Below are positions 1 through 64,000 of a stretch of 64,000 nucleotides of DNA, one piece after another. Source of the DNA: an uncultured Cytophagales bacterium (GTDB lineage: Bacteria > Bacteroidota > Bacteroidia > Cytophagales > Thermoflexibacteraceae); contig CALHUI010000007.1 of NCBI GenBank assembly GCA_938039675.1, forward strand, positions 1 through 64,000. The letters are read 5' to 3'. Within the stretch, counting starts at the first letter, position 1; the number at the start of each line of letters is the position of its first letter. The notes beneath the pieces were generated by a model, which saw only the letters and a program-made list of their open reading frames with translations, was not told where the DNA came from and searched no databases. Position numbers and translations under genes: made by a program.

Positions 1-217
1 GAAATGTTGTAAGCAATTCAAGAATACCTTTTTCGCCATATTCGCCCTTTACATAATTGATGTAACTATCTACAGTAGTACTTGAATTTTCAAAAAAAGA
101 GCATTTTTCAAGTTCTTTCAGTTGTTCTCTAATCTCATTTGTAAGCCCAAAGTTATTGGTTTCTTTCCAATTAGAAATTAGAGAAGTGCCAACTGTGGTA
201 ATGATAGTTTTATTCAT
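1..217 (-). CDS. CARF-domain CRISPR accessory protein, N-terminal part (runs off window)
   Basis: Reading on the minus strand from the ATG at 217 gives 72 codons with no stop before the window edge. The N-terminus contains IITTVGTSLI, the beta-strand-plus-loop signature of CARF domains (APE2256/Csx1/Card1-like), which bind cyclic oligoadenylate made by Cas10. The gene starts 5 bases after the stop of cmr3, so it is almost certainly in the same transcript. The first residues do not look like a Cmr4-type RAMP, which would be the more usual next gene. The effector domain (HEPN RNase, nuclease or other) lies outside the window, so the enzymatic output is unknown. Seen: motif and spacing. Inferred: signalling effector of the adjacent Cas10. 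Confidence 0.7.
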   Translation of the reverse strand, partial: MNKTIITTVGTSLISNWKETNNFGLTNEIREQLKELEKCSFFENSSTTVDSYINYVKGEYGEKGILELLTTF

Positions 218-222
218 AGTGC

Positions 223-1299
223 TTAATTGTTTGGGGTTGTGCCAATGTAAAATTTTCCAAAACCTTGCTCTGCAAAGCCTTCAACTTCGTTGAAAGGATT
301 ATTTTGATACAAATGCTCAAATGCTTGCTGATGATTTCTTGCTTTCAGGTAGTATACACTTCCAGCAGGAACTGCTTTGTACATCGGTTTGGGTGCTTGC
401 TTTGCCATATCAAACCCGCCTGCAAATATTGGTTTGCCTATTGCGTAAGTAAGTAATTCAAAATCATTAGAATTTAGGAAAGCCTTTGGGCAATAGCCAT
501 TTTCCAAAATAGCAGGTGTGTTAAGGTAAACCCTTAAAATGTCAGAGTTTAAATTTTCAGGCTTTAAATGGAAATTTGGCACTTTGCTTTGTTCAATGTG
601 TTTGTAGAATACTGATTTATTTTCACCACCCAAACGAATAATCCCTTTATCTTCAAGGCTTAGGTTTTCGTATTCAACCGCTATTTTCACTTTACTTTCT
701 TCCGTATTTTCAAGTCTTTGCATATTCACCCGATACATTTTGCCTTCGGCTTCGCCTGATGTTGTACGGCTGGTATTATCTCGTGCTATACCGATTTTAG
801 GCTCGGAAGTAATAAACTTAGTCAGCGTATCGGCAAAAATTTGACTTTCGTTATAGTTCAAGTAATGCACAAAACGATTATTTGCTAAAATTCCTTTATT
901 TAGTTCGTCTGCCTTTTTGCGTAAAGGGGCATACAAAATTTCTTTTTTATCGTTAGAGCCTAAATTTAATAGTTCGCGCTTTAAAAAATAGATTTTTTTC
1001 GCCTCGTTTTCGTCATTATCTTTAAATTTTACCAAATCCAATGGCATTGTAAAATATGGTTTTTCATTCACCAAAAGGTAAATATTTTGGATTTTAAAGT
1101 CTTTTGTATCAGTAATAACCTTTTTGGGGTCTGTAATACCTTGTTGAAACATAAAAGCACTACGCAAAGCCCCGTAAATTACCGAAGGCAAGGGCGGAAA
1201 AATACCATCAGCCCAAACGTCATCACCCATAGAAAAAGGCTTGCCGTCTCTAAAAAAGAGGGTATCTATTGCCTCAATATGTATCGTTTTCTTAGTCAT
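223..1299 (-). CDS. cmr3: type III-B CRISPR RAMP protein Cmr3
   Basis: A 358-residue RAMP-superfamily subunit of the Cmr RNA-targeting complex. Cmr3 sits next to Cas10/Cmr2 and holds the 5' tag of the crRNA. The N-terminal DTLFFRDGKPF is the Cmr3 signature, and a glycine-rich loop near the C-terminus (AEQGFGKFYIG) fits the RAMP fold. Its start overlaps the cmr2 stop by 8 bases, which implies translational coupling, and the CARF-like gene follows after 5 bases. The coding sequence is AT-rich, like cmr1 and cmr2 and unlike cas6. Confidence 0.93.
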   Translation of the reverse strand: MTKKTIHIEAIDTLFFRDGKPFSMGDDVWADGIFPPLPSVIYGALRSAFMFQQGITDPKKVITDTKDFKIQNIYLLVNEKPYFTMPLDLVKFKDNDENEAKKIYFLKRELLNLGSNDKKEILYAPLRKKADELNKGILANNRFVHYLNYNESQIFADTLTKFITSEPKIGIARDNTSRTTSGEAEGKMYRVNMQRLENTEESKVKIAVEYENLSLEDKGIIRLGGENKSVFYKHIEQSKVPNFHLKPENLNSDILRVYLNTPAILENGYCPKAFLNSNDFELLTYAIGKPIFAGGFDMAKQAPKPMYKAVPAGSVYYLKARNHQQAFEHLYQNNPFNEVEGFAEQGFGKFYIGTTPNN

Positions 1300-3082
1300 T
1301 GCCTTGAAGTTTTCGGTTGATAAAATCGCAGATGCTTAGTGAAGCATTGAAGTTTTTGATATTTCGTTTGTTAGGTTCATAGACTTGCATCACTTTTTTA
1401 GCCATTTCTTTTGCTTCCTCTTTGGTGGCTTTATTTTTGGCTCGCAGTACAAGCCTTTCAATCTCAAAATTCATTATTTGAATGATTTTGGTATCTTCCT
1501 CTTCCGCCAGTAGTTCCATTTCACCTTGCAAAACTGTTATATAATTGCTGCTAAAATGCGTTTCTAAACCTTCTCTCACTTCTCGCATCAGTTCCGAATA
1601 CCAAATATTTTTACCGTCTTTCATTGCCTTAAACGGCAACACCGCCTTATGTATCTCGCCCGATTTTTTCAAAACAGCAATACCAAAACTATCTTTTTTA
1701 TCGGTGTCTTTCGCCTCTTTCTCCATTTTCCTTGCCCAAGTAAGCACTTCCGATAATGGCGTTTTGTAGTGAGCAATGGCAATGCCTACCGAAAAAGTCA
1801 TTTCGTCTTTTCCTTGTAAGGTAAATTGACCATTATTAGAAATTTTATCACTCACTTGTGCTTTAAACTGCTCTCGCAGGTGTTTCATTACCTCAAATAG
1901 GTAATGTAAATTCACAAAGCCCAAATAGTCGTCGCCGCCTGCATACACGGTGCGACCTTTTTTGATTTTATCAGCACCTAAGCCATCTACATAGTTTTTG
2001 GCATATTCGGCAAAGTCCGAAAGCAAGCCCGAAAGATGTGTGTGAAAATCTTTTAATTTATTTTCTCTGTCATTGAGGTATTCGCCCGAAAGCCAAGCCC
2101 CCATACTGTCGGCATCAAAAAGCAGGATAGCGTAGTATTTGGTGAATTTTAAGCCTTTCTCTTTAAGTGCATCACGTAATTTTTTATGGGCTTTTTTTGC
2201 AATTTCTAATTGCTGCTTGCAAGGGATTTGTTTGGAAGTTAGATTATCCTCATACAAAAACTGCTCATTAAAATTTGTCCAATCTTTGCCTTCTAATTTC
2301 AAGCACTTTTCTTGCTCCGCTGCTTTCAAAATATCAAAGATATTTTCAAAATCTTCGAATGCTTGCGGGGCTTCTTGAATGCTTTTGAGTAAGGCAATAT
2401 CTGTGGTAGAATCAAAGGATTTTCTTTGATTATTGAACGGATAAAATCTTTTGATAAAAGAGATTGCCGAAAGCCCTTCTTTGTCATCAAGCATATCTGT
2501 TTTAATCTGCACAACATTATCAGCAAAAGAAGGTAACGGGGCTTTGTTAAACACCAACGCATTTTGCTCACCGCTCAATGAGCATTTACGCCCTTGTTCG
2601 GGGTTTTGGGTGAAGGTGCGTGAGTTTTTGACTGCCCCAAGCAGTCGGTCAGCTTTGTCGCAGGCGGCTGCATAGTTGTTATTTTCAACAGGTACAAATA
2701 CCCAAAAAGTAGAGAAATAGTCTTTCAGTTGGGCTTCAAAGGCGGTTTTTATTTTGGTGTATTCGCTTGTGCCGATTTTGGTTGCTGCTTTTTTAGTCAA
2801 TTCGTGCAGTTCTATGGCTACTTCATCGGCTATTTTTTTACCCAAATCTTTTAGTTCTTGGTCGGTTTTGGTAAAATTGAAAGAAGCCAAAATGCGGTTG
2901 GACATTGAGTCGGATATTTTGGAAGGGAAAATAACTGTTCCGCCTTCTCTTGTAATAGCTTTATACACTTTGCCTACAAAGTCTGAAAGCATACGACTCC
3001 CTGCCCACAAATCTTGTGTTTTGCGAGCTTGCGAGATAAAGCTCTGCACGGGCGTAAGGGTGAATAGGAATAGGTGGGTCAT
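1292..3082 (-). CDS. cmr2: type III-B CRISPR Cas10/Cmr2, GGDD cyclase, no HD domain
   Basis: Large subunit of the Cmr complex, 596 residues. It begins directly with the Cmr2 signature (PVQSFISQARKTQDLWAGS, residues 11-29). The roughly 200-residue HD nuclease domain found at the front of many Cas10 proteins is absent. The first palm domain carries LLFDADSMGAW near residue 320, and the second has an intact GGDD at 382-385 (YAGGDDYLGF), the catalytic motif for making cyclic oligoadenylate from ATP. Expected activity is therefore target-RNA-triggered cOA synthesis without ssDNA cleavage. It overlaps cmr1 by 4 bases and cmr3 by 8. The short length follows from the missing HD domain; the frame itself is intact. 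Confidence 0.95.
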   Translation of the reverse strand: MTHLFLFTLTPVQSFISQARKTQDLWAGSRMLSDFVGKVYKAITREGGTVIFPSKISDSMSNRILASFNFTKTDQELKDLGKKIADEVAIELHELTKKAATKIGTSEYTKIKTAFEAQLKDYFSTFWVFVPVENNNYAAACDKADRLLGAVKNSRTFTQNPEQGRKCSLSGEQNALVFNKAPLPSFADNVVQIKTDMLDDKEGLSAISFIKRFYPFNNQRKSFDSTTDIALLKSIQEAPQAFEDFENIFDILKAAEQEKCLKLEGKDWTNFNEQFLYEDNLTSKQIPCKQQLEIAKKAHKKLRDALKEKGLKFTKYYAILLFDADSMGAWLSGEYLNDRENKLKDFHTHLSGLLSDFAEYAKNYVDGLGADKIKKGRTVYAGGDDYLGFVNLHYLFEVMKHLREQFKAQVSDKISNNGQFTLQGKDEMTFSVGIAIAHYKTPLSEVLTWARKMEKEAKDTDKKDSFGIAVLKKSGEIHKAVLPFKAMKDGKNIWYSELMREVREGLETHFSSNYITVLQGEMELLAEEEDTKIIQIMNFEIERLVLRAKNKATKEEAKEMAKKVMQVYEPNKRNIKNFNASLSICDFINRKLQGND

Positions 3083-4104
3083 AGGGTTACAAGGTTTAGT
3101 TTTTCTTGAAGTTTTTGATTGAATTTTTGGGTGGCGGCATTGTATTTAGTTACTGCGTCGTTTGGAACAGATTTATCTTTTTTCAAATTCTCACTACTTA
3201 TATCTGAAACATACTGATAAGGTAAAAATAGAATATACCCTCTGTAACCATCATTTTCTTTATCTAAGAATAAAAAATATGACTTTGAATGTCGTTCTAA
3301 AAAAGCATTTATGTCTTGCGTTATAGGGGCGGCTATGTATCTCCTTGTATTGTAGGTATGCCCATCTCCCATATTTTTTCTTGCAAAAATATACGCATCA
3401 CCAATTACTTTTAAGGCTTTATCATAGTCGCCTTTTGCAACTTCTTTTGCACCGAAAAGTAATTCTGAATTTGAAAGGCTTGTAAATTTTGATTTTGAGT
3501 TAGTATTTTTCAATAAATCTTTCCATTTGGGTAAATTTTGAGTAATGTCTGTCGTTTTATCACCTTTGTTTTCTATTGCAGTAATAATTTTTATTTTACC
3601 AAAACCATTTCTGCTTTTTGAACCTAAGCCACCTACATAACACATCAGTACAAAAGCCTTAATTACTTCATCTACTTTTGTTTCATCTGTAAATCTCAGA
3701 CAAATTTCAAACTTTTGTTTTTCATCAAAAAAACCGTGTGTGAATCCCTCCCGATAATCATAAGCACCATAAGCAAGATAATTGAGTATATTGACAGGTG
3801 TATTTCTTGAAAGCGGATAGTTCCCTTTATGCTCAGGGAATTTACTTTTTGTACTTGGCTTTAAAAAATTTCTATCTTTCGGACAAGTAATCACCACCCT
3901 ACTTCTCTGCGCAGGCTCTGTCCCTCCAAAAATCAAAGACTCTTGTTTTTTGAGTTCTTCAAGGCTCAAATGCCCATTCATTGCCCGCCACCAAAAGCGA
4001 AGTGCGCCTTTGATGCTGGGTGGGCGGAGTTCGGGTGTGTTTTGGTCTGCTCCTGAGAGGAACATAGGTGTGATGGTTTCGCAAGTGAAGGTTATCGTTT
4101 TCAT
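3079..4104 (-). CDS. cmr1: type III-B CRISPR RAMP protein Cmr1
   Basis: A 341-residue RAMP subunit that caps the target-RNA 3' side of the Cmr complex. Recognisable features are the N-terminal CETITPMFLSGAD, then PPSIKGALRFWWRAMNG and LIFGGTEPAQRSRV, all typical of Cmr1. A glycine-rich segment (GGLGSKSRNGFGKI) lies near residue 160. The stop overlaps the cmr2 start by 4 bases. Upstream there is a 63-base gap to cas6, so cmr1 either begins its own transcript or is read through from cas6. Confidence 0.93.
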   Translation of the reverse strand: MKTITFTCETITPMFLSGADQNTPELRPPSIKGALRFWWRAMNGHLSLEELKKQESLIFGGTEPAQRSRVVITCPKDRNFLKPSTKSKFPEHKGNYPLSRNTPVNILNYLAYGAYDYREGFTHGFFDEKQKFEICLRFTDETKVDEVIKAFVLMCYVGGLGSKSRNGFGKIKIITAIENKGDKTTDITQNLPKWKDLLKNTNSKSKFTSLSNSELLFGAKEVAKGDYDKALKVIGDAYIFARKNMGDGHTYNTRRYIAAPITQDINAFLERHSKSYFLFLDKENDGYRGYILFLPYQYVSDISSENLKKDKSVPNDAVTKYNAATQKFNQKLQEKLNLVTL

Positions 4105-4167
4105 ATAGCTTATGTCGTGATTTTCAGTGGTAGATTATTACTTATTTCCCTTCTCAATCAAAAGTGC

Positions 4168-4860
4168 CTACTCTTTTTTGCGTGCCTGAGAAACAACACC
4201 GTAGCCGATGCTCACGTGTCGCCCTAAACCAATGAGGTTAGGCAGGGATACGTTGGTTTCAAAAGTAGCATCGAAGGCAAGCAGGCGGGCATCGCGGATG
4301 GTGTGGCGCACGGGCTGGGTTAGGTGCAGCAAATGGCACATCACGGGGCGTTCTTCTTTGGGCGGCAGTTGCCATGCCACACCTTTGGCAAATGCCATGA
4401 TTTGCCCGCGCAAAACGGCTTCCAGCAGTTCGCGGCGTTCTGCATCGGTAGTTTTGCTGCGGTAGGCGGCATAGCTTTCCGTGTTGAAAGGCAGCCAACG
4501 GCGAATCTGAAAGCGGATGGGCGCATCCCAAATCTTCAAGGGGTGTTTGCGGGCATCCAAGCGCTCGATGGACATTTCTACGCGTCGCCTGCCGATACGC
4601 AAGTCGTACGGTCTGCCGGCTTGGAACAGGTGGCTGATGGCTTGCGTACCTTCGCCTAAGCAAATGATGCTCGGCTTGCCGCCGATTTGCTTGTACTGAA
4701 TCAACGGATAGGCATAGCGGAAACCTTCGTCGGTATGGTTGTGGAACAGTTCGTGCTCCCAGCCGGCGGTTTGAGCAACTGCACCGCGGAAAAGAGGAAT
4801 GTCGCGCCCGTCAATGGGGGTATTGAAACTGATGTGCAAATAGGGAAGACCGAGTAACAT
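4168..4860 (-). CDS. cas6: CRISPR pre-crRNA endoribonuclease Cas6 (Cas6b-like)
   Basis: Processes precursor crRNA by cutting inside the CRISPR repeat. The frame is open back to 4986, but residue 43 (ATG at 4860) begins the conserved MLLGLPYLHISF, so 4860 is preferred, giving 230 residues. Supporting features are FRGAVAQ, ELFHNHTDEGFRYAYPLIQYK and the C-terminal glycine-rich loop GLGRHVSIGYGVV, as in the Cas6b-type family common in Bacteroidota. A sampled 60-base line of this gene (4321-4380) is about 58% G+C, against about 37% in the cmr genes (3421-3480), so its history may differ from the Cmr operon. It lies 63 bases upstream of cmr1 on the same strand. Confidence 0.9.
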   Translation of the reverse strand: MLLGLPYLHISFNTPIDGRDIPLFRGAVAQTAGWEHELFHNHTDEGFRYAYPLIQYKQIGGKPSIICLGEGTQAISHLFQAGRPYDLRIGRRRVEMSIERLDARKHPLKIWDAPIRFQIRRWLPFNTESYAAYRSKTTDAERRELLEAVLRGQIMAFAKGVAWQLPPKEERPVMCHLLHLTQPVRHTIRDARLLAFDATFETNVSLPNLIGLGRHVSIGYGVVSQARKKE

Positions 4861-5319
4861 AAAACATAAGTTGTTTTTAGGTTTAATACTATTACCCGCT
4901 AAAAGTTCCGCCCGAAAGGTCAAAAATTCTTTACAACGATTAAAATTTGCATTGCTTAAGATAGTAAATAGGATTATTAATGGCAAGCAAGTGTCATGTG
5001 AATATTTTTTATGCTTACATGTTTGGCAGATTATATTTATCGCTGTGCATATTTTTTTATACTGCTCAAGTTTTTTATGCCGATAAATCCCTAATCTACG
5101 TTTGCAAATGACGAAATCAAATTCTATTGCAAAATATGTATGGTATTTTTTGGGTTATATGCTTTGCAGCAGTAGTTACGATGTTGCCCAACGCCGAAAC
5201 AAGAAGCCGTTAAAGAGTAGCGTATGGCAAGCAGACAGCAGACAATGCACCTGCACAGGCGTTGTTGTAAACCCGCTTTTTTATGGCGTATCTTTAAGCC
5301 GTTCATTACCACAAAGCAC
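4861..5319. other. gene-free gap between cas6 and the S9 peptidase
   Basis: AT-rich intergenic DNA between two divergent genes. It could encode a 42-residue N-terminal extension of Cas6 (from 4986), but that stretch does not resemble the family. A TAnnTTTG-like element lies at 5097-5104 on the plus strand, though about 215 bases before the peptidase start. I looked for direct repeats of the CRISPR type, leader-like sequence and tRNA-like clovers and saw none. Confidence 0.6.
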
Positions 5320-7626
5320 ATGAAAGCAAAACTTACCTTTTTGTTGCTGTGGGCAGCGGCAATAACGCTTGCACAAAGCCCGCAACTGACCGTCCCCTAC
5401 ATCATGCGCAACCCCCGATGGATGGGTGTTTCGCCCGAAAATATGCGCTGGGCTGACGACGGCAAAACGCTTTACTTTGACTGGAGCGACGATAAAAGCC
5501 TGCACGCTGCCGACCCTGTAACGGGTAAATGGCGCAAAGTGCCTTTGGAAGAAGAACGCAACCTTGCTTTTGGTGGGCATTACAACACCGCCCGTACCCG
5601 CCGCGTGTATGTCAAAGACGGCGATATTTTCATCAAAGACATGACTTCGGGCGCAGCTACGCAACTCACGCAAACCATCGAAACCGAATCCGTGCCCCGC
5701 CTGAGTGCCGAGGGCGACCGCGTATTTTTTCAACAAGGCTTGAATTTGTTTGCCATACATCTCAAATCGGGGCGTTGGGAGCAACTCACTGACTTCCGAC
5801 GCGGCAACAAACCCGCCGATGCAAAAAAAACTGAGCAGGCACTTTGGTTAGAAGCCGACCAGCAACGCCTTTTTACAGTATTACGGGAGCGCAAAGCCGC
5901 CGAGGATGCCCGCAAAGCACGTCAGGAGCAACTGCGCCCCGTTCGCCCGAAGGAGTACTATTTTCAAGAAAAGCAGTTGGACAACTTCACCGTCAGCCCC
6001 GACGGCAACTTTGTGCTGTTCCGCGTAGGCACGCGCCCTGCAGGCAGCAAAGCCACCGCCGTACCGGACTACATGGCTGCATCGGGCTATACGGAAAACC
6101 TCAATGCGCGCCCCAAAGTCGGCGACCAACTGCCCACCTATGAAGTTGCGCTCTACGACCGCCGCCGCGATACGCTACTCTACGTTTCCACTGCTCAACT
6201 GCCGGGCATCGAAGAGCCGCCCGCCTACCTTGCCAACCCGCAGAAAAAGAAGCGCGAACTTACCCCGCTGGGGATGCAGTGGAGCGAAAACAGCCGCTAC
6301 GCCCTGCTTGTGCTGCGTGCGCAAGACAACAAAGACCTTTGGATAACCCTTTTAGACCCGCAAACCGCCGCACTGAAAACCATTGACCGCCAACACGATG
6401 AGGCATGGATTGCCGGGCCGGGCATCGGCTTCAACAACGGATGGATTGACAATCAGACGATTTGGTTTCAGTCTGAACAAACAGGCTGGTCGCACCTCTA
6501 CACGGCAAACGTAGAAAGCGGTGCAAAAAAAGCACTGACTTCGGGCAAATATGAAGTTCGCTTTGCCCAACTCAGCCGCGACAAAAAGTATTTTTACATC
6601 GCCACGAGCGAGGTGCACCCGGGCGAAGACCATTTGTACAAAATTCCCGTAGCGGGTGGTGTCATGCAGCGGCTCACCTTCCTGACAGGCGGCAACGAGT
6701 TTGCCATTTCGCCCGATGAGCGGTTTATTGCCATTCGTCATTCGTACAGCAACCGCCCTTGGGAACTGTACGTGATGGAAAACAAACCCAATGCCGTGCC
6801 GCGTCAAATTACGCAATCGCAATCGGAGGAATTTAAGAAGTATGCTTGGCGCGAACCCGAAGTGCTGACCTTCAAAGCATCGGACGGCGCGGATGTGTAC
6901 GCACGCCTCTATCAGCCCAAAGCAGACGTTAAGAACGGTGCTGCCGTCATTTTCGTACATGGCGCAGGCTATCTGCAAAATGCCCATAAGCGTTGGAGCA
7001 GCTACTTTCGCGAGTATATGTTCCATAACTTGCTGGCAGACAAAGGCTATACCGTTTTAGACATTGACTACCGCGGCAGTGCAGGCTACGGACGCGACTG
7101 GCGCACGGGTATTTACCGACACATGGGCGGCAAAGACCTCAGCGACCACGTGGACGGGGCAAAATTCCTTGCCGAAAAATACGGCATAGACCCGCAGCGC
7201 ATCGGCATTTACGGCGGCAGCTACGGCGGATTTATCACCCTGATGGCAATGTTCACCACGCCCGATGTGTTTGCGGCAGGTGCGGCACTTCGCCCCGTTA
7301 CGCATTGGGCGCACTACAACCACGGCTACACGAGCAACATCCTGAACACGCCTGTGCCGGACAGTGCCGCTTATGCCAAAAGTTCACCGATTTATTACGC
7401 CGAAGGGCTGAAAGGCTCATTGCTCATCTGCCACGGCATGGTGGATGTAAACGTACATTTTCAGGATGTCGTATTGCTGGCGCAGCGCCTCATTGAACTG
7501 GGCAAAGACAATTGGGAAGTGGCGATTTACCCCGTAGAAGACCACGGCTTCGTGGAACCGAGCAGCTGGACGGACGAATACAAGCGGATTCTGAAACTGT
7601 TTGACGAGAAGCTACTCAAACGGTAG
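5320..7626 (+). CDS. S9-family prolyl oligopeptidase / dipeptidyl-peptidase-like, secreted
   Basis: A serine peptidase of 768 residues from the ATG at 5320. The frame is open further upstream, but MKAKLTFLLLWAAAITLAQS is a clean signal peptide, which decides the start. The N-terminal two thirds form a DPP IV-type beta-propeller (repeated ISPDERFIA/TVSPDGNFV-like blades). The C-terminal alpha/beta-hydrolase domain has the triad Ser634 (YGGSYGG), Asp709 (HGMVDVN) and His742 (EDHGF). It probably trims peptides in the periplasm for nutrition. It stands alone on the plus strand and ends 5 bases before the convergent gene's stop. Exact specificity cannot be read from the sequence. Confidence 0.93.
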   Translation: MKAKLTFLLLWAAAITLAQSPQLTVPYIMRNPRWMGVSPENMRWADDGKTLYFDWSDDKSLHAADPVTGKWRKVPLEEERNLAFGGHYNTARTRRVYVKDGDIFIKDMTSGAATQLTQTIETESVPRLSAEGDRVFFQQGLNLFAIHLKSGRWEQLTDFRRGNKPADAKKTEQALWLEADQQRLFTVLRERKAAEDARKARQEQLRPVRPKEYYFQEKQLDNFTVSPDGNFVLFRVGTRPAGSKATAVPDYMAASGYTENLNARPKVGDQLPTYEVALYDRRRDTLLYVSTAQLPGIEEPPAYLANPQKKKRELTPLGMQWSENSRYALLVLRAQDNKDLWITLLDPQTAALKTIDRQHDEAWIAGPGIGFNNGWIDNQTIWFQSEQTGWSHLYTANVESGAKKALTSGKYEVRFAQLSRDKKYFYIATSEVHPGEDHLYKIPVAGGVMQRLTFLTGGNEFAISPDERFIAIRHSYSNRPWELYVMENKPNAVPRQITQSQSEEFKKYAWREPEVLTFKASDGADVYARLYQPKADVKNGAAVIFVHGAGYLQNAHKRWSSYFREYMFHNLLADKGYTVLDIDYRGSAGYGRDWRTGIYRHMGGKDLSDHVDGAKFLAEKYGIDPQRIGIYGGSYGGFITLMAMFTTPDVFAAGAALRPVTHWAHYNHGYTSNILNTPVPDSAAYAKSSPIYYAEGLKGSLLICHGMVDVNVHFQDVVLLAQRLIELGKDNWEVAIYPVEDHGFVEPSSWTDEYKRILKLFDEKLLKR

Positions 7627-7631
7627 CCGCA

Positions 7632-8645
7632 CTAACGGAACAACTGTTTCAGGCTCACTTTCAGCACTTCACCCATATTTTTACATTTGAGGAACTCGTC
7701 GCGCTTGTAATGGCGGGCGAGTTCTTCTTTGAGTTGGTCAACGTTTTCCTGCGGAGCAATCCTATCCTGCAACATTACTTCCATTACGTCTTTGAGTACA
7801 TAGCGCGAAGTGCGCAAGCGGTTTGCCATCAGCGAGCGCTCTTCCAATTGATACTGCCGAACACTTTCGGGCGTAAGTACATCATAGCCCAATTCAATAA
7901 TCGGGTTGTTTTGTTTGAAATATTGCGGCAGGTAAATGGATTTACGCCCTTCATAACTTTGCTGGTCAAAGTCAATGGCACGGATGCGGTAGTGCATTTC
8001 CTCAAAGTCGGGCGTGGTATCAATCACAAAGTTGCTGGAGTGCATATCGCCCAGCAGGCGAACAAAACAGCGCTCATTGAACTTAACAAACTCTTTAGCT
8101 AAGCGAATTTTATTGACATCCGACAAATGTGTACGGATAAACTGGTCGCCAGGGATGCCCAAAATATGTTCTTCTATGAGCGTATCCTTGTGCAGCAGAT
8201 AGCGCACCCGATTAGGGGAAAGGATGTCTTCCAGTTCCATCCCGTAAATACGCGAAGCATCTGCAACTTTTACGTAAAAATAATCAAAATTATCATTGAC
8301 TTTATTGACTATTCGCACGCGAAAGGGCTTGGTATTGCCGTAGGTGCAAAGGTCTATGCGGTCTATGTAGAGGTGGTTGATAACTGATAAGTTACCTGCA
8401 ATTTTCAGATGTGCATAAATTTGCCGCAGGCTGCTAAAAATATATTCTTGGTCGCTTTCCGAGTAATAAACACTTACCCACAGCGTATCATTTCCTTGGC
8501 GGTCGTAGAGCGTGGTCGCACCGATAAACCGACACAAGTCATGATATTGTAGAGGAATAGCGATTTCCTTGCCGTATTTGTGCAACAATCGGCGGAGTTT
8601 ATCCCCTACTTTGTAGGGTACTTTCTTTTTGCTGATAATCGCCAT
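7632..8645 (-). CDS. protein-kinase-like-fold protein, function unknown
   Basis: A 337-residue cytoplasmic protein with no signal peptide or membrane segment. Near residue 197 it has RLLGDMHSSNFVID, which matches the catalytic loop of aminoglycoside-phosphotransferase and LPS-type kinases (GDxHxxNxxxD). About 20 residues on comes IRAIDFDQQSYEG, the counterpart of the DFG metal-binding segment. A candidate Lys lies in the N-lobe (DYFYVKVADASRIYG, with the downstream Glu in MELED). This supports an active kinase fold, but the phosphoacceptor (sugar, lipid, small molecule or protein) is unknown. No partner gene is linked: it faces the S9 peptidase and is separated from adk by a terminator and about 200 bases. 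Confidence 0.6.
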   Translation of the reverse strand: MAIISKKKVPYKVGDKLRRLLHKYGKEIAIPLQYHDLCRFIGATTLYDRQGNDTLWVSVYYSESDQEYIFSSLRQIYAHLKIAGNLSVINHLYIDRIDLCTYGNTKPFRVRIVNKVNDNFDYFYVKVADASRIYGMELEDILSPNRVRYLLHKDTLIEEHILGIPGDQFIRTHLSDVNKIRLAKEFVKFNERCFVRLLGDMHSSNFVIDTTPDFEEMHYRIRAIDFDQQSYEGRKSIYLPQYFKQNNPIIELGYDVLTPESVRQYQLEERSLMANRLRTSRYVLKDVMEVMLQDRIAPQENVDQLKEELARHYKRDEFLKCKNMGEVLKVSLKQLFR

Positions 8646-8803
8646 AGTAGGGTGATGTCTTTCTTTAAGACCGATTCAGCTTAACTATCTGCTCAACAAA
8701 CAGGTAAACAAATTAAAACGTTACAAATTATTTATGCCATCATAGGGGGCATGTATCGGTAAGATAGTGTACGCTCCCTCTTAGTGTTGTTGGTTGCTTG
8801 GAG

Positions 8804-8841
8804 ATAAAAAAACCCGACGGATTTAGCAAATCTGTCGGGTT
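8804..8841 (-). terminator. rho-independent terminator of adk
   Basis: The stem pairs 8811-8824 with 8828-8841 (AACCCGACGGATTT against AAATCTGTCGGGTT, one G-T pair) around a 3-base loop. On the minus strand it is followed by a T-run (8804-8810 read in reverse). It lies directly after the adk stop. The stem shares the CCGAC/GTCGG core with hairpins at 47264 and 60691. Confidence 0.85.
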
Positions 8842-8852
8842 GTGCCGAATGT

Positions 8853-9437
8853 CTAAACTTGCTCTACCCAGCCGTCAATCACACGACAGATATTAGCAAA
8901 AATTTCTTCAATTTCGCCAATGCCGTTGATAGAGGTAAACTTGCCTTGCGCAGCGTAGAAATCGGCAACGGGGCGGGTTTTGGTGTTGTATTCCTGTACG
9001 CGCTTTTGCACGAGCTCTTCGTTTTGGTCGTCGGGGCGGCCGGAGGTTTGTCCGCGCAGCAACAGGCGTTTAACAAGTTCGGCTTCATTTACTTCCAGCG
9101 CAATCATGCCCGAAATGGCTAAACCGTTTTCTTGCAACATTTTGTCAAGCGCTTCGGCTTGTGCTACTGTGCGCGGGAAGCCGTCGAAGATAAAGCCTTT
9201 CGCGCTGCGGTTATCCTGAATTTTATTGCGAATCATGCCGATAACCACCTCATCGGGTACGAGTATGCCTTTATCCATCAGCTTTTTGGCAGAAAGCCCA
9301 AGCTTGGTTTGGGCAGCAATTTCGGCACGCAATAAATCACCCGTAGAGAGGTGAATCAGTTGGTATTTTTCTATGAGTTTTTGGCTTTGTGTGCCTTTGC
9401 CGGCACCCGGAGGGCCAAACAGTACCAGATTAATCAT
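8853..9437 (-). CDS. adk: adenylate kinase
   Basis: Interconverts ATP + AMP and 2 ADP, keeping adenylate pools balanced. It has 194 residues, the short form. The P-loop is GPPGAGKGTQ at residues 8-17, followed by LSTGDLLRAEI (AMP binding) and FIFDGFPRTVAQA. The LID region is the short type (GRPDDQNEE) without the four-Cys zinc cluster. It is a single gene ending at a strong hairpin, with 82 bases upstream before the TPR protein gene. Confidence 0.97.
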   Translation of the reverse strand: MINLVLFGPPGAGKGTQSQKLIEKYQLIHLSTGDLLRAEIAAQTKLGLSAKKLMDKGILVPDEVVIGMIRNKIQDNRSAKGFIFDGFPRTVAQAEALDKMLQENGLAISGMIALEVNEAELVKRLLLRGQTSGRPDDQNEELVQKRVQEYNTKTRPVADFYAAQGKFTSINGIGEIEEIFANICRVIDGWVEQV

Positions 9438-9519
9438 GTAAAAGGTTTGTATTTATTTGCCAAAGGTTGATTTACAATTTGTTCATGTAACACAAAGGAA
9501 AGAAGCAATCGGTAAAAAA

Positions 9520-10677
9520 TCAAAAATCCGATTTGAGATATTCATAATTGTCTAAGGCTTTTGCCTGTTTGTAGTAGCGTTGAGCAACGGTCTGATTGCG
9601 TTGCTGCTTGTAGTGGCGGTACAGTCCGGCGTAGGTATAGAGTTTGTAAGGGTTGGCATAGCTGATTTTTTCTGCCAGCAGCAGGTTTTCTGCCGCCTGA
9701 TAGGATTTAATGGCTGCGGTCAAATCTTTGCGTTGAAACTCGGCCAGCATACCGCTGAAAACTTGAGCGGCGGCCATAAAAAGCGGTCTTTCCGATTTTT
9801 GCAAAGCAGGCAACATTTGTGCTGCCTCATCATAGTGCTTAGTCAGCAGCGCCGTTTCTATAAAGGCAGCCACGTAGTGCGGATTGTTGGGAAAGCGCTG
9901 TGCCAGTCGGCGGCTGTGAGCTAAGGCTTTTTCGTAGTCGTTTTCGTAGCGCAGATAAATGTGCGTTAAGTAGCCCGCTGCCTCGTTGGCCGTAAAAATG
10001 GCTTTTTGGGTGCAGGCTTCCAGATTTTCCAAGCCTTCTTTTTTGTTGCCTTCCTTGAAAAAAATAACAAACGGCCGATAAACAGGGTAGCGTTCGGGGT
10101 AGTATGCCCTGTAATAGCTGTACAGCCCCGTCATGAAGTTAAGTTCAACATTTTGCGAACGCAAATCAAAGGCGGTTTTAATCAGTCCGTAGAGTTGTTT
10201 GGCTTCTCCTAAGGCTTGCATAGATTCGCCGCGTTCGTTGTAGTGCTGCATGAGCAACCCACGGGCAGTGAGCATAAAAAACACACCTTCTATATCATTG
10301 GGGTTAACATCCAGCATTTTTTGCGAAGCAGCAATGGTTTTTTCCAGAAAGTAGCTGTGTTGTTTAAAATTTTTACCATCAAAATTGTCAAACGGCATAT
10401 GTTGCCAGAAAAGTAACAAGGCGTTGAGCAATGGCGTAACAGGATGTTCGGGATGGCGTGCCTGCACTTGGGCAAAATAGTGCCGTGCCTGCGCAAAGTC
10501 GCACCCATACATAAGCGGCAAGCCTTTTTCCAATAGCTCTAACGCGGTTTTATCGGAGAGCAGTGGAGGGACGACAACTTTTTTCTTTTGCCCCGCCGCG
10601 GAATTTACTTCGCCAACGGACAAGATGAGTATCCAAGCAGAGAGCAATAAAAACAAACGGATTTTTGGTAGCATCAT
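9520..10677 (-). CDS. TPR-like exported protein of unknown function
   Basis: About 385 residues if translation starts at the paired ATGs at 10677/10674, which begin a signal peptide (MMLPKIRLFLLLSAWILIL). The frame is open further upstream, but that part lies inside the preceding helicase gene. The mature part is helical with tetratricopeptide-style spacing (for example KGLPLMYGCDFAQARHYFAQ and EKALAHSRRLAQRFPNNPHY). Such proteins usually scaffold others in the periplasm. It follows the SNF2 gene by 13 bases, so co-transcription is likely. No specific partner can be named. Confidence 0.7.
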   Translation of the reverse strand: MMLPKIRLFLLLSAWILILSVGEVNSAAGQKKKVVVPPLLSDKTALELLEKGLPLMYGCDFAQARHYFAQVQARHPEHPVTPLLNALLLFWQHMPFDNFDGKNFKQHSYFLEKTIAASQKMLDVNPNDIEGVFFMLTARGLLMQHYNERGESMQALGEAKQLYGLIKTAFDLRSQNVELNFMTGLYSYYRAYYPERYPVYRPFVIFFKEGNKKEGLENLEACTQKAIFTANEAAGYLTHIYLRYENDYEKALAHSRRLAQRFPNNPHYVAAFIETALLTKHYDEAAQMLPALQKSERPLFMAAAQVFSGMLAEFQRKDLTAAIKSYQAAENLLLAEKISYANPYKLYTYAGLYRHYKQQRNQTVAQRYYKQAKALDNYEYLKSDF

Positions 10678-10690
10678 TGAACCGTAACAA

Positions 10691-13639
10691 CTATGCCAAC
10701 AGCGCGCTGATGTCACTTGCCGTCAGCTGCTTGACAAAATTTTCTTCGTTAAAAATCAAATATTCTGCTAATTTACGCTTTTTTTGCTGCAACAGAAGAA
10801 TTTTTTCTTCCACTGTATGCTTTGTGATAAACTTATAGACCATCACCTTGTTTTCCTGCCCAATCCGATGTGCACGGTCTATGGCCTGCGCCTCTACGGC
10901 AGGATTCCACCACGGGTCTAACAAGAAAACGTAATCTGCGGCGGTGAGGTTCAGACCTGTGCCGCCGGCTTTGATGGACAGCAGAAAAACAGGCACATCG
11001 GAGCGTTGCATAAACTTGTCCACTTGCGCCTGATGGTTGCGAGTGCTGCCGTCTAAGTAGGCATATTGGTACTTTTGCTTTGCCAACTGTATGCGCAGAA
11101 GTTCCAAATGCTTCACAAATTGGCTGAATATCAAAACTTTATGCCCTTCGGCAACGATGCTTTCCAAGCGATGGAGCACATCGCGCATTTTGCCGGAGTC
11201 ACCGATGTAGTCTTCCAGCACCATTTGCGGATGGCAGGCCAATTGTCGCAACCGGGTCAGCCCCTGCAAAATCAGGATTTGCGATTTTGCCAGCCCGTTT
11301 TTCTCGATATGTGCCAAAATTTCGTTTCTGTATTTGGACTTTATTTTCTCATATGATTCGCTTTGGCAGTCTGTCATTTCGCTGTAATGTACCTGCTCCA
11401 TTTTTTCGGGGAGGTCTTTGGCTACTTGGCTCTTATGCCTTCGGAGAATAAACGGCTTCACGAGAGTCCGTAACTTGTGCAATTGGGCGGTATCGTTCTT
11501 TTTTTCGATGGGCACAACAAAATTTTGCTGGAAATAGCTTTTCGAACCTAACAGCCCCGGATTAACAAAAGCCATTTGCGACCACAAATCCAACGTGCTG
11601 TTTTCTACGGGCGTGCCGGTGAGCGTAAGGCGATGTTTGCCGTTGAGTCGTTGCACAGCCTGTGCTATTGCCGAAGCGGGATTTTTAATGGCTTGTGCCT
11701 CATCCAGAATGATGTAGTTGAAATAGTATTTTTCCAATAAGTTGTCTATGTCTTGCCGCACGATGCCGTAGGAGGTAATGACCAAATCGTACTTGTTGAA
11801 AATGGCGGTGTTTTTATAACGGAATACGCCCGTGTATTTTAGTATGCGCATTTTGGGCGTAAACTTGCGTGCTTCCATTTCCCAATTGTAAATCAGGGAG
11901 GTAGGCAAAATCAGCAGAGAAGCGTGCGAAGGCGTTCTTTCTGCCGCAAACCGCTCTTTTTCGGCTTGTAGCAGGGCCAGCGTTTGTACGGTTTTGCCCA
12001 AACCCATGTCATCGGCAAGGCAGCCGCCAAAATTGTATTCGCGCAGGAAGTTGAGCCAGTTGTAGCCTGCCTTCTGATAGGGGCGCAATTGTCCCTTGAA
12101 TTGTTCGGGCAGCGGGTAGTCTTCGGGTTGCTCGAAATTGCGCAATTGTTCCAACTTGCGGCTCATGTTTACAGTAGCGACTTCTTGTCGTTCCAACTCG
12201 TGCAACAGTGCCACATGGTGCTTTTGCAGCACCAGTTGTTCGGATTTTGCTTCGGTGAAATACAAAAATTCGGCAAAGCGGGCAAACCATGCCTCGGGTA
12301 TCAAAGCCAACTCGCCGTTGGGCAGTTTAAACTCGCGCGTGCCTGCAAGAATGTAATTGCGGATTTGTATAAAAGGGATTTCGTAGTTGCCGAATCGGAT
12401 TTTTGCCCGAATATCGAACCAGTCGTTTACTTCTTTGACTTGCAGGTCAAAATAACTTTCGCCAATGAAATATTTTTTTGTCTCTTGATTGGTCTGTAAC
12501 AGATGGATACCATGTGCGGCTGTTTGGTTTTGGTGGCGTTGTAACCATTGCAGCGCTTTGCGGCCTTCCATGGTAGCTTTGCCTGTGCCTATTTCCAAAT
12601 CGTTTGACATAAGCCAGTGCAACCGTTCCTTTTCTTGCTCGGGCGAGCGGATGATTTTATGGAACACGTAATTGCCAGCCTTGTTTTCTATGCGAACCTC
12701 ACAGGCTTGCTCCTGCCCGGGTCTGAATTTAAATTCGCCGTAGCAGAACTGTAAATCAAACTGTATTTTGAAGTCAGGAGCAGTTGCTTCGTTGCCGTTT
12801 ACGCTTTCCTGAAAAAGTCCGGTTTGTACAGGTTTAGGTATTTCCGCAAAGCTCAGTGTTGTTTCCAGCGGATATTGATGCACGCAAATGTCCAAACCTT
12901 CGGCAGTAACATCAAAACTGCTCAGAAATTGCGGCAGCACATTTTTGAAGTACTGCTCTTCTGCCTGTTTAGGAATTTTCAACTCGTCTTTTTTTAAAAA
13001 GGGATACAGTTTTTTGCCGTCTAAGGGCTGTGCAAAACGATAGATGTTTTGCCCGATAAGCAACCATGCGGGTTGCGTGCAAATTACAATACCGCTTTGC
13101 TCGGGAGTCATAGAGAGGCGAAGTCCGCGGTAGAAAAGTTGCAGAAAAAAACTTGTGCCTTCGCTGTGGCGGCGATAGTGCGGCTGTACTTCTATTGGTT
13201 CGGGCATAAACGTCAGTTCCTTGTAGGTAGGGTTGCCGTCTTGCGCCATAATGAAGAATCGTTTGCCAGTCAGCCCTGCCAGATAGCTTGCGCGCCGCTT
13301 TTCCATGGCTTCGTAGATAGCCTCCTGTATCTGCCGATTGCCTTTTTCTTTATCATATGTTTTCAGGAAAAAATCCTGTACAGTCATTTTTTTAGTGGCA
13401 AATCGCCTTGCGACCGCTTCGGGGTGCATTTCTTCGGACAGGCGGATGAGTTCGCGGTCTTTTTCGTCTATCTGCGCGGCAAACTCGGCAACGTTCATGG
13501 ATGAGAGTTTCTGATAGCGCAGTGAAAGTTTGCCGTCAGCATCTAACTGGACAGCATAAGGGTCTATCAGATAGCCCAAATATTCATGGCGGAGCAGTGC
13601 ATAAACAATCGCAAAAGGTTGTGTGATGTCTATTTTCAT
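10691..13639 (-). CDS. SNF2/Rad54-family DEAD/DEAH-like helicase
   Basis: A DNA-dependent ATPase of the Swi2/Snf2 superfamily, 982 residues from the ATG at 13639. A TTG-started frame runs further back but sits inside the preceding hydrolase gene. Motifs run in order in the C-terminal half: I (DDMGLGKTVQ), Ia (LLILPTSLIYNW), II (DEAQ in ILDEAQAIKN), III (TLTGTPVENS), IV-V (LIFSQFVKHLE, SIKAGGTGLNLT), VI (QAIDRAHRIGQ). The N-terminal ~450 residues are the poorly conserved bacterial SNF2 N-terminal region. The ATG overlaps the TGA of the upstream hydrolase gene (ATGA), implying coupling. Probable role in chromatin-like DNA remodelling or transcription recycling; substrate unknown. Confidence 0.93.
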   Translation of the reverse strand: MKIDITQPFAIVYALLRHEYLGYLIDPYAVQLDADGKLSLRYQKLSSMNVAEFAAQIDEKDRELIRLSEEMHPEAVARRFATKKMTVQDFFLKTYDKEKGNRQIQEAIYEAMEKRRASYLAGLTGKRFFIMAQDGNPTYKELTFMPEPIEVQPHYRRHSEGTSFFLQLFYRGLRLSMTPEQSGIVICTQPAWLLIGQNIYRFAQPLDGKKLYPFLKKDELKIPKQAEEQYFKNVLPQFLSSFDVTAEGLDICVHQYPLETTLSFAEIPKPVQTGLFQESVNGNEATAPDFKIQFDLQFCYGEFKFRPGQEQACEVRIENKAGNYVFHKIIRSPEQEKERLHWLMSNDLEIGTGKATMEGRKALQWLQRHQNQTAAHGIHLLQTNQETKKYFIGESYFDLQVKEVNDWFDIRAKIRFGNYEIPFIQIRNYILAGTREFKLPNGELALIPEAWFARFAEFLYFTEAKSEQLVLQKHHVALLHELERQEVATVNMSRKLEQLRNFEQPEDYPLPEQFKGQLRPYQKAGYNWLNFLREYNFGGCLADDMGLGKTVQTLALLQAEKERFAAERTPSHASLLILPTSLIYNWEMEARKFTPKMRILKYTGVFRYKNTAIFNKYDLVITSYGIVRQDIDNLLEKYYFNYIILDEAQAIKNPASAIAQAVQRLNGKHRLTLTGTPVENSTLDLWSQMAFVNPGLLGSKSYFQQNFVVPIEKKNDTAQLHKLRTLVKPFILRRHKSQVAKDLPEKMEQVHYSEMTDCQSESYEKIKSKYRNEILAHIEKNGLAKSQILILQGLTRLRQLACHPQMVLEDYIGDSGKMRDVLHRLESIVAEGHKVLIFSQFVKHLELLRIQLAKQKYQYAYLDGSTRNHQAQVDKFMQRSDVPVFLLSIKAGGTGLNLTAADYVFLLDPWWNPAVEAQAIDRAHRIGQENKVMVYKFITKHTVEEKILLLQQKKRKLAEYLIFNEENFVKQLTASDISALLA

Positions 13640-14424
13640 ACAGAAGCAAGAAAGGATTGCAGCGTTTCCAGCAGTGCGGCGGGTTGTTCGGCATGTACCC
13701 AATGGCCGGCATTGGCAATGGTTACTAAACGGCTATAGGGGAAGATGTTCGCTATTTGCGCAGCGTCTTCATCGGTAATGTAGTGCGAGCGACTGCCCCT
13801 GATAAACAATGCAGGTGTGGTAATCGGGCGGCTGTACACAAGCGGTTGCCCTACTTCGGCAATATGCGAAGTGATAACGGGCAAATTGAAACGCCACGCA
13901 AATTGGTTGTCTTCGGTGCGGTAAAGGTTTTTGAGCAGAAACTGTCGTATGTCCCGGTCCATACCATGGCTTGCCAATATATTTTCTGCCTCTTGGCGGC
14001 TTTGCAGCGTAGCCAAGGGTATGGCATTCAATCCTTCTAAAATGTGCTGGTGATGCAAAGGGTAGGCACGCGGGGCAATATCTATTACTACCAAACGGTC
14101 TAACCGCTTGGGAAAATCGGCGGCAAGTTGCATGGCTGCTTTTCCTCCCATCGAGTGCCCGATAACACTTGTTTGCACAGGCTGTATCAGGTCAATGAGT
14201 TGCGCCATATCGGCTGCCATGTCGGTGTAGCGCATACTTTCTGCGTGGAAACTGCGTCCGTGATTGCGCATATCGGCCATTACGACATGATAGGTATCGG
14301 CCAGTGTTTTGGCCAGCGTTTGCCAGTTATCTAACAGCCCAAATAATCCGTGAAAGATGAAAAGACTGCCATTGGCGCGGTTATTTTCGCCCAGTTCTTT
14401 AAAATGTAAAACTTGTGCTTGCAA
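13636..14424 (-). CDS. alpha/beta-hydrolase, YbfF-type esterase
   Basis: A 262-residue cytoplasmic esterase-like hydrolase. The oxyanion segment is FIFHGLFGLLDNW, the nucleophile elbow is IGHSMGG (Ser), the acid lies near EDAAQI and the histidine is in GHWVHAEQP close to the C-terminus. The DMRNHGRS segment is typical of the YbfF/acyl-CoA-esterase group. It is the first gene of a tight three-gene run with the SNF2 helicase (4-base overlap) and the TPR protein. The natural substrate is not evident. Confidence 0.88.
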   Translation of the reverse strand: MQAQVLHFKELGENNRANGSLFIFHGLFGLLDNWQTLAKTLADTYHVVMADMRNHGRSFHAESMRYTDMAADMAQLIDLIQPVQTSVIGHSMGGKAAMQLAADFPKRLDRLVVIDIAPRAYPLHHQHILEGLNAIPLATLQSRQEAENILASHGMDRDIRQFLLKNLYRTEDNQFAWRFNLPVITSHIAEVGQPLVYSRPITTPALFIRGSRSHYITDEDAAQIANIFPYSRLVTIANAGHWVHAEQPAALLETLQSFLASV

Positions 14425-14530
14425 AGTTGTCGGGTTTTATTGATACGATTGCTATTAAAAATCCGACCTGAAAGGTAGTAGTTTTTTTGAAAAACGTGGC
14501 GCATTGTTTTTAGAAAACATGCCTACTTGC

Positions 14531-14538
14531 TATATTTG
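14531..14538 (+). promoter_or_regulatory. Bacteroidota-type -7 element before rpsU
   Basis: TATATTTG matches the TAnnTTTG -7 consensus used by the primary sigma factor in this phylum. A TTG lies 24 bases upstream (14504-14506), slightly far for a -33 box. The distance to the rpsU start is 44 bases. Confidence 0.5.
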
Positions 14539-14582
14539 CCCCCTCATCTGGCATAAGCAAACACTTACACCGACATAAAAGT

Positions 14583-14780
14583 ATGATTATCATCAACATC
14601 AAAGAAAACGAATCCATTGATAAGGCGCTAAAGCGTTTCAAGAAGAAATTTGAAAAAACAGGCGTAATGAAAGAACTGCGCGCCCGTACTTTCTTTGAGA
14701 AACCTTCTGTTCGCAAGCGCAACATTCGCCTGCGTGCTGCCTATCGTCAGTCTATCATTGCGGAAAGCAACAAGGCATAA
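14583..14780 (+). CDS. rpsU: 30S ribosomal protein S21
   Basis: Small-subunit ribosomal protein of 65 residues, very basic. The full length matches the family: an N-terminal strand (MIIINIKENESIDKALKRFK), then a helix with KKKFEKTGVM, and an RRxRxRAA-like tail (KRNIRLRAAYRQS). It is a stand-alone gene with its own promoter-like element and a terminator about 150 bases downstream. S21 takes part in initiation; in this phylum it has been tied to sequestering the anti-Shine-Dalgarno sequence. Confidence 0.97.
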   Translation: MIIINIKENESIDKALKRFKKKFEKTGVMKELRARTFFEKPSVRKRNIRLRAAYRQSIIAESNKA

Positions 14781-14928
14781 TTGCGGCTCTCCGCATTAAG
14801 CAGTTGAACAATTTAAAACGCACTGTATAAGTACGCGGATTGTTTCGGATGGTATGGTTTCTTGCTGAATTAAATCCGAAATGCCGAATTTCTGTTCTGA
14901 AACGCTGTTTTGCTTTGTTCGCTCATTT

Positions 14929-14967
14929 ACCTCCTAAGCTGTTTTATTTGCTGTTTAGGAGGTTTTT
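14929..14967 (+). terminator. terminator downstream of rpsU
   Basis: ACCTCCTAA (14929-14937) pairs with TTAGGAGGT (14955-14963). The loop is 17 bases and contains a further weak pairing. A T-run follows. The 5' arm, CCTCCT, also resembles an anti-Shine-Dalgarno sequence. Confidence 0.7.
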
Positions 14968-15000
14968 TATTTATATTTTCCCGAAAAGTCAGCTGCTCTG

Positions 15001-15657
15001 ATGGAGTTGTCCTCAGAAATTTTCAAATGGTTTACCGACCCGGAATACATCATCCTGTATGGTGGCCTTGCGCTCATTTCCGCAATCATATTTGCTGAAA
15101 ACGGCGTTTTTTTTGCCCTTTTGCTGCCCGGCGAATCACTCGTTTTTCTTACCGGCGTATTTTGCCACATGGGCTTGTTGCCACACTCGCTGCCTGTTAC
15201 TTTGCTGGCTGTTTATGCAGCCGCATTTAGCGGCCACCAGTTCGGGTACTATTTCGGTGTGCGCAGCGGGCAGTGGTTGTTGCGGCAGGAGGACAGTTAC
15301 CTCATTAAACGCAAACAATTGGCTATTGCATGCGCTTATTACCGCAAATATGGCATGTGGACTATCCTCATAGGGCGTTACATACCGGTTGTCAGAACGC
15401 TTGCACCTATTTTGGCGGGCAGTTTTGGCATGAAACACAGTGTTTTTACACTGTATAATTTCATCAGCACCACCTTGTGGGCAATCCCGTTCCTGTTGCT
15501 CGGTTACTTTGCCGGAGCAGTAGTGCCCAATCCGCAGCGTTATTTACCGCTTGTTTTTATCGGTTTGTTAGTCATCATTCTCATACCTTTACTCAAACCA
15601 CTGATACCCAAAAGCTGGCTTGCCTTTTTTTCAACATCGGACAGAGGAAAACGATAA
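15001..15657 (+). CDS. DedA/VTT-family inner-membrane protein
   Basis: A 218-residue integral membrane protein with about five hydrophobic segments. It carries the DedA signatures (FAENGVFFALLLPGESLVF, the re-entrant-loop motif, and GRYIPVVRTLAPILAG with the conserved Arg and Pro). DedA proteins are polyprenyl- or phospholipid-flipping membrane homeostasis factors. The gene is 24 bases upstream of kmo on the same strand and is probably co-transcribed, although the functions seem unrelated. Confidence 0.92.
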   Translation: MELSSEIFKWFTDPEYIILYGGLALISAIIFAENGVFFALLLPGESLVFLTGVFCHMGLLPHSLPVTLLAVYAAAFSGHQFGYYFGVRSGQWLLRQEDSYLIKRKQLAIACAYYRKYGMWTILIGRYIPVVRTLAPILAGSFGMKHSVFTLYNFISTTLWAIPFLLLGYFAGAVVPNPQRYLPLVFIGLLVIILIPLLKPLIPKSWLAFFSTSDRGKR

Positions 15658-15681
15658 TTAAACTTACTATCCCGACACAAA

Positions 15682-17034
15682 ATGCTACAACAAAAAGAAG
15701 AAGTATTGATTTTGGGCGGTGGGCTGGTTGGTTCTTTGCTCGCTGTGCTATTGGCAAAACGCAACTATCGGGTAGCTGTTTTTGAAGGGCGGCCTGACCC
15801 GCGCGAAAAAGGCTACGAACGAGGCAGGTCTATCAACCTCGCACTCAGCGATAGGGGCTGGAAAGCACTTGAAAGTGCCGGCGTTGCAGAGGCAGTCAAA
15901 AACATTGCCATCCCTATGTACGGGCGCATGATGCACAATCTCACGGGTGAGCTGACCTATCAGCCCTACGATGATACCGGCAAAGCCATTTATTCCGTTA
16001 CGCGCAGCGTGCTGAATCTGGCATTATGCAACGAAGCAACTAAGCACGGTGCAGTTTTTAAATTCGGCTATCGCAGCACCGAAGTAAACCTAAAAACCAA
16101 TCAGGTTACTTTGCGCTACACGGAAAGCGGTGAAATTATTACGGTTCAACCCGATATTTTACTTGGGGCAGATGGTGCTTTTTCCTCTGTACGGCAGGCC
16201 ATGCAGCGCACCGACCGATTTAATTATTCACAGCACTACATAGAATACGGCTACAAGGAACTTAGCATTCCGCCCACGGCGACGGGCGGCTTTCATTTAG
16301 AAAAAAATGTATTGCACATCTGGCCGCGTGGCAACTATATGCTCATTGCGCTGCCCAATGGAGACGGTAGTTTTACCTGTACTTTGTTTCTCCCTTTTGA
16401 AGGCAATGTTTCTTTTGAAAAACTAACATCCGATGCTGCCATTAGTGAATTTTTTCGGCAAAACTTCCCCGATGCAGTGCCTTTAATGCCGAATTTATTG
16501 CAGGAGTTTTCGGAAAATCCTACTTCATCGCTCATTACCATTCGCTGCAATCCTTGGACATACAGCGGGAAGGTTGGCCTTGTGGGTGATGCCGCACATG
16601 CCATTGTGCCTTTCTATGGTCAAGGAATGAACGCCGGTTTTGAAGATTGCCGCATCTTGACCGAGTTATTGGACAAACATGCCGGCAATTGGGCTACAAC
16701 TTTTAAGGACTATGAAAAAGCCCGCATTAACAACGCCAATGCCATTGCAGACCTTGCGTTGATGAATTTTGTCGAAATGCGCGATTTTGTAGCCAATCCT
16801 GCTTTTTTGCTGCGCAAAAAAATTGAGGCACACCTCCATCAGCTATTCCCTGACGAATGGATACCTCTTTACACCATGGTAACTTTTTCTGACTTGCCTT
16901 ACAGCGAAGCCTTGCGCATCGGGCGTATTCAAGACAAGATTATGCAGCGGGTAATGGCAACAAAAGATATTGAGCAAACATGGCAAAGCCTTGATTTTGA
17001 GGCTATCAAGAATGAGTTGCTGCAAAATATTTAG
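15682..17034 (+). CDS. kmo: kynurenine 3-monooxygenase
   Basis: FAD-dependent hydroxylase of 450 residues converting L-kynurenine to 3-hydroxykynurenine in oxidative tryptophan breakdown towards quinolinate/NAD. The N-terminal Rossmann motif is LGGGLVGSL. GRSINLALSDRGW and IPMYGRMMHN are diagnostic for KMO within the flavoprotein hydroxylases, and GDAAHAIVPFYGQGMNAG is the FAD/active-site segment. The C-terminal extension after residue ~380 matches bacterial KMO length. No other kynurenine-pathway gene lies in the window. Its stop overlaps the convergent gene's stop by 4 bases. Confidence 0.96.
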   Translation: MLQQKEEVLILGGGLVGSLLAVLLAKRNYRVAVFEGRPDPREKGYERGRSINLALSDRGWKALESAGVAEAVKNIAIPMYGRMMHNLTGELTYQPYDDTGKAIYSVTRSVLNLALCNEATKHGAVFKFGYRSTEVNLKTNQVTLRYTESGEIITVQPDILLGADGAFSSVRQAMQRTDRFNYSQHYIEYGYKELSIPPTATGGFHLEKNVLHIWPRGNYMLIALPNGDGSFTCTLFLPFEGNVSFEKLTSDAAISEFFRQNFPDAVPLMPNLLQEFSENPTSSLITIRCNPWTYSGKVGLVGDAAHAIVPFYGQGMNAGFEDCRILTELLDKHAGNWATTFKDYEKARINNANAIADLALMNFVEMRDFVANPAFLLRKKIEAHLHQLFPDEWIPLYTMVTFSDLPYSEALRIGRIQDKIMQRVMATKDIEQTWQSLDFEAIKNELLQNI

Positions 17035-17459
17035 TGCAAACCCAGCCATTTTTTGGCATCTTCCACATTGTCAAAATAGCGCAGGCGTTCCTGTGTATCG
17101 GCAGAGCCCATAGATGCCTCTTCGATGGTCTGTTCAACGGATACATGCGCAAAAAAATCTTGACTCATTACAATAGCTGATAAAGTGTCTTTCGGCATGG
17201 AAGAATCGGTATACAACTCTTGAAATTTTTCACTCACCCATGTCTGTAAATCAGGAGTTACCGTAAAGAAAAACTCCCGCAAATCGTTCATGTAAATCAA
17301 GGGCTTGTACTGTTTCAGCAAGGTAATGTAATTGAGCAATTCTTTTTGATAAGTAATCTCATCCATTTCTCGCGATGCCGCTTTCCATGTAACATAAACT
17401 GCCTTTTTGGCACTATTATAAGCCAAAAGCTGATAAGAACTATTGTAAATTTCTTCCAT
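17031..17459 (-). CDS. conserved hypothetical, SpoIIAA/STAS-like fold
   Basis: A 142-residue soluble protein. The pattern (YQLLAYNSAKKAVYVTWK, then a helix, then KPLIYMNDLREFFFTVTPDL, ending DNVEDAKKWLGL) resembles small STAS/SpoIIAA-like proteins of Bacteroidota, where the last helix sits next to a 'DAKKWL' ending. Function unknown. It is a single gene converging on kmo with a 4-base overlap of stops. Confidence 0.6.
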   Translation of the reverse strand: MEEIYNSSYQLLAYNSAKKAVYVTWKAASREMDEITYQKELLNYITLLKQYKPLIYMNDLREFFFTVTPDLQTWVSEKFQELYTDSSMPKDTLSAIVMSQDFFAHVSVEQTIEEASMGSADTQERLRYFDNVEDAKKWLGLH

Positions 17460-17693
17460 TCTATTTCATATCGATTGATTGGATGTAATTTATATTTTTT
17501 AATAAAATTTTGTAAACAGTATTGTGCCGATGTTTAACAACATTTAACGCGGATGATACAACACCTTTTGCACGGGCGGCGCACATCCGTTCAGGATGGG
17601 TAATGAACAAAATAAATTGGCATTGTAGAATTCAGATTCAAAAAACGGTGCAAAACATCTCATCCGCAACAATCCTAAACTTTGCTCAAATGC

Positions 17694-17701
17694 TTAATTT
17701 T
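17694..17701 (+). promoter_or_regulatory. -7 element before htrA
   Basis: TAATTTTG fits TAnnTTTG and lies 38 bases before the htrA ATG. A clear -33 TTTG at the usual spacing is not seen. The upstream gap (17460-17739, 280 bases) holds nothing else recognisable. Confidence 0.4.
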
Positions 17702-17739
17702 GCAGTACTTGTTGTATCGTTCTTTTTACAGCTATTTTT

Positions 17740-19182
17740 ATGAATCCATCCGTTAAGACAGTACTCATAGGCACTTTGTGCGGATTTTTAGGCGCTTATT
17801 TATTCCATTGGAGCGGGCTTGGCATAGCTGATACTGGCGCTTCGCAAGTTGCCGACACGGTGCAGGCTATACAATTTACCGATTATCTTCCGCAAGTTGC
17901 AGGGCAACAGGCAGGCGATGTGCTCAATTTTACCGAAGCAGCCAAAGCAAGTACCGAAAGCGTGGTTTATATTAAAACAACCGCACTTAATCAGCGCAGC
18001 TATACATTCTTCGATTTGTTCTTTGATGCCCAGCCACGCTATGACCGAGTGATGGGTTCAGGTTCAGGAGTTATTTTTTCTAAGGACGGTTACATAGTAA
18101 CGAACAACCACGTGATTGCCGGTGCAACGGAAATTGATGTGGTACACAACAAACGCACCTACAAAGCCAAAATAGTGGGAAGCGACCCCTCTACCGACTT
18201 GGCACTGTTGAAAATAGATGCACAAAATCTGCCTGCCATCCGCATTACCTCCTCCGAGACGGTTCAAGTAGGCGACTGGGTGTTGGCAGTGGGCAATCCT
18301 TTCAACCTGAACTCGACCGTAACGGCAGGTATTGTGAGTGCCAAAGGCAGAAGTATTAATATTTTGGAAAACGCGCCGTTCCCCATAGAATCGTTCATTC
18401 AAACCGATGCAGCCATTAACCCCGGCAACAGCGGTGGCGCATTGGTAAACACGCGCGGCGAGCTTGTAGGCATCAATACAGCTATCTTATCGCGTACCGG
18501 TTCTTATGCGGGTTATGGCTTTGCCGTGCCTGTTGATATTGTAGTAAAAGTGGTAACCGACTTGAAAAACTACGGTCAGGTACAAAAGGCATTTTTGGGC
18601 GTAGATGTGATTGACGTTACCGAAGAAGTTTACAAAGATTTGAACTTAGATGAGATTTCAGGTGTTATAATAACGTATATGGAACCTAAAGGTGCTGCCG
18701 AAAAGGCGGGTCTAAAAAGAGGAGATGTGATTGTGAGTATTAACGGCAAACCAATAGACTCAAAGGTAGGTTTTAATGAGCAATTGAGCTATTATAAGCC
18801 GGGAGATAAGGTAAATGTACGCTTTAAGCGCGAAGGGAAGTTAAGCGAACGTCAAGTTGAACTGACTAATATAGACGGCTCAACTTCTATCTTTAAACGC
18901 GAAATCTATAAAGCTGAGCGGATTGGAGCGGAGTTGGAACTTGTTCCGAAAGCAGAACGAACAAGATTGGGTATTGAAAGCGGCGTGCGAATCAACAAAA
19001 TTACAGGTGGCTTGATGCGCCAAATGGGAATGGAAGAAGGATTTATTATCACTTCTATCAACGAACGGCCTATTCAATCGCCCGAAGAATTGGCTGAAAT
19101 CTTAGAACGCATCCGCGGGAGAGTCATTATTAAAGGAATAAGCAAAAATGGTACGAAAGGTTACTATTCGTACATATTTTAG
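17740..19182 (+). CDS. htrA: HtrA/Deg-family periplasmic serine protease
   Basis: A 480-residue trypsin-like protease/chaperone for misfolded envelope proteins. An N-terminal hydrophobic segment (residues 5-22) is a signal peptide or anchor. The protease domain has His124 (TNNHVIAG), Asp153 (STDLALLKID) and Ser231 (PGNSGGAL). Two PDZ domains follow, the first with FLGVDV and AGLKRGDVIVSINGKPI, the second with the less regular EEGFIITSINERPI. It is a monocistronic gene with its own hairpin terminator. Confidence 0.94.
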   Translation: MNPSVKTVLIGTLCGFLGAYLFHWSGLGIADTGASQVADTVQAIQFTDYLPQVAGQQAGDVLNFTEAAKASTESVVYIKTTALNQRSYTFFDLFFDAQPRYDRVMGSGSGVIFSKDGYIVTNNHVIAGATEIDVVHNKRTYKAKIVGSDPSTDLALLKIDAQNLPAIRITSSETVQVGDWVLAVGNPFNLNSTVTAGIVSAKGRSINILENAPFPIESFIQTDAAINPGNSGGALVNTRGELVGINTAILSRTGSYAGYGFAVPVDIVVKVVTDLKNYGQVQKAFLGVDVIDVTEEVYKDLNLDEISGVIITYMEPKGAAEKAGLKRGDVIVSINGKPIDSKVGFNEQLSYYKPGDKVNVRFKREGKLSERQVELTNIDGSTSIFKREIYKAERIGAELELVPKAERTRLGIESGVRINKITGGLMRQMGMEEGFIITSINERPIQSPEELAEILERIRGRVIIKGISKNGTKGYYSYIF

Positions 19183-19264
19183 AAGATATCAATTTGCAGT
19201 CTGAGGTAAGTGTTTCTTGTCCGGACGGAGATTGTAAGTTTAGGTTTATTAATAGGTTTGGGTT

Positions 19265-19300
19265 CTCGCTGTTGCTTTTGGCAGCAGCGAGTCTTTTTTT
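19265..19300 (+). terminator. terminator of htrA
   Basis: CTCGCTGTTG (19265-19274) pairs with CAGCAGCGAG (19282-19291) with one G-T pair, followed by a T-run to 19300. Confidence 0.85.
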
Positions 19301-19304
19301 GGTC

Positions 19305-19312
19305 TAATTTTG
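19305..19312 (+). promoter_or_regulatory. -7 element before the 19342 lipoprotein gene
   Basis: TAATTTTG matches TAnnTTTG, 29 bases before the ATG and immediately after the htrA terminator T-run. A TTTTG at 19276-19280 lies 24 bases upstream, inside the terminator loop. Confidence 0.5.
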
Positions 19313-19341
19313 CACCATTATGCTAAAAACTGTCAGATAAA

Positions 19342-19848
19342 ATGAAACGAGTTATTGTATATGTGTTGGTTATCAGTGCACTTGCACTTGCGCTATTGCC
19401 CGGTTGCTCTTATTATGATACCGAAGAAGAAAAAGCCGATAAAGCGCTGTTGAGCAGCCATCATTGGGCATATGATACTATTGCAATGCGGCTGCTGATA
19501 GATTCTGTTTTTTATGCACACATGTTTTTGAAGCCGGAGGATACCGTTGGCATGAGAGCCCGCATTAAAAATCTGCAAGTATTTATGGTGCACATGAACA
19601 AGTTTGCCATCGCCTTCAAGCCTGACGGTACTTTTTGGGTAAAAGGCTCTGGAGCTCAAGAAGGTACCACCGGCCAATGGACATTGGACGGCAAAACCAT
19701 TCAAACAGAATTGACCGGAGCCAATGACATTAAAATTAAGGCTGAAATGACTATTCAGTCGCTGGATAGCGGCAGGTTCGTAGCCATTAACAAAGCACTC
19801 GAAAAAGATTTGGGCCTGACAACATTTGTTATGCGACCGGCGAATTAG
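19342..19848 (+). CDS. lipoprotein of unknown function
   Basis: 168 residues with a lipoprotein signal peptide ending in the lipobox LLPGC, so the protein is probably lipid-anchored. After a charged linker (DTEEEKADKALL) there is a small beta-rich domain with IAFKPDGTFWVKG and GQWTLDGKTIQTEL, resembling lipocalin-like DUFs that read 'threshold/weight' turns. No catalytic residues are evident. It has its own promoter-like element and a terminator, so it is a single-gene unit. Confidence 0.7.
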   Translation: MKRVIVYVLVISALALALLPGCSYYDTEEEKADKALLSSHHWAYDTIAMRLLIDSVFYAHMFLKPEDTVGMRARIKNLQVFMVHMNKFAIAFKPDGTFWVKGSGAQEGTTGQWTLDGKTIQTELTGANDIKIKAEMTIQSLDSGRFVAINKALEKDLGLTTFVMRPAN

Positions 19849-19873
19849 AGGGAGGCATACCAACTTCTGATGC

Positions 19874-19917
19874 AATGAGTCATCCCAACTTTATGGAATG
19901 ACTCATTTCTTTTTTAC
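19874..19917 (+). terminator. terminator of the lipoprotein gene
   Basis: AATGAGTCAT (19874-19883) pairs perfectly with ATGACTCATT (19898-19907), followed by a T-rich tail that runs up to the convergent SDR gene's stop. Confidence 0.8.
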
Positions 19918-20669
19918 CCCTCACGCTTCACAATAGTGCTGTTTGCCTGTGCAGTAGGTAACAGCAGCACCTCTGCTACATTAACGTGTGCCGGTCGGCT
20001 GGCAGCAAACCATATTACCTCTGCCACATCTTCGGCAGTGAGCGGTGTTGTGCCGCGATATACGTTTCTTGCCCGTTCTGTATCGCCTTTGAAGCGCACA
20101 ATGGAAAACTCTGTTTCTACCATACCGGGGTTAATAGAAGTAACTTTGATATTGTGTTGATTCAGGTCTATTCTCATGCCTTTGGTGAGCGCATCAACGG
20201 CAAACTTGCTGGCACAATACACGTTCCCATTGGGATACACCTCCTGACCTGCCAGCGAACCGATATTGATAATGTGCCCGCGTTTGCGTTCAACCATTTG
20301 CGGGATAACAGCCTTAGATACATACAAAAGCCCCTTCACATTAATATCTATCATCGCATCCCAGTCTGCAATTTCGCCTTCTTGAATCGGCATCAGCCCG
20401 TGGGCATTGCCTGCATTGTTTACCAGAATATCAATTTGGCGGAATGATTCGGGCAGAGAGGAAATTTTTGCTGCTACGCCATCAGCCTCGCGCACGTCAA
20501 AATTGAGCGTGTGTACCCGAACCAGAGCACCCAGTTCAGCAGCAAGGGCATCCAAGCGTTCCTGTCGCCTGCCGCAAAGCACCAAGTCAATACCGTTGCG
20601 GGCGAAGGTGCGCGCAGTAGCCAGCCCGATTCCTGAGGTTGCGCCCGTAATAAGAGCTGTCAGAGTCAT
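19914..20669 (-). CDS. short-chain dehydrogenase/reductase, YdfG-like
   Basis: A 251-residue classical SDR using NAD(P)H. Cofactor motif TGATSGIG at residues 8-15, NNAG near 85, catalytic Ser (NIGSLAG), Tyr and Lys in YCASK. An Arg-containing CGRRQERL after strand 2 suggests NADP preference. The tail (VNPGMVETEFS followed by a long C-terminal helix and VAEVLLLPTAQ) fits the YdfG group of serine/3-hydroxy-acid dehydrogenases. The natural substrate is uncertain. It is monocistronic. Confidence 0.88.
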   Translation of the reverse strand: MTLTALITGATSGIGLATARTFARNGIDLVLCGRRQERLDALAAELGALVRVHTLNFDVREADGVAAKISSLPESFRQIDILVNNAGNAHGLMPIQEGEIADWDAMIDINVKGLLYVSKAVIPQMVERKRGHIINIGSLAGQEVYPNGNVYCASKFAVDALTKGMRIDLNQHNIKVTSINPGMVETEFSIVRFKGDTERARNVYRGTTPLTAEDVAEVIWFAASRPAHVNVAEVLLLPTAQANSTIVKREG

Positions 20670-20857
20670 GTTCTACCGTTTTAAACTTAATGATGAAGTA
20701 AAGTTAATTGCCCAAAATTAACAGCAACCCAATAGCTCGCCTAATTTAGGTCCTAACTGTCAGATTAAGTATAAATTTTACACATCATGCCATCGCCTAC
20801 CCAAAATCGGCGGTTCGTAAGGCCTTCTTACAGCGTGCACATTTTAATTGCGCTTAT

Positions 20858-21517
20858 TTACTCCAAAACAATCTCTGGAATTTCACCTTCTACAATCAGC
20901 TTTCCTTCCGTTACCGAGCGGATGTAGTCCACGCTAACGCCCGGGGCGCGTTCCAGCAGTTTGAAGCCGCCTTCGGGTAACACATCCAGCACTGCCAAAT
21001 CGCTGACAATTTTCTTAACACAGCGGATGCCCGTCAGGGGCAATGTACATTCTTTGAGAAGCTTAGATTTACCGTCTTTGCTGCAATGCTGCATGGCTAC
21101 GATAATATTTTTGGCGGAAGCGACCAAATCCATTGCACCACCCATGCCTTTGACCATTTTGCCGGGAATTTTCCAGTTGGCGATGTCGCCATGTTCGGAA
21201 ACCTCCATTGCGCCGAGGATGGTCAAATCAACATGCCCGCCGCGAATCATGGCAAAACTGTCGGCAGAGCTGAACAAACTCGAGCCGGGTATCATGGTTA
21301 TGGTTTGCTTACCTGCATTAATCAGGTCGGCATCTACCTCCTCTTCTATGGGGAAAGGGCCAATGCCAAGCAGTCCGTTTTCCGATTGCAGCACCACGTC
21401 CATTCCTTCGGGAATGTAATTGGCCACCAGTGTCGGAATACCGATACCAAGATTTACATAATAACCGTCTTTCAGCTCGCGGGCAATTCTTTTGGCGATT
21501 CCGTTTTTATCAAGCAT
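20858..21517 (-). CDS. scoB: 3-oxoacid (succinyl-CoA:acetoacetate) CoA-transferase subunit B
   Basis: The beta subunit (219 residues) of class I CoA-transferase, which activates acetoacetate with succinyl-CoA. GIGIPTLVANYIP at the N-terminus and the catalytic SENGLLGIGP (Glu forms the acyl-CoA thioester) are intact, as is KMVKGMGGAMDLV. The partner subunit A, normally adjacent, is not found in the window. The gene follows dsbD by 32 bases and may be co-transcribed with it. Confidence 0.94.
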   Translation of the reverse strand: MLDKNGIAKRIARELKDGYYVNLGIGIPTLVANYIPEGMDVVLQSENGLLGIGPFPIEEEVDADLINAGKQTITMIPGSSLFSSADSFAMIRGGHVDLTILGAMEVSEHGDIANWKIPGKMVKGMGGAMDLVASAKNIIVAMQHCSKDGKSKLLKECTLPLTGIRCVKKIVSDLAVLDVLPEGGFKLLERAPGVSVDYIRSVTEGKLIVEGEIPEIVLE

Positions 21518-21549
21518 TGTTTAAGTCGGGTTGTATGGGTTGCAACAAG

Positions 21550-23673
21550 TTAATTTTTAGCCATTTTCGCATTAAAGTTGGCTTTTCCCGCATCTAAGAA
21601 GCGGACAAAGTTATCCACATTTTCATCGTATGCCACAGGCGTTACGAGTGGCAATTCGTCATGCCCCAGCAGCACATAGTAGGGCTGTGCGTTGTTGTTA
21701 AATCTGCTGATTTGCAGGTCGGCATTAATTTTGCCAATGGTTTTTTTCACTTTACCGTCATAGATAGAAGTAACCCATTCGCTTTCAGGAAGTTCTGTCG
21801 GGTCATCTACATACAGCGCCACAATGATGTAATCGTTTTGCAGACGTTGGAGTACTTCGGGCTTAATCCATACGTTGGCTTCCATCTTGCGGCAGTTCAC
21901 GCAACCATGTCCCGTAAAGTCAATAAAAAGGGGCTTATTTTCCTTTTTGGCTGCTGCAAGTGCTTCTTTATAGTCAAAGTAACCTTTTAGTCCGTGCGGT
22001 AATTTGAATTTGTCGCCGTACTTCACGTTCTGTGGCACACTGCTGTTATTAACTGCCGCTATGCCTGCGTTTTGGCGGATGAGACTTACCAAATCAAAAT
22101 CGTGGGTGGTTTGCGGAGGCAAATATCCCGAAAGTGCTGTTAAAGGCGCACCAAACATACCGGGTAGTAGATAAATCACAAAAGCAAAGGCGGCCATAGC
22201 GGTCAGGAATCGGGGCACTCCGATTGATTCTACGGGGCTGTCGTGCGGCAAGCGAACCTTGCCCAACAGATACATGCCGGCAGTCAGTGCAATGGCTATC
22301 CAAATGGCAATAAATATCGGGCGGTCGAGCAGTCCCCAGTGATACACTTGGTCGGCTACGCTGAGAAATTTAAAAGCCAGTGCCAATTCAATGAAGCCAA
22401 GCACTACTTTTACTACGTTTAACCAACCTCCCGATTTAGGCAACCCACTGAGCAACGAAGGGAAGATGGCAAACAAAGCAAAGGGCAGTGCAAAAGCCAA
22501 TGAAAAGGCAAACATGCCCAGCGCAGGTTTAAATAATGAGCCGCCTGCTGCTTCCACAAGTACTGTGCCTACAATAGGGCCTGTGCATGAGAAAGAAACC
22601 ACAGCCAGCGTTAATGCCATGAAGAAAATACCCGCTAAGCCGCCGCGGTCTGCCTGCGAGTCAATTTTGGTGGTCAGGCTGGACGGAAGCACAATATCGA
22701 ACATGCCGAAAAAAGATAGTGCAAACACAAAGAAAATCAGGAAAAACAGCACGTTGGGCAGCCAGTGAGTAGCTAACAGATTGGCAGCATCTGCACCAAA
22801 AATCAGCGAGAATATGATACCAATCAGCATATAAATGCCAATAATGGAAAGTCCGAAAATGATACCTTTGCCGACGGCTTGCACCTGCGATTGGCTCTTG
22901 CGGATGAAAAACGAGACCGTCATCGGAATCATCGGGAACACGCAAGGCGTAAGCAGGGCGAGTAAGCCACTGATAAAGGCCGCTATCATAAAGCCTGCAA
23001 GCGATTCTTCCTTAACTGCTGCGGGCACCGTCGCCGGTATGGTTGAAGCATCTTGCGTTGCGGTTGTATTGTCGGCAGAAGCAGGCAAACTATCGGCGGT
23101 AACTTCTCCTGTTTTTTCATTGGGTTGTTTTATTGCTGTCGGGGCGGTAGTTGGGGCTGTTTCCTGCACAACGGGTGCTCCATTGGCAGCAGGCAGCACT
23201 TTTACATCGCCTCCATCAATGGCAAAGTCATCTTCTAAGGGGATACAACGCCCGTCAATATCGGTACAAACCTGATAATTAACGTTGGCTACTACGTTGA
23301 AACGCTCGCTGAGCACCCGCACTGTTTGCCGAAACTCGGCTTTGCGTTTGAAATAAGTGTATTCTCCTTCCCAGATGGGGTCGTATTTTTTCTTGGCACC
23401 AATGGGCTTAATGCCGCCTACCAACTCGTAGGATGAATTGGGAATAAACTTAAACGTAGTAACCGTAGGACCCAAATTAGGGTCAAAATCGGAAGAATAC
23501 AGATACCAGTCGCCATCTATGGTGGCGGAAAAAACGATATCTACGGTGTTGCCAACCACAACCTGTGCTTTATCAACTTTGGCAGTCCAGCGGATAGGTT
23601 TTTGTACTTGTGCCTGTGAACCAATGCTTATGAATAGCCAAAAGATAATAGCAATATTTTGCAAGTTTTTCAT
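21550..23673 (-). CDS. dsbD: thiol:disulfide interchange protein DsbD
   Basis: Carries electrons from cytoplasmic thioredoxin across the inner membrane to periplasmic reductases. It has 707 residues from the ATG at 23673, which starts a signal peptide (MKNLQNIAIIFWLFISIGSQAQ). Three domains follow in order: N-terminal immunoglobulin-like DsbD-alpha with the Cys pair in YQVCTDIDGRCIP; an eight-helix membrane domain with Cys in LTPCVFPMIP and SFSCTGPIVG; and a C-terminal thioredoxin domain with CVNC (GHGCVNCRKME). A Thr/Ala/Pro-rich linker separates the first two. It lies 20 bases after the DUF3857 gene and 32 before scoB. Confidence 0.95.
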   Translation of the reverse strand: MKNLQNIAIIFWLFISIGSQAQVQKPIRWTAKVDKAQVVVGNTVDIVFSATIDGDWYLYSSDFDPNLGPTVTTFKFIPNSSYELVGGIKPIGAKKKYDPIWEGEYTYFKRKAEFRQTVRVLSERFNVVANVNYQVCTDIDGRCIPLEDDFAIDGGDVKVLPAANGAPVVQETAPTTAPTAIKQPNEKTGEVTADSLPASADNTTATQDASTIPATVPAAVKEESLAGFMIAAFISGLLALLTPCVFPMIPMTVSFFIRKSQSQVQAVGKGIIFGLSIIGIYMLIGIIFSLIFGADAANLLATHWLPNVLFFLIFFVFALSFFGMFDIVLPSSLTTKIDSQADRGGLAGIFFMALTLAVVSFSCTGPIVGTVLVEAAGGSLFKPALGMFAFSLAFALPFALFAIFPSLLSGLPKSGGWLNVVKVVLGFIELALAFKFLSVADQVYHWGLLDRPIFIAIWIAIALTAGMYLLGKVRLPHDSPVESIGVPRFLTAMAAFAFVIYLLPGMFGAPLTALSGYLPPQTTHDFDLVSLIRQNAGIAAVNNSSVPQNVKYGDKFKLPHGLKGYFDYKEALAAAKKENKPLFIDFTGHGCVNCRKMEANVWIKPEVLQRLQNDYIIVALYVDDPTELPESEWVTSIYDGKVKKTIGKINADLQISRFNNNAQPYYVLLGHDELPLVTPVAYDENVDNFVRFLDAGKANFNAKMAKN

Positions 23674-23678
23674 GCTTA

Positions 23679-23686
23679 CAAAGTTA
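23679..23686 (-). promoter_or_regulatory. possible -7 element abutting the dsbD start
   Basis: Read on the minus strand this is TAACTTTG, matching TAnnTTTG, ending 5 bases before the dsbD ATG at 23673. If used, the transcript would be nearly leaderless. No good -33 box is present, so this may be coincidence. Confidence 0.3.
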
Positions 23687-23693
23687 GTCAATT

Positions 23694-25733
23694 TTATTGT
23701 GCTTTTTGTATTACCAAAGTTACATAGCCAAATTCGGAGGCACAGTTCTTAACCTTTTGGTAGGCTGCCGCAGCAGATTCCGGAATGGTTGCTTGGGGGA
23801 AATACTCTTCTACCGTAATAATCAGGGTGTTGCCTTCCATTTGACTATAGGCATGAAAACGGGCATAAACCGTATTCTCGTGTTTGAGTGTGGCAGACTT
23901 GTTTAATTCATCGGGATTAGCAACTTGCCAGCCTTCGGGAATTTGCAGGCGAATTTGATAATGTCGTCCAAAAGGGTATTCGGGAGAGTTGTTTTTGATA
24001 CCCGTTTCTACCAATTTCCCAATGCGCAACAGGCGATTTTCTCCGGCATATTCCAGCAGGCTGCCTGCTTTTAGGTTGGCGCGAATAACCATACCGGGCA
24101 AATTGCCGGTCAGGGCTGTTTCTTCCCATGAAAGCCCCGTAACGGTTGCCTGTGGTATGTGGTATTGCACCACCTTGTGCATCAATGCTTCAAATTCCTC
24201 TGTACTTGCCTGACGATGCCATTTGCGCAATAAGATAGCCAAATGGCCGGTAAGCGAACGCTCCCAGTAGGCATTTAGGTTTTCCATTGCCTCATCGGAT
24301 TGCAGGTATAGGCAGTTTTGGTCTATGGACTGTAAAAAATCGCTTATGGGGAGGCTATCAATCAGTTGTTCGGTGATTGGCTCCTCCCACTCATCAAATG
24401 GCGGGGTAACTACTAATGCCCGATTGCCCTGCAACATGGCAGGAATAATACCCGGCTCGTATTCTGCATATATTGGAGTAAAATAGCGGTCGGAGTTAGT
24501 GAAATGAAAAATAAACTCTTCCAACGAATAAAGGGTTACAAAATCGCTGTCAAAACCCATCCGATTGCGGTCGGCCGTTACAAGTATCTGATGCGGAATG
24601 TCGGCAATAGTAAACAGCATGGCATATAGTTGGACGATGTCCATCCGACCGCCAATGTGTGTTTCAACAGTTGCAGGAGGTGATTCATGCAGGCGGTCTT
24701 CGTTGGGCTCTATGCGGACATTATTGGTAACAAATTTGATAATGGCATCAATTTTTTCTGCTTCGCTGTTAGCATCTTTCACAATCGCTAATGCCTGTTG
24801 GCGCATCTGATTGATTTGCGCATCGCCAAGCATCCCGAAGTCATACACCATGTTGCGTATCATGCGCGAAATATCAGCCCATGTGTAAAGCGGTGTATCT
24901 CCTTTAAGAGTATTGTAGGACAATCTGTAATCTACCCGCATCAGCTTTGCGGCTCTGTCATTTGCCTGTGTCATCCCCTGCATGTGTGCGTACAAAGAGT
25001 TTTTGCCCGGATAGCGCAAAGGCAACATGCGCAAATCGGGGAAGTTGTTATAGCTTTTGGTTTCGAAGATGAGGTGTTCGGGTGTGATGATTTCAAATTC
25101 CAGATGCCATATCGGAACGGCAGTTTCAAAGGTTGCTCTGCCAAAAAATTGCGAATTGCGGCGGAGTTGGTAGATATATTCTACTTCACTGCCCTGCTCG
25201 AGCTCCTCCAAAGCGAATATCAAATAAGCCCCTGTATTATCCACGTTTTCGAGCGAGCGCATGGCCTGCGCTTCCACCTCCGTAATTTTTCCGGAAGGAT
25301 GAACGGTGCGTGCTTTAATGGCAATTACCCGATTCACATCGGCCAAAGAAATATGTACTTTGTTAAAATGGTTGATGGCATCGTGGTTATTGATGCGAAT
25401 GATTTTATGTACTGTTTCGTAAATATACATTTTTTCATTGTCCGCCTGCGAATATTCCAGAATGCGACGGTCGCTAATAACTACTGCATCGCTGTAAGAC
25501 GTGCTGAAAGGGATGCCAATGGGGCTGCGTTGCTCTTGCCAATCGTAATTTTCGTTTTCAAAAGTGCCGGTTGCAGATATGGCACCGGTTGCAACCTTGC
25601 CTATTATAGGTTTAGAAAATAAGCCGATGCTGAAGCTACCTGTCATTACAGAGGCTTCAGATGTGTGCATGTAACAACATTGCAGACCTAACAGAATGCT
25701 GCCAATGATAAGTTTCAAAATTCGGAAAATCAA
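23694..25733 (-). CDS. DUF3857/transglutaminase-like protein lacking the catalytic Cys
   Basis: A 679-residue exported protein (signal peptide in the first ~28 residues). The DUF3857 domain covers roughly residues 80-270 and a transglutaminase-like region roughly 290-420. Where active relatives have GDCKDM, this protein reads HIGGRMDIVQLYAML, so the catalytic Cys is replaced by Arg. The usual His context (DNHMI) is reduced to EEFIFHF and the LDATDP Asp segment is missing. It is therefore probably a binding or structural pseudoenzyme. It is paralogous in layout to the adjacent 25774 gene, 40 bases upstream, which has an intact triad. Confidence 0.8.
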   Translation of the reverse strand: MIFRILKLIIGSILLGLQCCYMHTSEASVMTGSFSIGLFSKPIIGKVATGAISATGTFENENYDWQEQRSPIGIPFSTSYSDAVVISDRRILEYSQADNEKMYIYETVHKIIRINNHDAINHFNKVHISLADVNRVIAIKARTVHPSGKITEVEAQAMRSLENVDNTGAYLIFALEELEQGSEVEYIYQLRRNSQFFGRATFETAVPIWHLEFEIITPEHLIFETKSYNNFPDLRMLPLRYPGKNSLYAHMQGMTQANDRAAKLMRVDYRLSYNTLKGDTPLYTWADISRMIRNMVYDFGMLGDAQINQMRQQALAIVKDANSEAEKIDAIIKFVTNNVRIEPNEDRLHESPPATVETHIGGRMDIVQLYAMLFTIADIPHQILVTADRNRMGFDSDFVTLYSLEEFIFHFTNSDRYFTPIYAEYEPGIIPAMLQGNRALVVTPPFDEWEEPITEQLIDSLPISDFLQSIDQNCLYLQSDEAMENLNAYWERSLTGHLAILLRKWHRQASTEEFEALMHKVVQYHIPQATVTGLSWEETALTGNLPGMVIRANLKAGSLLEYAGENRLLRIGKLVETGIKNNSPEYPFGRHYQIRLQIPEGWQVANPDELNKSATLKHENTVYARFHAYSQMEGNTLIITVEEYFPQATIPESAAAAYQKVKNCASEFGYVTLVIQKAQ

Positions 25734-25773
25734 GTTTCAGGCGTTTTGAGGTATAAACGTATGAATGTACGAA

Positions 25774-27639
25774 TTATTTGTTTATCAGGTTAAAAATAAT
25801 ATTTTGCCTAACAGCTATGTTGTAAGATTCTGCAAACTTTTGCCATGTGGCAATGCTGTCGGCAGTAATAGACAGCGAATCAACAAAAATAGTGCGTACA
25901 ATCATTATGCCGTCTATTTTTTTCTCATAGCGAACGGAAAAGCCGAAATCGGGGTATCGGCTGTCGGTATCGGGCGGCAGAAAAGCAACCTCCCATCCTT
26001 CGAGCAACTTGATAAATTGCTTGTGGATAAGCGTAAAGGCGTATTCTAACTCCCAATGATTGAATGGAACGGCCGTCGGCACCCATGTTTCCTGATAACG
26101 GGCTGTTATCGTATGAGGATTAAAAAATATCTGTCGGTTTTGATGAATCATCGCATGATTTGCCGTATAACTGTATTGTACTTGCTTGGCCGTATCGGAC
26201 AAAACGGATTGTGTTTGCCACACTTCCGTTGTAACATTACGGCTGTTAAACAGGGGCTGCCTGTTGTGAAGTTCGCTTTTAAAGTAGCCGCTTCCGCTAA
26301 TACGGCCTGTTACTCTGATTGTATCGGCAGGCGCGAGCACGACTACGGCACTGTCTTGTAAAACATTGTGCCTTGCCTCTACAATCGGTACAGTTCTGAT
26401 TTCGTAGCTATGCCGCGATTTGCCTATGAGTGCTTCTTTTCCCTGAATCATGGCAGAAGGCATACCAAACGGCAAGTCGGGGTCTGTGGCATCCAGAAAA
26501 AACATGCGGTTGTCTATTTGCACGGCAGCAATCATATGGTTATCTACCATGGGTGTGGGCAACTCTGTATAGCGATAGGGCAAGCGGCGCGTACCAATCC
26601 ACGTAAAATAGGCTTCAATGCCTGCACGCTTCATGAGTGCCACCAGCAGGGCAGTCATGTCTTTACAGTCGCCATAGCGTTTGCGCAGCACGTCGGCGGC
26701 CTTTCGCGGAATCAACCCACCGTACCCGTCTTCAAAAGCAATATATTGAATGTTGTGCTGCACCCACTTAAAAATGGCACGTGCTTTTTCTTCCGGTGAT
26801 TGTAAGCCTGCCGTTAGGCTGTCCGCTGTCTGTTGTAAAAGGTTGCCATTGTTTTCTTCATCTGTGCCGGCAACCAACCCGCTATACCACGCGTACAAGT
26901 CGGCCACATTGGACAGTATCGGTATTTTCAGTTTGTTGGATATGCGGTAATAGGCAATCCGCGGGATAATATGCGGTGCTCGATAGCTAATCTCCTGTTC
27001 TCCCTCTTTTTTTCGGAATACAGGTATGTTGTTTGCTTTCCAACTGTACACCCAATCTTTCCGATGTTTTTTTTGCTGAAATACAACTTGTGTGATATTA
27101 AAAGTTGAAAAATCGAGCTTGATGTGTCGGTCGCAGCGGATTTCAAACTCGCTCTGCCGTACGGGCAGCGAAGCATTAAAGTAATAAGTACCCAAAAAAC
27201 GCGGCTCTGAAAGCTCCTCTGTATAGTGGAGATAGGAGGTTGCGCCGCTGATAACACCCGGGAAAAGGAAAGTGCGCTCCATGTAGTCGTCATAGAAAAT
27301 GCCTGATTGTACGGCACTCTGGTCGCTAAATCGGGTAACATGAAGCGTATCGCCTTTGGGAGTTATGGTAAAGGCTTTGACGGTCAGCAGTTTGTTAAAT
27401 TTTGAGTAGCCGATTCGTTCTATGGCCGACAGGTTAGCACGCTGCGTACCATGCCTGATTATCAGCAGATTTTCGGACGAAACTTTTATCTGCCGCTGAA
27501 CAAATCGCAAGTATAATATGCGCTTTTTACGGAGAATAACCGTGGGAGCATCTTTTACTTCTGCATAGCCGATAGCGGCTGGCAGCAGGCACAGAATAAA
27601 ATAAACAATGTTGCAAAATTTCTTTTTAATCAATATCAT
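25774..27639 (-). CDS. DUF3857/transglutaminase-domain exported protein, triad intact
   Basis: A 621-residue exported protein with a signal peptide (residues ~1-26), DUF3857 in the N-terminal half and a transglutaminase/papain-like core: Cys325 in RYGDCKDMTALL, His in MVDNHMIAAV, Asp in FLDATDPDLP. Such proteins are widespread in Bacteroidota and are thought to be periplasmic proteases, amidases or cross-linkers; the substrate is unknown. The C-terminal ~180 residues form a beta-rich DUF3858-like domain. Its start overlaps the preceding AP2-domain gene by 14 bases, and it is followed 40 bases on by its Cys-less relative. Confidence 0.87.
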   Translation of the reverse strand: MILIKKKFCNIVYFILCLLPAAIGYAEVKDAPTVILRKKRILYLRFVQRQIKVSSENLLIIRHGTQRANLSAIERIGYSKFNKLLTVKAFTITPKGDTLHVTRFSDQSAVQSGIFYDDYMERTFLFPGVISGATSYLHYTEELSEPRFLGTYYFNASLPVRQSEFEIRCDRHIKLDFSTFNITQVVFQQKKHRKDWVYSWKANNIPVFRKKEGEQEISYRAPHIIPRIAYYRISNKLKIPILSNVADLYAWYSGLVAGTDEENNGNLLQQTADSLTAGLQSPEEKARAIFKWVQHNIQYIAFEDGYGGLIPRKAADVLRKRYGDCKDMTALLVALMKRAGIEAYFTWIGTRRLPYRYTELPTPMVDNHMIAAVQIDNRMFFLDATDPDLPFGMPSAMIQGKEALIGKSRHSYEIRTVPIVEARHNVLQDSAVVVLAPADTIRVTGRISGSGYFKSELHNRQPLFNSRNVTTEVWQTQSVLSDTAKQVQYSYTANHAMIHQNRQIFFNPHTITARYQETWVPTAVPFNHWELEYAFTLIHKQFIKLLEGWEVAFLPPDTDSRYPDFGFSVRYEKKIDGIMIVRTIFVDSLSITADSIATWQKFAESYNIAVRQNIIFNLINK

Positions 27640-28117
27640 TCAGGCTGTTGGTAATGCCGAAGCGCTTCATCGACTCTTCGTTGTAAGCTTTTGCGGCAGC
27701 TTGAGGAGTATCAAAAACTCCCAGATAAATTCTTTCGCCTTTGTCGTAAATAACGGCACGATACTTTTTACCGTCTTTTGAAACGCCTCGGTAGTGGTCA
27801 TGCGAACTTTGTTGCCGTCTCAGATTCGACATCGTTGTCCATTCCAAGTTTTCTATGCGGCAGTCCAGCTTATTGCCGTTTTTCATTCTTACGAAAAGTT
27901 TCTTGCCTGCGTTAGGCTTTTGTAGGAATTGGTCTGCCAGCAGTTTGTGCATGTAGTAAGTTTGTATCCGCCCAAATTGGGTAAATTGAAGCACTGCATA
28001 ACCGGCAGAATGGATACGCCAGCCTTTATCCATGCCTTTCTTTTTGAGAAAAGAGAAACCTTGGCGGCATAGTTTAACCTTGCAGTCGGAGTTAATCAGT
28101 TGCAGATACATACGCAA
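27626..28117 (-). CDS. degenerate HNH-type plus AP2/ERF-domain DNA-binding protein
   Basis: 163 residues. The middle resembles the HNH_3 homing-endonuclease fold (MHKLLADQFL and GNKLDCRIENLEWTT), but the usual N-H-x-D-G-N active-site stretch reads FVRMKNGN, so the general-base His is gone. The C-terminus (residues ~110-155) is a complete AP2/ERF domain: YRGVSKDGKKYRAVIY, then YLGVFDTPQAAAKAYNEES, a DNA-binding domain best known from plant regulators and also found in mobile HNH nucleases. It probably binds DNA without cutting it. An alternative start is Met29. It overlaps the next gene by 14 bases. Confidence 0.8.
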   Translation of the reverse strand: MRMYLQLINSDCKVKLCRQGFSFLKKKGMDKGWRIHSAGYAVLQFTQFGRIQTYYMHKLLADQFLQKPNAGKKLFVRMKNGNKLDCRIENLEWTTMSNLRRQQSSHDHYRGVSKDGKKYRAVIYDKGERIYLGVFDTPQAAAKAYNEESMKRFGITNSLNDID

Positions 28118-28168
28118 ATAGCCTAAAAAATGTGGATTAAAAACTTGTATGCAACTAATCTATACAAA

Positions 28169-28204
28169 CGATAAATTACTTGCAAATATTCAAGTAATTT
28201 ATCG
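28169..28204 (-). terminator. 14-bp perfect hairpin overlapping the thioesterase stop codon
   Basis: CGATAAATTACTTG (28169-28182) pairs perfectly with 28191-28204 around an 8-base loop. The stop codon of the thioesterase gene (28199-28201) lies inside the stem. The T-run on the minus strand is weak, so it may act as a terminator or as a 3' end stabiliser. Confidence 0.55.
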
Positions 28205-28735
28205 GGTGCGATTGCTTTTTTTTGCTTTGTATTGTGCCGATATCTGCTTGACTCGCTCGTCAAATGGCGTTTTTTCAAAGTCAAAATCGTGATAATGAAT
28301 AGCTTTCAGGTAATTCATCACCTCCGGATGGTGCATCTGCTTTTTACCGGTTTTAATATCCACATATTTTAGAGTTGTCCACAAAAGTGACTTAAAAGTT
28401 ACATCTTCTTCACAAGCCATTACGTATTCAATTACGGCAGTATCGTCGGTGTAATGAATCAGGCGTGAGTAAATAGTAACCCATTCGCCTACCATGGCCG
28501 AGCGGACATAGGCAATCTGATGGTTGTAAACTACCCAGGCTGCCTGAAACTGCTGAAAAATATCCAGCGGATTGAGGCCATACAACTTAGGTACTTGGTC
28601 TTCGCGTGCGTTGAAAAAATAGTCAAAATACTTGGCATTGTTCAGATGCTTCAGCGGGTCGCAGTCCTGAAAACGAATAATAGACTGTGAAACGGTTTCT
28701 TTTGGGTAAATTTTATTTGGGTCTATTTGTAACAT
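28199..28735 (-). CDS. acyl-CoA thioesterase, hot-dog fold (4HBT-like)
   Basis: A 178-residue single hot-dog domain protein of the 4-hydroxybenzoyl-CoA thioesterase superfamily. The signature RFQDCDPLKHLNNAKYFDYF has the catalytic Asp and the helix-start His-Leu-Asn. It likely hydrolyses a fatty or aromatic acyl-CoA, but specificity cannot be predicted. It is a single gene between the HisA-like and AP2 genes. A TAnnTTTG element sits only 4 bases before the ATG. Confidence 0.85.
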   Translation of the reverse strand: MLQIDPNKIYPKETVSQSIIRFQDCDPLKHLNNAKYFDYFFNAREDQVPKLYGLNPLDIFQQFQAAWVVYNHQIAYVRSAMVGEWVTIYSRLIHYTDDTAVIEYVMACEEDVTFKSLLWTTLKYVDIKTGKKQMHHPEVMNYLKAIHYHDFDFEKTPFDERVKQISAQYKAKKSNRTR

Positions 28736-28739
28736 GGAA

Positions 28740-28747
28740 CAAAAATA
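28740..28747 (-). promoter_or_regulatory. possible -7 element abutting the thioesterase start
   Basis: The minus-strand reading is TATTTTTG, matching TAnnTTTG, ending 4 bases before the ATG at 28735. It implies a leaderless or near-leaderless message if functional. Confidence 0.35.
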
Positions 28748-28812
28748 AGAAACAGCTTTGTCAAAGTTGTTTCTTTGACAAAGTTATTTGCAAAAAAACT
28801 ATCGCATGATAG

Positions 28813-29547
28813 CTATGCCTTTGCATAGAAAGACTCGAAGTCTTTCAATGTAATTTTTCCTTCGTAGAAGGCTTTGCCAATGATAGCCGCATAAACTCCC
28901 ATATCTTCAAGTTTACGTACATCGTCTAAACTGCTGATACCACCGCTTGCCATAATGCGCAAGTCGGGAAAACGTTTCAGTAGTTCGGCATACAAGTCAA
29001 AATCGGGGCCGGAAAGAGTACCGTCTTTTTCGTTGCTGGCACATTTGAGATATAGCAGGCTTTGATTGTAGAACTGTTCTACGAAATCGAACAGGTATAT
29101 GTCTGTGCCTTTTTGGCGACCTTTCACAGCTATTTTATTACCTGCTATTATGTCTGCACTCAAAATTACTTTGTTGCGACCATAAGTGAACAGCCACTCC
29201 GTAAAGATACTGGGCTGATGAATCGCTATGGAACTTACAGTCATCATTCGGGCACCATACTCAAAAACAGTAGCAGCTTCGCCATCGTTACTGATGCCGC
29301 CGCTAAAGTCCACTTCTATATTATTTGTGTGGCGGGTAATCATTCCCAGCACTTCGTAGTTAGTTACCTTACCGGTTCGTGCACCGTCTAAGTCTATCAG
29401 GTGTAACCTGCGAATGCCGTGTTCTTCAAACTGCTGTGCCAATTCCAAAGGGCTTACATCGTAGGTGGTATAGTCGTCGTAATTGCCTTGTTTCAAACGC
29501 ACGCATTTACCACCTAAAACAGACATAGAAGGGATTAGTTCAATCAT
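28813..29547 (-). CDS. HisA-like TIM-barrel protein with substituted active-site residues
   Basis: 244 residues, full HisA length, with conserved phosphate-binding parts: GGKCVRLKQGNY, RLHLIDLDGARTG, ASGGISSLDDV and IIGKAFYEGKI. HisA isomerises ProFAR in histidine biosynthesis using an Asp in the first strand (IPAxD), a central Asp and a Thr. Here the first-strand Asp is Ser (IPSMSVLGG) and the TDI segment before KDGTL reads CASNE, so the Thr is lost. The central Asp (LSADII) remains. No other his gene is nearby. It may be a re-purposed paralogue instead of true HisA, though automated annotation would call it hisA. Confidence 0.75.
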   Translation of the reverse strand: MIELIPSMSVLGGKCVRLKQGNYDDYTTYDVSPLELAQQFEEHGIRRLHLIDLDGARTGKVTNYEVLGMITRHTNNIEVDFSGGISNDGEAATVFEYGARMMTVSSIAIHQPSIFTEWLFTYGRNKVILSADIIAGNKIAVKGRQKGTDIYLFDFVEQFYNQSLLYLKCASNEKDGTLSGPDFDLYAELLKRFPDLRIMASGGISSLDDVRKLEDMGVYAAIIGKAFYEGKITLKDFESFYAKA

Positions 29548-29663
29548 TTCTTTTCGTTTAGAGGTTCAATAACAACTCAATTTAAACGAAAAAAAATACA
29601 AATCCCTATTCTCGCCGTTAATTTTTATGCTATTAATTTTTTGTGAAGGTATTTATGCGTTTT

Positions 29664-30482
29664 TTACAGGTTCTTCACAAGCGGAATCCGATAATAGATG
29701 TGGTAGTTAAACGACAACTTCACGTTGCTGCGTATGGTGCCGAATCCGGGCACTTCGTTAGGGAGCAATCGGTCGGTATTACTCGGGCGACCGGCAAATT
29801 TGATGCGGAATGTATAGCCCAGATACAACTCGCGCCATACTGCTACGCGCAGCCCCATGGTCAGTTCCATCCAGCGATAGTTTAGGCGGTCGCTGATTGT
29901 TTCCGAAAATAAAGGAGCAGCAGGCATACCATTAAATCCCCATGGGGTGCTTCGGGCGGTGTATGCAGCCTCTTGCGCAAAATTAGCGCGGGCATAGCGC
30001 CAACCAACCATGAGGGCGTTTTTTCTGTCGGTAAAAGTTTTGTGCAATACGTTGTAGTCAAAACCTATCCGCCAGTAAGTGCCCGTATTGCTGTAACTGA
30101 CATTGCGCAGACTGTCTTTCGCATTGCGTTCCCGAAAGGTAGATGAATAGCCGACATCAGCAATCAGAAAGTTTTTGTTTCTATTGAAAGCCATATCGGC
30201 AGTAAGTTCAAAACGAGCGGTATTGGCGTAAAAATTTTTCAGGTTTTCACCAATAGTATTTCGGCCGAAAGGTGCACTTACCGCCCCATTCAGCCAGTAA
30301 GACAAGTCTGTACCTACACGCAGGGCATAAGGCCGCAACGATTGGGCTTTTGCCCATGCTTTCAGCCGTTTGCCAATCGGCTCGCGCAAGGTATCAAGCA
30401 TAATGGGAGCGGGTTGAGCCTTTGCGGCAAGGCATAGCAAAACAGCCGCAACGAGTAGTAAAAAAGATTGTCGGAATATCAT
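29664..30482 (-). CDS. outer-membrane beta-barrel-like protein (DUF6048-like)
   Basis: 272 residues with a signal peptide (RQSFLLLVAAVLLCLAAKAQ) and alternating hydrophobic/aromatic strands ending in NYHIYYRIPLVKNL, as in small outer-membrane barrels. The order, a lipoprotein followed by a barrel, matches the DUF6452-DUF6048 pair common in Bacteroidota. Its ATG shares one base with the TAA of the upstream gene (TAATG), a strong sign of translational coupling. Function unknown, probably an envelope pair. Confidence 0.65.
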   Translation of the reverse strand: MIFRQSFLLLVAAVLLCLAAKAQPAPIMLDTLREPIGKRLKAWAKAQSLRPYALRVGTDLSYWLNGAVSAPFGRNTIGENLKNFYANTARFELTADMAFNRNKNFLIADVGYSSTFRERNAKDSLRNVSYSNTGTYWRIGFDYNVLHKTFTDRKNALMVGWRYARANFAQEAAYTARSTPWGFNGMPAAPLFSETISDRLNYRWMELTMGLRVAVWRELYLGYTFRIKFAGRPSNTDRLLPNEVPGFGTIRSNVKLSFNYHIYYRIPLVKNL

Positions 30483-30991
30483 TACCAGAATAAGCGAATA
30501 TGAACGGTATCGGCACGTAAAACGACAAGTTGCGCAGCAATTTGTGCCGAGTCATACGGATTTTTGATAATCTGCAAGTTCTCAATGCGTCGGTCGTAGC
30601 CGCAGTCGGGAGAAACAATGCTCAGGATGCGTTTGTAAGTCAGCACTAACGTATCGCGTCGGGCGGGCGAGTCGGCAGGTGCGCCCGGTCTTCTGCCAAA
30701 AAATACAAACAGCGATGTGTCCCGCGAGGGGTCTAAGGGCAATGCCACACTGTTTGGCACAGGATTTTCAGAAGTGATACTGCTATACAGTATGCGACCG
30801 GCACGGTAAATTGTAATACCTCTACCCGTTTGTACGGAATCAAACCCCGGAACAAGCACGCGTGTGCTGCCCTTCCGATAAAATCGCACGATAGGTTCGC
30901 TGGAATGGCGCGAAGTGAACACACAATCTTCACAAGCAGCCAAAACTAACAGACCGTACAGGCAAACAAAACCGCGAATCAGTTTATTCAT
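30482..30991 (-). CDS. lipoprotein (DUF6452-like), first gene of a coupled pair
   Basis: 169 residues with a lipoprotein signal ending in the lipobox LAAC (LVLAACEDC). The mature part is beta-rich and has two further Cys residues (EDC, SPDCGYDRRIENL) that could form a disulfide. Coupled to the barrel-like gene by a one-base stop/start overlap. It is divergent from rodA. Function unknown; the DUF assignment is by context and pattern only. Confidence 0.6.
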   Translation of the reverse strand: MNKLIRGFVCLYGLLVLAACEDCVFTSRHSSEPIVRFYRKGSTRVLVPGFDSVQTGRGITIYRAGRILYSSITSENPVPNSVALPLDPSRDTSLFVFFGRRPGAPADSPARRDTLVLTYKRILSIVSPDCGYDRRIENLQIIKNPYDSAQIAAQLVVLRADTVHIRLFW

Positions 30992-31102
30992 GGATGCAAA
31001 ACTATTGAATTTGGCGGTTTAACAGCCTTGCAAGGTTGTTAAATAACCTGAAAGATAGGTACTTTGAAAACGGGTGAGTAAATTGCAGCTATATTTTTTG
31101 GC

Positions 31103-32404
31103 ATGGAACGTTCGGGAAGACGCATTTTAAGAGGTGTATTCAATCAGTTAGATTTACCACTGCTGATATTGTACTTGGTGCTTGTGTTTTTGGGATGGAT
31201 GAATATTTATGCCGCCGTTTACGACCCGGAAACCAAACGCTCTATTTTTGATTTGACCATCAACTCCGGTAAGCAGTTCGTCTGGATATGCTGTGCCTTA
31301 ATCATCGGCCTGTTTATTCTGATACTGGATGTAAAACTTTACGTCAAGTTTGCTTACGTGTGGTATGCTGTGGTAATGTTTACCTTAGTAGGTGTTTTGC
31401 TGTTCGGTCGCGAAATAGCAGGCTCAAAGTCGTGGTTTGATTTGGGTTTCATGCGTTTTCAGCCCTCAGAACTTGCCAAAATGGCAACGGTGCTGGCACT
31501 TGCCAAATTTCTTGGCGATAATAACACCAAACTGATGTATCCCGGCAATCTGATTACGGTTTTAATACTGATTGCCATCCCGACGGGGCTTACCTTGATG
31601 CAAGGCGACACGGGTTCTGCACTGGTATTTGCCTCCCTAAGCATTATGCTGTACAGAGAAGGTCTGCCCGGTCAAATATTGGTATTGGGGCTGTTGGCAG
31701 GTACTCTGCTCGTTCTGACCTTATTTTTTAAAGCCTACATTCTGGAACTAATGCTCGGTATTGCCTGCTGCGGGCTTATTTATATCTTTCTGTTTAATCG
31801 CCGTAAATGGAAAGATGTCATTATCACGGTGTTATTTACCGGACTTGCCATCGGTATTGTTTTCAGCGTAGATTTCTTTATTTACAAAGTATTAAAGCCA
31901 CACCAACAAAAGCGCATAGAAGTACTTATCAACCCTGATATAGATGCTAAAGGCATTGGCTGGCAGGTCAATCAGTCCAAAATTGCCATTGGTTCAGGCG
32001 GTTTGCTGGGTAAAGGCTTTCTGGAAGGTACACAAACCAAATTCAACTTTGTACCCGACCAAAGCACCGACTTCATTTTCTGCACCATTGGCGAAGAACG
32101 CGGCTGGTTAGGCAGTTTGTTGCTCATCTCTCTTTTTGTGGCACTGCTGAATCGCCTGCTGCTGGTCGCTGAGCGTCAAAAATCGCGTTTCAGCCGTGTA
32201 TATGCCTACGGGGCCGCCTCCATACTATTCTTTCACTTTGCGGTAAATATCGGTATGACTATTGGTTTATTTCCTGTAATCGGTATTCCCCTACCCTTTT
32301 TCAGTTATGGCGGTTCTTCCCTGTGGTCATTCACGCTGCTGCTTTTTGTGCTGCTCAAATTAGATATGCACCGAAAAATGCAGATTACAGACAGTTTTTT
32401 CTAA
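31103..32404 (+). CDS. rodA: rod-shape peptidoglycan polymerase RodA (SEDS family)
   Basis: A 433-residue glycosyltransferase of the shape, elongation, division and sporulation family, about ten membrane segments. SEDS motifs include GSKSWFDLGFMRFQPSELAK, VPDQSTDFIFCTIGEERGW (catalytic Asp loop) and GIPLPFFSYGGSSLW. RodA polymerises lipid II during cell elongation with a class B PBP. The usual partners (mreBCD, PBP2) are absent here, so the gene is separated from the classical cluster. Confidence 0.94.
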   Translation: MERSGRRILRGVFNQLDLPLLILYLVLVFLGWMNIYAAVYDPETKRSIFDLTINSGKQFVWICCALIIGLFILILDVKLYVKFAYVWYAVVMFTLVGVLLFGREIAGSKSWFDLGFMRFQPSELAKMATVLALAKFLGDNNTKLMYPGNLITVLILIAIPTGLTLMQGDTGSALVFASLSIMLYREGLPGQILVLGLLAGTLLVLTLFFKAYILELMLGIACCGLIYIFLFNRRKWKDVIITVLFTGLAIGIVFSVDFFIYKVLKPHQQKRIEVLINPDIDAKGIGWQVNQSKIAIGSGGLLGKGFLEGTQTKFNFVPDQSTDFIFCTIGEERGWLGSLLLISLFVALLNRLLLVAERQKSRFSRVYAYGAASILFFHFAVNIGMTIGLFPVIGIPLPFFSYGGSSLWSFTLLLFVLLKLDMHRKMQITDSFF

Positions 32405-32474
32405 CTTGCGCTCTAATCGACTTTTAGTTTTTTCTTTCATTCGTTGTAAGTTTTTAACTACCTATTGAACATAG

Positions 32475-32900
32475 ATGGCAAACACCGGAAAAAAGTTTCA
32501 ATCTGTCATGCTGATTGACGACAATGACATTGATAACCTGATTAATCAGAAAATGATTGAGTCGGCCAATATTTGTGAAAATATTTACACCCACTCGGGT
32601 GCCAAAAGTGCAATAGAGTTTTTAAAAAATATGGAAAAACTCTCTAAACTGCTGCCAAACACACAGATTTTGCCAGAACTAATCTTTCTGGATATTGACA
32701 TGCCGCTTATGGATGGCTTTCAGTTTTTAGACCAATTCGATAAACTCAGCGCCAATACCAAGCATCATTGTCAGATTGTAATGCTTACTTCATCTATCAG
32801 CCCGCAGGATGAAAGCAGAGCCAAATCGTACGGCTATGTAAAAAAATACATCCACAAGCCGCTGACACTCGACGAAATCCGCAAATTGATTCAGCAGTAA
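32475..32900 (+). CDS. stand-alone response regulator (REC domain)
   Basis: 141 residues, receiver domain only. Acidic pocket IDDND at 14-18, phosphoacceptor Asp73 in FLDIDMPLMDGF, Thr/Ser in MLTSS, Lys in IHKPLT. No output domain, so it acts in a phosphorelay or by protein contact. The rcp1-like form, with a long loop before strand 3, is common in this phylum. It lies 70 bases after rodA, possibly co-transcribed, and ends at a bidirectional hairpin. No cognate kinase is in view. Confidence 0.9.
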   Translation: MANTGKKFQSVMLIDDNDIDNLINQKMIESANICENIYTHSGAKSAIEFLKNMEKLSKLLPNTQILPELIFLDIDMPLMDGFQFLDQFDKLSANTKHHCQIVMLTSSISPQDESRAKSYGYVKKYIHKPLTLDEIRKLIQQ

Positions 32901-32925
32901 GTCTTCACTGACGAGCTATAATAAC

Positions 32926-32970
32926 AAAAAAGGTTTCAAATGGCTGTTACACTCACCTGAAACCTTTTTT
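32926..32970. terminator. bidirectional terminator between the response regulator and the cpsB-like gene
   Basis: AAAAAAGGTTTCA (32926-32938) pairs perfectly with 32958-32970, giving A-run/T-run flanks on both strands, as expected between convergent genes. Confidence 0.85.
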
Positions 32971-32989
32971 GTATATCCATTCTACTTGC

Positions 32990-33727
32990 TTACAAAGTAT
33001 TGTTCAAAATCACATTCATACTAAGCGCTTTAACATAGCTTTCTGTCTCCTGCGACTTCCGGTGTGTATCGAGGTGCTTGTTGCGGTGGCAATCGCTACC
33101 TATAAAGCTCACCATTTGACGGTCTATCAACTGCTCGGCCAATACTTTTGCTTCGGGGCCGTAGTAACCAACCAGCGAGCCTGAATTAACCTGCATCAAC
33201 ACGCCTTTGCCGTGCCATTCTTCCAATCTATGAAACTGTCCGTATAAGTAGCCATATCGTTCAGGGTGTGCCAGCACAGGCCTGTAGCCGTTGGAAAGCA
33301 TCAGAAAAATTGCATACTCCATGTAAGGAGAGTAGTTAATAAACGATGTTTCAAACAGCAGGTATTGATTCCCGAAGGTGAGTAATTGTTCTTTAACTTC
33401 TAATTTTCGCACAAAAAACTCGTCCAGATAGTACTCGGCGGCTACTTCCAGACTAATATCCATGCTCAATTGACGAATAATATCGTTCAGTTGGTCTAAC
33501 TTACGGAGAATAATTTCCGGCGTATTGCGGTAAAAATCGCTCATGATGTGTGGCGTAATAACGAGTTTTCTATAACCCAACTTTTCAAACCCGCGAATTA
33601 TCTCGATAGACTGCTCAAAAGTTTGGACACCATCATCAATACCGGGCAGCAAATGCGAGTGCATATCTACTGTCAGTGGACTGACAGTGCCGTAAGTCGT
33701 TTTTTTGGTGCGAAAGAGTGAAATCAT
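32990..33727 (-). CDS. CpsB/YwqE-type protein-tyrosine phosphatase (PHP family)
   Basis: 245-residue metal-dependent phosphatase that removes phosphate from the tyrosine cluster of the neighbouring Wzc kinase. PHP-type metal ligands are DMHSHLLPGIDDG at the N-terminus, VITPHI, EYYLDE, ETSF, LAHPERY and IGSDCHR. Its start overlaps the wzc stop by 4 bases, so kinase and phosphatase are coupled. It is the last gene of the capsule/exopolysaccharide export operon. Confidence 0.92.
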   Translation of the reverse strand: MISLFRTKKTTYGTVSPLTVDMHSHLLPGIDDGVQTFEQSIEIIRGFEKLGYRKLVITPHIMSDFYRNTPEIILRKLDQLNDIIRQLSMDISLEVAAEYYLDEFFVRKLEVKEQLLTFGNQYLLFETSFINYSPYMEYAIFLMLSNGYRPVLAHPERYGYLYGQFHRLEEWHGKGVLMQVNSGSLVGYYGPEAKVLAEQLIDRQMVSFIGSDCHRNKHLDTHRKSQETESYVKALSMNVILNNTL

Positions 33728-36174
33728 TTTTTAAGCAAACGTTTTATTAAATTTTTTAACCAATGGGTTTCTTTGTCGGCTTCTTCGTAATAGTCCGCAT
33801 CTGCTTTGTTTTTGTAGCCGTAGCCATAGCCGTAACCATAACCGTAGGAGGGTTTTTGCCCAAATGCATTGAGTACAATGGACATTTTATTAAAATTATT
33901 ACTCATAATCAGTCGGTTGATATTGCTCACGTAGTTGAGACGGGAGAAATCGGCACGCACGACATATATGGGTAAATCCACATTTCTCATTACTAAAATA
34001 CCATCGGTAACAATGCCCACAGGAGGCGTATCCATCACTATAACATCATAGTGTTGTTTGAGTACATCTATTAGAGCGGTCATTTGTTCAGACATCAGCA
34101 GTTCTGCCGGGTTGGGAGGATGCGGTCCTGCGGTAATGTAGTCCAGTGTAGGAATATCCGATTTGCGCACACAATCCTGCCATTTGCTTTGACCAATCAG
34201 CACTCTACTGATTCCGTCCAAATTTTCCACGCTAAAAGCCAAATGTACTTTAGGTCTCCGCAAATCTAAGTCCAAAACGATGGTGCGGGTGTTAGAAAGT
34301 GCAATAATTCCGGCAAGATTTACGGCAATAAAGGTTTTTCCTTCGCCACTGACCGTAGAAGTAACCGAGATGGTTCTTTTGCCCATTCGCTGGCTGATAA
34401 AATCCAAGTTGGTGCGAATGCCGCGCAGCGATTCTGAAATGGAAGATTTAGGGTTAAGGTGCACTACCAACTGTGAGTTTTCCATCCGTTTGCGCACAAA
34501 GTAAGGCACAACGCCCAACAGTGGCGCACTGGTAAGACGCTCTACTTCCTGCACGCTGGTAATCTTATTTTGCATGAAATAGCGCAGGGCAACAAATGCA
34601 ATGCATAGCGCAAGGGAGGCTACAGCCGCATACAAATAGATACTTTTTTTGTCGGGGAAAATAGGTGCGGTTGGCAGGTTGGCATAGGACAGAATCTGGA
34701 AATTAGGCACCGTACCGGCTTCTGATACGCCCATTTCTACCAATCGGTTGAGCAGCAGATTATAGGTTTCTGTATAAGATGCCAGATAGCGTTGCTTTTT
34801 GCGCAGTTCCATATCGGCTTCTTTGAGATTAACCGGAATCTGCTGCTCCAACTCGCGCATGCGTTTATCCAACTCATATATCTTGTCCGTCAGGTTGGTG
34901 CGATTGAAGCTAATGAGCCGGAGTAAATCTTGTGTTTGCTTTTGGATGTCTTGCTGCCTTTGCTGAACGGCAAAAGTGGTAGGTTTGTAAGATTTCAGCA
35001 GCCTTTCCAAGTCATCCTGTTTGTTGTAGAGCAGGCGAATATTCTCGGCTACTTTTTCATCGGAAATGGTTGTTGCAACGGCCGCAGTAATGAGATAGCC
35101 GGAGTCTGCGGCTATGAAGTCAAGCACTTTGCGATATGCCCGCAGTTCTGCACTAAGTTTTAGTTTTTCTTCTTGCAGTGCACCTATCTTTTCAAATACT
35201 TCCGCCATTTTTGCTTTGATATCTACGTTTTCGCGGGGTATGCCATTGGCATCCATATAGCTCTGGATATCGCGCTCCGTGCGTTCAATATATGCCTCGG
35301 CAGTATCTAACTGTTGCTCCAAATAAGCTATGGTCTGCTTGGTCTGTCTGTTTTTATTGTCCACGCTGCGTTTCAGGTAAGCATCGCTGATGGCAGCTAC
35401 AATTGCCTGTGCTTTGTGGGGGTTGGGGTCTTTAAATGTTACGTTAATGATGCGGGCTTTAATGTTCACTGCTGCCGCCGTGATATTGGAAGCAATATAA
35501 CTTTGCAGATAATCGATATCGTGTAGATAGAAGTAGAACAGGTCGCTGCCTGTGTAGCCTTTGATTGCGGGCATAATTACGCATTCAAATTGCGGCAAAC
35601 GAATCGTATCGCCGTAGGCGTATTCGGCCGTAAACATATTCGGCGAGTTGTTGTCAAACGAGAGCTTAAAACTTGTCCTGTCTTTGTATTGCCAATAAAT
35701 TTTTTTGGTATTGTAAAAAATCCCGTCGTTTACTTTGCAGTAAACTACCTTAAAGGGTGCTGTATTGAACTTTTCGTCGTCAATAATTTTGCCTTCTGCA
35801 TAATAACTTACCCAAAGATTGAGTTTTTCAATTACATCGGTGTAAATAACATTGGAGCGGATAAACTGTGATTCCCCCTCTAAGTAGTTGGTTTGCGACT
35901 CTTCATCGCGGTAGATACCGATGGAAAGGGTGGGCGCAATACCTTTCATTTCTAATTGCAAACTTGCTACCGACTGATAAATGGGCTTGGTATAGCGAAG
36001 GTAAATGTAGGCTGCCGCTGAGCAAACACCTACTATCAAGAGCAGCCAGAAGATACTTCTTCTGACAACCATCAACAGTTTTTGTAAGTCCAGCGTCGAA
36101 AGGAAATCGTTATCACTATCATCAGTGAAGAGCGTTTTTTCGCTGCTGTATTGCCTGGGCGCGTTAGAGGTCAT
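33724..36174 (-). CDS. wzc: polysaccharide co-polymerase and tyrosine autokinase Wzc
   Basis: 816 residues. N-terminal Wzz-type region between two membrane helices (about 35-60 and 510-530) with long coiled-coil in between, then a cytoplasmic BY-kinase: Walker A SGEGKTFIAVN, Walker A' LDLDLRRPKVH, Walker B VIVMDTPP. The C-terminal tail has the tyrosine cluster that is autophosphorylated, here an unusual alternating Tyr-Gly run (33800-33850) followed by YYEEAD. It controls chain length and export with Wza (9 bases upstream) and is reset by the PHP phosphatase downstream. Confidence 0.94.
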   Translation of the reverse strand: MTSNAPRQYSSEKTLFTDDSDNDFLSTLDLQKLLMVVRRSIFWLLLIVGVCSAAAYIYLRYTKPIYQSVASLQLEMKGIAPTLSIGIYRDEESQTNYLEGESQFIRSNVIYTDVIEKLNLWVSYYAEGKIIDDEKFNTAPFKVVYCKVNDGIFYNTKKIYWQYKDRTSFKLSFDNNSPNMFTAEYAYGDTIRLPQFECVIMPAIKGYTGSDLFYFYLHDIDYLQSYIASNITAAAVNIKARIINVTFKDPNPHKAQAIVAAISDAYLKRSVDNKNRQTKQTIAYLEQQLDTAEAYIERTERDIQSYMDANGIPRENVDIKAKMAEVFEKIGALQEEKLKLSAELRAYRKVLDFIAADSGYLITAAVATTISDEKVAENIRLLYNKQDDLERLLKSYKPTTFAVQQRQQDIQKQTQDLLRLISFNRTNLTDKIYELDKRMRELEQQIPVNLKEADMELRKKQRYLASYTETYNLLLNRLVEMGVSEAGTVPNFQILSYANLPTAPIFPDKKSIYLYAAVASLALCIAFVALRYFMQNKITSVQEVERLTSAPLLGVVPYFVRKRMENSQLVVHLNPKSSISESLRGIRTNLDFISQRMGKRTISVTSTVSGEGKTFIAVNLAGIIALSNTRTIVLDLDLRRPKVHLAFSVENLDGISRVLIGQSKWQDCVRKSDIPTLDYITAGPHPPNPAELLMSEQMTALIDVLKQHYDVIVMDTPPVGIVTDGILVMRNVDLPIYVVRADFSRLNYVSNINRLIMSNNFNKMSIVLNAFGQKPSYGYGYGYGYGYKNKADADYYEEADKETHWLKNLIKRLLKK

Positions 36175-36183
36175 GGCAGTTAA

Positions 36184-37107
36184 TTAGCGGTTGCGTAAAA
36201 CGTCTATGAGTACAATCGTGTTAATGGTGGTGGCTATGATGCCAAGTACAGAGGTGAAAATATTTGTAAGACTTGTAACATCGGCGAGTGTTTCGCGTCG
36301 GACAACCCCTCTGCGCGGCTCTATGTAAATTACATCGTTGGGCTCTACCCGCAAACTGGCCGCCTGTAACCCCTCCCATGTGCTCAGGTCAATTATCTGC
36401 ATAACGGGTTTGTCTAATACATGACGTATCAATTTAATTTTGTCGTTTCGGGAGCGGCTGTCGGGGTTGCCAATCAGTGCAATTACTTCCAACAAATTCA
36501 TGTTATCGTTAGGTAAAAGCAAAACCCGATTCCCCAAAGCACCCAAAACAGTTACCCTGCGGTTAATAACATTGCTGATAACATAGCTATCTTCAAAAAA
36601 CTCACTATAACGCTTGCTGAGCAGGCTGTCTGCCTGATACATTTTCAGGCCGGCCAGTGGCGTTGCTCCAATCATCGGCAGGTAAGCATTGTTGTCTTCA
36701 TTAATCAGAAAAGTGCGCAGCACAGAAAAACTTACTCCAGTATTTCCCGCACCAGGCAAGCCGCCAATTCCTACACCGCCCATGCCGCCTGCATTAGGGT
36801 TGGTGTTCTGATTAGTACCCATGCCGCCTACGGGCTGGTCTCCTGCCATCCGAAAGAAAAACTCACCGTTTGGGTCAGGAATGCGCTCACCTTTGTTGGT
36901 AAATACTTCAACCGTGATTTTATCGAAAGGTTGTAATACATAATTTCTTTCTGCCGCTTTGAGGCTTGCCTGAAATTTGGCGTTGCTGAAATCATCTGCT
37001 GTTTTCAACAACACCGATTTTTGATAAACACCACAACTGCTCAGTAGAAAGATTGCCGAAAGCAATCCCAAAGGATTCAGTATGTGCATACCTGCTGTTC
37101 CGTTCAT
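36184..37107 (-). CDS. wza: polysaccharide export outer-membrane lipoprotein (Wza-like)
   Basis: 307 residues. Lipobox LLSSC at the N-terminus, polysaccharide-export (PES) domain from YVLQPFDKITVEVF, SLBB-type segment RRVTVLGALGNRVLL, and a C-terminal hydrophobic helix (ILGIIATTINTIVLI). A glycine/asparagine-rich insertion of about 30 residues lies inside the PES domain near residue 95, which is not typical. It forms the outer-membrane channel for the polymer with Wzc. An alternative start is Met7 (37089). It follows the HsdR_N-like gene by 2 bases. Confidence 0.9.
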   Translation of the reverse strand: MNGTAGMHILNPLGLLSAIFLLSSCGVYQKSVLLKTADDFSNAKFQASLKAAERNYVLQPFDKITVEVFTNKGERIPDPNGEFFFRMAGDQPVGGMGTNQNTNPNAGGMGGVGIGGLPGAGNTGVSFSVLRTFLINEDNNAYLPMIGATPLAGLKMYQADSLLSKRYSEFFEDSYVISNVINRRVTVLGALGNRVLLLPNDNMNLLEVIALIGNPDSRSRNDKIKLIRHVLDKPVMQIIDLSTWEGLQAASLRVEPNDVIYIEPRRGVVRRETLADVTSLTNIFTSVLGIIATTINTIVLIDVLRNR

Positions 37108-37109
37108 TT

Positions 37110-37676
37110 CTAAGTCATTTTATCCCGCATGATAGACAGCAATTGGACGGGCTGCATTGTGCCGGCTGCTGTTTTTTCAAAAAATATATGTTGCAGGCCG
37201 TTGCTGATAGCAAGTGCCTGTGCCGCTACATGATGCTGATAGTGCAATACCTGTTGCAGTACAGCCTCATCAATTGCTGCGTGGGCGGCTTTACACTCTA
37301 CAATCAGATAAGGTGTTAAGGTGGCAGCCGCATAGACCACAATATCGGCACGAAAAGCTTTCACACCTTCACTGATACTTTGTTCAACTTTGATGAGCGA
37401 TTTGCTGATACCCAAATTGTTGGTCAAATAATGTACCCAATGCTGCCTTACCCATTCCTCGGGAGTCAGTCTTACCCAACGTTTGCGGCAAATGTCAAAA
37501 ACCAGCGTTTGCCGTGAAACGCTGCGAAGTTCCAAAGATGCAGGTGGCAGATTCAGTACTTGCAAAGTGCTGTTTGTAAGGCGTAAAACTATTGGTTTTT
37601 TTATAAATTTATCCCTTAAAAAGGCAACTTCTGTATATGCCGATGCGTAACGCCAAGCAATTGCTACTGTATCCAT
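37110..37676 (-). CDS. HsdR N-terminal-like PD-(D/E)XK protein
   Basis: Resembles the Bacteroidota family with a type I restriction HsdR N-terminal domain and nothing else. Core motifs: RLTPEEWVRQHWVHYL, RADIVVY and IVECKA, forming a complete D...ExK nuclease signature, then Q-rich helix VLQQVLHYQHHVAAQ. No helicase or methylase partner exists here, so it is not a full restriction system. The ATG at 37676 is only one base from the divergent regulator's start; a TTG at 37565 (LQVLNLPP) would match relatives better and leave room for a promoter. It is joined to wza by a 2-base gap. Confidence 0.75.
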   Translation of the reverse strand: MDTVAIAWRYASAYTEVAFLRDKFIKKPIVLRLTNSTLQVLNLPPASLELRSVSRQTLVFDICRKRWVRLTPEEWVRQHWVHYLTNNLGISKSLIKVEQSISEGVKAFRADIVVYAAATLTPYLIVECKAAHAAIDEAVLQQVLHYQHHVAAQALAISNGLQHIFFEKTAAGTMQPVQLLSIMRDKMT

Positions 37677-37677
37677 T

Positions 37678-39063
37678 ATGGAAAGAGAACTCGGAAAAGT
37701 ACTTGTTATTGACGACAACGAAGATATTTTACTGGCTACCAAACTACTGTTGAAAAAATATGCCAAACTTGTACAAATAGAAAAAGACCCGCGCAAAATC
37801 CCGTTCCTGCTCAATCAGGACAAGTACGACGTGATTTTGCTAGATATGAACTTTACCAAAGACACAGCCACCGGCAAAGAAGGTTTTTATTGGCTGGAAG
37901 AAATTCTTACCCGCGACCCGCAGGCCGTAGTAGTGATGATTACAGCCTACGGCGACGTGGAAATGGCAGTACGCGCGCTAAAAGCCGGCGCTACCGATTT
38001 TGTGCTCAAACCTTGGCAAAATGATAAGTTGGTAGAAACACTCTACAACGCAGTAACAACCAAAAAAGGAAGCAAAACCACTACAAAAGACAACAGCAGT
38101 ACCTCCGCAGTAAAAAAAGTTGCCGGAGCGGCAGTTAATCCCTTTGAGGGAATCATTGGCAAAAGCGAAGCCATGATGAACCTGTTCACCATCATTCGCA
38201 AAGTTGCCGTTACCGATGCCAACGTGTTGATTTTAGGTGAAAACGGCACCGGTAAAGAAGTGATTGCCCGTGCCATTCATCAGGCCTCACAACGCAAATC
38301 CCATCCTTTCGTAAGCGTAGATGTAGGAGCCATCACGGAAACACTTTTTGAAAGCGAACTTTTCGGCCATAAAAAGGGCGCTTTTACCGATGCTAAGGAA
38401 GACCGCGCCGGACGCTTTGAGGCAGCCAACAAAGGAACGCTGTTTCTGGACGAAATCGGCAACCTGCCGCTTGCGATGCAGTCTAAACTGCTGACCGTTT
38501 TGCAGCGTCGCGAGGTAACACGTGTAGGCAGTAATCAGGCTACCCCCATAGATATTCGCTTGGTGTGTGCTACCAACATGCCATTGTATGAAATGGTGGA
38601 AAAAAACGAGTTCCGGCAAGATTTGTTGTACCGCATCAATACCGTAGAGTTGCACCTGCCTGCACTGCGCGAAAGACAAGAGGATATTCCGCTGTTGGCA
38701 GAACACTATGCCAAGGTTTACAGCAAACGCTACAACCTCCCTCAGAAATCATTTTCGGCTTCTGCCATGCGCAAGTTGCAGCAGTATCATTGGCCGGGCA
38801 ACGTGCGTGAGTTGCAACACGCCATCGAGCGTGCCATTATCATTAGCGATGAAGACGAATTACAGGCAGGAGACTTCCTGTTTTTGCTACAAAAAAGCGA
38901 AAGCGCCGAGTTGGATATTGATGACTACAATCTGGAAAATGTGGAAAAGTTGGTCATACAAAAAGCCATCAGCAAACATGCGGGCAATATATCCAAAGCA
39001 GCCAAAGCACTGGGGCTTACCCGCGCTTCACTCTATCGCCGTTTAGAAAAACACGGCCTTTGA
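37678..39063 (+). CDS. sigma-54-dependent response regulator (NtrC family)
   Basis: 461 residues. REC domain (residues 7-125) with phosphoacceptor Asp56 in ILLDMNF; AAA+ domain (about 150-380) with Walker A GENGTGKE, the sigma-54 contact loop GAFTDA (consensus GAFTGA), Walker B LFLDEIG; C-terminal Fis-type helix-turn-helix (NISKAAKALGLTRASLYRRL). Activates sigma-54 promoters when phosphorylated. It is divergent from the capsule export operon, whose control is a natural guess but is not shown. The cognate histidine kinase is not in the window. Confidence 0.93.
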   Translation: MERELGKVLVIDDNEDILLATKLLLKKYAKLVQIEKDPRKIPFLLNQDKYDVILLDMNFTKDTATGKEGFYWLEEILTRDPQAVVVMITAYGDVEMAVRALKAGATDFVLKPWQNDKLVETLYNAVTTKKGSKTTTKDNSSTSAVKKVAGAAVNPFEGIIGKSEAMMNLFTIIRKVAVTDANVLILGENGTGKEVIARAIHQASQRKSHPFVSVDVGAITETLFESELFGHKKGAFTDAKEDRAGRFEAANKGTLFLDEIGNLPLAMQSKLLTVLQRREVTRVGSNQATPIDIRLVCATNMPLYEMVEKNEFRQDLLYRINTVELHLPALRERQEDIPLLAEHYAKVYSKRYNLPQKSFSASAMRKLQQYHWPGNVRELQHAIERAIIISDEDELQAGDFLFLLQKSESAELDIDDYNLENVEKLVIQKAISKHAGNISKAAKALGLTRASLYRRLEKHGL

Positions 39064-39134
39064 GCACAGGTATGTTATCCCCTGAAATTTAGGCCGATGA
39101 TATACAAAAGTGCAAGTGATTTATGAAGAACAAT

Positions 39135-39203
39135 TTGTGTAAATTATTGGAAAACAAGCATTTAAACTTGGTAAGCCTTTTAGACCAGTCAGGTTTGTGT
39201 ATA
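39135..39203 (+). repeat. 69-base dispersed repeat, copy 1
   Basis: Intergenic sequence beginning TTGTGTAAATTATTGGAAAA and ending CAGTCAGGTTTGTGTATA aligns without gaps to 42595-42663. The two copies agree at most positions, more strongly at both ends. Neither copy codes for protein. This copy lies in the 266-base gap between the NtrC regulator and tgt, where nothing else is recognised. Confidence 0.7.
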
Positions 39204-39329
39204 GCAGTATAAATACACAAATCCAGACAAGTTTTGCCAATTCGTTGGGATTTGTTGTACTTTTTGTCGAAGTTTTAGCTTGCTTATGTTCACGTTTTCG
39301 TGGTTGGCTTAATAGAAGGATAAATTCTG

Positions 39330-40469
39330 CTACAAACGACGCGTTACTTTTTCCATCATTTGCTTTTTCCACTCGCCAAAGTTGCCTGCCCAAATATGCT
39401 GTCGCGCCTGCCCGACCAGCCACAGGTAAAAGCTGAGGTTTTGCAAACTTGCAATTTGTCCGCCCAGCAGTTCGCCTGCCACAATCAGGTGGCGCAAATA
39501 GGCTTTGCTGTAAAAAGTATTTACATAGCCGCCTACTTGCGGGTCAATCGGTGAAAAATCACTTTTCCACTTTTCATTTTTGATATTAATGATGCCTTCG
39601 GAAGTGAACAACATGCCGTTGCGTCCGTTGCGGGTAGGCATTACGCAATCAAACATATCCACACCCAGCGCGATGCACTCCAAAATATTGGCAGGCGTGC
39701 CCACACCCATTAGGTAGCGAGGTTTATCTTTGGGTAGGATTTCGCAGACCAAGCCCGTCATTTCATACATCTGCTCTGCAGGTTCACCAACAGAAAGTCC
39801 GCCTATGGCGTTGCCTTCACGGTCTAAGGAAGCAATTTCTTCGGCAGAGGCTCTGCGCAAGTCTTTGAAAACACTCCCCTGTAAAATGGGGAAGAGGGTT
39901 TGGTCGTAGCCGTAGCGCGGCTCGGTGCTGTCAAAACGCTTGATGCAGCGGCGCAGCCAGCGATGCGTCAGTTCCATTGATTTTTTGGCATAGCTGTACT
40001 CGCAAGGGTAAGGCGGGCACTCGTCAAAAGCCATAATGATATCCGCACCAATGATGCGTTGAATGTCCATCACCTTTTCGGGCGTAAACAGGTGCTTTGA
40101 GCCGTCAATGTGCGATTGAAACATGGCGCCTTCTTCGTTCAACTTGCGGCGTTCAGAAAGTGAAAAAACCTGATAACCGCCACTGTCGGTCAAGATAGGT
40201 TTGCCCCAACCGTTGAATTTGTGCAGACCGCCTGCCTGTTCCAAAATAGAAAGCCCGGGACGCAGATAGAGGTGGTAGGTATTTCCTAAAATAATTTGCG
40301 CCTTTACGTCTTGTTCAAGTTCGCGGGTGTGAACCGCTTTCACGGTTGCCACTGTTCCCACGGGCATAAAAATAGGGGTTTGAATGGTGCCGTGGTCGGT
40401 TGTAATTTCCCCGACACGGGCGGCGGTGGCAGTATCGGTTGCCTGTAATTGAAAAGAAAGGCGTGGCAT
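39330..40469 (-). CDS. tgt: queuine/preQ1 tRNA-guanine transglycosylase lacking the usual zinc ligands
   Basis: 379 residues. Exchanges G34 for preQ1 in GUN-anticodon tRNAs. Active-site segments are present: FMPVGTVATVKAV, LTDSGGYQVFSL, FDECPPYP, GGLSVGEP, and nucleophile Asp in FDCVMPTRNGRNG. The C-terminal zinc site normally has CxCxxC followed by a His about 26 residues on. Here the matching stretch reads DPQVGGYVNTFYSKAYL and LQNLSFYL, so all four ligands are missing. The protein is otherwise complete, so zinc independence is more likely than inactivation. It is monocistronic. Confidence 0.93.
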   Translation of the reverse strand: MPRLSFQLQATDTATAARVGEITTDHGTIQTPIFMPVGTVATVKAVHTRELEQDVKAQIILGNTYHLYLRPGLSILEQAGGLHKFNGWGKPILTDSGGYQVFSLSERRKLNEEGAMFQSHIDGSKHLFTPEKVMDIQRIIGADIIMAFDECPPYPCEYSYAKKSMELTHRWLRRCIKRFDSTEPRYGYDQTLFPILQGSVFKDLRRASAEEIASLDREGNAIGGLSVGEPAEQMYEMTGLVCEILPKDKPRYLMGVGTPANILECIALGVDMFDCVMPTRNGRNGMLFTSEGIINIKNEKWKSDFSPIDPQVGGYVNTFYSKAYLRHLIVAGELLGGQIASLQNLSFYLWLVGQARQHIWAGNFGEWKKQMMEKVTRRL

Positions 40470-40653
40470 GGGCGTTCAACAAAATAAGGGGCAAATATCC
40501 TTTGAAATTCGGAAATCCACACCTTTGCAAGATGCCTTTGCACGCTGCCGACAATCGCGGATTTTGGCAATTTTTTAAATCCGAATTCCGAAATCCCAAA
40601 TCCTTATTCCGAAAGGTCGGTTTGCTCTGCTTGATTATTGAACCTGTATGGCA

Positions 40654-40685
40654 TAAAAAAGGTTGCTGCTTGGGGCAACAACCTT
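40654..40685 (-). terminator. terminator of the 40709 gene
   Basis: AAGGTTGCTGC pairs with GCAACAACCTT (one mismatch) around a short loop. On the minus strand it is followed by a T-run (40654-40660 in reverse). Confidence 0.7.
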
Positions 40686-40708
40686 GCACTTGGACGATAA
40701 TTGTCGAA

Positions 40709-41215
40709 TTATTTTTTAACTTTTTGGGCTGCCAACATTTCGTTATATGCTTTCAGTTGGTCGCCTTTCAGCACTTTTTTAATAGCTTCCTCAAGGGTTG
40801 TTTTCAGGCGCTCGGGCATGGCTTTCAGGCCTTCCTGCTTTTCCTTTAAGGCTTCACTTCTCTTGGCAAGCGCTGCTTTCTCTGCATTAATTTGCTCGAC
40901 TTCCTCATCGCTGGCAGCCACTTTTTCGTTGAGTTCGGCTGCTTTGGCTTTAATCTCTTCTGCTTCTTTGGCGATTTCTGCTTTAATCATCGGGATGCTG
41001 TCCGAGCCGATTTCATAGGCTATGCGGGCAGCGGTCATCTCTTTCTTCTGGGCAGCGGTGAGTTTTTTGGCTGCATCGGTAATTTTAGAGTCAATGTACT
41101 TAATTACCGGTTCAATTTTTTTTTTGGCACGAGCTTCTGGTGTTTCGGTTTGTGCATAGCACAAGGCAAAAGCAAACAATGAAAATAACAGGGTGAGACT
41201 CAGTTTTTTCTTCAT
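40709..41215 (-). CDS. exported coiled-coil protein of unknown function
   Basis: 168 residues from the ATG at 41215, where a signal peptide begins (MKKKLSLTLLFSLFAFALCYAQ). The longer upstream frame is not convincing. The mature part is almost entirely Lys/Glu/Ala-rich helix (for example KAEIAKEAEEIKAKAAELNEK), consistent with a periplasmic coiled coil of the OmpH/Skp or Spy-like sort. No family is firmly recognised. It is divergent from the M20 hydrolase gene. Confidence 0.65.
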   Translation of the reverse strand: MKKKLSLTLLFSLFAFALCYAQTETPEARAKKKIEPVIKYIDSKITDAAKKLTAAQKKEMTAARIAYEIGSDSIPMIKAEIAKEAEEIKAKAAELNEKVAASDEEVEQINAEKAALAKRSEALKEKQEGLKAMPERLKTTLEEAIKKVLKGDQLKAYNEMLAAQKVKK

Positions 41216-41326
41216 AAAAAAGCTAACTTTAAAGAAAAGAATGGATATGCTGCAATTTATGCGAAGGCAACCAAAATTGCACTTGCATCTTTTAATTCTT
41301 ACAAAAATAAAACCAAAAGCTGCCAC

Positions 41327-42508
41327 ATGTTAGCACAAATTCAATATTTAGCCCAATCTGTTGCAGAACGGGTAATCGGTCATCGCCGTCATCTCCACGC
41401 ATATCCCGAACTGTCTTTCCATGAGTTTCAAACAGCAACATACATTGCCAACGAACTGAAAAACATTGGCCTATTGCCACAGCCGATGGCAAAAACAGGT
41501 GTGGTGGCGCTGATAGAAGGCCGCAATCCCGACAAGAAAACTGTGGCACTGCGGGCAGACATTGACGCACTGCCAATTAAGGAAGCCAACGACGTACCTT
41601 ATAAATCTACGCGAGAGGGAGTAATGCACGCTTGCGGCCACGATGCCCACACTGCCTCTTTGCTTGGTGTAGCGCACATCTTGCACCAACTGCGTCATGA
41701 ATTTGAAGGAACGGTCAAACTGATTTTTCAGCCCGGTGAAGAAAAAATTCCCGGCGGGGCATACCTAATGATTCAAGCAGGCGTGCTGCAAAACCCTGCA
41801 CCCTCGCACATCATTGGGCAACACGTGATGCCGCAACTGCCGGTGGGTAAAATAGGTTTTCGCGAAGGCATGTACATGGCAAGTACCGATGAATTGTACA
41901 TTCGTGTTATTGGCAAAGGCGGCCATGCAGCCATGCCCGACCGCCTGATTGACCCCGTGTATATGGCAGCACATCTGGTGGTGAGTTTGCAGCAGGTAGT
42001 CAGCCGCATGGCACCGCCGCGCATCCCTTCGGTGCTTTCCATCGGGCGGTTCATTGCGGAAGGCGCAACCAATATTATCCCCAACGAGGTGCTGATGCAA
42101 GGCACTTTCCGCACGATGAACGAAGAGTGGCGCGAAGAGGCGCACCAACGCATCCGCAAACTTGCCACCGAATTGGTGAGCAGCATGGGCGGCGTTTGCG
42201 AAATAGAAATCCGCAAGGGCTACCCCTACCTCACCAACGACCCCGAACTGACCGCAAGGATGCGCCAAGCCGCACAAACCTATGTGGGCAAAGAAAACCT
42301 AGTAGAGTTAGACCTTTGGATGGCAGGAGAAGATTTTGCCTACTATGCACAAGAAATCCCGGGCTGTTTTTATCGCCTTGGCACCCGCAACGAAGCACGC
42401 GGCATTGTTTCAGGCGTACATACCCCTACGTTTGATATCGACGAATCAGCATTGACCATCGGCTGCGGGCTGATGAGCTGGCTGGCTGTAGAAGAACTCA
42501 GGCAGTAG
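41327..42508 (+). CDS. M20-family amidohydrolase (N-acyl-amino-acid/hippurate type)
   Basis: 393-residue metallo-amidohydrolase. Two-metal site residues are in HACGHDAHTASLLG, QPGEEKIPGGA and IIGQHVMP; a dimerisation domain occupies about residues 185-300 (KGGHAAMPDRLIDP). WMAGEDFAYY near the C-terminus supplies the last ligand region. It cleaves N-acyl groups from amino acids or related compounds. No signal peptide is evident. A single gene, divergent from the coiled-coil gene. Confidence 0.92.
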   Translation: MLAQIQYLAQSVAERVIGHRRHLHAYPELSFHEFQTATYIANELKNIGLLPQPMAKTGVVALIEGRNPDKKTVALRADIDALPIKEANDVPYKSTREGVMHACGHDAHTASLLGVAHILHQLRHEFEGTVKLIFQPGEEKIPGGAYLMIQAGVLQNPAPSHIIGQHVMPQLPVGKIGFREGMYMASTDELYIRVIGKGGHAAMPDRLIDPVYMAAHLVVSLQQVVSRMAPPRIPSVLSIGRFIAEGATNIIPNEVLMQGTFRTMNEEWREEAHQRIRKLATELVSSMGGVCEIEIRKGYPYLTNDPELTARMRQAAQTYVGKENLVELDLWMAGEDFAYYAQEIPGCFYRLGTRNEARGIVSGVHTPTFDIDESALTIGCGLMSWLAVEELRQ

Positions 42509-42594
42509 CACAACTTTCGACACAAAAGCAGATTGCCAAAATCGCAAAGCAAACTTTTATTTATACAAAATCGCAAGAGGCTTGTGAAAAGTTG

Positions 42595-42663
42595 CTGTGT
42601 AAATGGTTGAAAAACAAGTGTTTAAACCTGTCAGGTCTTAGAGGCCTGTCAGGTTTGTGTATA
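42595..42663 (+). repeat. 69-base dispersed repeat, copy 2
   Basis: Gap-free match to 39135-39203. This copy also contains CCTGTCAGGT twice (42627-42636 region and 42645-42654 region) in a near-palindromic arrangement able to fold into a hairpin with CTTAGAGG in the loop. Confidence 0.7.
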
Positions 42664-42671
42664 AACAAAAG

Positions 42672-42824
42672 ATGCGCATATGCTGGATGATATGCCCGAC
42701 AAATGGAATTGTAATATTTGGTTTAAAAGAAGTTTTCAAGGGAAGCCGAACGCTGTCAGAAGACTCCCCGTCTTTACACGATACACTGAAAAATTTGCAT
42801 GAGATACTTAGGATGACTCCCTAA
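42672..42824 (+). CDS. possible small ORF, 50 residues, unrecognised
   Basis: ATG at 42672, stop TAA at 42822. The translation has a hydrophobic N-terminal part (CWMICPTNGIVIFGL) and a polar helix (SLHDTLKNLHEILRM). No family match is recognised and no clear ribosome-binding site is present. It may be a remnant of a larger gene given the stop-broken coding-like sequence that follows. Confidence 0.2.
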   Translation: MRICWMICPTNGIVIFGLKEVFKGSRTLSEDSPSLHDTLKNLHEILRMTP

Positions 42825-43151
42825 CAAGTAAGTCATTGATTTATGACTTGTGCATCTTTCCCTTACAACTGTGGCATGCTGACAGCGGCCAAGAGAACTG
42901 GCTACACGAAACTATCTAACGGTATTTTCAATCGGCAAAAAATCTGACAAAGGAGATAAGTGCAAGGCATTAATGTCAGCGACACAACAACTCCACAATG
43001 ACTAAAAGAAGGGCTGGAAAAATTATAAAAAACTTCTGAACAAACTCCACAGTGTTCTGAATAACTTTTACTAAATTAACAGGCGCATGAATCAGCGTCT
43101 ACTTTTTTGTTTTCAATCTTTTTATAATCCAATTTATTCAAGTCAAAAAAA

Positions 43152-45062
43152 ATGAAACGCATTCACAACTTTGAAGAGTATCTAAATCAGTATCATGCAA
43201 GTGTTGAGAATCCTGAGCAGTTCTGGGCAGAGGTAGCCCAAAGTTTCCACTGGCGCAAACCTTGGGATAAAGTTTTGGACTGGAGTTTTGAGGATTATTA
43301 TGCTAAATGGTTCATTGGCGGTAAGCTCAATATCTGTGAAAATGCCTTAGACCGCCATTTGCCCGAGCGTGCTCATCAGACCGCCATTATTTGGGAGCCT
43401 AACAACCCCGCCCAACCGGCTGTAATGCTTTCTTACCAAGAACTGTACGAAAAGGTTTGCCGCTTTGCCAACGTGCTGAAAGCCAATGGTGTAGAAAAAG
43501 GCGACCGCGTATGTATCTACATGCCGATGATTCCGGAGGTAGCCATTGCCATGTTAGCCTGTGCGCGAATCGGGGCGGTACATTCGGTTGTGTTTGCAGG
43601 CTTTTCGGCGCAGTCGTTGGCAGACCGCATTTTGGATGCCAACTGCAAAGTGATTATTACTTCCGATATAGGCGAGCGCGGTGCTAAACAAATCGGTATC
43701 AAAGAAATTGTGGATGAGGCACTGACCAAATGCCCGAATGTACAGCGCTGCATTGTTTTCAAAAAAGGCGCACAACCGGTCGCCATGACCGCAGGCCGCG
43801 ACGTTTGGTGGCAGGATGAAATCGCAAAGGCAGATACGCACTGCCCCGCCGAAGAGATGGATGCAGAGGACATGCTGTTCATTCTCTATACATCGGGCAG
43901 TACAGGCAAACCCAAAGGCGTGGTGCATACTTGCGGCGGTTATATGGTCTATACAGCTTATACATTTCAAAATGTATTTCAATACCGCGAAGGTGAAATT
44001 TACTGGTGTACGGCTGATGTGGGCTGGATTACGGGACACTCCTACATCGTTTACGGGCCGGTGCTCTCCGGCGCTACCACGCTCATGTTCGAGGGTATCC
44101 CAACCTACCCCGATGCCGGGCGATTCTGGCAGGTTTGCGAAAAACACGAGGTCAATATTTTCTACACCGCCCCGACAGCTATTCGTTCGCTGATGAGTTT
44201 TGGCGAAGCCATTCCGAGTCAATACAACTTGGCTTCGCTGCGTGTTATCGGTTCGGTAGGCGAGCCTATTAACGAGGAAGCATGGCATTGGTATCATCAA
44301 TATGTAGGTAAAGGTCGCTGCCCGATTGTAGATACGTGGTGGCAAACTGAAACAGGCGGCATGATGATTTCGCCGCTGGCAGGCATTACCGTGCAGAAAC
44401 CAACTTATGCTACGCTGCCGCTGCCGGGCGTTCAGCCAATTTTAGTCGATGACAAAGGCAATGAGATACAAGGCAATCCCGCAGAAGGCAATCTCTGCAT
44501 TCGCTTCCCGTGGCCGAGTATGCTGCGCACCACCTTCGGCGACCACGAACGCTGCAAAAAGACGTATTTCAGCACCTACAAGGGCTTGTATTTTACAGGA
44601 GATGGCTGCCGCCGCGATGAAGACGGCTACTACCGCATCACAGGCCGCGTAGATGATGTTATTAACGTTTCGGGGCACCGCATAGGTACGGCAGAGGTAG
44701 AAAACGCCATCAACGAGCATCCGTTTGTAGTGGAGAGTGCCGTAGTCGGCTATCCGCACGACATCAAAGGTCAGGGAATTTATGCTTTCGTCATTTGCTC
44801 CGATACGCCGCCCGACATGGAGCTTTTCCGCATGGCGATACATCGCGAAGTTACGCGCGTCATAGGCCCCATAGCCAAACCCGATGTAATTCAGGTAGTA
44901 GACGGGCTGCCCAAAACCCGCTCCGGCAAAATTATGCGCCGAATCTTGCGAAAAATAGCTGAAGGTGATACCTCCAATTTGGGCGATACTTCTACGCTGT
45001 TAGACCCCGGTGTGGTGGACAGAATCAAAGCTGGAGCTGCTGCACTGCGAGAGAAAGTATAA
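43152..45062 (+). CDS. acs: acetyl-CoA synthetase (AMP-forming)
   Basis: 636 residues, family length. Converts acetate, ATP and CoA into acetyl-CoA. Adenylate-forming motifs: ILYTSGSTGKPKGV (P-loop-like), TWWQTETGG, YFTGDGCRRDEDGYYRITGRVDD, and KTRSGKIMRR containing the catalytic, acetylatable Lys. The N-terminal ACAS_N region (YHASVENPEQFWAEVA) is present. It ends before a strong hairpin. Confidence 0.97.
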   Translation: MKRIHNFEEYLNQYHASVENPEQFWAEVAQSFHWRKPWDKVLDWSFEDYYAKWFIGGKLNICENALDRHLPERAHQTAIIWEPNNPAQPAVMLSYQELYEKVCRFANVLKANGVEKGDRVCIYMPMIPEVAIAMLACARIGAVHSVVFAGFSAQSLADRILDANCKVIITSDIGERGAKQIGIKEIVDEALTKCPNVQRCIVFKKGAQPVAMTAGRDVWWQDEIAKADTHCPAEEMDAEDMLFILYTSGSTGKPKGVVHTCGGYMVYTAYTFQNVFQYREGEIYWCTADVGWITGHSYIVYGPVLSGATTLMFEGIPTYPDAGRFWQVCEKHEVNIFYTAPTAIRSLMSFGEAIPSQYNLASLRVIGSVGEPINEEAWHWYHQYVGKGRCPIVDTWWQTETGGMMISPLAGITVQKPTYATLPLPGVQPILVDDKGNEIQGNPAEGNLCIRFPWPSMLRTTFGDHERCKKTYFSTYKGLYFTGDGCRRDEDGYYRITGRVDDVINVSGHRIGTAEVENAINEHPFVVESAVVGYPHDIKGQGIYAFVICSDTPPDMELFRMAIHREVTRVIGPIAKPDVIQVVDGLPKTRSGKIMRRILRKIAEGDTSNLGDTSTLLDPGVVDRIKAGAAALREKV

Positions 45063-45088
45063 CAAAGCCTTGACGAGGCAAAAATTAC

Positions 45089-45124
45089 AATCCCGAGGGG
45101 GTTAAATCCCATCGGGATTTTTTT
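45089..45124 (+). terminator. terminator of acs
   Basis: AATCCCGAGGGG pairs with the CCCATCGGGATT arm (one mismatch) over a short loop, followed by seven or more T. It is convergent with the cytochrome-like gene's end at 45132. Confidence 0.8.
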
Positions 45125-45131
45125 ATGATAA

Positions 45132-45647
45132 CTATGGCTGAAGGGTAAAATCCTGATTGGGCAGACCTGCACCTTGCGGTACTTTAATGTGGATGATGGA
45201 TTTTCCTGCTGCTTGGTGGCACTGATTGCAGGAAGTGGTCAATTTTTCAAAAGCTGCACTGAAAGCAACGGTATCTTTTTGCTCAACCGCGTTTTCCACG
45301 TTTTCAACTTGGGGCAGTGCCATTGCCTTTATTAGCTCGGCTATTTTGATGCCCTCATGTTCGAGGTGCAGTTTTTGTACATCTTCCAATGCTTCTTCCA
45401 GTTCGTGGATGTAGTAGGAGGCAAGTTCCCAGTTTTTGGCAGCTCCTGCAAAATAGAGTTTGGCATGGTAAATTTGTACTTGTACCATAGCCCAACCTAA
45501 GTGCGGAATGTACTGTGTTTTCTCCAAGGCGGCCTGTTTGGTTTTTAGGTCGGTAAGTTCGTTGCGCAATGCTGCGAATTCGTTAGAAGCCGGCTGACAG
45601 GCAGCCAGTGTTGTTGCAGCTAAGAGAATGAGAATGAGTCGTTTCAT
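45132..45647 (-). CDS. lipoprotein with a single c-type haem motif
   Basis: 171 residues from the ATG at 45647, chosen because MKRLILILLAATTLAAC is a lipoprotein signal (lipobox LAAC). Mature part: a short coiled coil (LRNELTDLKTKQAALEK) then a four-helix-bundle-like domain ending in CNQCH, one CxxCH haem-c site, as in cytochrome c'/c-556-like proteins. Possible electron carrier or sensor in the periplasm. The frame upstream of 45647 is open but unlikely. It is divergent from icd. Confidence 0.75.
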   Translation of the reverse strand: MKRLILILLAATTLAACQPASNEFAALRNELTDLKTKQAALEKTQYIPHLGWAMVQVQIYHAKLYFAGAAKNWELASYYIHELEEALEDVQKLHLEHEGIKIAELIKAMALPQVENVENAVEQKDTVAFSAAFEKLTTSCNQCHQAAGKSIIHIKVPQGAGLPNQDFTLQP

Positions 45648-45781
45648 GATATACAGATGCGTAGTACAGACACCAGCAACAGGATGCAAAATTATTGCAT
45701 TGATACTCAAAATTACGGTAAGTTTCAAATAGCTTTGCACCCAAGTTGATTTTTCCATAAATAAAACCAAACTGCATAGAT

Positions 45782-47233
45782 ATGTCAACGCAAAAAACCC
45801 CCATTACGGTAGCCTATGGTGATGGTATCGGGCCGGAAATCATGCGTGCAACGCTGGATATTATTCTGGCGGGCGGCGCTCAAATCGAAATTGAGGAAAT
45901 TGAAATCGGTGAAAAAGTTTATATGCGCGGTGTTACTGCGGGTATCGAAGACTCTGCATGGGATTCTCTCCGACGCACCAAAGTATTCCTCAAAGCCCCT
46001 ATCACAACTCCTCAGGGAGGCGGATTCAAGAGTATGAATGTTACCACGCGTAAAACGCTCGGTCTGTATGCCAACGTGCGTCCTTGCGTAAGCTACCATC
46101 CGTACGTAAAAACCAAGCATCCGGTAATGGACGTGGTTATCATCCGCGAAAACGAAGAAGACTTGTATGCAGGTATCGAACACCGCCAAACCGACCAAGT
46201 ATATCAGTGTTTAAAGCTCATTACTCGTCCGGGTACTGAAAAAATCGTTCGCTATGCGTTTGAGTATGCACGCGCTAACAACCGAAAGAAAGTTACCTGC
46301 TTTACCAAAGACAACATCATGAAACTGACTGACGGTCTGTTCCATCGGGTGTTTGACGAAATCGGCGCAGAGTATCCTGAAATTGAAAAAGAACACTGGA
46401 TTGTGGACATCGGCGCAGCCAAGCTGGCCGATACGCCTGAGGCTTTTGACGTAATCGTAATGCCTAACCTCTACGGCGACATCTTGTCTGACGTAGCGGC
46501 TCAAATCACAGGTTCGGTAGGTCTGGCAGGTTCTGCCAACATCGGCGACCAGTGCGCAATGTTTGAGGCCATTCACGGCTCTGCGCCCCGTCGCGCCGGG
46601 CAAAACTTGGCCAACCCTTCCGGTCTATTGCTGGGTGCCGTGCTGATGTTGAACCACATCGGGCAAAACGACGTGGCAACCAAAGTACACAACGCATGGT
46701 TGAAGACTATTGAAGACGGTATCCATACCTACGATATCTACAAAGAAGAGGTAAGCAAAGAAAAAGTTGGCACCAAAGAATTTGCACAAGCCGTTATCGC
46801 GCGTCTGGGTCAGAAACCCTCTTCGCTGAAAGCCATAGATTATGGCAACCCTCGTCCGGTGGAGTTGAAGCCTTTCGTATTCCGTCCGCATACACCTGCC
46901 AAAAAAGAAACCGTAGGCGTGGATGTATTTATCGACTTTGAAGGCTCTCCTAATATGATTGGCGATAAGTTGAGAACTTGCGATACAGACCGCTTGAAAT
47001 TGGTAGTTATCAGTAACCGCGGCGTGAAAGTATATCCTGACGGTCTGCCTGAAACCTTCTGTACCGACCACTGGCGCTGCCGCTTTGAAAGCCCTGACCA
47101 CAGCCCGATTTCACACAACGACATTCTTGACCTGTTGGTGAAAGTAAAAGATGCCGGTTTTGACTTCATCAAAACTGAAAACCTCTGCTACTTTGACGGC
47201 CAGAAAGGCTACTCTTTGGCACAAGGTCAATAA
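45782..47233 (+). CDS. icd: isocitrate dehydrogenase (long, C-terminally extended form)
   Basis: 483 residues. Oxidatively decarboxylates isocitrate to 2-oxoglutarate. GDGIGPEIM at the N-terminus, the substrate loop with ENEEDLYAGIEH, metal-binding NLYGDILSDVAAQITGSVG and the cofactor loop IHGSAPRRAGQNLANPSG are all present. A roughly 150-residue C-terminal domain (from about residue 335) is typical of the Thermus/Rickettsia-type homo-oligomeric enzyme. The cofactor is probably NADP, but this is not certain. It ends at a hairpin terminator. Confidence 0.93.
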   Translation: MSTQKTPITVAYGDGIGPEIMRATLDIILAGGAQIEIEEIEIGEKVYMRGVTAGIEDSAWDSLRRTKVFLKAPITTPQGGGFKSMNVTTRKTLGLYANVRPCVSYHPYVKTKHPVMDVVIIRENEEDLYAGIEHRQTDQVYQCLKLITRPGTEKIVRYAFEYARANNRKKVTCFTKDNIMKLTDGLFHRVFDEIGAEYPEIEKEHWIVDIGAAKLADTPEAFDVIVMPNLYGDILSDVAAQITGSVGLAGSANIGDQCAMFEAIHGSAPRRAGQNLANPSGLLLGAVLMLNHIGQNDVATKVHNAWLKTIEDGIHTYDIYKEEVSKEKVGTKEFAQAVIARLGQKPSSLKAIDYGNPRPVELKPFVFRPHTPAKKETVGVDVFIDFEGSPNMIGDKLRTCDTDRLKLVVISNRGVKVYPDGLPETFCTDHWRCRFESPDHSPISHNDILDLLVKVKDAGFDFIKTENLCYFDGQKGYSLAQGQ

Positions 47234-47263
47234 TTGGCTTTGTAAGTGCTTGAAAAAAGTTGT

Positions 47264-47302
47264 AATTCCGACAGGTTTTCAAAGCCTGTCGGAATTTTTT
47301 TG
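47264..47302 (+). terminator. terminator of icd
   Basis: AATTCCGACAGGTTTT (47264-47279) pairs with AAAGCCTGTCGGAATT (47281-47296, one G-T), followed by a T-run. Same CCGACA...TGTCGG core as the hairpins at 8811 and 60691. Confidence 0.85.
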
Positions 47303-47322
47303 CTTATTTACCACATTTTTGA

Positions 47323-48462
47323 TTGAACAACATCATGTCTCTTCATTTTGCCCGCGCCGCTGTTGCCACTATGTTTCTAATTAACGGCTTTACCTTTGCC
47401 ACATGGGCTTCGCGCATCCCGCTCATACAACAGCACCTGCAACTAAGCGCAGGAGAGTTGGGAAGTGCTTTGCTGGGGACTCCCATAGGTTCGCTTTTAT
47501 CTTTACCGCTGGCAGGATGGCTGACAGCGCGGTTTGGCAGCAAATACGTTACCATTATAGCAGCTTTTGTCAGTTGCTGCATTTTGCCACTCATAGCACT
47601 GGCACCTTCTGCATTGGCGCTGGCGGCCGTGTTGTTCCTCTTTGGCAGTGCAGGCGATACTCTCAATATCGGCATGAATGCGCAGGCGGTAAGCGTAGAG
47701 AACCAATGGGGCAAACCGATTATGTCTTCCTTTCACGGGCTGTACAGCGCAGGCGGGATGTTGGGTGCGGCCTTCGGCAGCGTAATGGCAGAGGCAGGGT
47801 TCATGCCTTTGCAACATTTTACGATAGGCGGCATCATAGGCATGGTGCTGCTGCTCATTTTCTTTCGGTGGCTGCTGCCCAACGATTCGCCCACAGACAA
47901 AAGCAAGCCGCTGTTTGCCAAACCCGATGCCGTTTTGTGGTGGTTAGGGTTGATAGCCTTCTCCTGTATGCTGGGTGAAGGCGCAATGGCCGATTGGAGT
48001 TCGGTATTTTTGGCAGAGATAAGCGGCACTACCGCAGGACTTTCCACCCTTGGCTATACAGCTTTCACCATGGCAATGATGAGCGGCCGTTTTCTTGGCG
48101 ACCGGCTGGCACAGCAACTCGGGCAAGTGCGCCTTATCCGCCTGAGCGGGCTGCTGGCAGGTAGCGGCATGTCGCTGGCACTGCTGGCAGCTACTCCTTT
48201 TTGGGTAGTAGTCGGCTTCGGTATGGTTGGGTTGGGGCTGGCAACCGTCGTACCGATGGTTTATGGTGCTGTGGGTCGCTCGCAAACCATGCCCGCAGGT
48301 GTAGCAATTGCTGCCATTTCTACTGTGGGCTATACGGGTTTCCTCATCGGTCCGCCTGTAATTGGCTGGGTAGCAGATTTTTTTAACTTGCGCACGGCAC
48401 TCATTATTGTTGCAGTACCGGCATTCGGCATGGCTGTTATGGCTTCTAAAGCCCGAAGTTAG
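47323..48462 (+). CDS. MFS transporter, YbjJ-like
   Basis: 379 residues, 12 predicted membrane segments. N-terminal FLINGFTFATWASRIPLIQ is characteristic of the YbjJ/FucP-neighbouring MFS group. The loop AGWLTARFGSK between helices 2 and 3 is the MFS signature loop, and the symmetric GRFLGDRLAQQLG lies between helices 8 and 9. Substrate unknown. An in-frame ATG at 47335 is an alternative start. Its stop overlaps the convergent pseudogene's stop. Confidence 0.88.
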   Translation: MNNIMSLHFARAAVATMFLINGFTFATWASRIPLIQQHLQLSAGELGSALLGTPIGSLLSLPLAGWLTARFGSKYVTIIAAFVSCCILPLIALAPSALALAAVLFLFGSAGDTLNIGMNAQAVSVENQWGKPIMSSFHGLYSAGGMLGAAFGSVMAEAGFMPLQHFTIGGIIGMVLLLIFFRWLLPNDSPTDKSKPLFAKPDAVLWWLGLIAFSCMLGEGAMADWSSVFLAEISGTTAGLSTLGYTAFTMAMMSGRFLGDRLAQQLGQVRLIRLSGLLAGSGMSLALLAATPFWVVVGFGMVGLGLATVVPMVYGAVGRSQTMPAGVAIAAISTVGYTGFLIGPPVIGWVADFFNLRTALIIVAVPAFGMAVMASKARS

Positions 48463-50514
48463 GGTTGTAAATGCACGCCTACCACCAATACATCATCTAC
48501 CTGTGCTTGATTTCGCTTCCAATTGTCAAATATTTCTATCAGGTGTTGTGCTTGCATTTCTACTGAAAGCGCAGACAGCGAGCGAAGTGTTTCCTTAAAT
48601 CGCCTTATCATGAACTTCTTACCGTCTGCCCCACCAAACTGGTCTTGCCATCGGAGAACAGGTACACCATAGCAGGGTGTTGCAACACAAGGCAGTCATG
48701 ATGGAAAGTAATAGCCTCGCTGCTGCCGCCAATAGCTTTCTTGGTTGGTCTGAATTCGTAAAATTCTTGGTCGCTGATGCAATAAACGGGATTCATTGCC
48801 CCCGCATAATGAACAGTTGTGCTGCCGTTGGCTTTCTCTATGCTAATAATACTGATATCCATTCCATCTTGCGACATCATATCGGCATTGTGCCGCCGTG
48901 TCTGATAAATGCCTGCATGCAGTCCCGACAGGATTTGCTCGGGGCGATATACCTGTTTTTCTGTAACAATTTGCCGAAGCAAAGCAGTGCCCACCATGCT
49001 CAATAAAGCACCCGGCACGCCGTGTCCCGTACAATCGGCAACCGCCAGAATAGTGGTACTTTCGGTATGGTGTAACCAATAAAAATCGCCGCTGACAATA
49101 TTGCGGGGGCGGTAAAATATGAAATGCTCGGGCAGTGCCTGTTTCAATTGCTTCTCGGAGGGCAAAAGTGCCTGTTGAATATGCCTTGCATAGTGAATGC
49201 TCGCGGTCAGTTCTTCATTGATAGCCTGTATGTTGCGCTTTTGCTGCTCCACTGTTTCCAGTGCAGATGAAAATTCTTCATTAGCCTGATTGAGTTCCTC
49301 GTTCTTCTCCCTGATTTGTGCTTTTTGTTTTTGAAGCAGGCAGTTGTCGCGTTGCTTGATGCGGTATTCCCAAATCAGGATAGCACCTGCCGCCAGTAAA
49401 AGCGTTGCTATGACAATGAAGGCTATCAGTTGCAACTGTTTGTTGGCATTGTCTTTTTCCAACAGCAAAATAGCCTGCTGTTTTTTGTCAATCTCCATTT
49501 GTGCCTGCAATCGCTCTACTTGTTTGGTGTTTTCCTGATTGACAAGGCTGTCTTTCAGACGGGTAAACTGCTCATGATGAAACAGTGCTTTTTCAGGTTG
49601 GCGAAGTGCCTTATAGGCTTCATAAAGGGTTTCGGAAGACTCGCGCATGTAGTCCATTGCGCCCATTTGCCGGACTGCCGTCATTGCGGCTTCGGCAGCA
49701 CCAATGGCACCCGGCAAATTGCCCAACACGAGTTCTACTTTGCCCAAAGAGTTGTTGTTGGCTGCCGTAAGGTAAAGATTATTCTTCTCGGCAGCTATCC
49801 GATTGGAAAGCATAAGGTATTCCAAGGCTTTGGAGGCATCTCTCATGGCAATGTAAATGCTGCCGATATTGTGATAGATGCTGCCCAAGCTGTAAGGGTC
49901 GTTAAACTTTTTGGCAAGACTCGAAGCCCGCATTTGCGTTTGCAGGGCTTTTTCCAATTCCCCGATTCGTTTTTCTTCAATGCCTATGTTGCTCAGGATG
50001 TAGAGTATGCGGCTTTCCTCTTGGCCTTTGGAGAGGCGTTCGGCAATTTCCGGTGCTTTTCGGTAGTAATTCAATGCCTCATGCGGCTGCTGCAAATTTC
50101 TGCCGTAAACAATGCCTATGGCGTTGTAAGCATCTGAAAGCCCGAGGGAATCTTTGAGGGTTTCAAATGCTTTGATGGAAGTTAGTAGCTGCTCTACTGC
50201 CTGCGGAGCTTTGCCCTGAATATCGTAACCCTGCCCAAGTATCAGCGCGAGGTCTGCCTCGCCGCGTTTCCAGCCCTGTGCTTGTGCGAGCTTTAATCCC
50301 TTTTGGGCAAAAAAGATGGCAGTATCCGATTGTACAGCATCAGGTCTGCCAGCCGAAAAAGGTTTTTTGTGTAGAGTGTATCTATGGCTTTTTCCTGTTC
50401 CTGCATTTGCATCACCTTTATCAGGCTGTCAAACTTGCGCGATGCCTGTGCCGATACATGGAGAGGAAACAGTAAGGCAAGCGTCGTGATTATGTGAAGC
50501 AGTAGTTTCGGCAT
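48459..50514 (-). pseudogene. TPR - membrane anchor - SpoIIE (PP2C) phosphatase, two frameshifts
   Basis: The intact gene would code for about 685 residues: signal peptide (MPKLLLHIITTLALLFPLHV), tetratricopeptide repeats, a membrane helix (LIAFIVIATLLLAAGAILIW), coiled coil, then a SpoIIE-type PP2C serine phosphatase (GDFYWLHH, DCTGHGVPGALLS). Frame 1 stops soon after LADLMLYN. The correct reading continues in another frame with SDTAIFFAQKGLKLAQ near 50341, a net single-base loss. The second break is near 48648: the main frame ends as SDGKTSLVG, while the shifted frame restores DQFGGADGKKF and the terminal metal-binding QVDDVLVVGV to a stop at 48459. Either the gene is inactive or the sequence has local errors. 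Confidence 0.85.
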
Positions 50515-50587
50515 GGCTGTTCGGTTATTGGAAAGGGTTGCAATTACTGCCCAATCGGGCTATTTTTCAACAATTTAAACAGGCTGT

Positions 50588-51757
50588 GTGAAAATGAAAA
50601 ACGTATGTGTTATCGGCGCAGGCCCTTCGGGCATTACGGCTGCCAAAAATTTACCGGATGAAGGTTTACAGGTTACGGTTTACGACTATGGCAAAGAGGT
50701 AGGCGGTAACAGGGTTTTCAGCGAAGATGAGTCCCACTCGAGTGTATTTGAAACAACGCATATTATCAGTTCCAAAACACTTTTGCAGTATGCGGATTTC
50801 CCTATGCCTGCCGACTATCCCGATTATCCTTCTCACAAACAACCGGCTGCTTATTTCCAAAGTTACGCACACTATTTCGGCTTATAACCATTTGTCCGCT
50901 TTCAAACCGAAGTAAAAAAAGCGGAACTGACTGCCGACGGTAAGTGGCTGATTACCACCGAACATAAGAGACAAATAGAAACAGCGATATTTGATGCGTT
51001 GGTGGTTTGCAACGGCCATCATTGGCAACCCCTCGGTGGCCTTCCTATCCCGGTCAGTTTGCGGGGGAATATATCCATTCGCACCATGTAAAAAGGTTCA
51101 GCCGCTTTAAGGACAAGCGCGTGCTGGTTATTGGCGGAGGCAACTCTGCCTGCGATGTGGCAGTGGAAAGCAGTCGTGTTTCCACCCGCACCGATATTAG
51201 TTGGCGGCGCGACTATTGGATTACCCCAAAATTCCTATTTGGCGAACCTGCCGATGTGGTGGGCAAGCGCATGAAATTTTTACCGCGCAGCCTCTGGTCG
51301 CGAGTGTAGGAGTTCAGTATCTGCCTCAAATTTGGTTCGCACAAGCATTACGGGCTGCCCGAACCCGACCATCAACAATGAATTGTATGATTTCATGCGA
51401 CATGGCAAAATACATCACCGCCCCGAAATTGCCCGTTGGAAAGGTCATACCGTTTACTTTACGGACAGTTCGCAGGCCGAATATGATGCGGTAGTTGCCT
51501 GTACGGGATACGTTATCGCACATCCGTTTTTTGACAAGTCCTTTATTGACTATTCACAAGTCAAAGAGACACTCTACCTGCGCATGATGCACCCAACAAT
51601 TCAGCATTTGTATTTTATCGGGTTGTTTCAACCTTTGGGCTGCATTTGGCCTGCGGCAGAATTGCGGGCAAAAATTGCCGCACGCGAGTTAGCGGGTAAA
51701 TGGCAGCGGCCGGCCAATATTCAAGCTATGATAGACAAAGAATTAAAAAAATACTGA
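50588..51757 (+). pseudogene. flavin-containing monooxygenase, broken in several places
   Basis: The fragments join into one FMO of about 390 residues. Fragment 1 (50588-50884) has the FAD motif VIGAGPSGITAAK and ends at an in-frame TAA after HYFGL. The same frame continues (PFVRFQTEVKKAEL) to NGHHWQP. A shift near 51030 leads to YPGQFAGEYIHSHHVKRF, with the FMO signature and NADPH motif VIGGGNSACDVA, to a stop near 51307. The frame continues to GLPEPDH, and a last shift near 51378 gives ELYDFMRHGKI to the stop at 51757. At least four lesions make loss of function very likely. Confidence 0.88.
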
Positions 51758-51917
51758 TTTTCAACAGATTAATACGCCGCGTCATACTATTACGGTAAAC
51801 TTTCACCGTTTTTCGGAACGCTTGCTCAAGCATTTGCTCAAAGATTATGTGCGAAAAGAGCCACGGCAAGCCGCTGCGACTGCTTCGGAACTCATCACCG
51901 ACAGCAGCGCCTCCTGA
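51750..51917 (+). pseudogene. coding scrap, 55 codons without a start
   Basis: A frame offset from the FMO stop reads TDFQQINTPRHTITVNFHRF and on to a basic helix (SERLLKHLLKDYVRKEPRQ) and a stop at 51917. The composition is protein-like but no start codon is available, so this is either a remnant or chance. The 60 bases between it and tsaD hold nothing clear. Confidence 0.25.
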
Positions 51918-51977
51918 TTTTGCTGACTTCGGCAACAATAATTTTCGGAGGCAAGACGTGGCCATTTACCCCGAAAA

Positions 51978-52988
51978 TCAGAACGCCATGCGCGGCATGG
52001 GGCTGACTTCTTGCCCGCAAAAATCGCCCGCAAGGTATTTGTAGTAGGCTGCCATTGCAACCATTGCTGCGTTGTCGGTGCAGTACTCAAAGCGAGGTAC
52101 ATAGACCTGCCAGCCTTCGGTTACGCCCATTTCGGCAAGAGCTTGGCGCAGCCCGCTGTTGGCAGATACGCCGCCTGCAATGGCAATGTGGCTGATGCCC
52201 GTTTGTCGGGCTGCTTTGCGCAATTTTTTCAGCAACATGGTAACAAGCGTATGCTGGATAGAGGCGCAAATATCGGCGAGGTTCTCGGCAATGAACGCAG
52301 GATTTTTTTGCTGCTGTTCCTGTAAAAAGTAGAGAAACGCCGTCTTGATGCCGCTAAACGAAAAGTTCAGGGCGGGCGTGCTTACCTCAGGAAAAGTAAA
52401 GCGCAACGGATTGCCGGTTTTGGCGTGTTTGTCTATCAGCGGGCCGCCCGGGTAGGGCAATCCCAGCATTTTGGCGGCTTTGTCAAAGGCTTCCCCTACA
52501 GCATCGTCTTGTGTTTCGCCGATGATTTGCATATCGGTCGGGTTTTTGACGTGCACAATCTGCGTATGCCCGCCGCTGACCGTGAGGCACAAAAACGGGA
52601 ACGGCGGCTTGGGGTCTTCAATAAAGTGCGCCAATACGTGTGCGTGCATATGATGCACGTCTATGAGCGGAATATTGCGTGCCAGAGCCAATCCCTTAGC
52701 AAAAGAAGCACCCACGAGCAGCGAACCCAACAGCCCGGGGCCTCGCGTAAATGCGATAGCCTGCAAATCATCAACAGTAACGCGGGCTTGTTGCAGCGCG
52801 GCAGCTACTACGGGCACAATGTGTTGCTGGTGTGCCCGTGAGGCGAGTTCGGGTACAACACCTCCGTATTGCACGTGCACTTCCTGATTGGCGGTTACGT
52901 TGCTGAGCAGTTGACCGTTGTACAAAACCGCCGCAGAGGTTTCATCGCACGAAGATTCTATGGCAAGCAGAGTAATGGGGGTGTTCAT
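51978..52988 (-). CDS. tsaD: tRNA N6-adenosine threonylcarbamoyltransferase
   Basis: 336 residues. Transfers the threonylcarbamoyl group to A37 of ANN-decoding tRNAs with TsaB/TsaE. ASKHA-fold motifs: ESSCDETSAAV, metal site in ASRAHQQHI (HxxxH-type) and DVHHMHAHVLAHF, TVSGGHTQIV, and IAGGVSANSGLRQAL. It is the last gene of the rbfA-to-tsaD run; its ATG overlaps the gmk stop by 4 bases. Confidence 0.96.
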   Translation of the reverse strand: MNTPITLLAIESSCDETSAAVLYNGQLLSNVTANQEVHVQYGGVVPELASRAHQQHIVPVVAAALQQARVTVDDLQAIAFTRGPGLLGSLLVGASFAKGLALARNIPLIDVHHMHAHVLAHFIEDPKPPFPFLCLTVSGGHTQIVHVKNPTDMQIIGETQDDAVGEAFDKAAKMLGLPYPGGPLIDKHAKTGNPLRFTFPEVSTPALNFSFSGIKTAFLYFLQEQQQKNPAFIAENLADICASIQHTLVTMLLKKLRKAARQTGISHIAIAGGVSANSGLRQALAEMGVTEGWQVYVPRFEYCTDNAAMVAMAAYYKYLAGDFCGQEVSPMPRMAF

Positions 52989-53575
52989 GGAAGACTCTCA
53001 GCATTTATGCCTGCAAACTGTTCAAACAGTTCTTCGGCTTGTTGCAGGGCGGTGGGCAAATGGTCGTTGAGCAAAATGGCATCAAATTTTTCGGCGTACT
53101 GAACTTCGCGGCGGGCTTTTTCCACACGTTCGCGGCGTTTTTCTTCCGACTCGGTGTTGCGCCCCATCAGCCGCCGTGCCAGCTCGTCTATGGAGCTGAC
53201 TTTAACAAAAATGGCCAGCGCATCATCGCCATACTGTTTTTTTATGTTCAACCCGCCAATTACATCCACATCAAAAATAACATGTTTGCCGGACTGACGA
53301 ATGCGCTCAACTTCGTTTTTCAGCGTGCCGTAGAACGTACCGTTATAGACCTGCTCGTATTCCAGAAAATCGCCTGCGGCAATGTGCGCCTGAAAAGCTT
53401 CCGGACTGATAAAATAATAGTCTTTGCCGTCAACTTCGTATGGCCTCCGCTCGCGCGTGGTTGCTGAAACCGAAAAGGAGAGCAGCAAAGGATATTTTTG
53501 CAGTAAGTGTTTAACAATGGTTGTTTTCCCTGCTCCCGATGGAGCCGAAAAGATAAGGAGCTTCCCAAGCGCCAT
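52985..53575 (-). CDS. gmk: guanylate kinase
   Basis: 196 residues. Phosphorylates GMP to GDP. P-loop SAPSGAGKTT at residues 10-19, GMP-binding SATTRERRPYEVDGKDYYF, LEYEQVYNGTFYGT, FDVDVIGGLNIKK. It overlaps tsaD by 4 bases and follows the anti-sigma gene by 11 bases. Confidence 0.97.
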   Translation of the reverse strand: MALGKLLIFSAPSGAGKTTIVKHLLQKYPLLLSFSVSATTRERRPYEVDGKDYYFISPEAFQAHIAAGDFLEYEQVYNGTFYGTLKNEVERIRQSGKHVIFDVDVIGGLNIKKQYGDDALAIFVKVSSIDELARRLMGRNTESEEKRRERVEKARREVQYAEKFDAILLNDHLPTALQQAEELFEQFAGINAESLP

Positions 53576-53586
53576 ACAGTGCCGGA

Positions 53587-53844
53587 TTAAGTTTTAGAAA
53601 CGGAAAAATGATATTGAATTTGCTGTTGAATAGTCGGAAGCAGGTCACGAGGCGGCTGCTGGCGAGCCACGCGAGTTTTGATAACCTGTTTGATGGCATT
53701 TTCCTGCTCGTAAAGCTGTCTGCAATTAGGGCAATCGCCAATTTGCTTGTGGAAAAAGGCTCGCTGGTTTTCGTCTGCTTCACCATCTAAAACCAATGGA
53801 AGAATCTCTTTAAACAAGAGCCTATTGGGGTCTTGACTACTCAT
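53587..53844 (-). CDS. zinc-finger anti-sigma factor
   Basis: 85 residues, cytoplasmic, no membrane segment. Carries HKQIGDCPNCRQLY, the HxxxCxxC zinc-binding anti-sigma (ZAS, zf-HC2) motif, with N-terminal helix PLVLDGEADENQRAF. It follows the ECF sigma gene by 31 bases, so it likely binds and holds that sigma. Being soluble, it probably responds to a cytoplasmic cue such as redox or metal. Confidence 0.85.
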   Translation of the reverse strand: MSSQDPNRLLFKEILPLVLDGEADENQRAFFHKQIGDCPNCRQLYEQENAIKQVIKTRVARQQPPRDLLPTIQQQIQYHFSVSKT

Positions 53845-53875
53845 AGTGCTTTGAAATTAAAGAACATGACATGTA

Positions 53876-54463
53876 TTAATTGCCTGCATAACCCATCTTG
53901 CGGGCATATTCGCTTAACTTATGCTTTAATAAGGTACGTGCACGGTGCAATCGCGAACGAACCGTACCAATGGGTATATCCAATATTTTTGACATTTCCT
54001 CGTATGTAAACCCTTCCAAGTCGCATAGAATAATAACGGTTCTAAAATCAACCGCCAAGGAGTTAATGGCGTTGGTTACTTCGTCTCCAATCAAATCCTG
54101 AACTGTTTCGGAACGCAAATCTATTGTTATGTTTTCATCTATGTCTTCGGAATTATATATGCTTTCTACTTCTTGGTAGTCAACTTTGGGAGGTTCTTTG
54201 GATTTCTTGCGGAAATCGTTAATAAAGGTATTTTTCAGTATTTTAAACAACCACGCTTTCGCATTAGTTCCTTCGGTAAATGAATTAATGAAGCGAAAAG
54301 CTTTTAAGTAGGTATCCTGCACCAAGTCCTTGGCTGTGTCTTCGTCTAATGTGAGTTTATAGGCAAAGTTGTACATTGCATCAATATGCGGTACAAACTC
54401 GCGGTTGAAAAGTTGCAGGTTTTCCTGTTCGGAACGCGGAACAGGCGTTGGACTGTCTGTCAT
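53876..54463 (-). CDS. ECF-type RNA polymerase sigma factor
   Basis: 195 residues from the ATG at 54463; the open frame upstream lies in the preceding gene's end and is not conserved. Region 2: YNFAYKLTLDEDTAKDLVQDTYLKAF, then AWLFKILKNTFINDFRK. Region 4: GFTYEEMSKILDIPIGTVRSRLHRARTLL. The linker between them is acidic (YNSEDIDENITID). Paired with the downstream zinc-finger anti-sigma gene. The target regulon is not visible. Confidence 0.93.
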   Translation of the reverse strand: MTDSPTPVPRSEQENLQLFNREFVPHIDAMYNFAYKLTLDEDTAKDLVQDTYLKAFRFINSFTEGTNAKAWLFKILKNTFINDFRKKSKEPPKVDYQEVESIYNSEDIDENITIDLRSETVQDLIGDEVTNAINSLAVDFRTVIILCDLEGFTYEEMSKILDIPIGTVRSRLHRARTLLKHKLSEYARKMGYAGN

Positions 54464-54506
54464 TGATTGGTAGTTATAGGTTAGGTCCTTTGCCAATATA
54501 ATAAAA

Positions 54507-55934
54507 TTATTGTTTTGGAGTTGCCTGTTTGTAGTAAAAGTCGGGGTGTTGCGGGTGTGACCGATACCATCGGCGCAAAATCTGTAACCGGTCAAACAGG
54601 CGTATGTTATCGGTTGGCTTGGGGGCACAAATAATCAAGTCGGGCATATCGGCCATGATGTTCAAATAAACGGCCTGTGCGGTTGCGTATCTGTCCAGCA
54701 TTTGCAAATGAGGGGCTGCCAGTTCGGGGCGCAGGTAGGGAGTGGCTAACTGTCGGCGGTAGTAATATTGCCAGCGGTTATCCAGTACCAATATGCGTTG
54801 TGCGTTTTGCGGCAAGGGCAAGGCATCTTGTGGCAGTATATAATCGTATCGAACGGCCGGTTGCATATCTGCCTGTTTGTTCAGGATAACCCACCCAATG
54901 GCAGGCAGTGCTGTCATAAGCATCATGGCGGTTATTTCGGTTGTCCATTTTTTGCTGAGTAGCAATACGTAGTGCGTCATAAAAAAGGCATAGGGCGCAG
55001 CAAGCAATATCAGGGAGTTGCCCGAAAAGCCGCCTGCAAAGACAAAGACCGAAACAACCACCGTCAATAACCAAAAAAGCATGATGCGGTGAGTGGTTTG
55101 CTGGAAATTGATGAATGACATGCCACTTGCATATACTTTGGATACCGCCGGCAAGAACGACATGGCAGGTAAGGCAAGCAATAAAAATAACAGGTTGTTG
55201 TCTAAAAGAAACCGCTCTGGCAGAAAGAGCGTGAACCAGTAGTTGCGGAGCAACAGTATAAACCCGTTGGTGTAATAATAGTAGGTAAATATCGGCAATG
55301 CCATAAAGACTACTCCTAAGCCGATAATCAAAAACTGGCGGGGCGAAAGGTTGCGCAAAAATACGGCAGAAATCAAAGCAAAGAGGATAAATAAAGCCGT
55401 TGGGTAATAAAACAGTATAGAACTGCCTACATATATGCCAAGAGAAAAGAGACGCTCATTTTCTATGCGGTCGCGCAGGCCAAAAAGGTTGTCTAACATC
55501 AACAGCAGCGGAACCGTTGCCAACAATGGCGGAGACAGCATGGCCATGTCGAAACTTACAAGGGCAAACAGACAGTAGAACAATGCCGGCAGGTAGTTTT
55601 TTTCGTTGTAGAGGTTGTAGCGCAACGCCATTCGGTTGAGCAGCGCTGCCTGTACAATAACCAGCAGCACTCCGATAATAAAATGGGCTGATTGAGAGTG
55701 CCCAAACAGCAAATGGACAAGCCAAAAAACGCCTGCCGAAAAAGGCGGAATATTTTCCCAAATATCCACGTACAACTGTTTGCCCTCGGCCATGCGTTCG
55801 CCTATAAGTTGATAGAGCATATCGGCACCTGTGGCGGGTTGCTTGCCATAGAACAAGCCGAAGCGTAGCAGTAAGAAAATTACTGCTGCCAGCAAAAAAC
55901 GCAGAGGGTCGTTAATTCGGAAAAGAGAAAGCAC
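54507..55934 (-). CDS. multi-pass membrane protein (DUF6427/GT-C-like)
   Basis: 475 residues with about ten hydrophobic segments in the first ~350 and a soluble C-terminal tail. An early loop ADMLYQLIGERMAEGKQLYVDIWENIPP resembles the first acceptor-binding loop of GT-C glycosyltransferases (Asp/Glu-rich), and the N-terminus (MLSLFRINDPLRFLL) recalls DUF6427 proteins. Function unknown. It lies between rbfA (21 bases) and the ECF sigma gene (43 bases) in one probable transcript. Confidence 0.6.
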   Translation of the reverse strand: MLSLFRINDPLRFLLAAVIFLLLRFGLFYGKQPATGADMLYQLIGERMAEGKQLYVDIWENIPPFSAGVFWLVHLLFGHSQSAHFIIGVLLVIVQAALLNRMALRYNLYNEKNYLPALFYCLFALVSFDMAMLSPPLLATVPLLLMLDNLFGLRDRIENERLFSLGIYVGSSILFYYPTALFILFALISAVFLRNLSPRQFLIIGLGVVFMALPIFTYYYYTNGFILLLRNYWFTLFLPERFLLDNNLLFLLLALPAMSFLPAVSKVYASGMSFINFQQTTHRIMLFWLLTVVVSVFVFAGGFSGNSLILLAAPYAFFMTHYVLLLSKKWTTEITAMMLMTALPAIGWVILNKQADMQPAVRYDYILPQDALPLPQNAQRILVLDNRWQYYYRRQLATPYLRPELAAPHLQMLDRYATAQAVYLNIMADMPDLIICAPKPTDNIRLFDRLQILRRWYRSHPQHPDFYYKQATPKQ

Positions 55935-55955
55935 GCTGCGCCCAAATGGTTTAGG

Positions 55956-56342
55956 TTATTCCTCAGGGTCTTCCGCTTCTTCAGCCGGAGCCGGTGGAAT
56001 ATTCAGCCCGGCGAGCAACTGATTGATACGCATGGCTTCTTCTTCTGTATCGTCTATGAAAAATTGCAGTTCGGGAATGATACGCACCTGATGGCGGATG
56101 CGGACAGCTAATTCCTGACGGATTTGCTTGATATTTTCGCGGAGCATATCCATCTTTTCGGTCTTTCCTTTGTCGGGCAGAAAGCTCAGATATATCTTAG
56201 CAATACTCAAATCAGGCGAAACCCGCACAACGGTAATAGTTACTAAATGATTGCCCGTGATTTCTTTCAGGTCTTTTTGAAAAATATCGCCCAGTTCTTT
56301 CTGTATAAGGCGGGCGAACTTGCGCTGGCGAGTGGATTCCAT
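55956..56342 (-). CDS. rbfA: 30S ribosome-binding factor RbfA
   Basis: 128 residues from the ATG at 56342 (MESTRQRKFARLIQKELG). KH-like fold with TITVVRVSPDLSIAKIYLSF and IPELQFFIDDTEEEAMRINQLL. Helps mature the 16S 5' end and cold adaptation. An acidic tail (EEAEDPEE) is typical. First gene of the rbfA - membrane protein - sigma - anti-sigma - gmk - tsaD series and divergent from the ceramidase-like gene. Confidence 0.95.
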   Translation of the reverse strand: MESTRQRKFARLIQKELGDIFQKDLKEITGNHLVTITVVRVSPDLSIAKIYLSFLPDKGKTEKMDMLRENIKQIRQELAVRIRHQVRIIPELQFFIDDTEEEAMRINQLLAGLNIPPAPAEEAEDPEE

Positions 56343-56364
56343 GTAATTTGAACTTAATTTAGTG

Positions 56365-56372
56365 CAAAAATA
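56365..56372 (-). promoter_or_regulatory. -7 element before rbfA
   Basis: Minus-strand TATTTTTG matches TAnnTTTG, 22 bases before the rbfA ATG. No exact -33 TTG at standard distance. It lies in the short gap to the divergent ceramidase-like gene. Confidence 0.4.
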
Positions 56373-56404
56373 AAGTATTTCACCGATACTTATCCGATAG
56401 TCAT

Positions 56405-57982
56405 ATGGCAACCGATAAAAACAGGCGTATGCGCCGCATTTTCATTCCTATTGCAACCATGATTGCTGTGCTTGTGCTGTGGGTGCTGTTCAACGGTAGA
56501 GACCGAACACCCGGCTATGAACTGTCGCTGCGGATTACTCCGCCCGAGCAACCGGTCTTGCGCGTAGGTTTTGCCAAAGTAGAGATTACACCGATTGTAT
56601 CGGATACATGGACAGATGCCAACGGAGATGCCCAATTTGATAAATCGGAGGGCGATCGATGGGAAGATGTTAATAAAAACGGGCGATTTGATGCGGTCTG
56701 GATGGCTGGTTTTCAGAATAAAAAGCCGGCACAAGGCGTACATGACCCGCTTTGGGCGCGTTGCATGGTAATTGACGACGGCCAGTCGCGGGTGGCGCTT
56801 GTTGCATTAGACATCATCGGGCTGGGGCACAACGAGGTGGTCAAAATCAGGGAGCGCATTGCGGCTTCTGCGGGCATTACCTATGCCATCATCACCTCTA
56901 CACACGTGCATGAAGGCCCTGATACCATTGGCTTATGGGGTGAAAATTACTTTTTCAGCGGTGTAAATCCTGAATACATGGAAACCGTTCGCCAAAATAC
57001 GGTGCAGGCCATAGAAACAGCCGCTGCCAATTTGCGACCTGCACTGTTGCGATTGGCTACCGATTCGGTGGGTGCTGCGCCTATGCTGGCCGATACCCGT
57101 CCGCCGTTAGTATTTGATAAAAGCCTGCACATTATTCAGGCAATTGATGCACAGGCAGACACTACGCTGGGCACTTTGCTTTGCTGGGGCAACCATCCCG
57201 AAACTTTGTGGAGCGACAACCTGCTCATCAGTTCAGACTTTCCGCACTACTGGCGCGAGTATGTAGAAAAAGGCATTTACAAAGGAGATAGCCTAATTGC
57301 CAAGGGATTAGGTGGTACAGCGGTCTTCTTTACTGGTGCTATCGGCGGATTGATGACCACCCATCCCGATATTGTCATTACAGACCCTTTAAGCGGTCAA
57401 ACTTTTACTAAAGGCTCTTTCGAGAAAATAGATGCACAGGGAAAACAACTGGCACTGCTGACTTTTCGGGCCTTGGACACCGCCGCCCGAATACCCGAAA
57501 ATACCGTCCGTTCCGCCGGTATTGCGCTGCGTGCCCAAACTTTTACCATTCCGTTAGACAATAAACTTTACAAACTTGCCGTAGCACTTGGCGTATTAGA
57601 CCGAGGCTACAGCGGCTGGAATAAAATGCGCACAGAGGCTGCTTATTTGCAAATTGGCGATGCAATTAGTTTTTTATGTGTGCCAGGCGAAATCTACCCT
57701 GAAATAGTGGATGGCGGCATAGAAAGCCCTCAGGGACAGGATTTTGCTCTTAGCCCACAGGAAATACCGCCGCTTCGCAGTATGATGCAGGGCAGGCAGC
57801 GCATTGTGCTGGGGGTTGCCAACGATGAAATCGGCTATATCGTGCCCAAAAGCCAGTGGGATGCCGATGCGCCCTACACCTACGATTATCAGAAAGCGCC
57901 CTACGGAGAAATTAACTCTACTGGGCCCGAGGCGGGGTCGCTTGTGCACAAGGCGTTAATAAATCTTATTTACCAACGGTAG
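56405..57982 (+). CDS. neutral/alkaline ceramidase-like hydrolase with calcium-loop insertion
   Basis: 525 residues with an N-terminal membrane anchor (residues ~11-29). The core VGFAKVEITP, STHVHEGPD and CWGNHPETLW match the neutral ceramidase superfamily, whose zinc His residues lie in such motifs. Residues 71-96 insert two EF-hand/dockerin-like loops (DANGDAQFD and DVNKNGRFD) just after the first strand, suggesting bound calcium. Sphingolipids are made by several Bacteroidota, so an amide lipid is a plausible substrate but unproven. The C-terminal region (FLCVPGEIYPE, NDEIGYIVPKSQW) also fits the family. Confidence 0.85.
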   Translation: MATDKNRRMRRIFIPIATMIAVLVLWVLFNGRDRTPGYELSLRITPPEQPVLRVGFAKVEITPIVSDTWTDANGDAQFDKSEGDRWEDVNKNGRFDAVWMAGFQNKKPAQGVHDPLWARCMVIDDGQSRVALVALDIIGLGHNEVVKIRERIAASAGITYAIITSTHVHEGPDTIGLWGENYFFSGVNPEYMETVRQNTVQAIETAAANLRPALLRLATDSVGAAPMLADTRPPLVFDKSLHIIQAIDAQADTTLGTLLCWGNHPETLWSDNLLISSDFPHYWREYVEKGIYKGDSLIAKGLGGTAVFFTGAIGGLMTTHPDIVITDPLSGQTFTKGSFEKIDAQGKQLALLTFRALDTAARIPENTVRSAGIALRAQTFTIPLDNKLYKLAVALGVLDRGYSGWNKMRTEAAYLQIGDAISFLCVPGEIYPEIVDGGIESPQGQDFALSPQEIPPLRSMMQGRQRIVLGVANDEIGYIVPKSQWDADAPYTYDYQKAPYGEINSTGPEAGSLVHKALINLIYQR

Positions 57983-58099
57983 CAAGTTTTAACTTTTTAA
58001 CGGATTATACTGGCTATGGTTATTAATTTTCTTTGAACATCTGCATAGGCATTGTTCTGCATTGAACAAAGCAGGGAGTAGGCTGTAATTTTTTTCAAA

Positions 58100-58143
58100 A
58101 TATGCAAACCTAATATGCTTAAAAAATTGTCAGGTTTGCATAT
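58100..58143. terminator. 12-bp perfect hairpin between ceramidase-like gene and mutS2
   Basis: ATATGCAAACCT (58100-58111) pairs with AGGTTTGCATAT (58132-58143) across a 20-base loop. It lies between two convergent genes and may terminate both, although flanking T-runs are weak. Confidence 0.5.
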
Positions 58144-58166
58144 GTCTGCTAAAAATTATTGGCGTA

Positions 58167-60584
58167 TTACCGCAGCGTTACCAATGTAATGCCTGCTCCG
58201 CCACGGTCAGCGTGTTCGTCTTCCAATCGCAGCACTTCCTTGTACTTGCGCAGATGGTCGCGGATGAGGGTGCGCAAAATACCATCGCCTTTGCCGTGTA
58301 CAATGCGCAAGTGCTGGTGGCTGAGCATAATTGCATTGTCAATAAACTGGGAAACTTCTGTCAGTGCTTCCTCGGCACGCTTGCCGCGTACATCTAAGTC
58401 AAAGCTGAAATGCGACATTTTTTCGTTCAAATCGATGCCTACATTAGACGAAGGGGCGGCTTTTTCGGGCATCAATTGGCGATAGCTCTTGCGGCTGATT
58501 TTTTCCAGCCGATTGATTTTAACCGTTGATTTTAACTCGCCAATCACGATAGAGGCCTCCTTACCTTTGACAGCGACTACCTCGCCTACGGTTTGCGTAC
58601 CTTTCAGTCGGATATAATCGCCTGCTTCAATCGGGCTGTCATCCAATTCTATTTCCGATTTTTCAACATGGGCGGGTTTGCTAATTGTTTTTATCTCTTC
58701 GGGCTGTAATTGTTGGCTGAAAGTTTCCAGTTCTTGCCGAAGTTGTTTGGTGCTTTCTTTTTCTGCCTGCTGCTCGCGTATTTGGCGAATGGTATTTTCT
58801 ATTTTCTGGTTGGCTTCTTGTACAATGCGTTTGGCCTCGGCCTTTGCCTCGTTGATAAGTTGTTTGCGATTGGTTTCTATAAAATCGCGCAGGCGGTTAT
58901 ACTCTGCCTGTGTTTTTGCCAGCAGTTGCTTTTCGGTTTGCAACAAATCATTCTTTTCTTTGTAGAACTGCTTTTCTATTTCAAGGTCTTTGAGCAGTTT
59001 TTCTATATCAATTTTGTCTTTGCCAACTTTTTGGCGGGCACTCTGCGTAACAGCACGCGGCAACCCGATTTTTTGGGCAATCTCGAGCGCAAATGAGCTG
59101 CCCGGTTTACCTATTTCCAGTTCAAAAAGGGGCTCGAGCGCTTCTACATTGTAGCGCATGGCGCCGTTGATAATACCCGGCGTATTTTCGGCATAGAATT
59201 TCAAATTGGCATAGTGGGTAGTTATGACCCCATACACCTTGCGCTCGTTCAGTTGTTCAAGAATGGCTTCGGCAATCGCACCACCAAATTGAGGCTCGGT
59301 ACCTGTTCCAAATTCGTCAATCAGACAAAGCGACTGATTATCTGCCAGTTGTAAAAATGCTTTCATGTTTTTTAAGTGCGAACTGTACGTACTCAGGTCG
59401 TTGTCAATGGATTGTTCATCGCCGATGTCTATGAACAGATGCTGAAAAATACCTGCACGCGAACCCTCTTCCACAGGGATGGGAAGGCCGCACTGCAACA
59501 TATACTGTAACAAACCGGTTGTTTTCAGGCAAACCGATTTGCCGCCTGCATTAGGACCTGAAATGAGCAGAATACGATTTTTATCGTCTAACCGAATATT
59601 AAGCGGCACTATGTTTCTGCCGACTTCCCGCAGGTGTTGTTGTAAAAGGGGATGCCTTGCGCCTATCCATTGCAGCATGGGTTTTTTATGCAATTCAGGG
59701 AAAATTGCCTTGAAGTGCATTGCAAATCGGGCTTTAGCCCTGATGAAATCTATCAGTCCAAGAAAGAAATAGCCTTTTTTGAGGTCTTCCACATGCGGCC
59801 GCAAGCGCGCAGTAAGGCCTGTAAGAATACGCACGATTTCGCGCCGCTCCTCGGCTATCAGTTCGCGGATTTCATTGTTGATTTCCAATACCTCGGCAGG
59901 CTCAATAAAAACGGTTTGCCCGCTTGCAGAAGTATCGTGTACAAAGCCTTTGATGCGTCGTTTATATTCCACCGGCAGCGGAATAACAATCCTGCCTTCA
60001 CGTACAGTCAGTTGTGCCTCGTCGGAGGCTATACCCTCTGCTTTGAGTGAACGCAGTATCTGCTCTATTTTCTTGCGAACGCTTGCCTGTTCGCGCAGGA
60101 TATTGCTGCGGATGTTGCACAATTCGGGAGAAGCATTATCGCGCACTTTGCCGCGCTCGTCTATCACCCGCTCTATTTCGGAAAGCAGCAACTTATCTGT
60201 TGCCAACCCGCCGCTGAGCTCTTTGAGGTGCGGAATTTCTTTGTCGTCTTTTTTAGCAATAATTTCTAAACATCTGTGAAGCGTACCTAAGGAGAGGCGG
60301 AGGTCAAAAAACTCCTCTTCGCTTAAAAATGCACCATCAATGGCTGCTTTCTGCAAACTTTCGCTCACATCCAAAAAATTTCCTTCGGGAAAAGATTCTC
60401 CGGAGGCAAGCAATTTGCAAAATTCTTCGGTCTGACTCTGCAACTTGTGCACAACGTCGTAGCGTTCGCTGAAACGCATACGCTGTACGAAAGCACGCCC
60501 CAGAGGGCCACTGCACCATTCGGCTAACTGTTGACGGATTTTGTCGAAGCCGATTTTATCTTCAAAGTTCTTTGGATACAACAT
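58167..60584 (-). CDS. mutS2: endonuclease MutS2
   Basis: 805 residues. MutS-family ATPase with C-terminal Smr nuclease; involved in suppressing recombination or rescuing collided ribosomes. N-terminal clamp and coiled coil, Walker A SGPNAGGKSVCLK, Walker B LIDEFGTGTEP, Q-linker coiled coil (about 520-640), and Smr domain LDVRGKRAEEAL with IVHGKGDGILR. A TAnnTTTG element lies only 6 bases before the start. Confidence 0.96.
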   Translation of the reverse strand: MLYPKNFEDKIGFDKIRQQLAEWCSGPLGRAFVQRMRFSERYDVVHKLQSQTEEFCKLLASGESFPEGNFLDVSESLQKAAIDGAFLSEEEFFDLRLSLGTLHRCLEIIAKKDDKEIPHLKELSGGLATDKLLLSEIERVIDERGKVRDNASPELCNIRSNILREQASVRKKIEQILRSLKAEGIASDEAQLTVREGRIVIPLPVEYKRRIKGFVHDTSASGQTVFIEPAEVLEINNEIRELIAEERREIVRILTGLTARLRPHVEDLKKGYFFLGLIDFIRAKARFAMHFKAIFPELHKKPMLQWIGARHPLLQQHLREVGRNIVPLNIRLDDKNRILLISGPNAGGKSVCLKTTGLLQYMLQCGLPIPVEEGSRAGIFQHLFIDIGDEQSIDNDLSTYSSHLKNMKAFLQLADNQSLCLIDEFGTGTEPQFGGAIAEAILEQLNERKVYGVITTHYANLKFYAENTPGIINGAMRYNVEALEPLFELEIGKPGSSFALEIAQKIGLPRAVTQSARQKVGKDKIDIEKLLKDLEIEKQFYKEKNDLLQTEKQLLAKTQAEYNRLRDFIETNRKQLINEAKAEAKRIVQEANQKIENTIRQIREQQAEKESTKQLRQELETFSQQLQPEEIKTISKPAHVEKSEIELDDSPIEAGDYIRLKGTQTVGEVVAVKGKEASIVIGELKSTVKINRLEKISRKSYRQLMPEKAAPSSNVGIDLNEKMSHFSFDLDVRGKRAEEALTEVSQFIDNAIMLSHQHLRIVHGKGDGILRTLIRDHLRKYKEVLRLEDEHADRGGAGITLVTLR

Positions 60585-60590
60585 TTACCG

Positions 60591-60598
60591 CAAAGTTA
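60591..60598 (-). promoter_or_regulatory. -7 element abutting the mutS2 start, with -33 TTG
   Basis: Minus-strand TAACTTTG ends 6 bases before the mutS2 ATG at 60584. A TTG (60624-60622, minus) lies 23 bases upstream, a good -33 spacing. The transcript would start at or within a few bases of the ATG. Confidence 0.45.
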
Positions 60599-60690
60599 GG
60601 GTATTATGGAAAGAGGCTTCCCAATCGGGCTGAATTTACCGCAAAATTGCATGATGTGCTTTACACAAAAAAAACTGGCAGCAGGCCAAA

Positions 60691-60732
60691 CGAAAATCCC
60701 GACAAGGTTTTCAAACCTTGTCGGGATTTTCG
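60691..60732 (-). terminator. 20-bp perfect palindrome, terminator of susD
   Basis: 60691-60710 pairs perfectly with 60713-60732 around a 2-base centre. The core CCCGACAAGG/CCTTGTCGGG resembles the hairpins at 8811 and 47264. The stem ends are A/T-rich, so it may work on either strand. It lies 30 bases after the susD stop. Confidence 0.75.
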
Positions 60733-60762
60733 TTATCACCTAATTACACAAACAAAGGCAGA

Positions 60763-62208
60763 TTAGTAGCCTGGATTTTGTGTGATGTTAGGATTGGCAT
60801 TCAACTCAGCAGTTGGAATAGGCCAAGTCCAGCGAGGACTGTTAGGGGCCAGTGAGCACTGGGTAGCAGGAGGCGTACAGTTCTGGCGGTTGATAGTGCG
60901 GGTAGTACGCTTGAGGTCAAACCAGCGGTGACCTTCCAAGAACAGTTCGCGACGACGCTCATCGGCAATTGCCTGTGTCAGGGCTGCACCTGTTTCAGTT
61001 CCCGGAACAAAGCCTTGGATGCGAGCTGCACGCAAAGTGTTCAAGTCTTGCAGAGCACCTGCGGCATCACCCGAGCGCTGACGTGCTTCTGCACGAATCA
61101 AGTACATTTCGCCAGTACGCAATACTTTGAAGTCGGTTACTCCGTCGCGGTTGTTGCCTTTACCCAAGTACTTGATAGGGATGAAGCGTGTGGCAGGACG
61201 TGGAGCACGTGTGCTGAAGCCGGCAGCCATGTAGCTGTTGAAACGGATGTCATTAATGCGGTCGTACAAAGCTACCATGTCAGGAGAGGCATCAAAAGAG
61301 GCGCGGTCGTTACCGGCAGGAGAGTACACTTCCAAAGCGGGTCCGCCTTCACCCGGGTTGAAGCGAATAGCCCATGCCACCTCAGCAGCGGTTTCATCGC
61401 GCCAAATGGCAGGAAATTGTGCACGGGTTGCCAGTGGCAGAGCATTGATAACTGTTGTTGCAAAGCGTATAGCATCTGTATGCAGTCCGGCATACAGAGA
61501 TATGCGTGCCAGCATCGCATTAACTGCAATTGCATCAATGTTCACACGGCGAGAGGCGGTATTAATCGCACGGTCTACGTCGCTTAACAAACGCAATGCT
61601 TCGTTCAAATCGTTGAAAATACGGTCGTAAACTTCTTTTACAGATGCACGGGCAGGGCGCGCATTAGGGTTAGTGCTGGAAACAGTCGTCATCACAGGCA
61701 CGCCTGGTTCATTAGAGTTGCGGTCGTAGCTGTTGGCATACCATTTCAGCAGGTCAAAGTGCAACCATCCGCGCAGCGCTAATGCTTGTCCTTTGATGCG
61801 GTTAGCCGTACGCTGGTTGGCAGGAGTTGTGAAAGCATCAATACCATTGATAACTACGTTTGCAGAGTTGATAATGGTATATAAACCGAGCCATCCGTTA
61901 GCAACTTCGCCATTGTCTGCTGCATACACCCAGTCCACCATGCCGCGAGTGCCTTGTGGTAAGTTTTCGGGCGACTCTTTCAGGTTGTCGCTCATCATAT
62001 CGGGAATAGAAGACTGGTTGCGTCCGTAAGCATTCACACTGCGCAACTGAGCATAAGCACCGTTAAGGGCTGCCTCATAGTTCTCAATGGTTTTGAATGC
62101 ATTGGAAGTATCCAAAATATGGGTTGGATTGACCTCATTCACAATATTGGCACAAGAAGTGGCAACAAAAATTACCGAAGATGCCAGAGCGTATTTTAAT
62201 AGTTTCAT
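60763..62208 (-). CDS. susD: SusD/RagB-family nutrient-binding lipoprotein
   Basis: 481 residues. Outer-membrane surface lipoprotein that lids the SusC channel and binds glycans or other oligomers. Lipobox near SSVIFVATSCAN, TPR-like helices (NYEAALNGAYAQLRSV), RGWLHFDLLKWYANSY and the C-terminal SusD signature EERRRELFLEGHRWFDLKR-like (ADERRRELFLEGHRWFDLK). The substrate cannot be told. It lies 20 bases after the susC gene. Confidence 0.95.
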   Translation of the reverse strand: MKLLKYALASSVIFVATSCANIVNEVNPTHILDTSNAFKTIENYEAALNGAYAQLRSVNAYGRNQSSIPDMMSDNLKESPENLPQGTRGMVDWVYAADNGEVANGWLGLYTIINSANVVINGIDAFTTPANQRTANRIKGQALALRGWLHFDLLKWYANSYDRNSNEPGVPVMTTVSSTNPNARPARASVKEVYDRIFNDLNEALRLLSDVDRAINTASRRVNIDAIAVNAMLARISLYAGLHTDAIRFATTVINALPLATRAQFPAIWRDETAAEVAWAIRFNPGEGGPALEVYSPAGNDRASFDASPDMVALYDRINDIRFNSYMAAGFSTRAPRPATRFIPIKYLGKGNNRDGVTDFKVLRTGEMYLIRAEARQRSGDAAGALQDLNTLRAARIQGFVPGTETGAALTQAIADERRRELFLEGHRWFDLKRTTRTINRQNCTPPATQCSLAPNSPRWTWPIPTAELNANPNITQNPGY

Positions 62209-62228
62209 TTCTGTTCAGGAATTTAATT

Positions 62229-64000
62229 TTATAAGCCCAGATTCAAACCGAAAGTTACGGTACGCATGGCAGGGTACTGAGCACCTGTCAGCTGACCGCC
62301 GGTAATTTCAGGGTCAAAGCCCAAGAAGTCGGTGATGGTGAATACATTCTGCCCCTGTACGAACATGCGCAATGAAGAGATTTTAGCTTTGCTCACCAGT
62401 GTTGAAGGGAAGTTGTAGGCCAGTATAACGTTACGCAAACGCCAGAAGTCTCCTTTCTCTAAGAAACGGGTTGTACCGCGCTGCATTTCTTGGTCAGGAC
62501 GCGGAATGTCTGTAATATCACCCGGACGACGCCACTCTCTCAACAAGACACGAGATACGTTATCTATGAAGTAAGTAGGGTCTTCAACGTTTGTACGGTC
62601 GTTATTATAAACTTTATTGCCTAATACAAAGCTCCACAAGAAATTAAACTCTAAGCCTTTGAAAGAAAATGAGTTGGTAATACCGCCAAAGTAAGGCGCA
62701 TCGCGCATGCCAAAAATCTGACGGTCATTCGGGCTGTAGTTTTCGGTGACTTCACCATCCGGGCGGCGATACAATGCATTACCGTTTTGTGGATTTACAC
62801 CAACGTACTCAACCAAGAAGTTGCTGTTTACAGGGAAACCTACGCGGTTAATCACCAAACCGCTGATGATTTCTTTTTCGCCTGCCAAATCAACGATTTT
62901 GTTGCGGTTGATGGTAAAGTTGATGTTGGTGCTCCATTTGAAATCACCTGCTTTTACGTTTACGGTGTTCAGCGACAGTTCTACACCACGGTTGCGCATT
63001 TTACCTGCATTGCGGTTTTGGCTGGTAAAGCCTGTGGTACGGGAAAGTTGCACCGGCAAGAACATATTGGTAGTCAGGTTGTCATAGAACTCAATGCCGC
63101 CCGAAATACGGTCATTGAACAAACCAAATTCAATACCTGCGTTAAGCATGTTCTTCTGTTCCCAGCCCAAATCAGGGTTCGCCAACTGTAATAATGTCAA
63201 GCCTGCCACACCGTCATAAACGGCAGCAGCAGAGAACAACTCACGTGAGGCAAAGTCGCCGATACCGAATGAACCAAACGCACTGGTGAAACCTGCTTGG
63301 CTACCTACTGTACCATAGCTGGCTTTCAGTTTCAGCAACGACAGCGTGCTTTTATCGATACCCGACATGAAGTTTTCGTCAGATACAATCCAGCTGCCGC
63401 CCAACGACCAGAAGTTACCCCAACGCTTGTCGGCACCGAAACGGGAAGAGCCATCGCGGCGAACGGTAGCGCTTACAAAGTAGCGGTCTTTGTAACCATA
63501 GTTAGCAGTCAGGAAGTAAGACATCAAAACGCTTTCAGAGCCGTTACCGCGTACGATAGGAATAAAGTTGTTGGTTGGGCTACCCTGTGTAATACCTGCT
63601 TCGTTTTGCAGGTTGCCGGTCAGTCCGAAGCCTGTGAAACCGAACGTACCAAAGCGGTTACGCACTACTTCTTGGAATAAACCTACGTTCAGGTTATGGT
63701 CGCCGAAGGTTTTAGCATAATTTACGGAAGTAGTACCTGTCCAACGGGTGTTGCGGAAGAAGTTACGGTTCAATGAGCCGTTGCGGCGGTTGGCAGCAGA
63801 CTGACCAACTACCGAAAAGCGGCTGAAGTAAGTTGTGCTTTCCTGATTTTCATAGTCCACACCCCATGCGGTACGAGCAGAAAGACCTTGTAGGAATGGG
63901 AAATTGTACTCGATAAATATGTTGCCTACGCCTTTAAACTCTTTGGTTCCGCGAAAGGTTTCCAGCATTTCCTGCACAGGGTTTGGCTGACCTGAACGGA
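62229..64000 (-). CDS. susC: SusC/RagA TonB-dependent transporter, C-terminal part (runs off window)
   Basis: At least 590 codons, open through the window's right edge with no convincing start, so the true N-terminus lies beyond 64000. The visible part is the 22-stranded barrel C-terminal portion: NFWSLGGSWIVSDENF, LKASYGTVGSQAG, NPDLGWEQKNMLNAGIEFGLF, RNAGKMRNRGVELSLN, ending MRTVTFGLNLGL with a terminal aliphatic residue. Plug domain, TonB box and signal peptide are not visible. With susD it forms a nutrient-uptake pair. Confidence 0.95.
   Translation of the reverse strand, partial: RSGQPNPVQEMLETFRGTKEFKGVGNIFIEYNFPFLQGLSARTAWGVDYENQESTTYFSRFSVVGQSAANRRNGSLNRNFFRNTRWTGTTSVNYAKTFGDHNLNVGLFQEVVRNRFGTFGFTGFGLTGNLQNEAGITQGSPTNNFIPIVRGNGSESVLMSYFLTANYGYKDRYFVSATVRRDGSSRFGADKRWGNFWSLGGSWIVSDENFMSGIDKSTLSLLKLKASYGTVGSQAGFTSAFGSFGIGDFASRELFSAAAVYDGVAGLTLLQLANPDLGWEQKNMLNAGIEFGLFNDRISGGIEFYDNLTTNMFLPVQLSRTTGFTSQNRNAGKMRNRGVELSLNTVNVKAGDFKWSTNINFTINRNKIVDLAGEKEIISGLVINRVGFPVNSNFLVEYVGVNPQNGNALYRRPDGEVTENYSPNDRQIFGMRDAPYFGGITNSFSFKGLEFNFLWSFVLGNKVYNNDRTNVEDPTYFIDNVSRVLLREWRRPGDITDIPRPDQEMQRGTTRFLEKGDFWRLRNVILAYNFPSTLVSKAKISSLRMFVQGQNVFTITDFLGFDPEITGGQLTGAQYPAMRTVTFGLNLGL

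Follow-up and report, generated by a model that had tools for sequence, protein, structure and literature searches.

The window, by which we mean the whole stretch of 64,000 nucleotides analysed here, carries on its minus strand a coding sequence for 244 amino acids (28813..29547) with an ATG start. The open reading frame, a match to PF00977, and an AlphaFold2 model describe a HisA-like barrel without the catalytic Asp of strand 1, and we have given the name HisA2 to the clade that holds this gene. The protein scores 194.5 bits with the PF00977 profile, against a gathering cut-off of 23.6, and thus belongs to the His_biosynth superfamily. However, with TIGR00007, the HisA equivalog model, it reaches 187.2 bits and stays below the curated cut-off of 228.95. 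An earlier note on this DNA had said that routine annotation would label the protein HisA, which is true of Pfam but not of the NCBIfam HisA model.

The motif IPSMSV stands where canonical HisA has IPAIDL, and Ser9 (29521..29523) replaces the catalytic Asp of HisA (D7 in Salmonella). The second Asp is retained in the motif LSADII as Asp132 (29152..29154; Salmonella D129), and the loop-6 Asp, D175 (Salmonella D176), is present as well, as in HisA. In strand 6, the protein reads KCASNEKDG (LKCASNEKDG), while the canonical HisA of the same genome reads ICTDISRDG. Here CASNE, residues 169–173 (29029..29043), replaces CTDIS, and it follows Lys168 (29044..29046), a group-specific lysine at Salmonella position 169. 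The phosphate sites are Gly83-Gly84 in strand 3 (29296..29301) and Gly202-Gly203 in strand 7 (28939..28944); all of these codons are on the minus strand. In the alignment with Salmonella HisA, S105 corresponds to Salmonella G102 and R144 to W145.

The AlphaFold2 model (pLDDT 94.2, pTM 0.91) places S9 in the strand of residues 3–11, D132 just after the strand of residues 127–130, and K168 in the strand of residues 166–171. The best matches among solved folds are mutants of Salmonella HisA and PriA D11N. The fold is the same as that of HisA, ProFAR isomerase (PF00977, TIGR00007; Salmonella 5abt/5a5w), with a VIA-align Z of 35.1 over 241 residues and an rmsd of 1.8, and it is shared with PriA, phosphoribosyl isomerase A (2y88, 3zs4), with a Z of 33.9. 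The strand register with position 170, taken with the literature on the L169R mutant of Salmonella HisA, suggests that K168 is turned toward the barrel, beside Asp132.

Genes for DUF6452 and DUF6048 proteins lie directly upstream (29664..30991, minus strand), with 116 bases between the DUF6048 gene and the HisA2 gene, and this placement is kept in four genomes of the window's family (G000, G002, G003, and G009). Two genes downstream is a gene for an HNH/AP2 protein (27626..28117, minus strand); in G437 and G448 of family f87, relatives of it from the same BLAST cluster are likewise only two or three genes away from HisA2. A 4HBT-type protein is also a neighbour, no his gene is adjacent, and the gene is indeed outside any his operon, as had been claimed. 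The hairpin directly 3′ of the HisA2 gene (28756..28783, minus strand) is terminator-like, on weak evidence, since the region has 2 such sites where 1.3 are expected. A scan of the region for promoters and terminators gave no excess over shuffled sequences. An Rfam scan of 10 HisA2 loci returned three tRNAs only, and the window locus had no match.

The genome is 3.28 Mb, is listed as 100% complete, and has three full-length PF00977 genes: hisF (C11:106910), a canonical hisA with the motifs IPAIDL and CTDISRDG (C3:371199), and the window gene, whose protein is 47% identical to the canonical HisA. It also contains hisD, trpC, and trpF (PF00697). The reading in the earlier note would fail if the window gene were the only HisA of a prototrophic genome. 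This is not the case, since the second, canonical hisA was found on C3, with hisF and hisD also present.

The HisA2 clade and its conserved residues

We searched 19 relatives, 296 genomes of the class, 242 of the order, and 247 of the phylum, together with the best 80 loci of a GTDB contig scan. Two kinds of sequence were found across these samples, canonical HisA and HisA2. In a tree of 137 rows, from which L115, L141, and repeat loci were excluded, the 28 HisA2 sequences then known form one clade inside the Bacteroidota HisA with support of 100/98, in a bootstrap that had not fully settled. The family phylogeny that had been proposed as a check thus places the window protein in one old paralogous clade. 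Later sequences were sorted by two profiles, A2 and A3, and L173, which was ambiguous between them, was dropped before counting. In the end, 93 distinct HisA2 sequences were compared with 120 canonical HisA.

HisA2 was read in at least 87 of the 242 sampled Cytophagales genomes, from 11 families by hand count (f1, f4, f5, f7, f8, f80, f81, f83, f84, f87, and f89). It was not seen in the sequences read from f9 and f10, which are of the L073 type (L145, L255, and L297). Among the matches listed, those with a named source come from Cytophagales (Algoriphagus, Belliella, and MAGs) or from two MAGs with no name beyond Bacteroidetes and Bacteroidia, so that HisA2 was seen here only in Cytophagales and in two Bacteroidota MAGs without an order name. 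Two matches at 1e-60 occur in 7 of the 247 genomes of the phylum sample, all from the window's order, by a criterion that a low-scoring genome outside the order with HisA2 only would escape. The 21 loci newly fetched from that sample were 2 HisA2, from family f8, and 19 canonical HisA. There were also matches in 75 plasmid records, every one below 60% identity. We found no description of a HisA2 paralog in the literature searched, and the available part of a survey that covers his genes across the Bacteroidota (PMC8305728) lists hisA/hisF, hisH, hisF, and hisN/gmhB paralogs without mention of a second hisA.

The 93 HisA2 sequences share nine invariant positions, G44, D52, G83, G84, A99, D132, K168, G202, and G203, at a median pairwise identity of 48%. 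The strand-1 Asp is found in 120 of 120 canonical HisA and in 0 of 93 HisA2, counts that for the first 27 + 24 rows are partly by construction, since the profiles were built from sets presorted by the strand-1 motif; the tree and the rows added later are free of this sorting. Position 9 is S in 36, W in 17, A in 15, Y and T in 9 each, P in 2, and V, N, L, F, or G in 1 each. The replacement of the strand-1 Asp by Ser, noticed before in the window protein alone, is thus part of a nonacidic position 9 throughout the group. Position 168 is K in 93/93 HisA2 and never in canonical HisA, which has I in 84, F in 23, L in 11, and V and T in 1 each, while Asp132 is present in every sequence of both sets. 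Position 7 is S in 78/93 HisA2 and A in 120/120 canonical HisA.

The altered TDI segment, read as CASNE, is correct for the window protein but does not describe the group. Position 170 is T in 53, S in 29, A in 10, and V in 1, so that loss of the Thr is a minority trait, and position 171 is D in 77, E in 11, S in 4, and N in 1. Similarly, the claim that the phosphate-binding loops are kept holds for both Gly-Gly pairs (93/93), but the equivalent of Salmonella G102 is Gly in only 18/93, compared with 120/120 in canonical HisA, and is Ala or Ser in 73/93. At the W145 place, position 144, there is Trp in 80/93 and Arg in 11/93, the window's genus among the latter. Some active-site positions drift, since D175 is kept in 82/93 and position 225 is Lys in 47 and Arg in 40 of the 93.

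For HisA2, dN/dS (NG86) is 0.054 (G000–G002), 0.043 (G000–G003), and 0.039 (G002–G003), from three unsaturated genus pairs, with dS of about 2.4 in the latter two and saturation in the pairs with G001. Canonical HisA gives 0.069, 0.060, and 0.073 for the same three pairs. These low values show that HisA2 is under constraint by purifying selection.

Gene neighbourhoods and retention without amino acid pathways

The neighbourhood set comprised 76 HisA2 loci, with at least one genome counted twice (G423 = L040). L205 and L267 were dropped because the gene was not returned by the gene caller, and Pfam was run on representative neighbours. There is no conserved operon across families in the 76 loci. 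A histidine kinase and a response regulator are at −2 and −1 on the same strand in 11 loci of two families, and a lysA-type decarboxylase is on the opposite strand in 12 loci, at −1 in 6, at −3 in 2, and at −4 in 4. In the three f84 loci examined (L216:3369-6720, L217, and L218), trpF-trpB-trpA is directly upstream and HisA2 follows after 26–29 bases; purE is within three genes of HisA2 in three loci. To us, these recurrent neighbours reflect ancient gene order and not a functional link, and a conserved operon was rejected, none being shared across families.

HisA2 is the sole match to the A2 profile, which picks up canonical HisA well above threshold, in eleven genomes (G016, G018, G455, G327, G315, G328, G339, G350, G371, G391, and G399). 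G369, which also has a single match, was left out because hisD is present and contamination is 7%. A true HisA would be expected to occur with the histidine pathway, whereas HisA2 is found in these eleven genomes without canonical HisA. In the five of them that were tested (G016, G018, G455, G327, and G315), hisD is absent, and a PF00977 search found another full-length protein in G016 (185 bits) and none in the other four. These relatives, then, appear unable to make histidine. Furthermore, trpC is absent from nine of the eleven, being present in G016 and G327, and of the nine genomes without trpC, seven have no PF00697 protein, G371 has one, and G455 has a marginal match (23 bits). Among 15 genomes, six have trpC and all six also have a PF00697 protein, so that in this set HisA2 was not seen where tryptophan synthesis lacks a trpF. 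Because it is kept without canonical HisA, without hisD in the genomes tested, and mostly without trpC, HisA2 is very unlikely to be a histidine or tryptophan isomerase. Six genomes (G284, G502, G437, G385, G395, and G442) have, besides trpF, a second weak PF00697 match (22–82 bits), possibly a divergent TrpF paralog.

Comparison with known barrels and possible functions

HisA, TrpF, and PriA are a standard model for one barrel enzyme turning into another. In the part of the work on Salmonella HisA that is available (PMC7591586), L169R gains TrpF activity with HisA activity abolished, and changes at G79, D129, W145, and D176 likewise give TrpF and lose HisA activity. The same part describes G102 as a position of the phosphate-2 site that is often mutated en route to TrpF, and its published table has no TrpF-gaining mutation that affects the strand-1 Asp. 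From the available part of a simulation study (PMC9088769), Arg169 of HisA L169R contacts D129 and the PRA carboxylate, and in PriA, too, a basic residue, R143, handles the carboxylate of the substrate. That residue is in loop 5 in PriA but in strand 6 in HisA2, where the place of the PriA catalytic Asp11 is nonacidic. The laboratory-evolved L169R enzyme (5g2h) has its basic residue at the same position as K168, whereas HisA2 is a natural lineage, has Lys instead of Arg, and has also lost the strand-1 Asp. Like HisA, HisA2 has the Gly-Gly phosphate sites and Asp132; unlike HisA, it has Lys168 and no strand-1 Asp, has mostly Ala or Ser at the Gly102 place, and is kept in genomes without canonical HisA. 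The basic residue at the 169 place and the Ala or Ser that mostly replaces G102 make it probable that the pocket has lost its fit to ProFAR, and TrpF chemistry is not expected because the strand-1 Asp is gone.

HisA2 very probably does a job other than histidine synthesis. The earlier proposal of a new reaction or a noncatalytic role is well supported by the old paralogous clade, by purifying selection, and by the eleven genomes that keep HisA2 without canonical HisA. The invariant K168, which that proposal overlooked, leads us to lean toward a new reaction. On the sequence evidence, we predict, with about half of our belief, that HisA2 is a neofunctionalised phosphosugar enzyme with K168 and D132 in its active site. 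It would be a HisA paralog of single origin inside the Bacteroidota that took a new function in Cytophagales, active on a phosphorylated ligand other than ProFAR. K168, presumably facing the barrel and paired with Asp132, may hold the ligand by an acidic or carbonyl group or react with that group, much as the available account of the L169R simulations has Arg169 meeting Asp129 and the substrate carboxylate. Its pathway would have to persist in auxotrophs for histidine and tryptophan. Against this explanation, the loci share no operon, positions of the active site such as D175 and Lys225 drift, and the position of HisA2 behind trpF-trpB-trpA in f84 could hint at a link with tryptophan.

The loss of the catalytic Asp to such varied residues (S, W, A, Y, T, P, V, N, L, F, and G), with both phosphate sites kept in 93/93, could also be explained if HisA2 were a pseudoenzyme, acting as a sensor or partner protein through the binding of a phosphoribosyl-type metabolite; the K168–Asp132 pair would then be a ligand or structural contact. 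The gene is directly behind the histidine kinase and response regulator in 11/76 loci, although this link is limited to two families. The active sites of pseudoenzymes usually drift, whereas the charged residues D52, D132, and K168 are invariant here and cluster in the strands that bear the HisA active site, and we consider this explanation possible but doubtful. A different role for K168 follows from the DeoC-type class I aldolases (PF01791), in which the strand-6 lysine forms an imine with the carbonyl substrate. If K168 did the same, HisA2 would be a Schiff-base enzyme. The strand-6 Lys precedes the strand-7 GG by 34 residues in 93/93 HisA2, compared with 32 residues in 10 and 42 in 3 of 15 DeoC-type proteins of relatives, the script having caught an earlier GG in the other 2, and HisA2 members with K-T-T-D resemble the K-T-S-T of DeoC. 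However, the Lys-Thr likeness may be due to chance. The DeoC profile comparison aligns residues 193–221 only, 29 columns of strand 7 at a probability of 72%, and not strand 6, so that it shows no significant kinship over the Schiff-base strand, and for class I FBP aldolase the probability is 0.1%. HisA2 also lacks the second lysine that DeoC has ahead of the strand-7 GG, position 199 of HisA2 being M, L, A, I, F, or others. Thus, we think a Schiff-base enzyme rather unlikely.

Could HisA2 be a PRA isomerase (TrpF) and so a natural equivalent of the Salmonella L169R mutant? The basic residue at position 169, the replacement of G102 by Ala or Ser (73/93), the Arg at the W145 place (11/93, including the window's genus), and the trpF-trpB-trpA genes directly upstream in the three f84 loci point in this direction. 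However, the window's genome and the f84 genomes already hold a PF00697 trpF, nine HisA2 genomes have no trpC, and the strand-1 Asp that is lost here is untouched by the TrpF-gaining mutations in the available part of PMC7591586, which makes this function highly improbable. Even less credible is a spare HisA that still isomerises ProFAR. The fold and both Gly-Gly sites are retained, and Trp144 (Salmonella W145) is found in 80/93, although it is Arg in the window protein. Against this, there is a canonical HisA in the same genome, eleven genomes keep HisA2 without one and the five tested lack hisD, the strand-1 Asp is gone in 93/93, and L169R kills HisA activity in Salmonella, as reported in the part of PMC7591586 available. 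We therefore rejected both HisA proper and a TrpF substitute, on the canonical hisA and PF00697 trpF of the window's genome and on retention without hisD or trpC.

The observation is real and stronger than first described: the Asp is lost across the clade, an invariant lysine has been gained, and HisA2 persists where canonical HisA is missing. Unless HisA2 turns out to be a Schiff-base enzyme, it adds a subfamily to a known fold and is not a novel type of system. If it is one, a HisA barrel would have been rebuilt to resemble a class I aldolase, with the strand-1 general-base Asp traded for an invariant strand-6 lysine, and Cytophagales would possess a conserved phosphosugar reaction, so far undescribed, that is kept even in amino acid-auxotrophic relatives. 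The invariant lysine is a direct handle in the search for a substrate of these conserved proteins, which Pfam alone would file under histidine biosynthesis. HisA2 appears to be a natural case, completed long ago, of a duplicated hisA, mostly still in one genome with the canonical copy, in which the catalytic base has been given up and a basic residue occupies exactly the position at which laboratory evolution arrived. The nearest row in the tree, sister to the HisA2 clade (97/82) on a long branch, is a HisA from a Cyclobacteriaceae MAG (L082:8001-8702) with an intact motif and hisF adjacent, possibly offering a view of the HisA2 ancestor.
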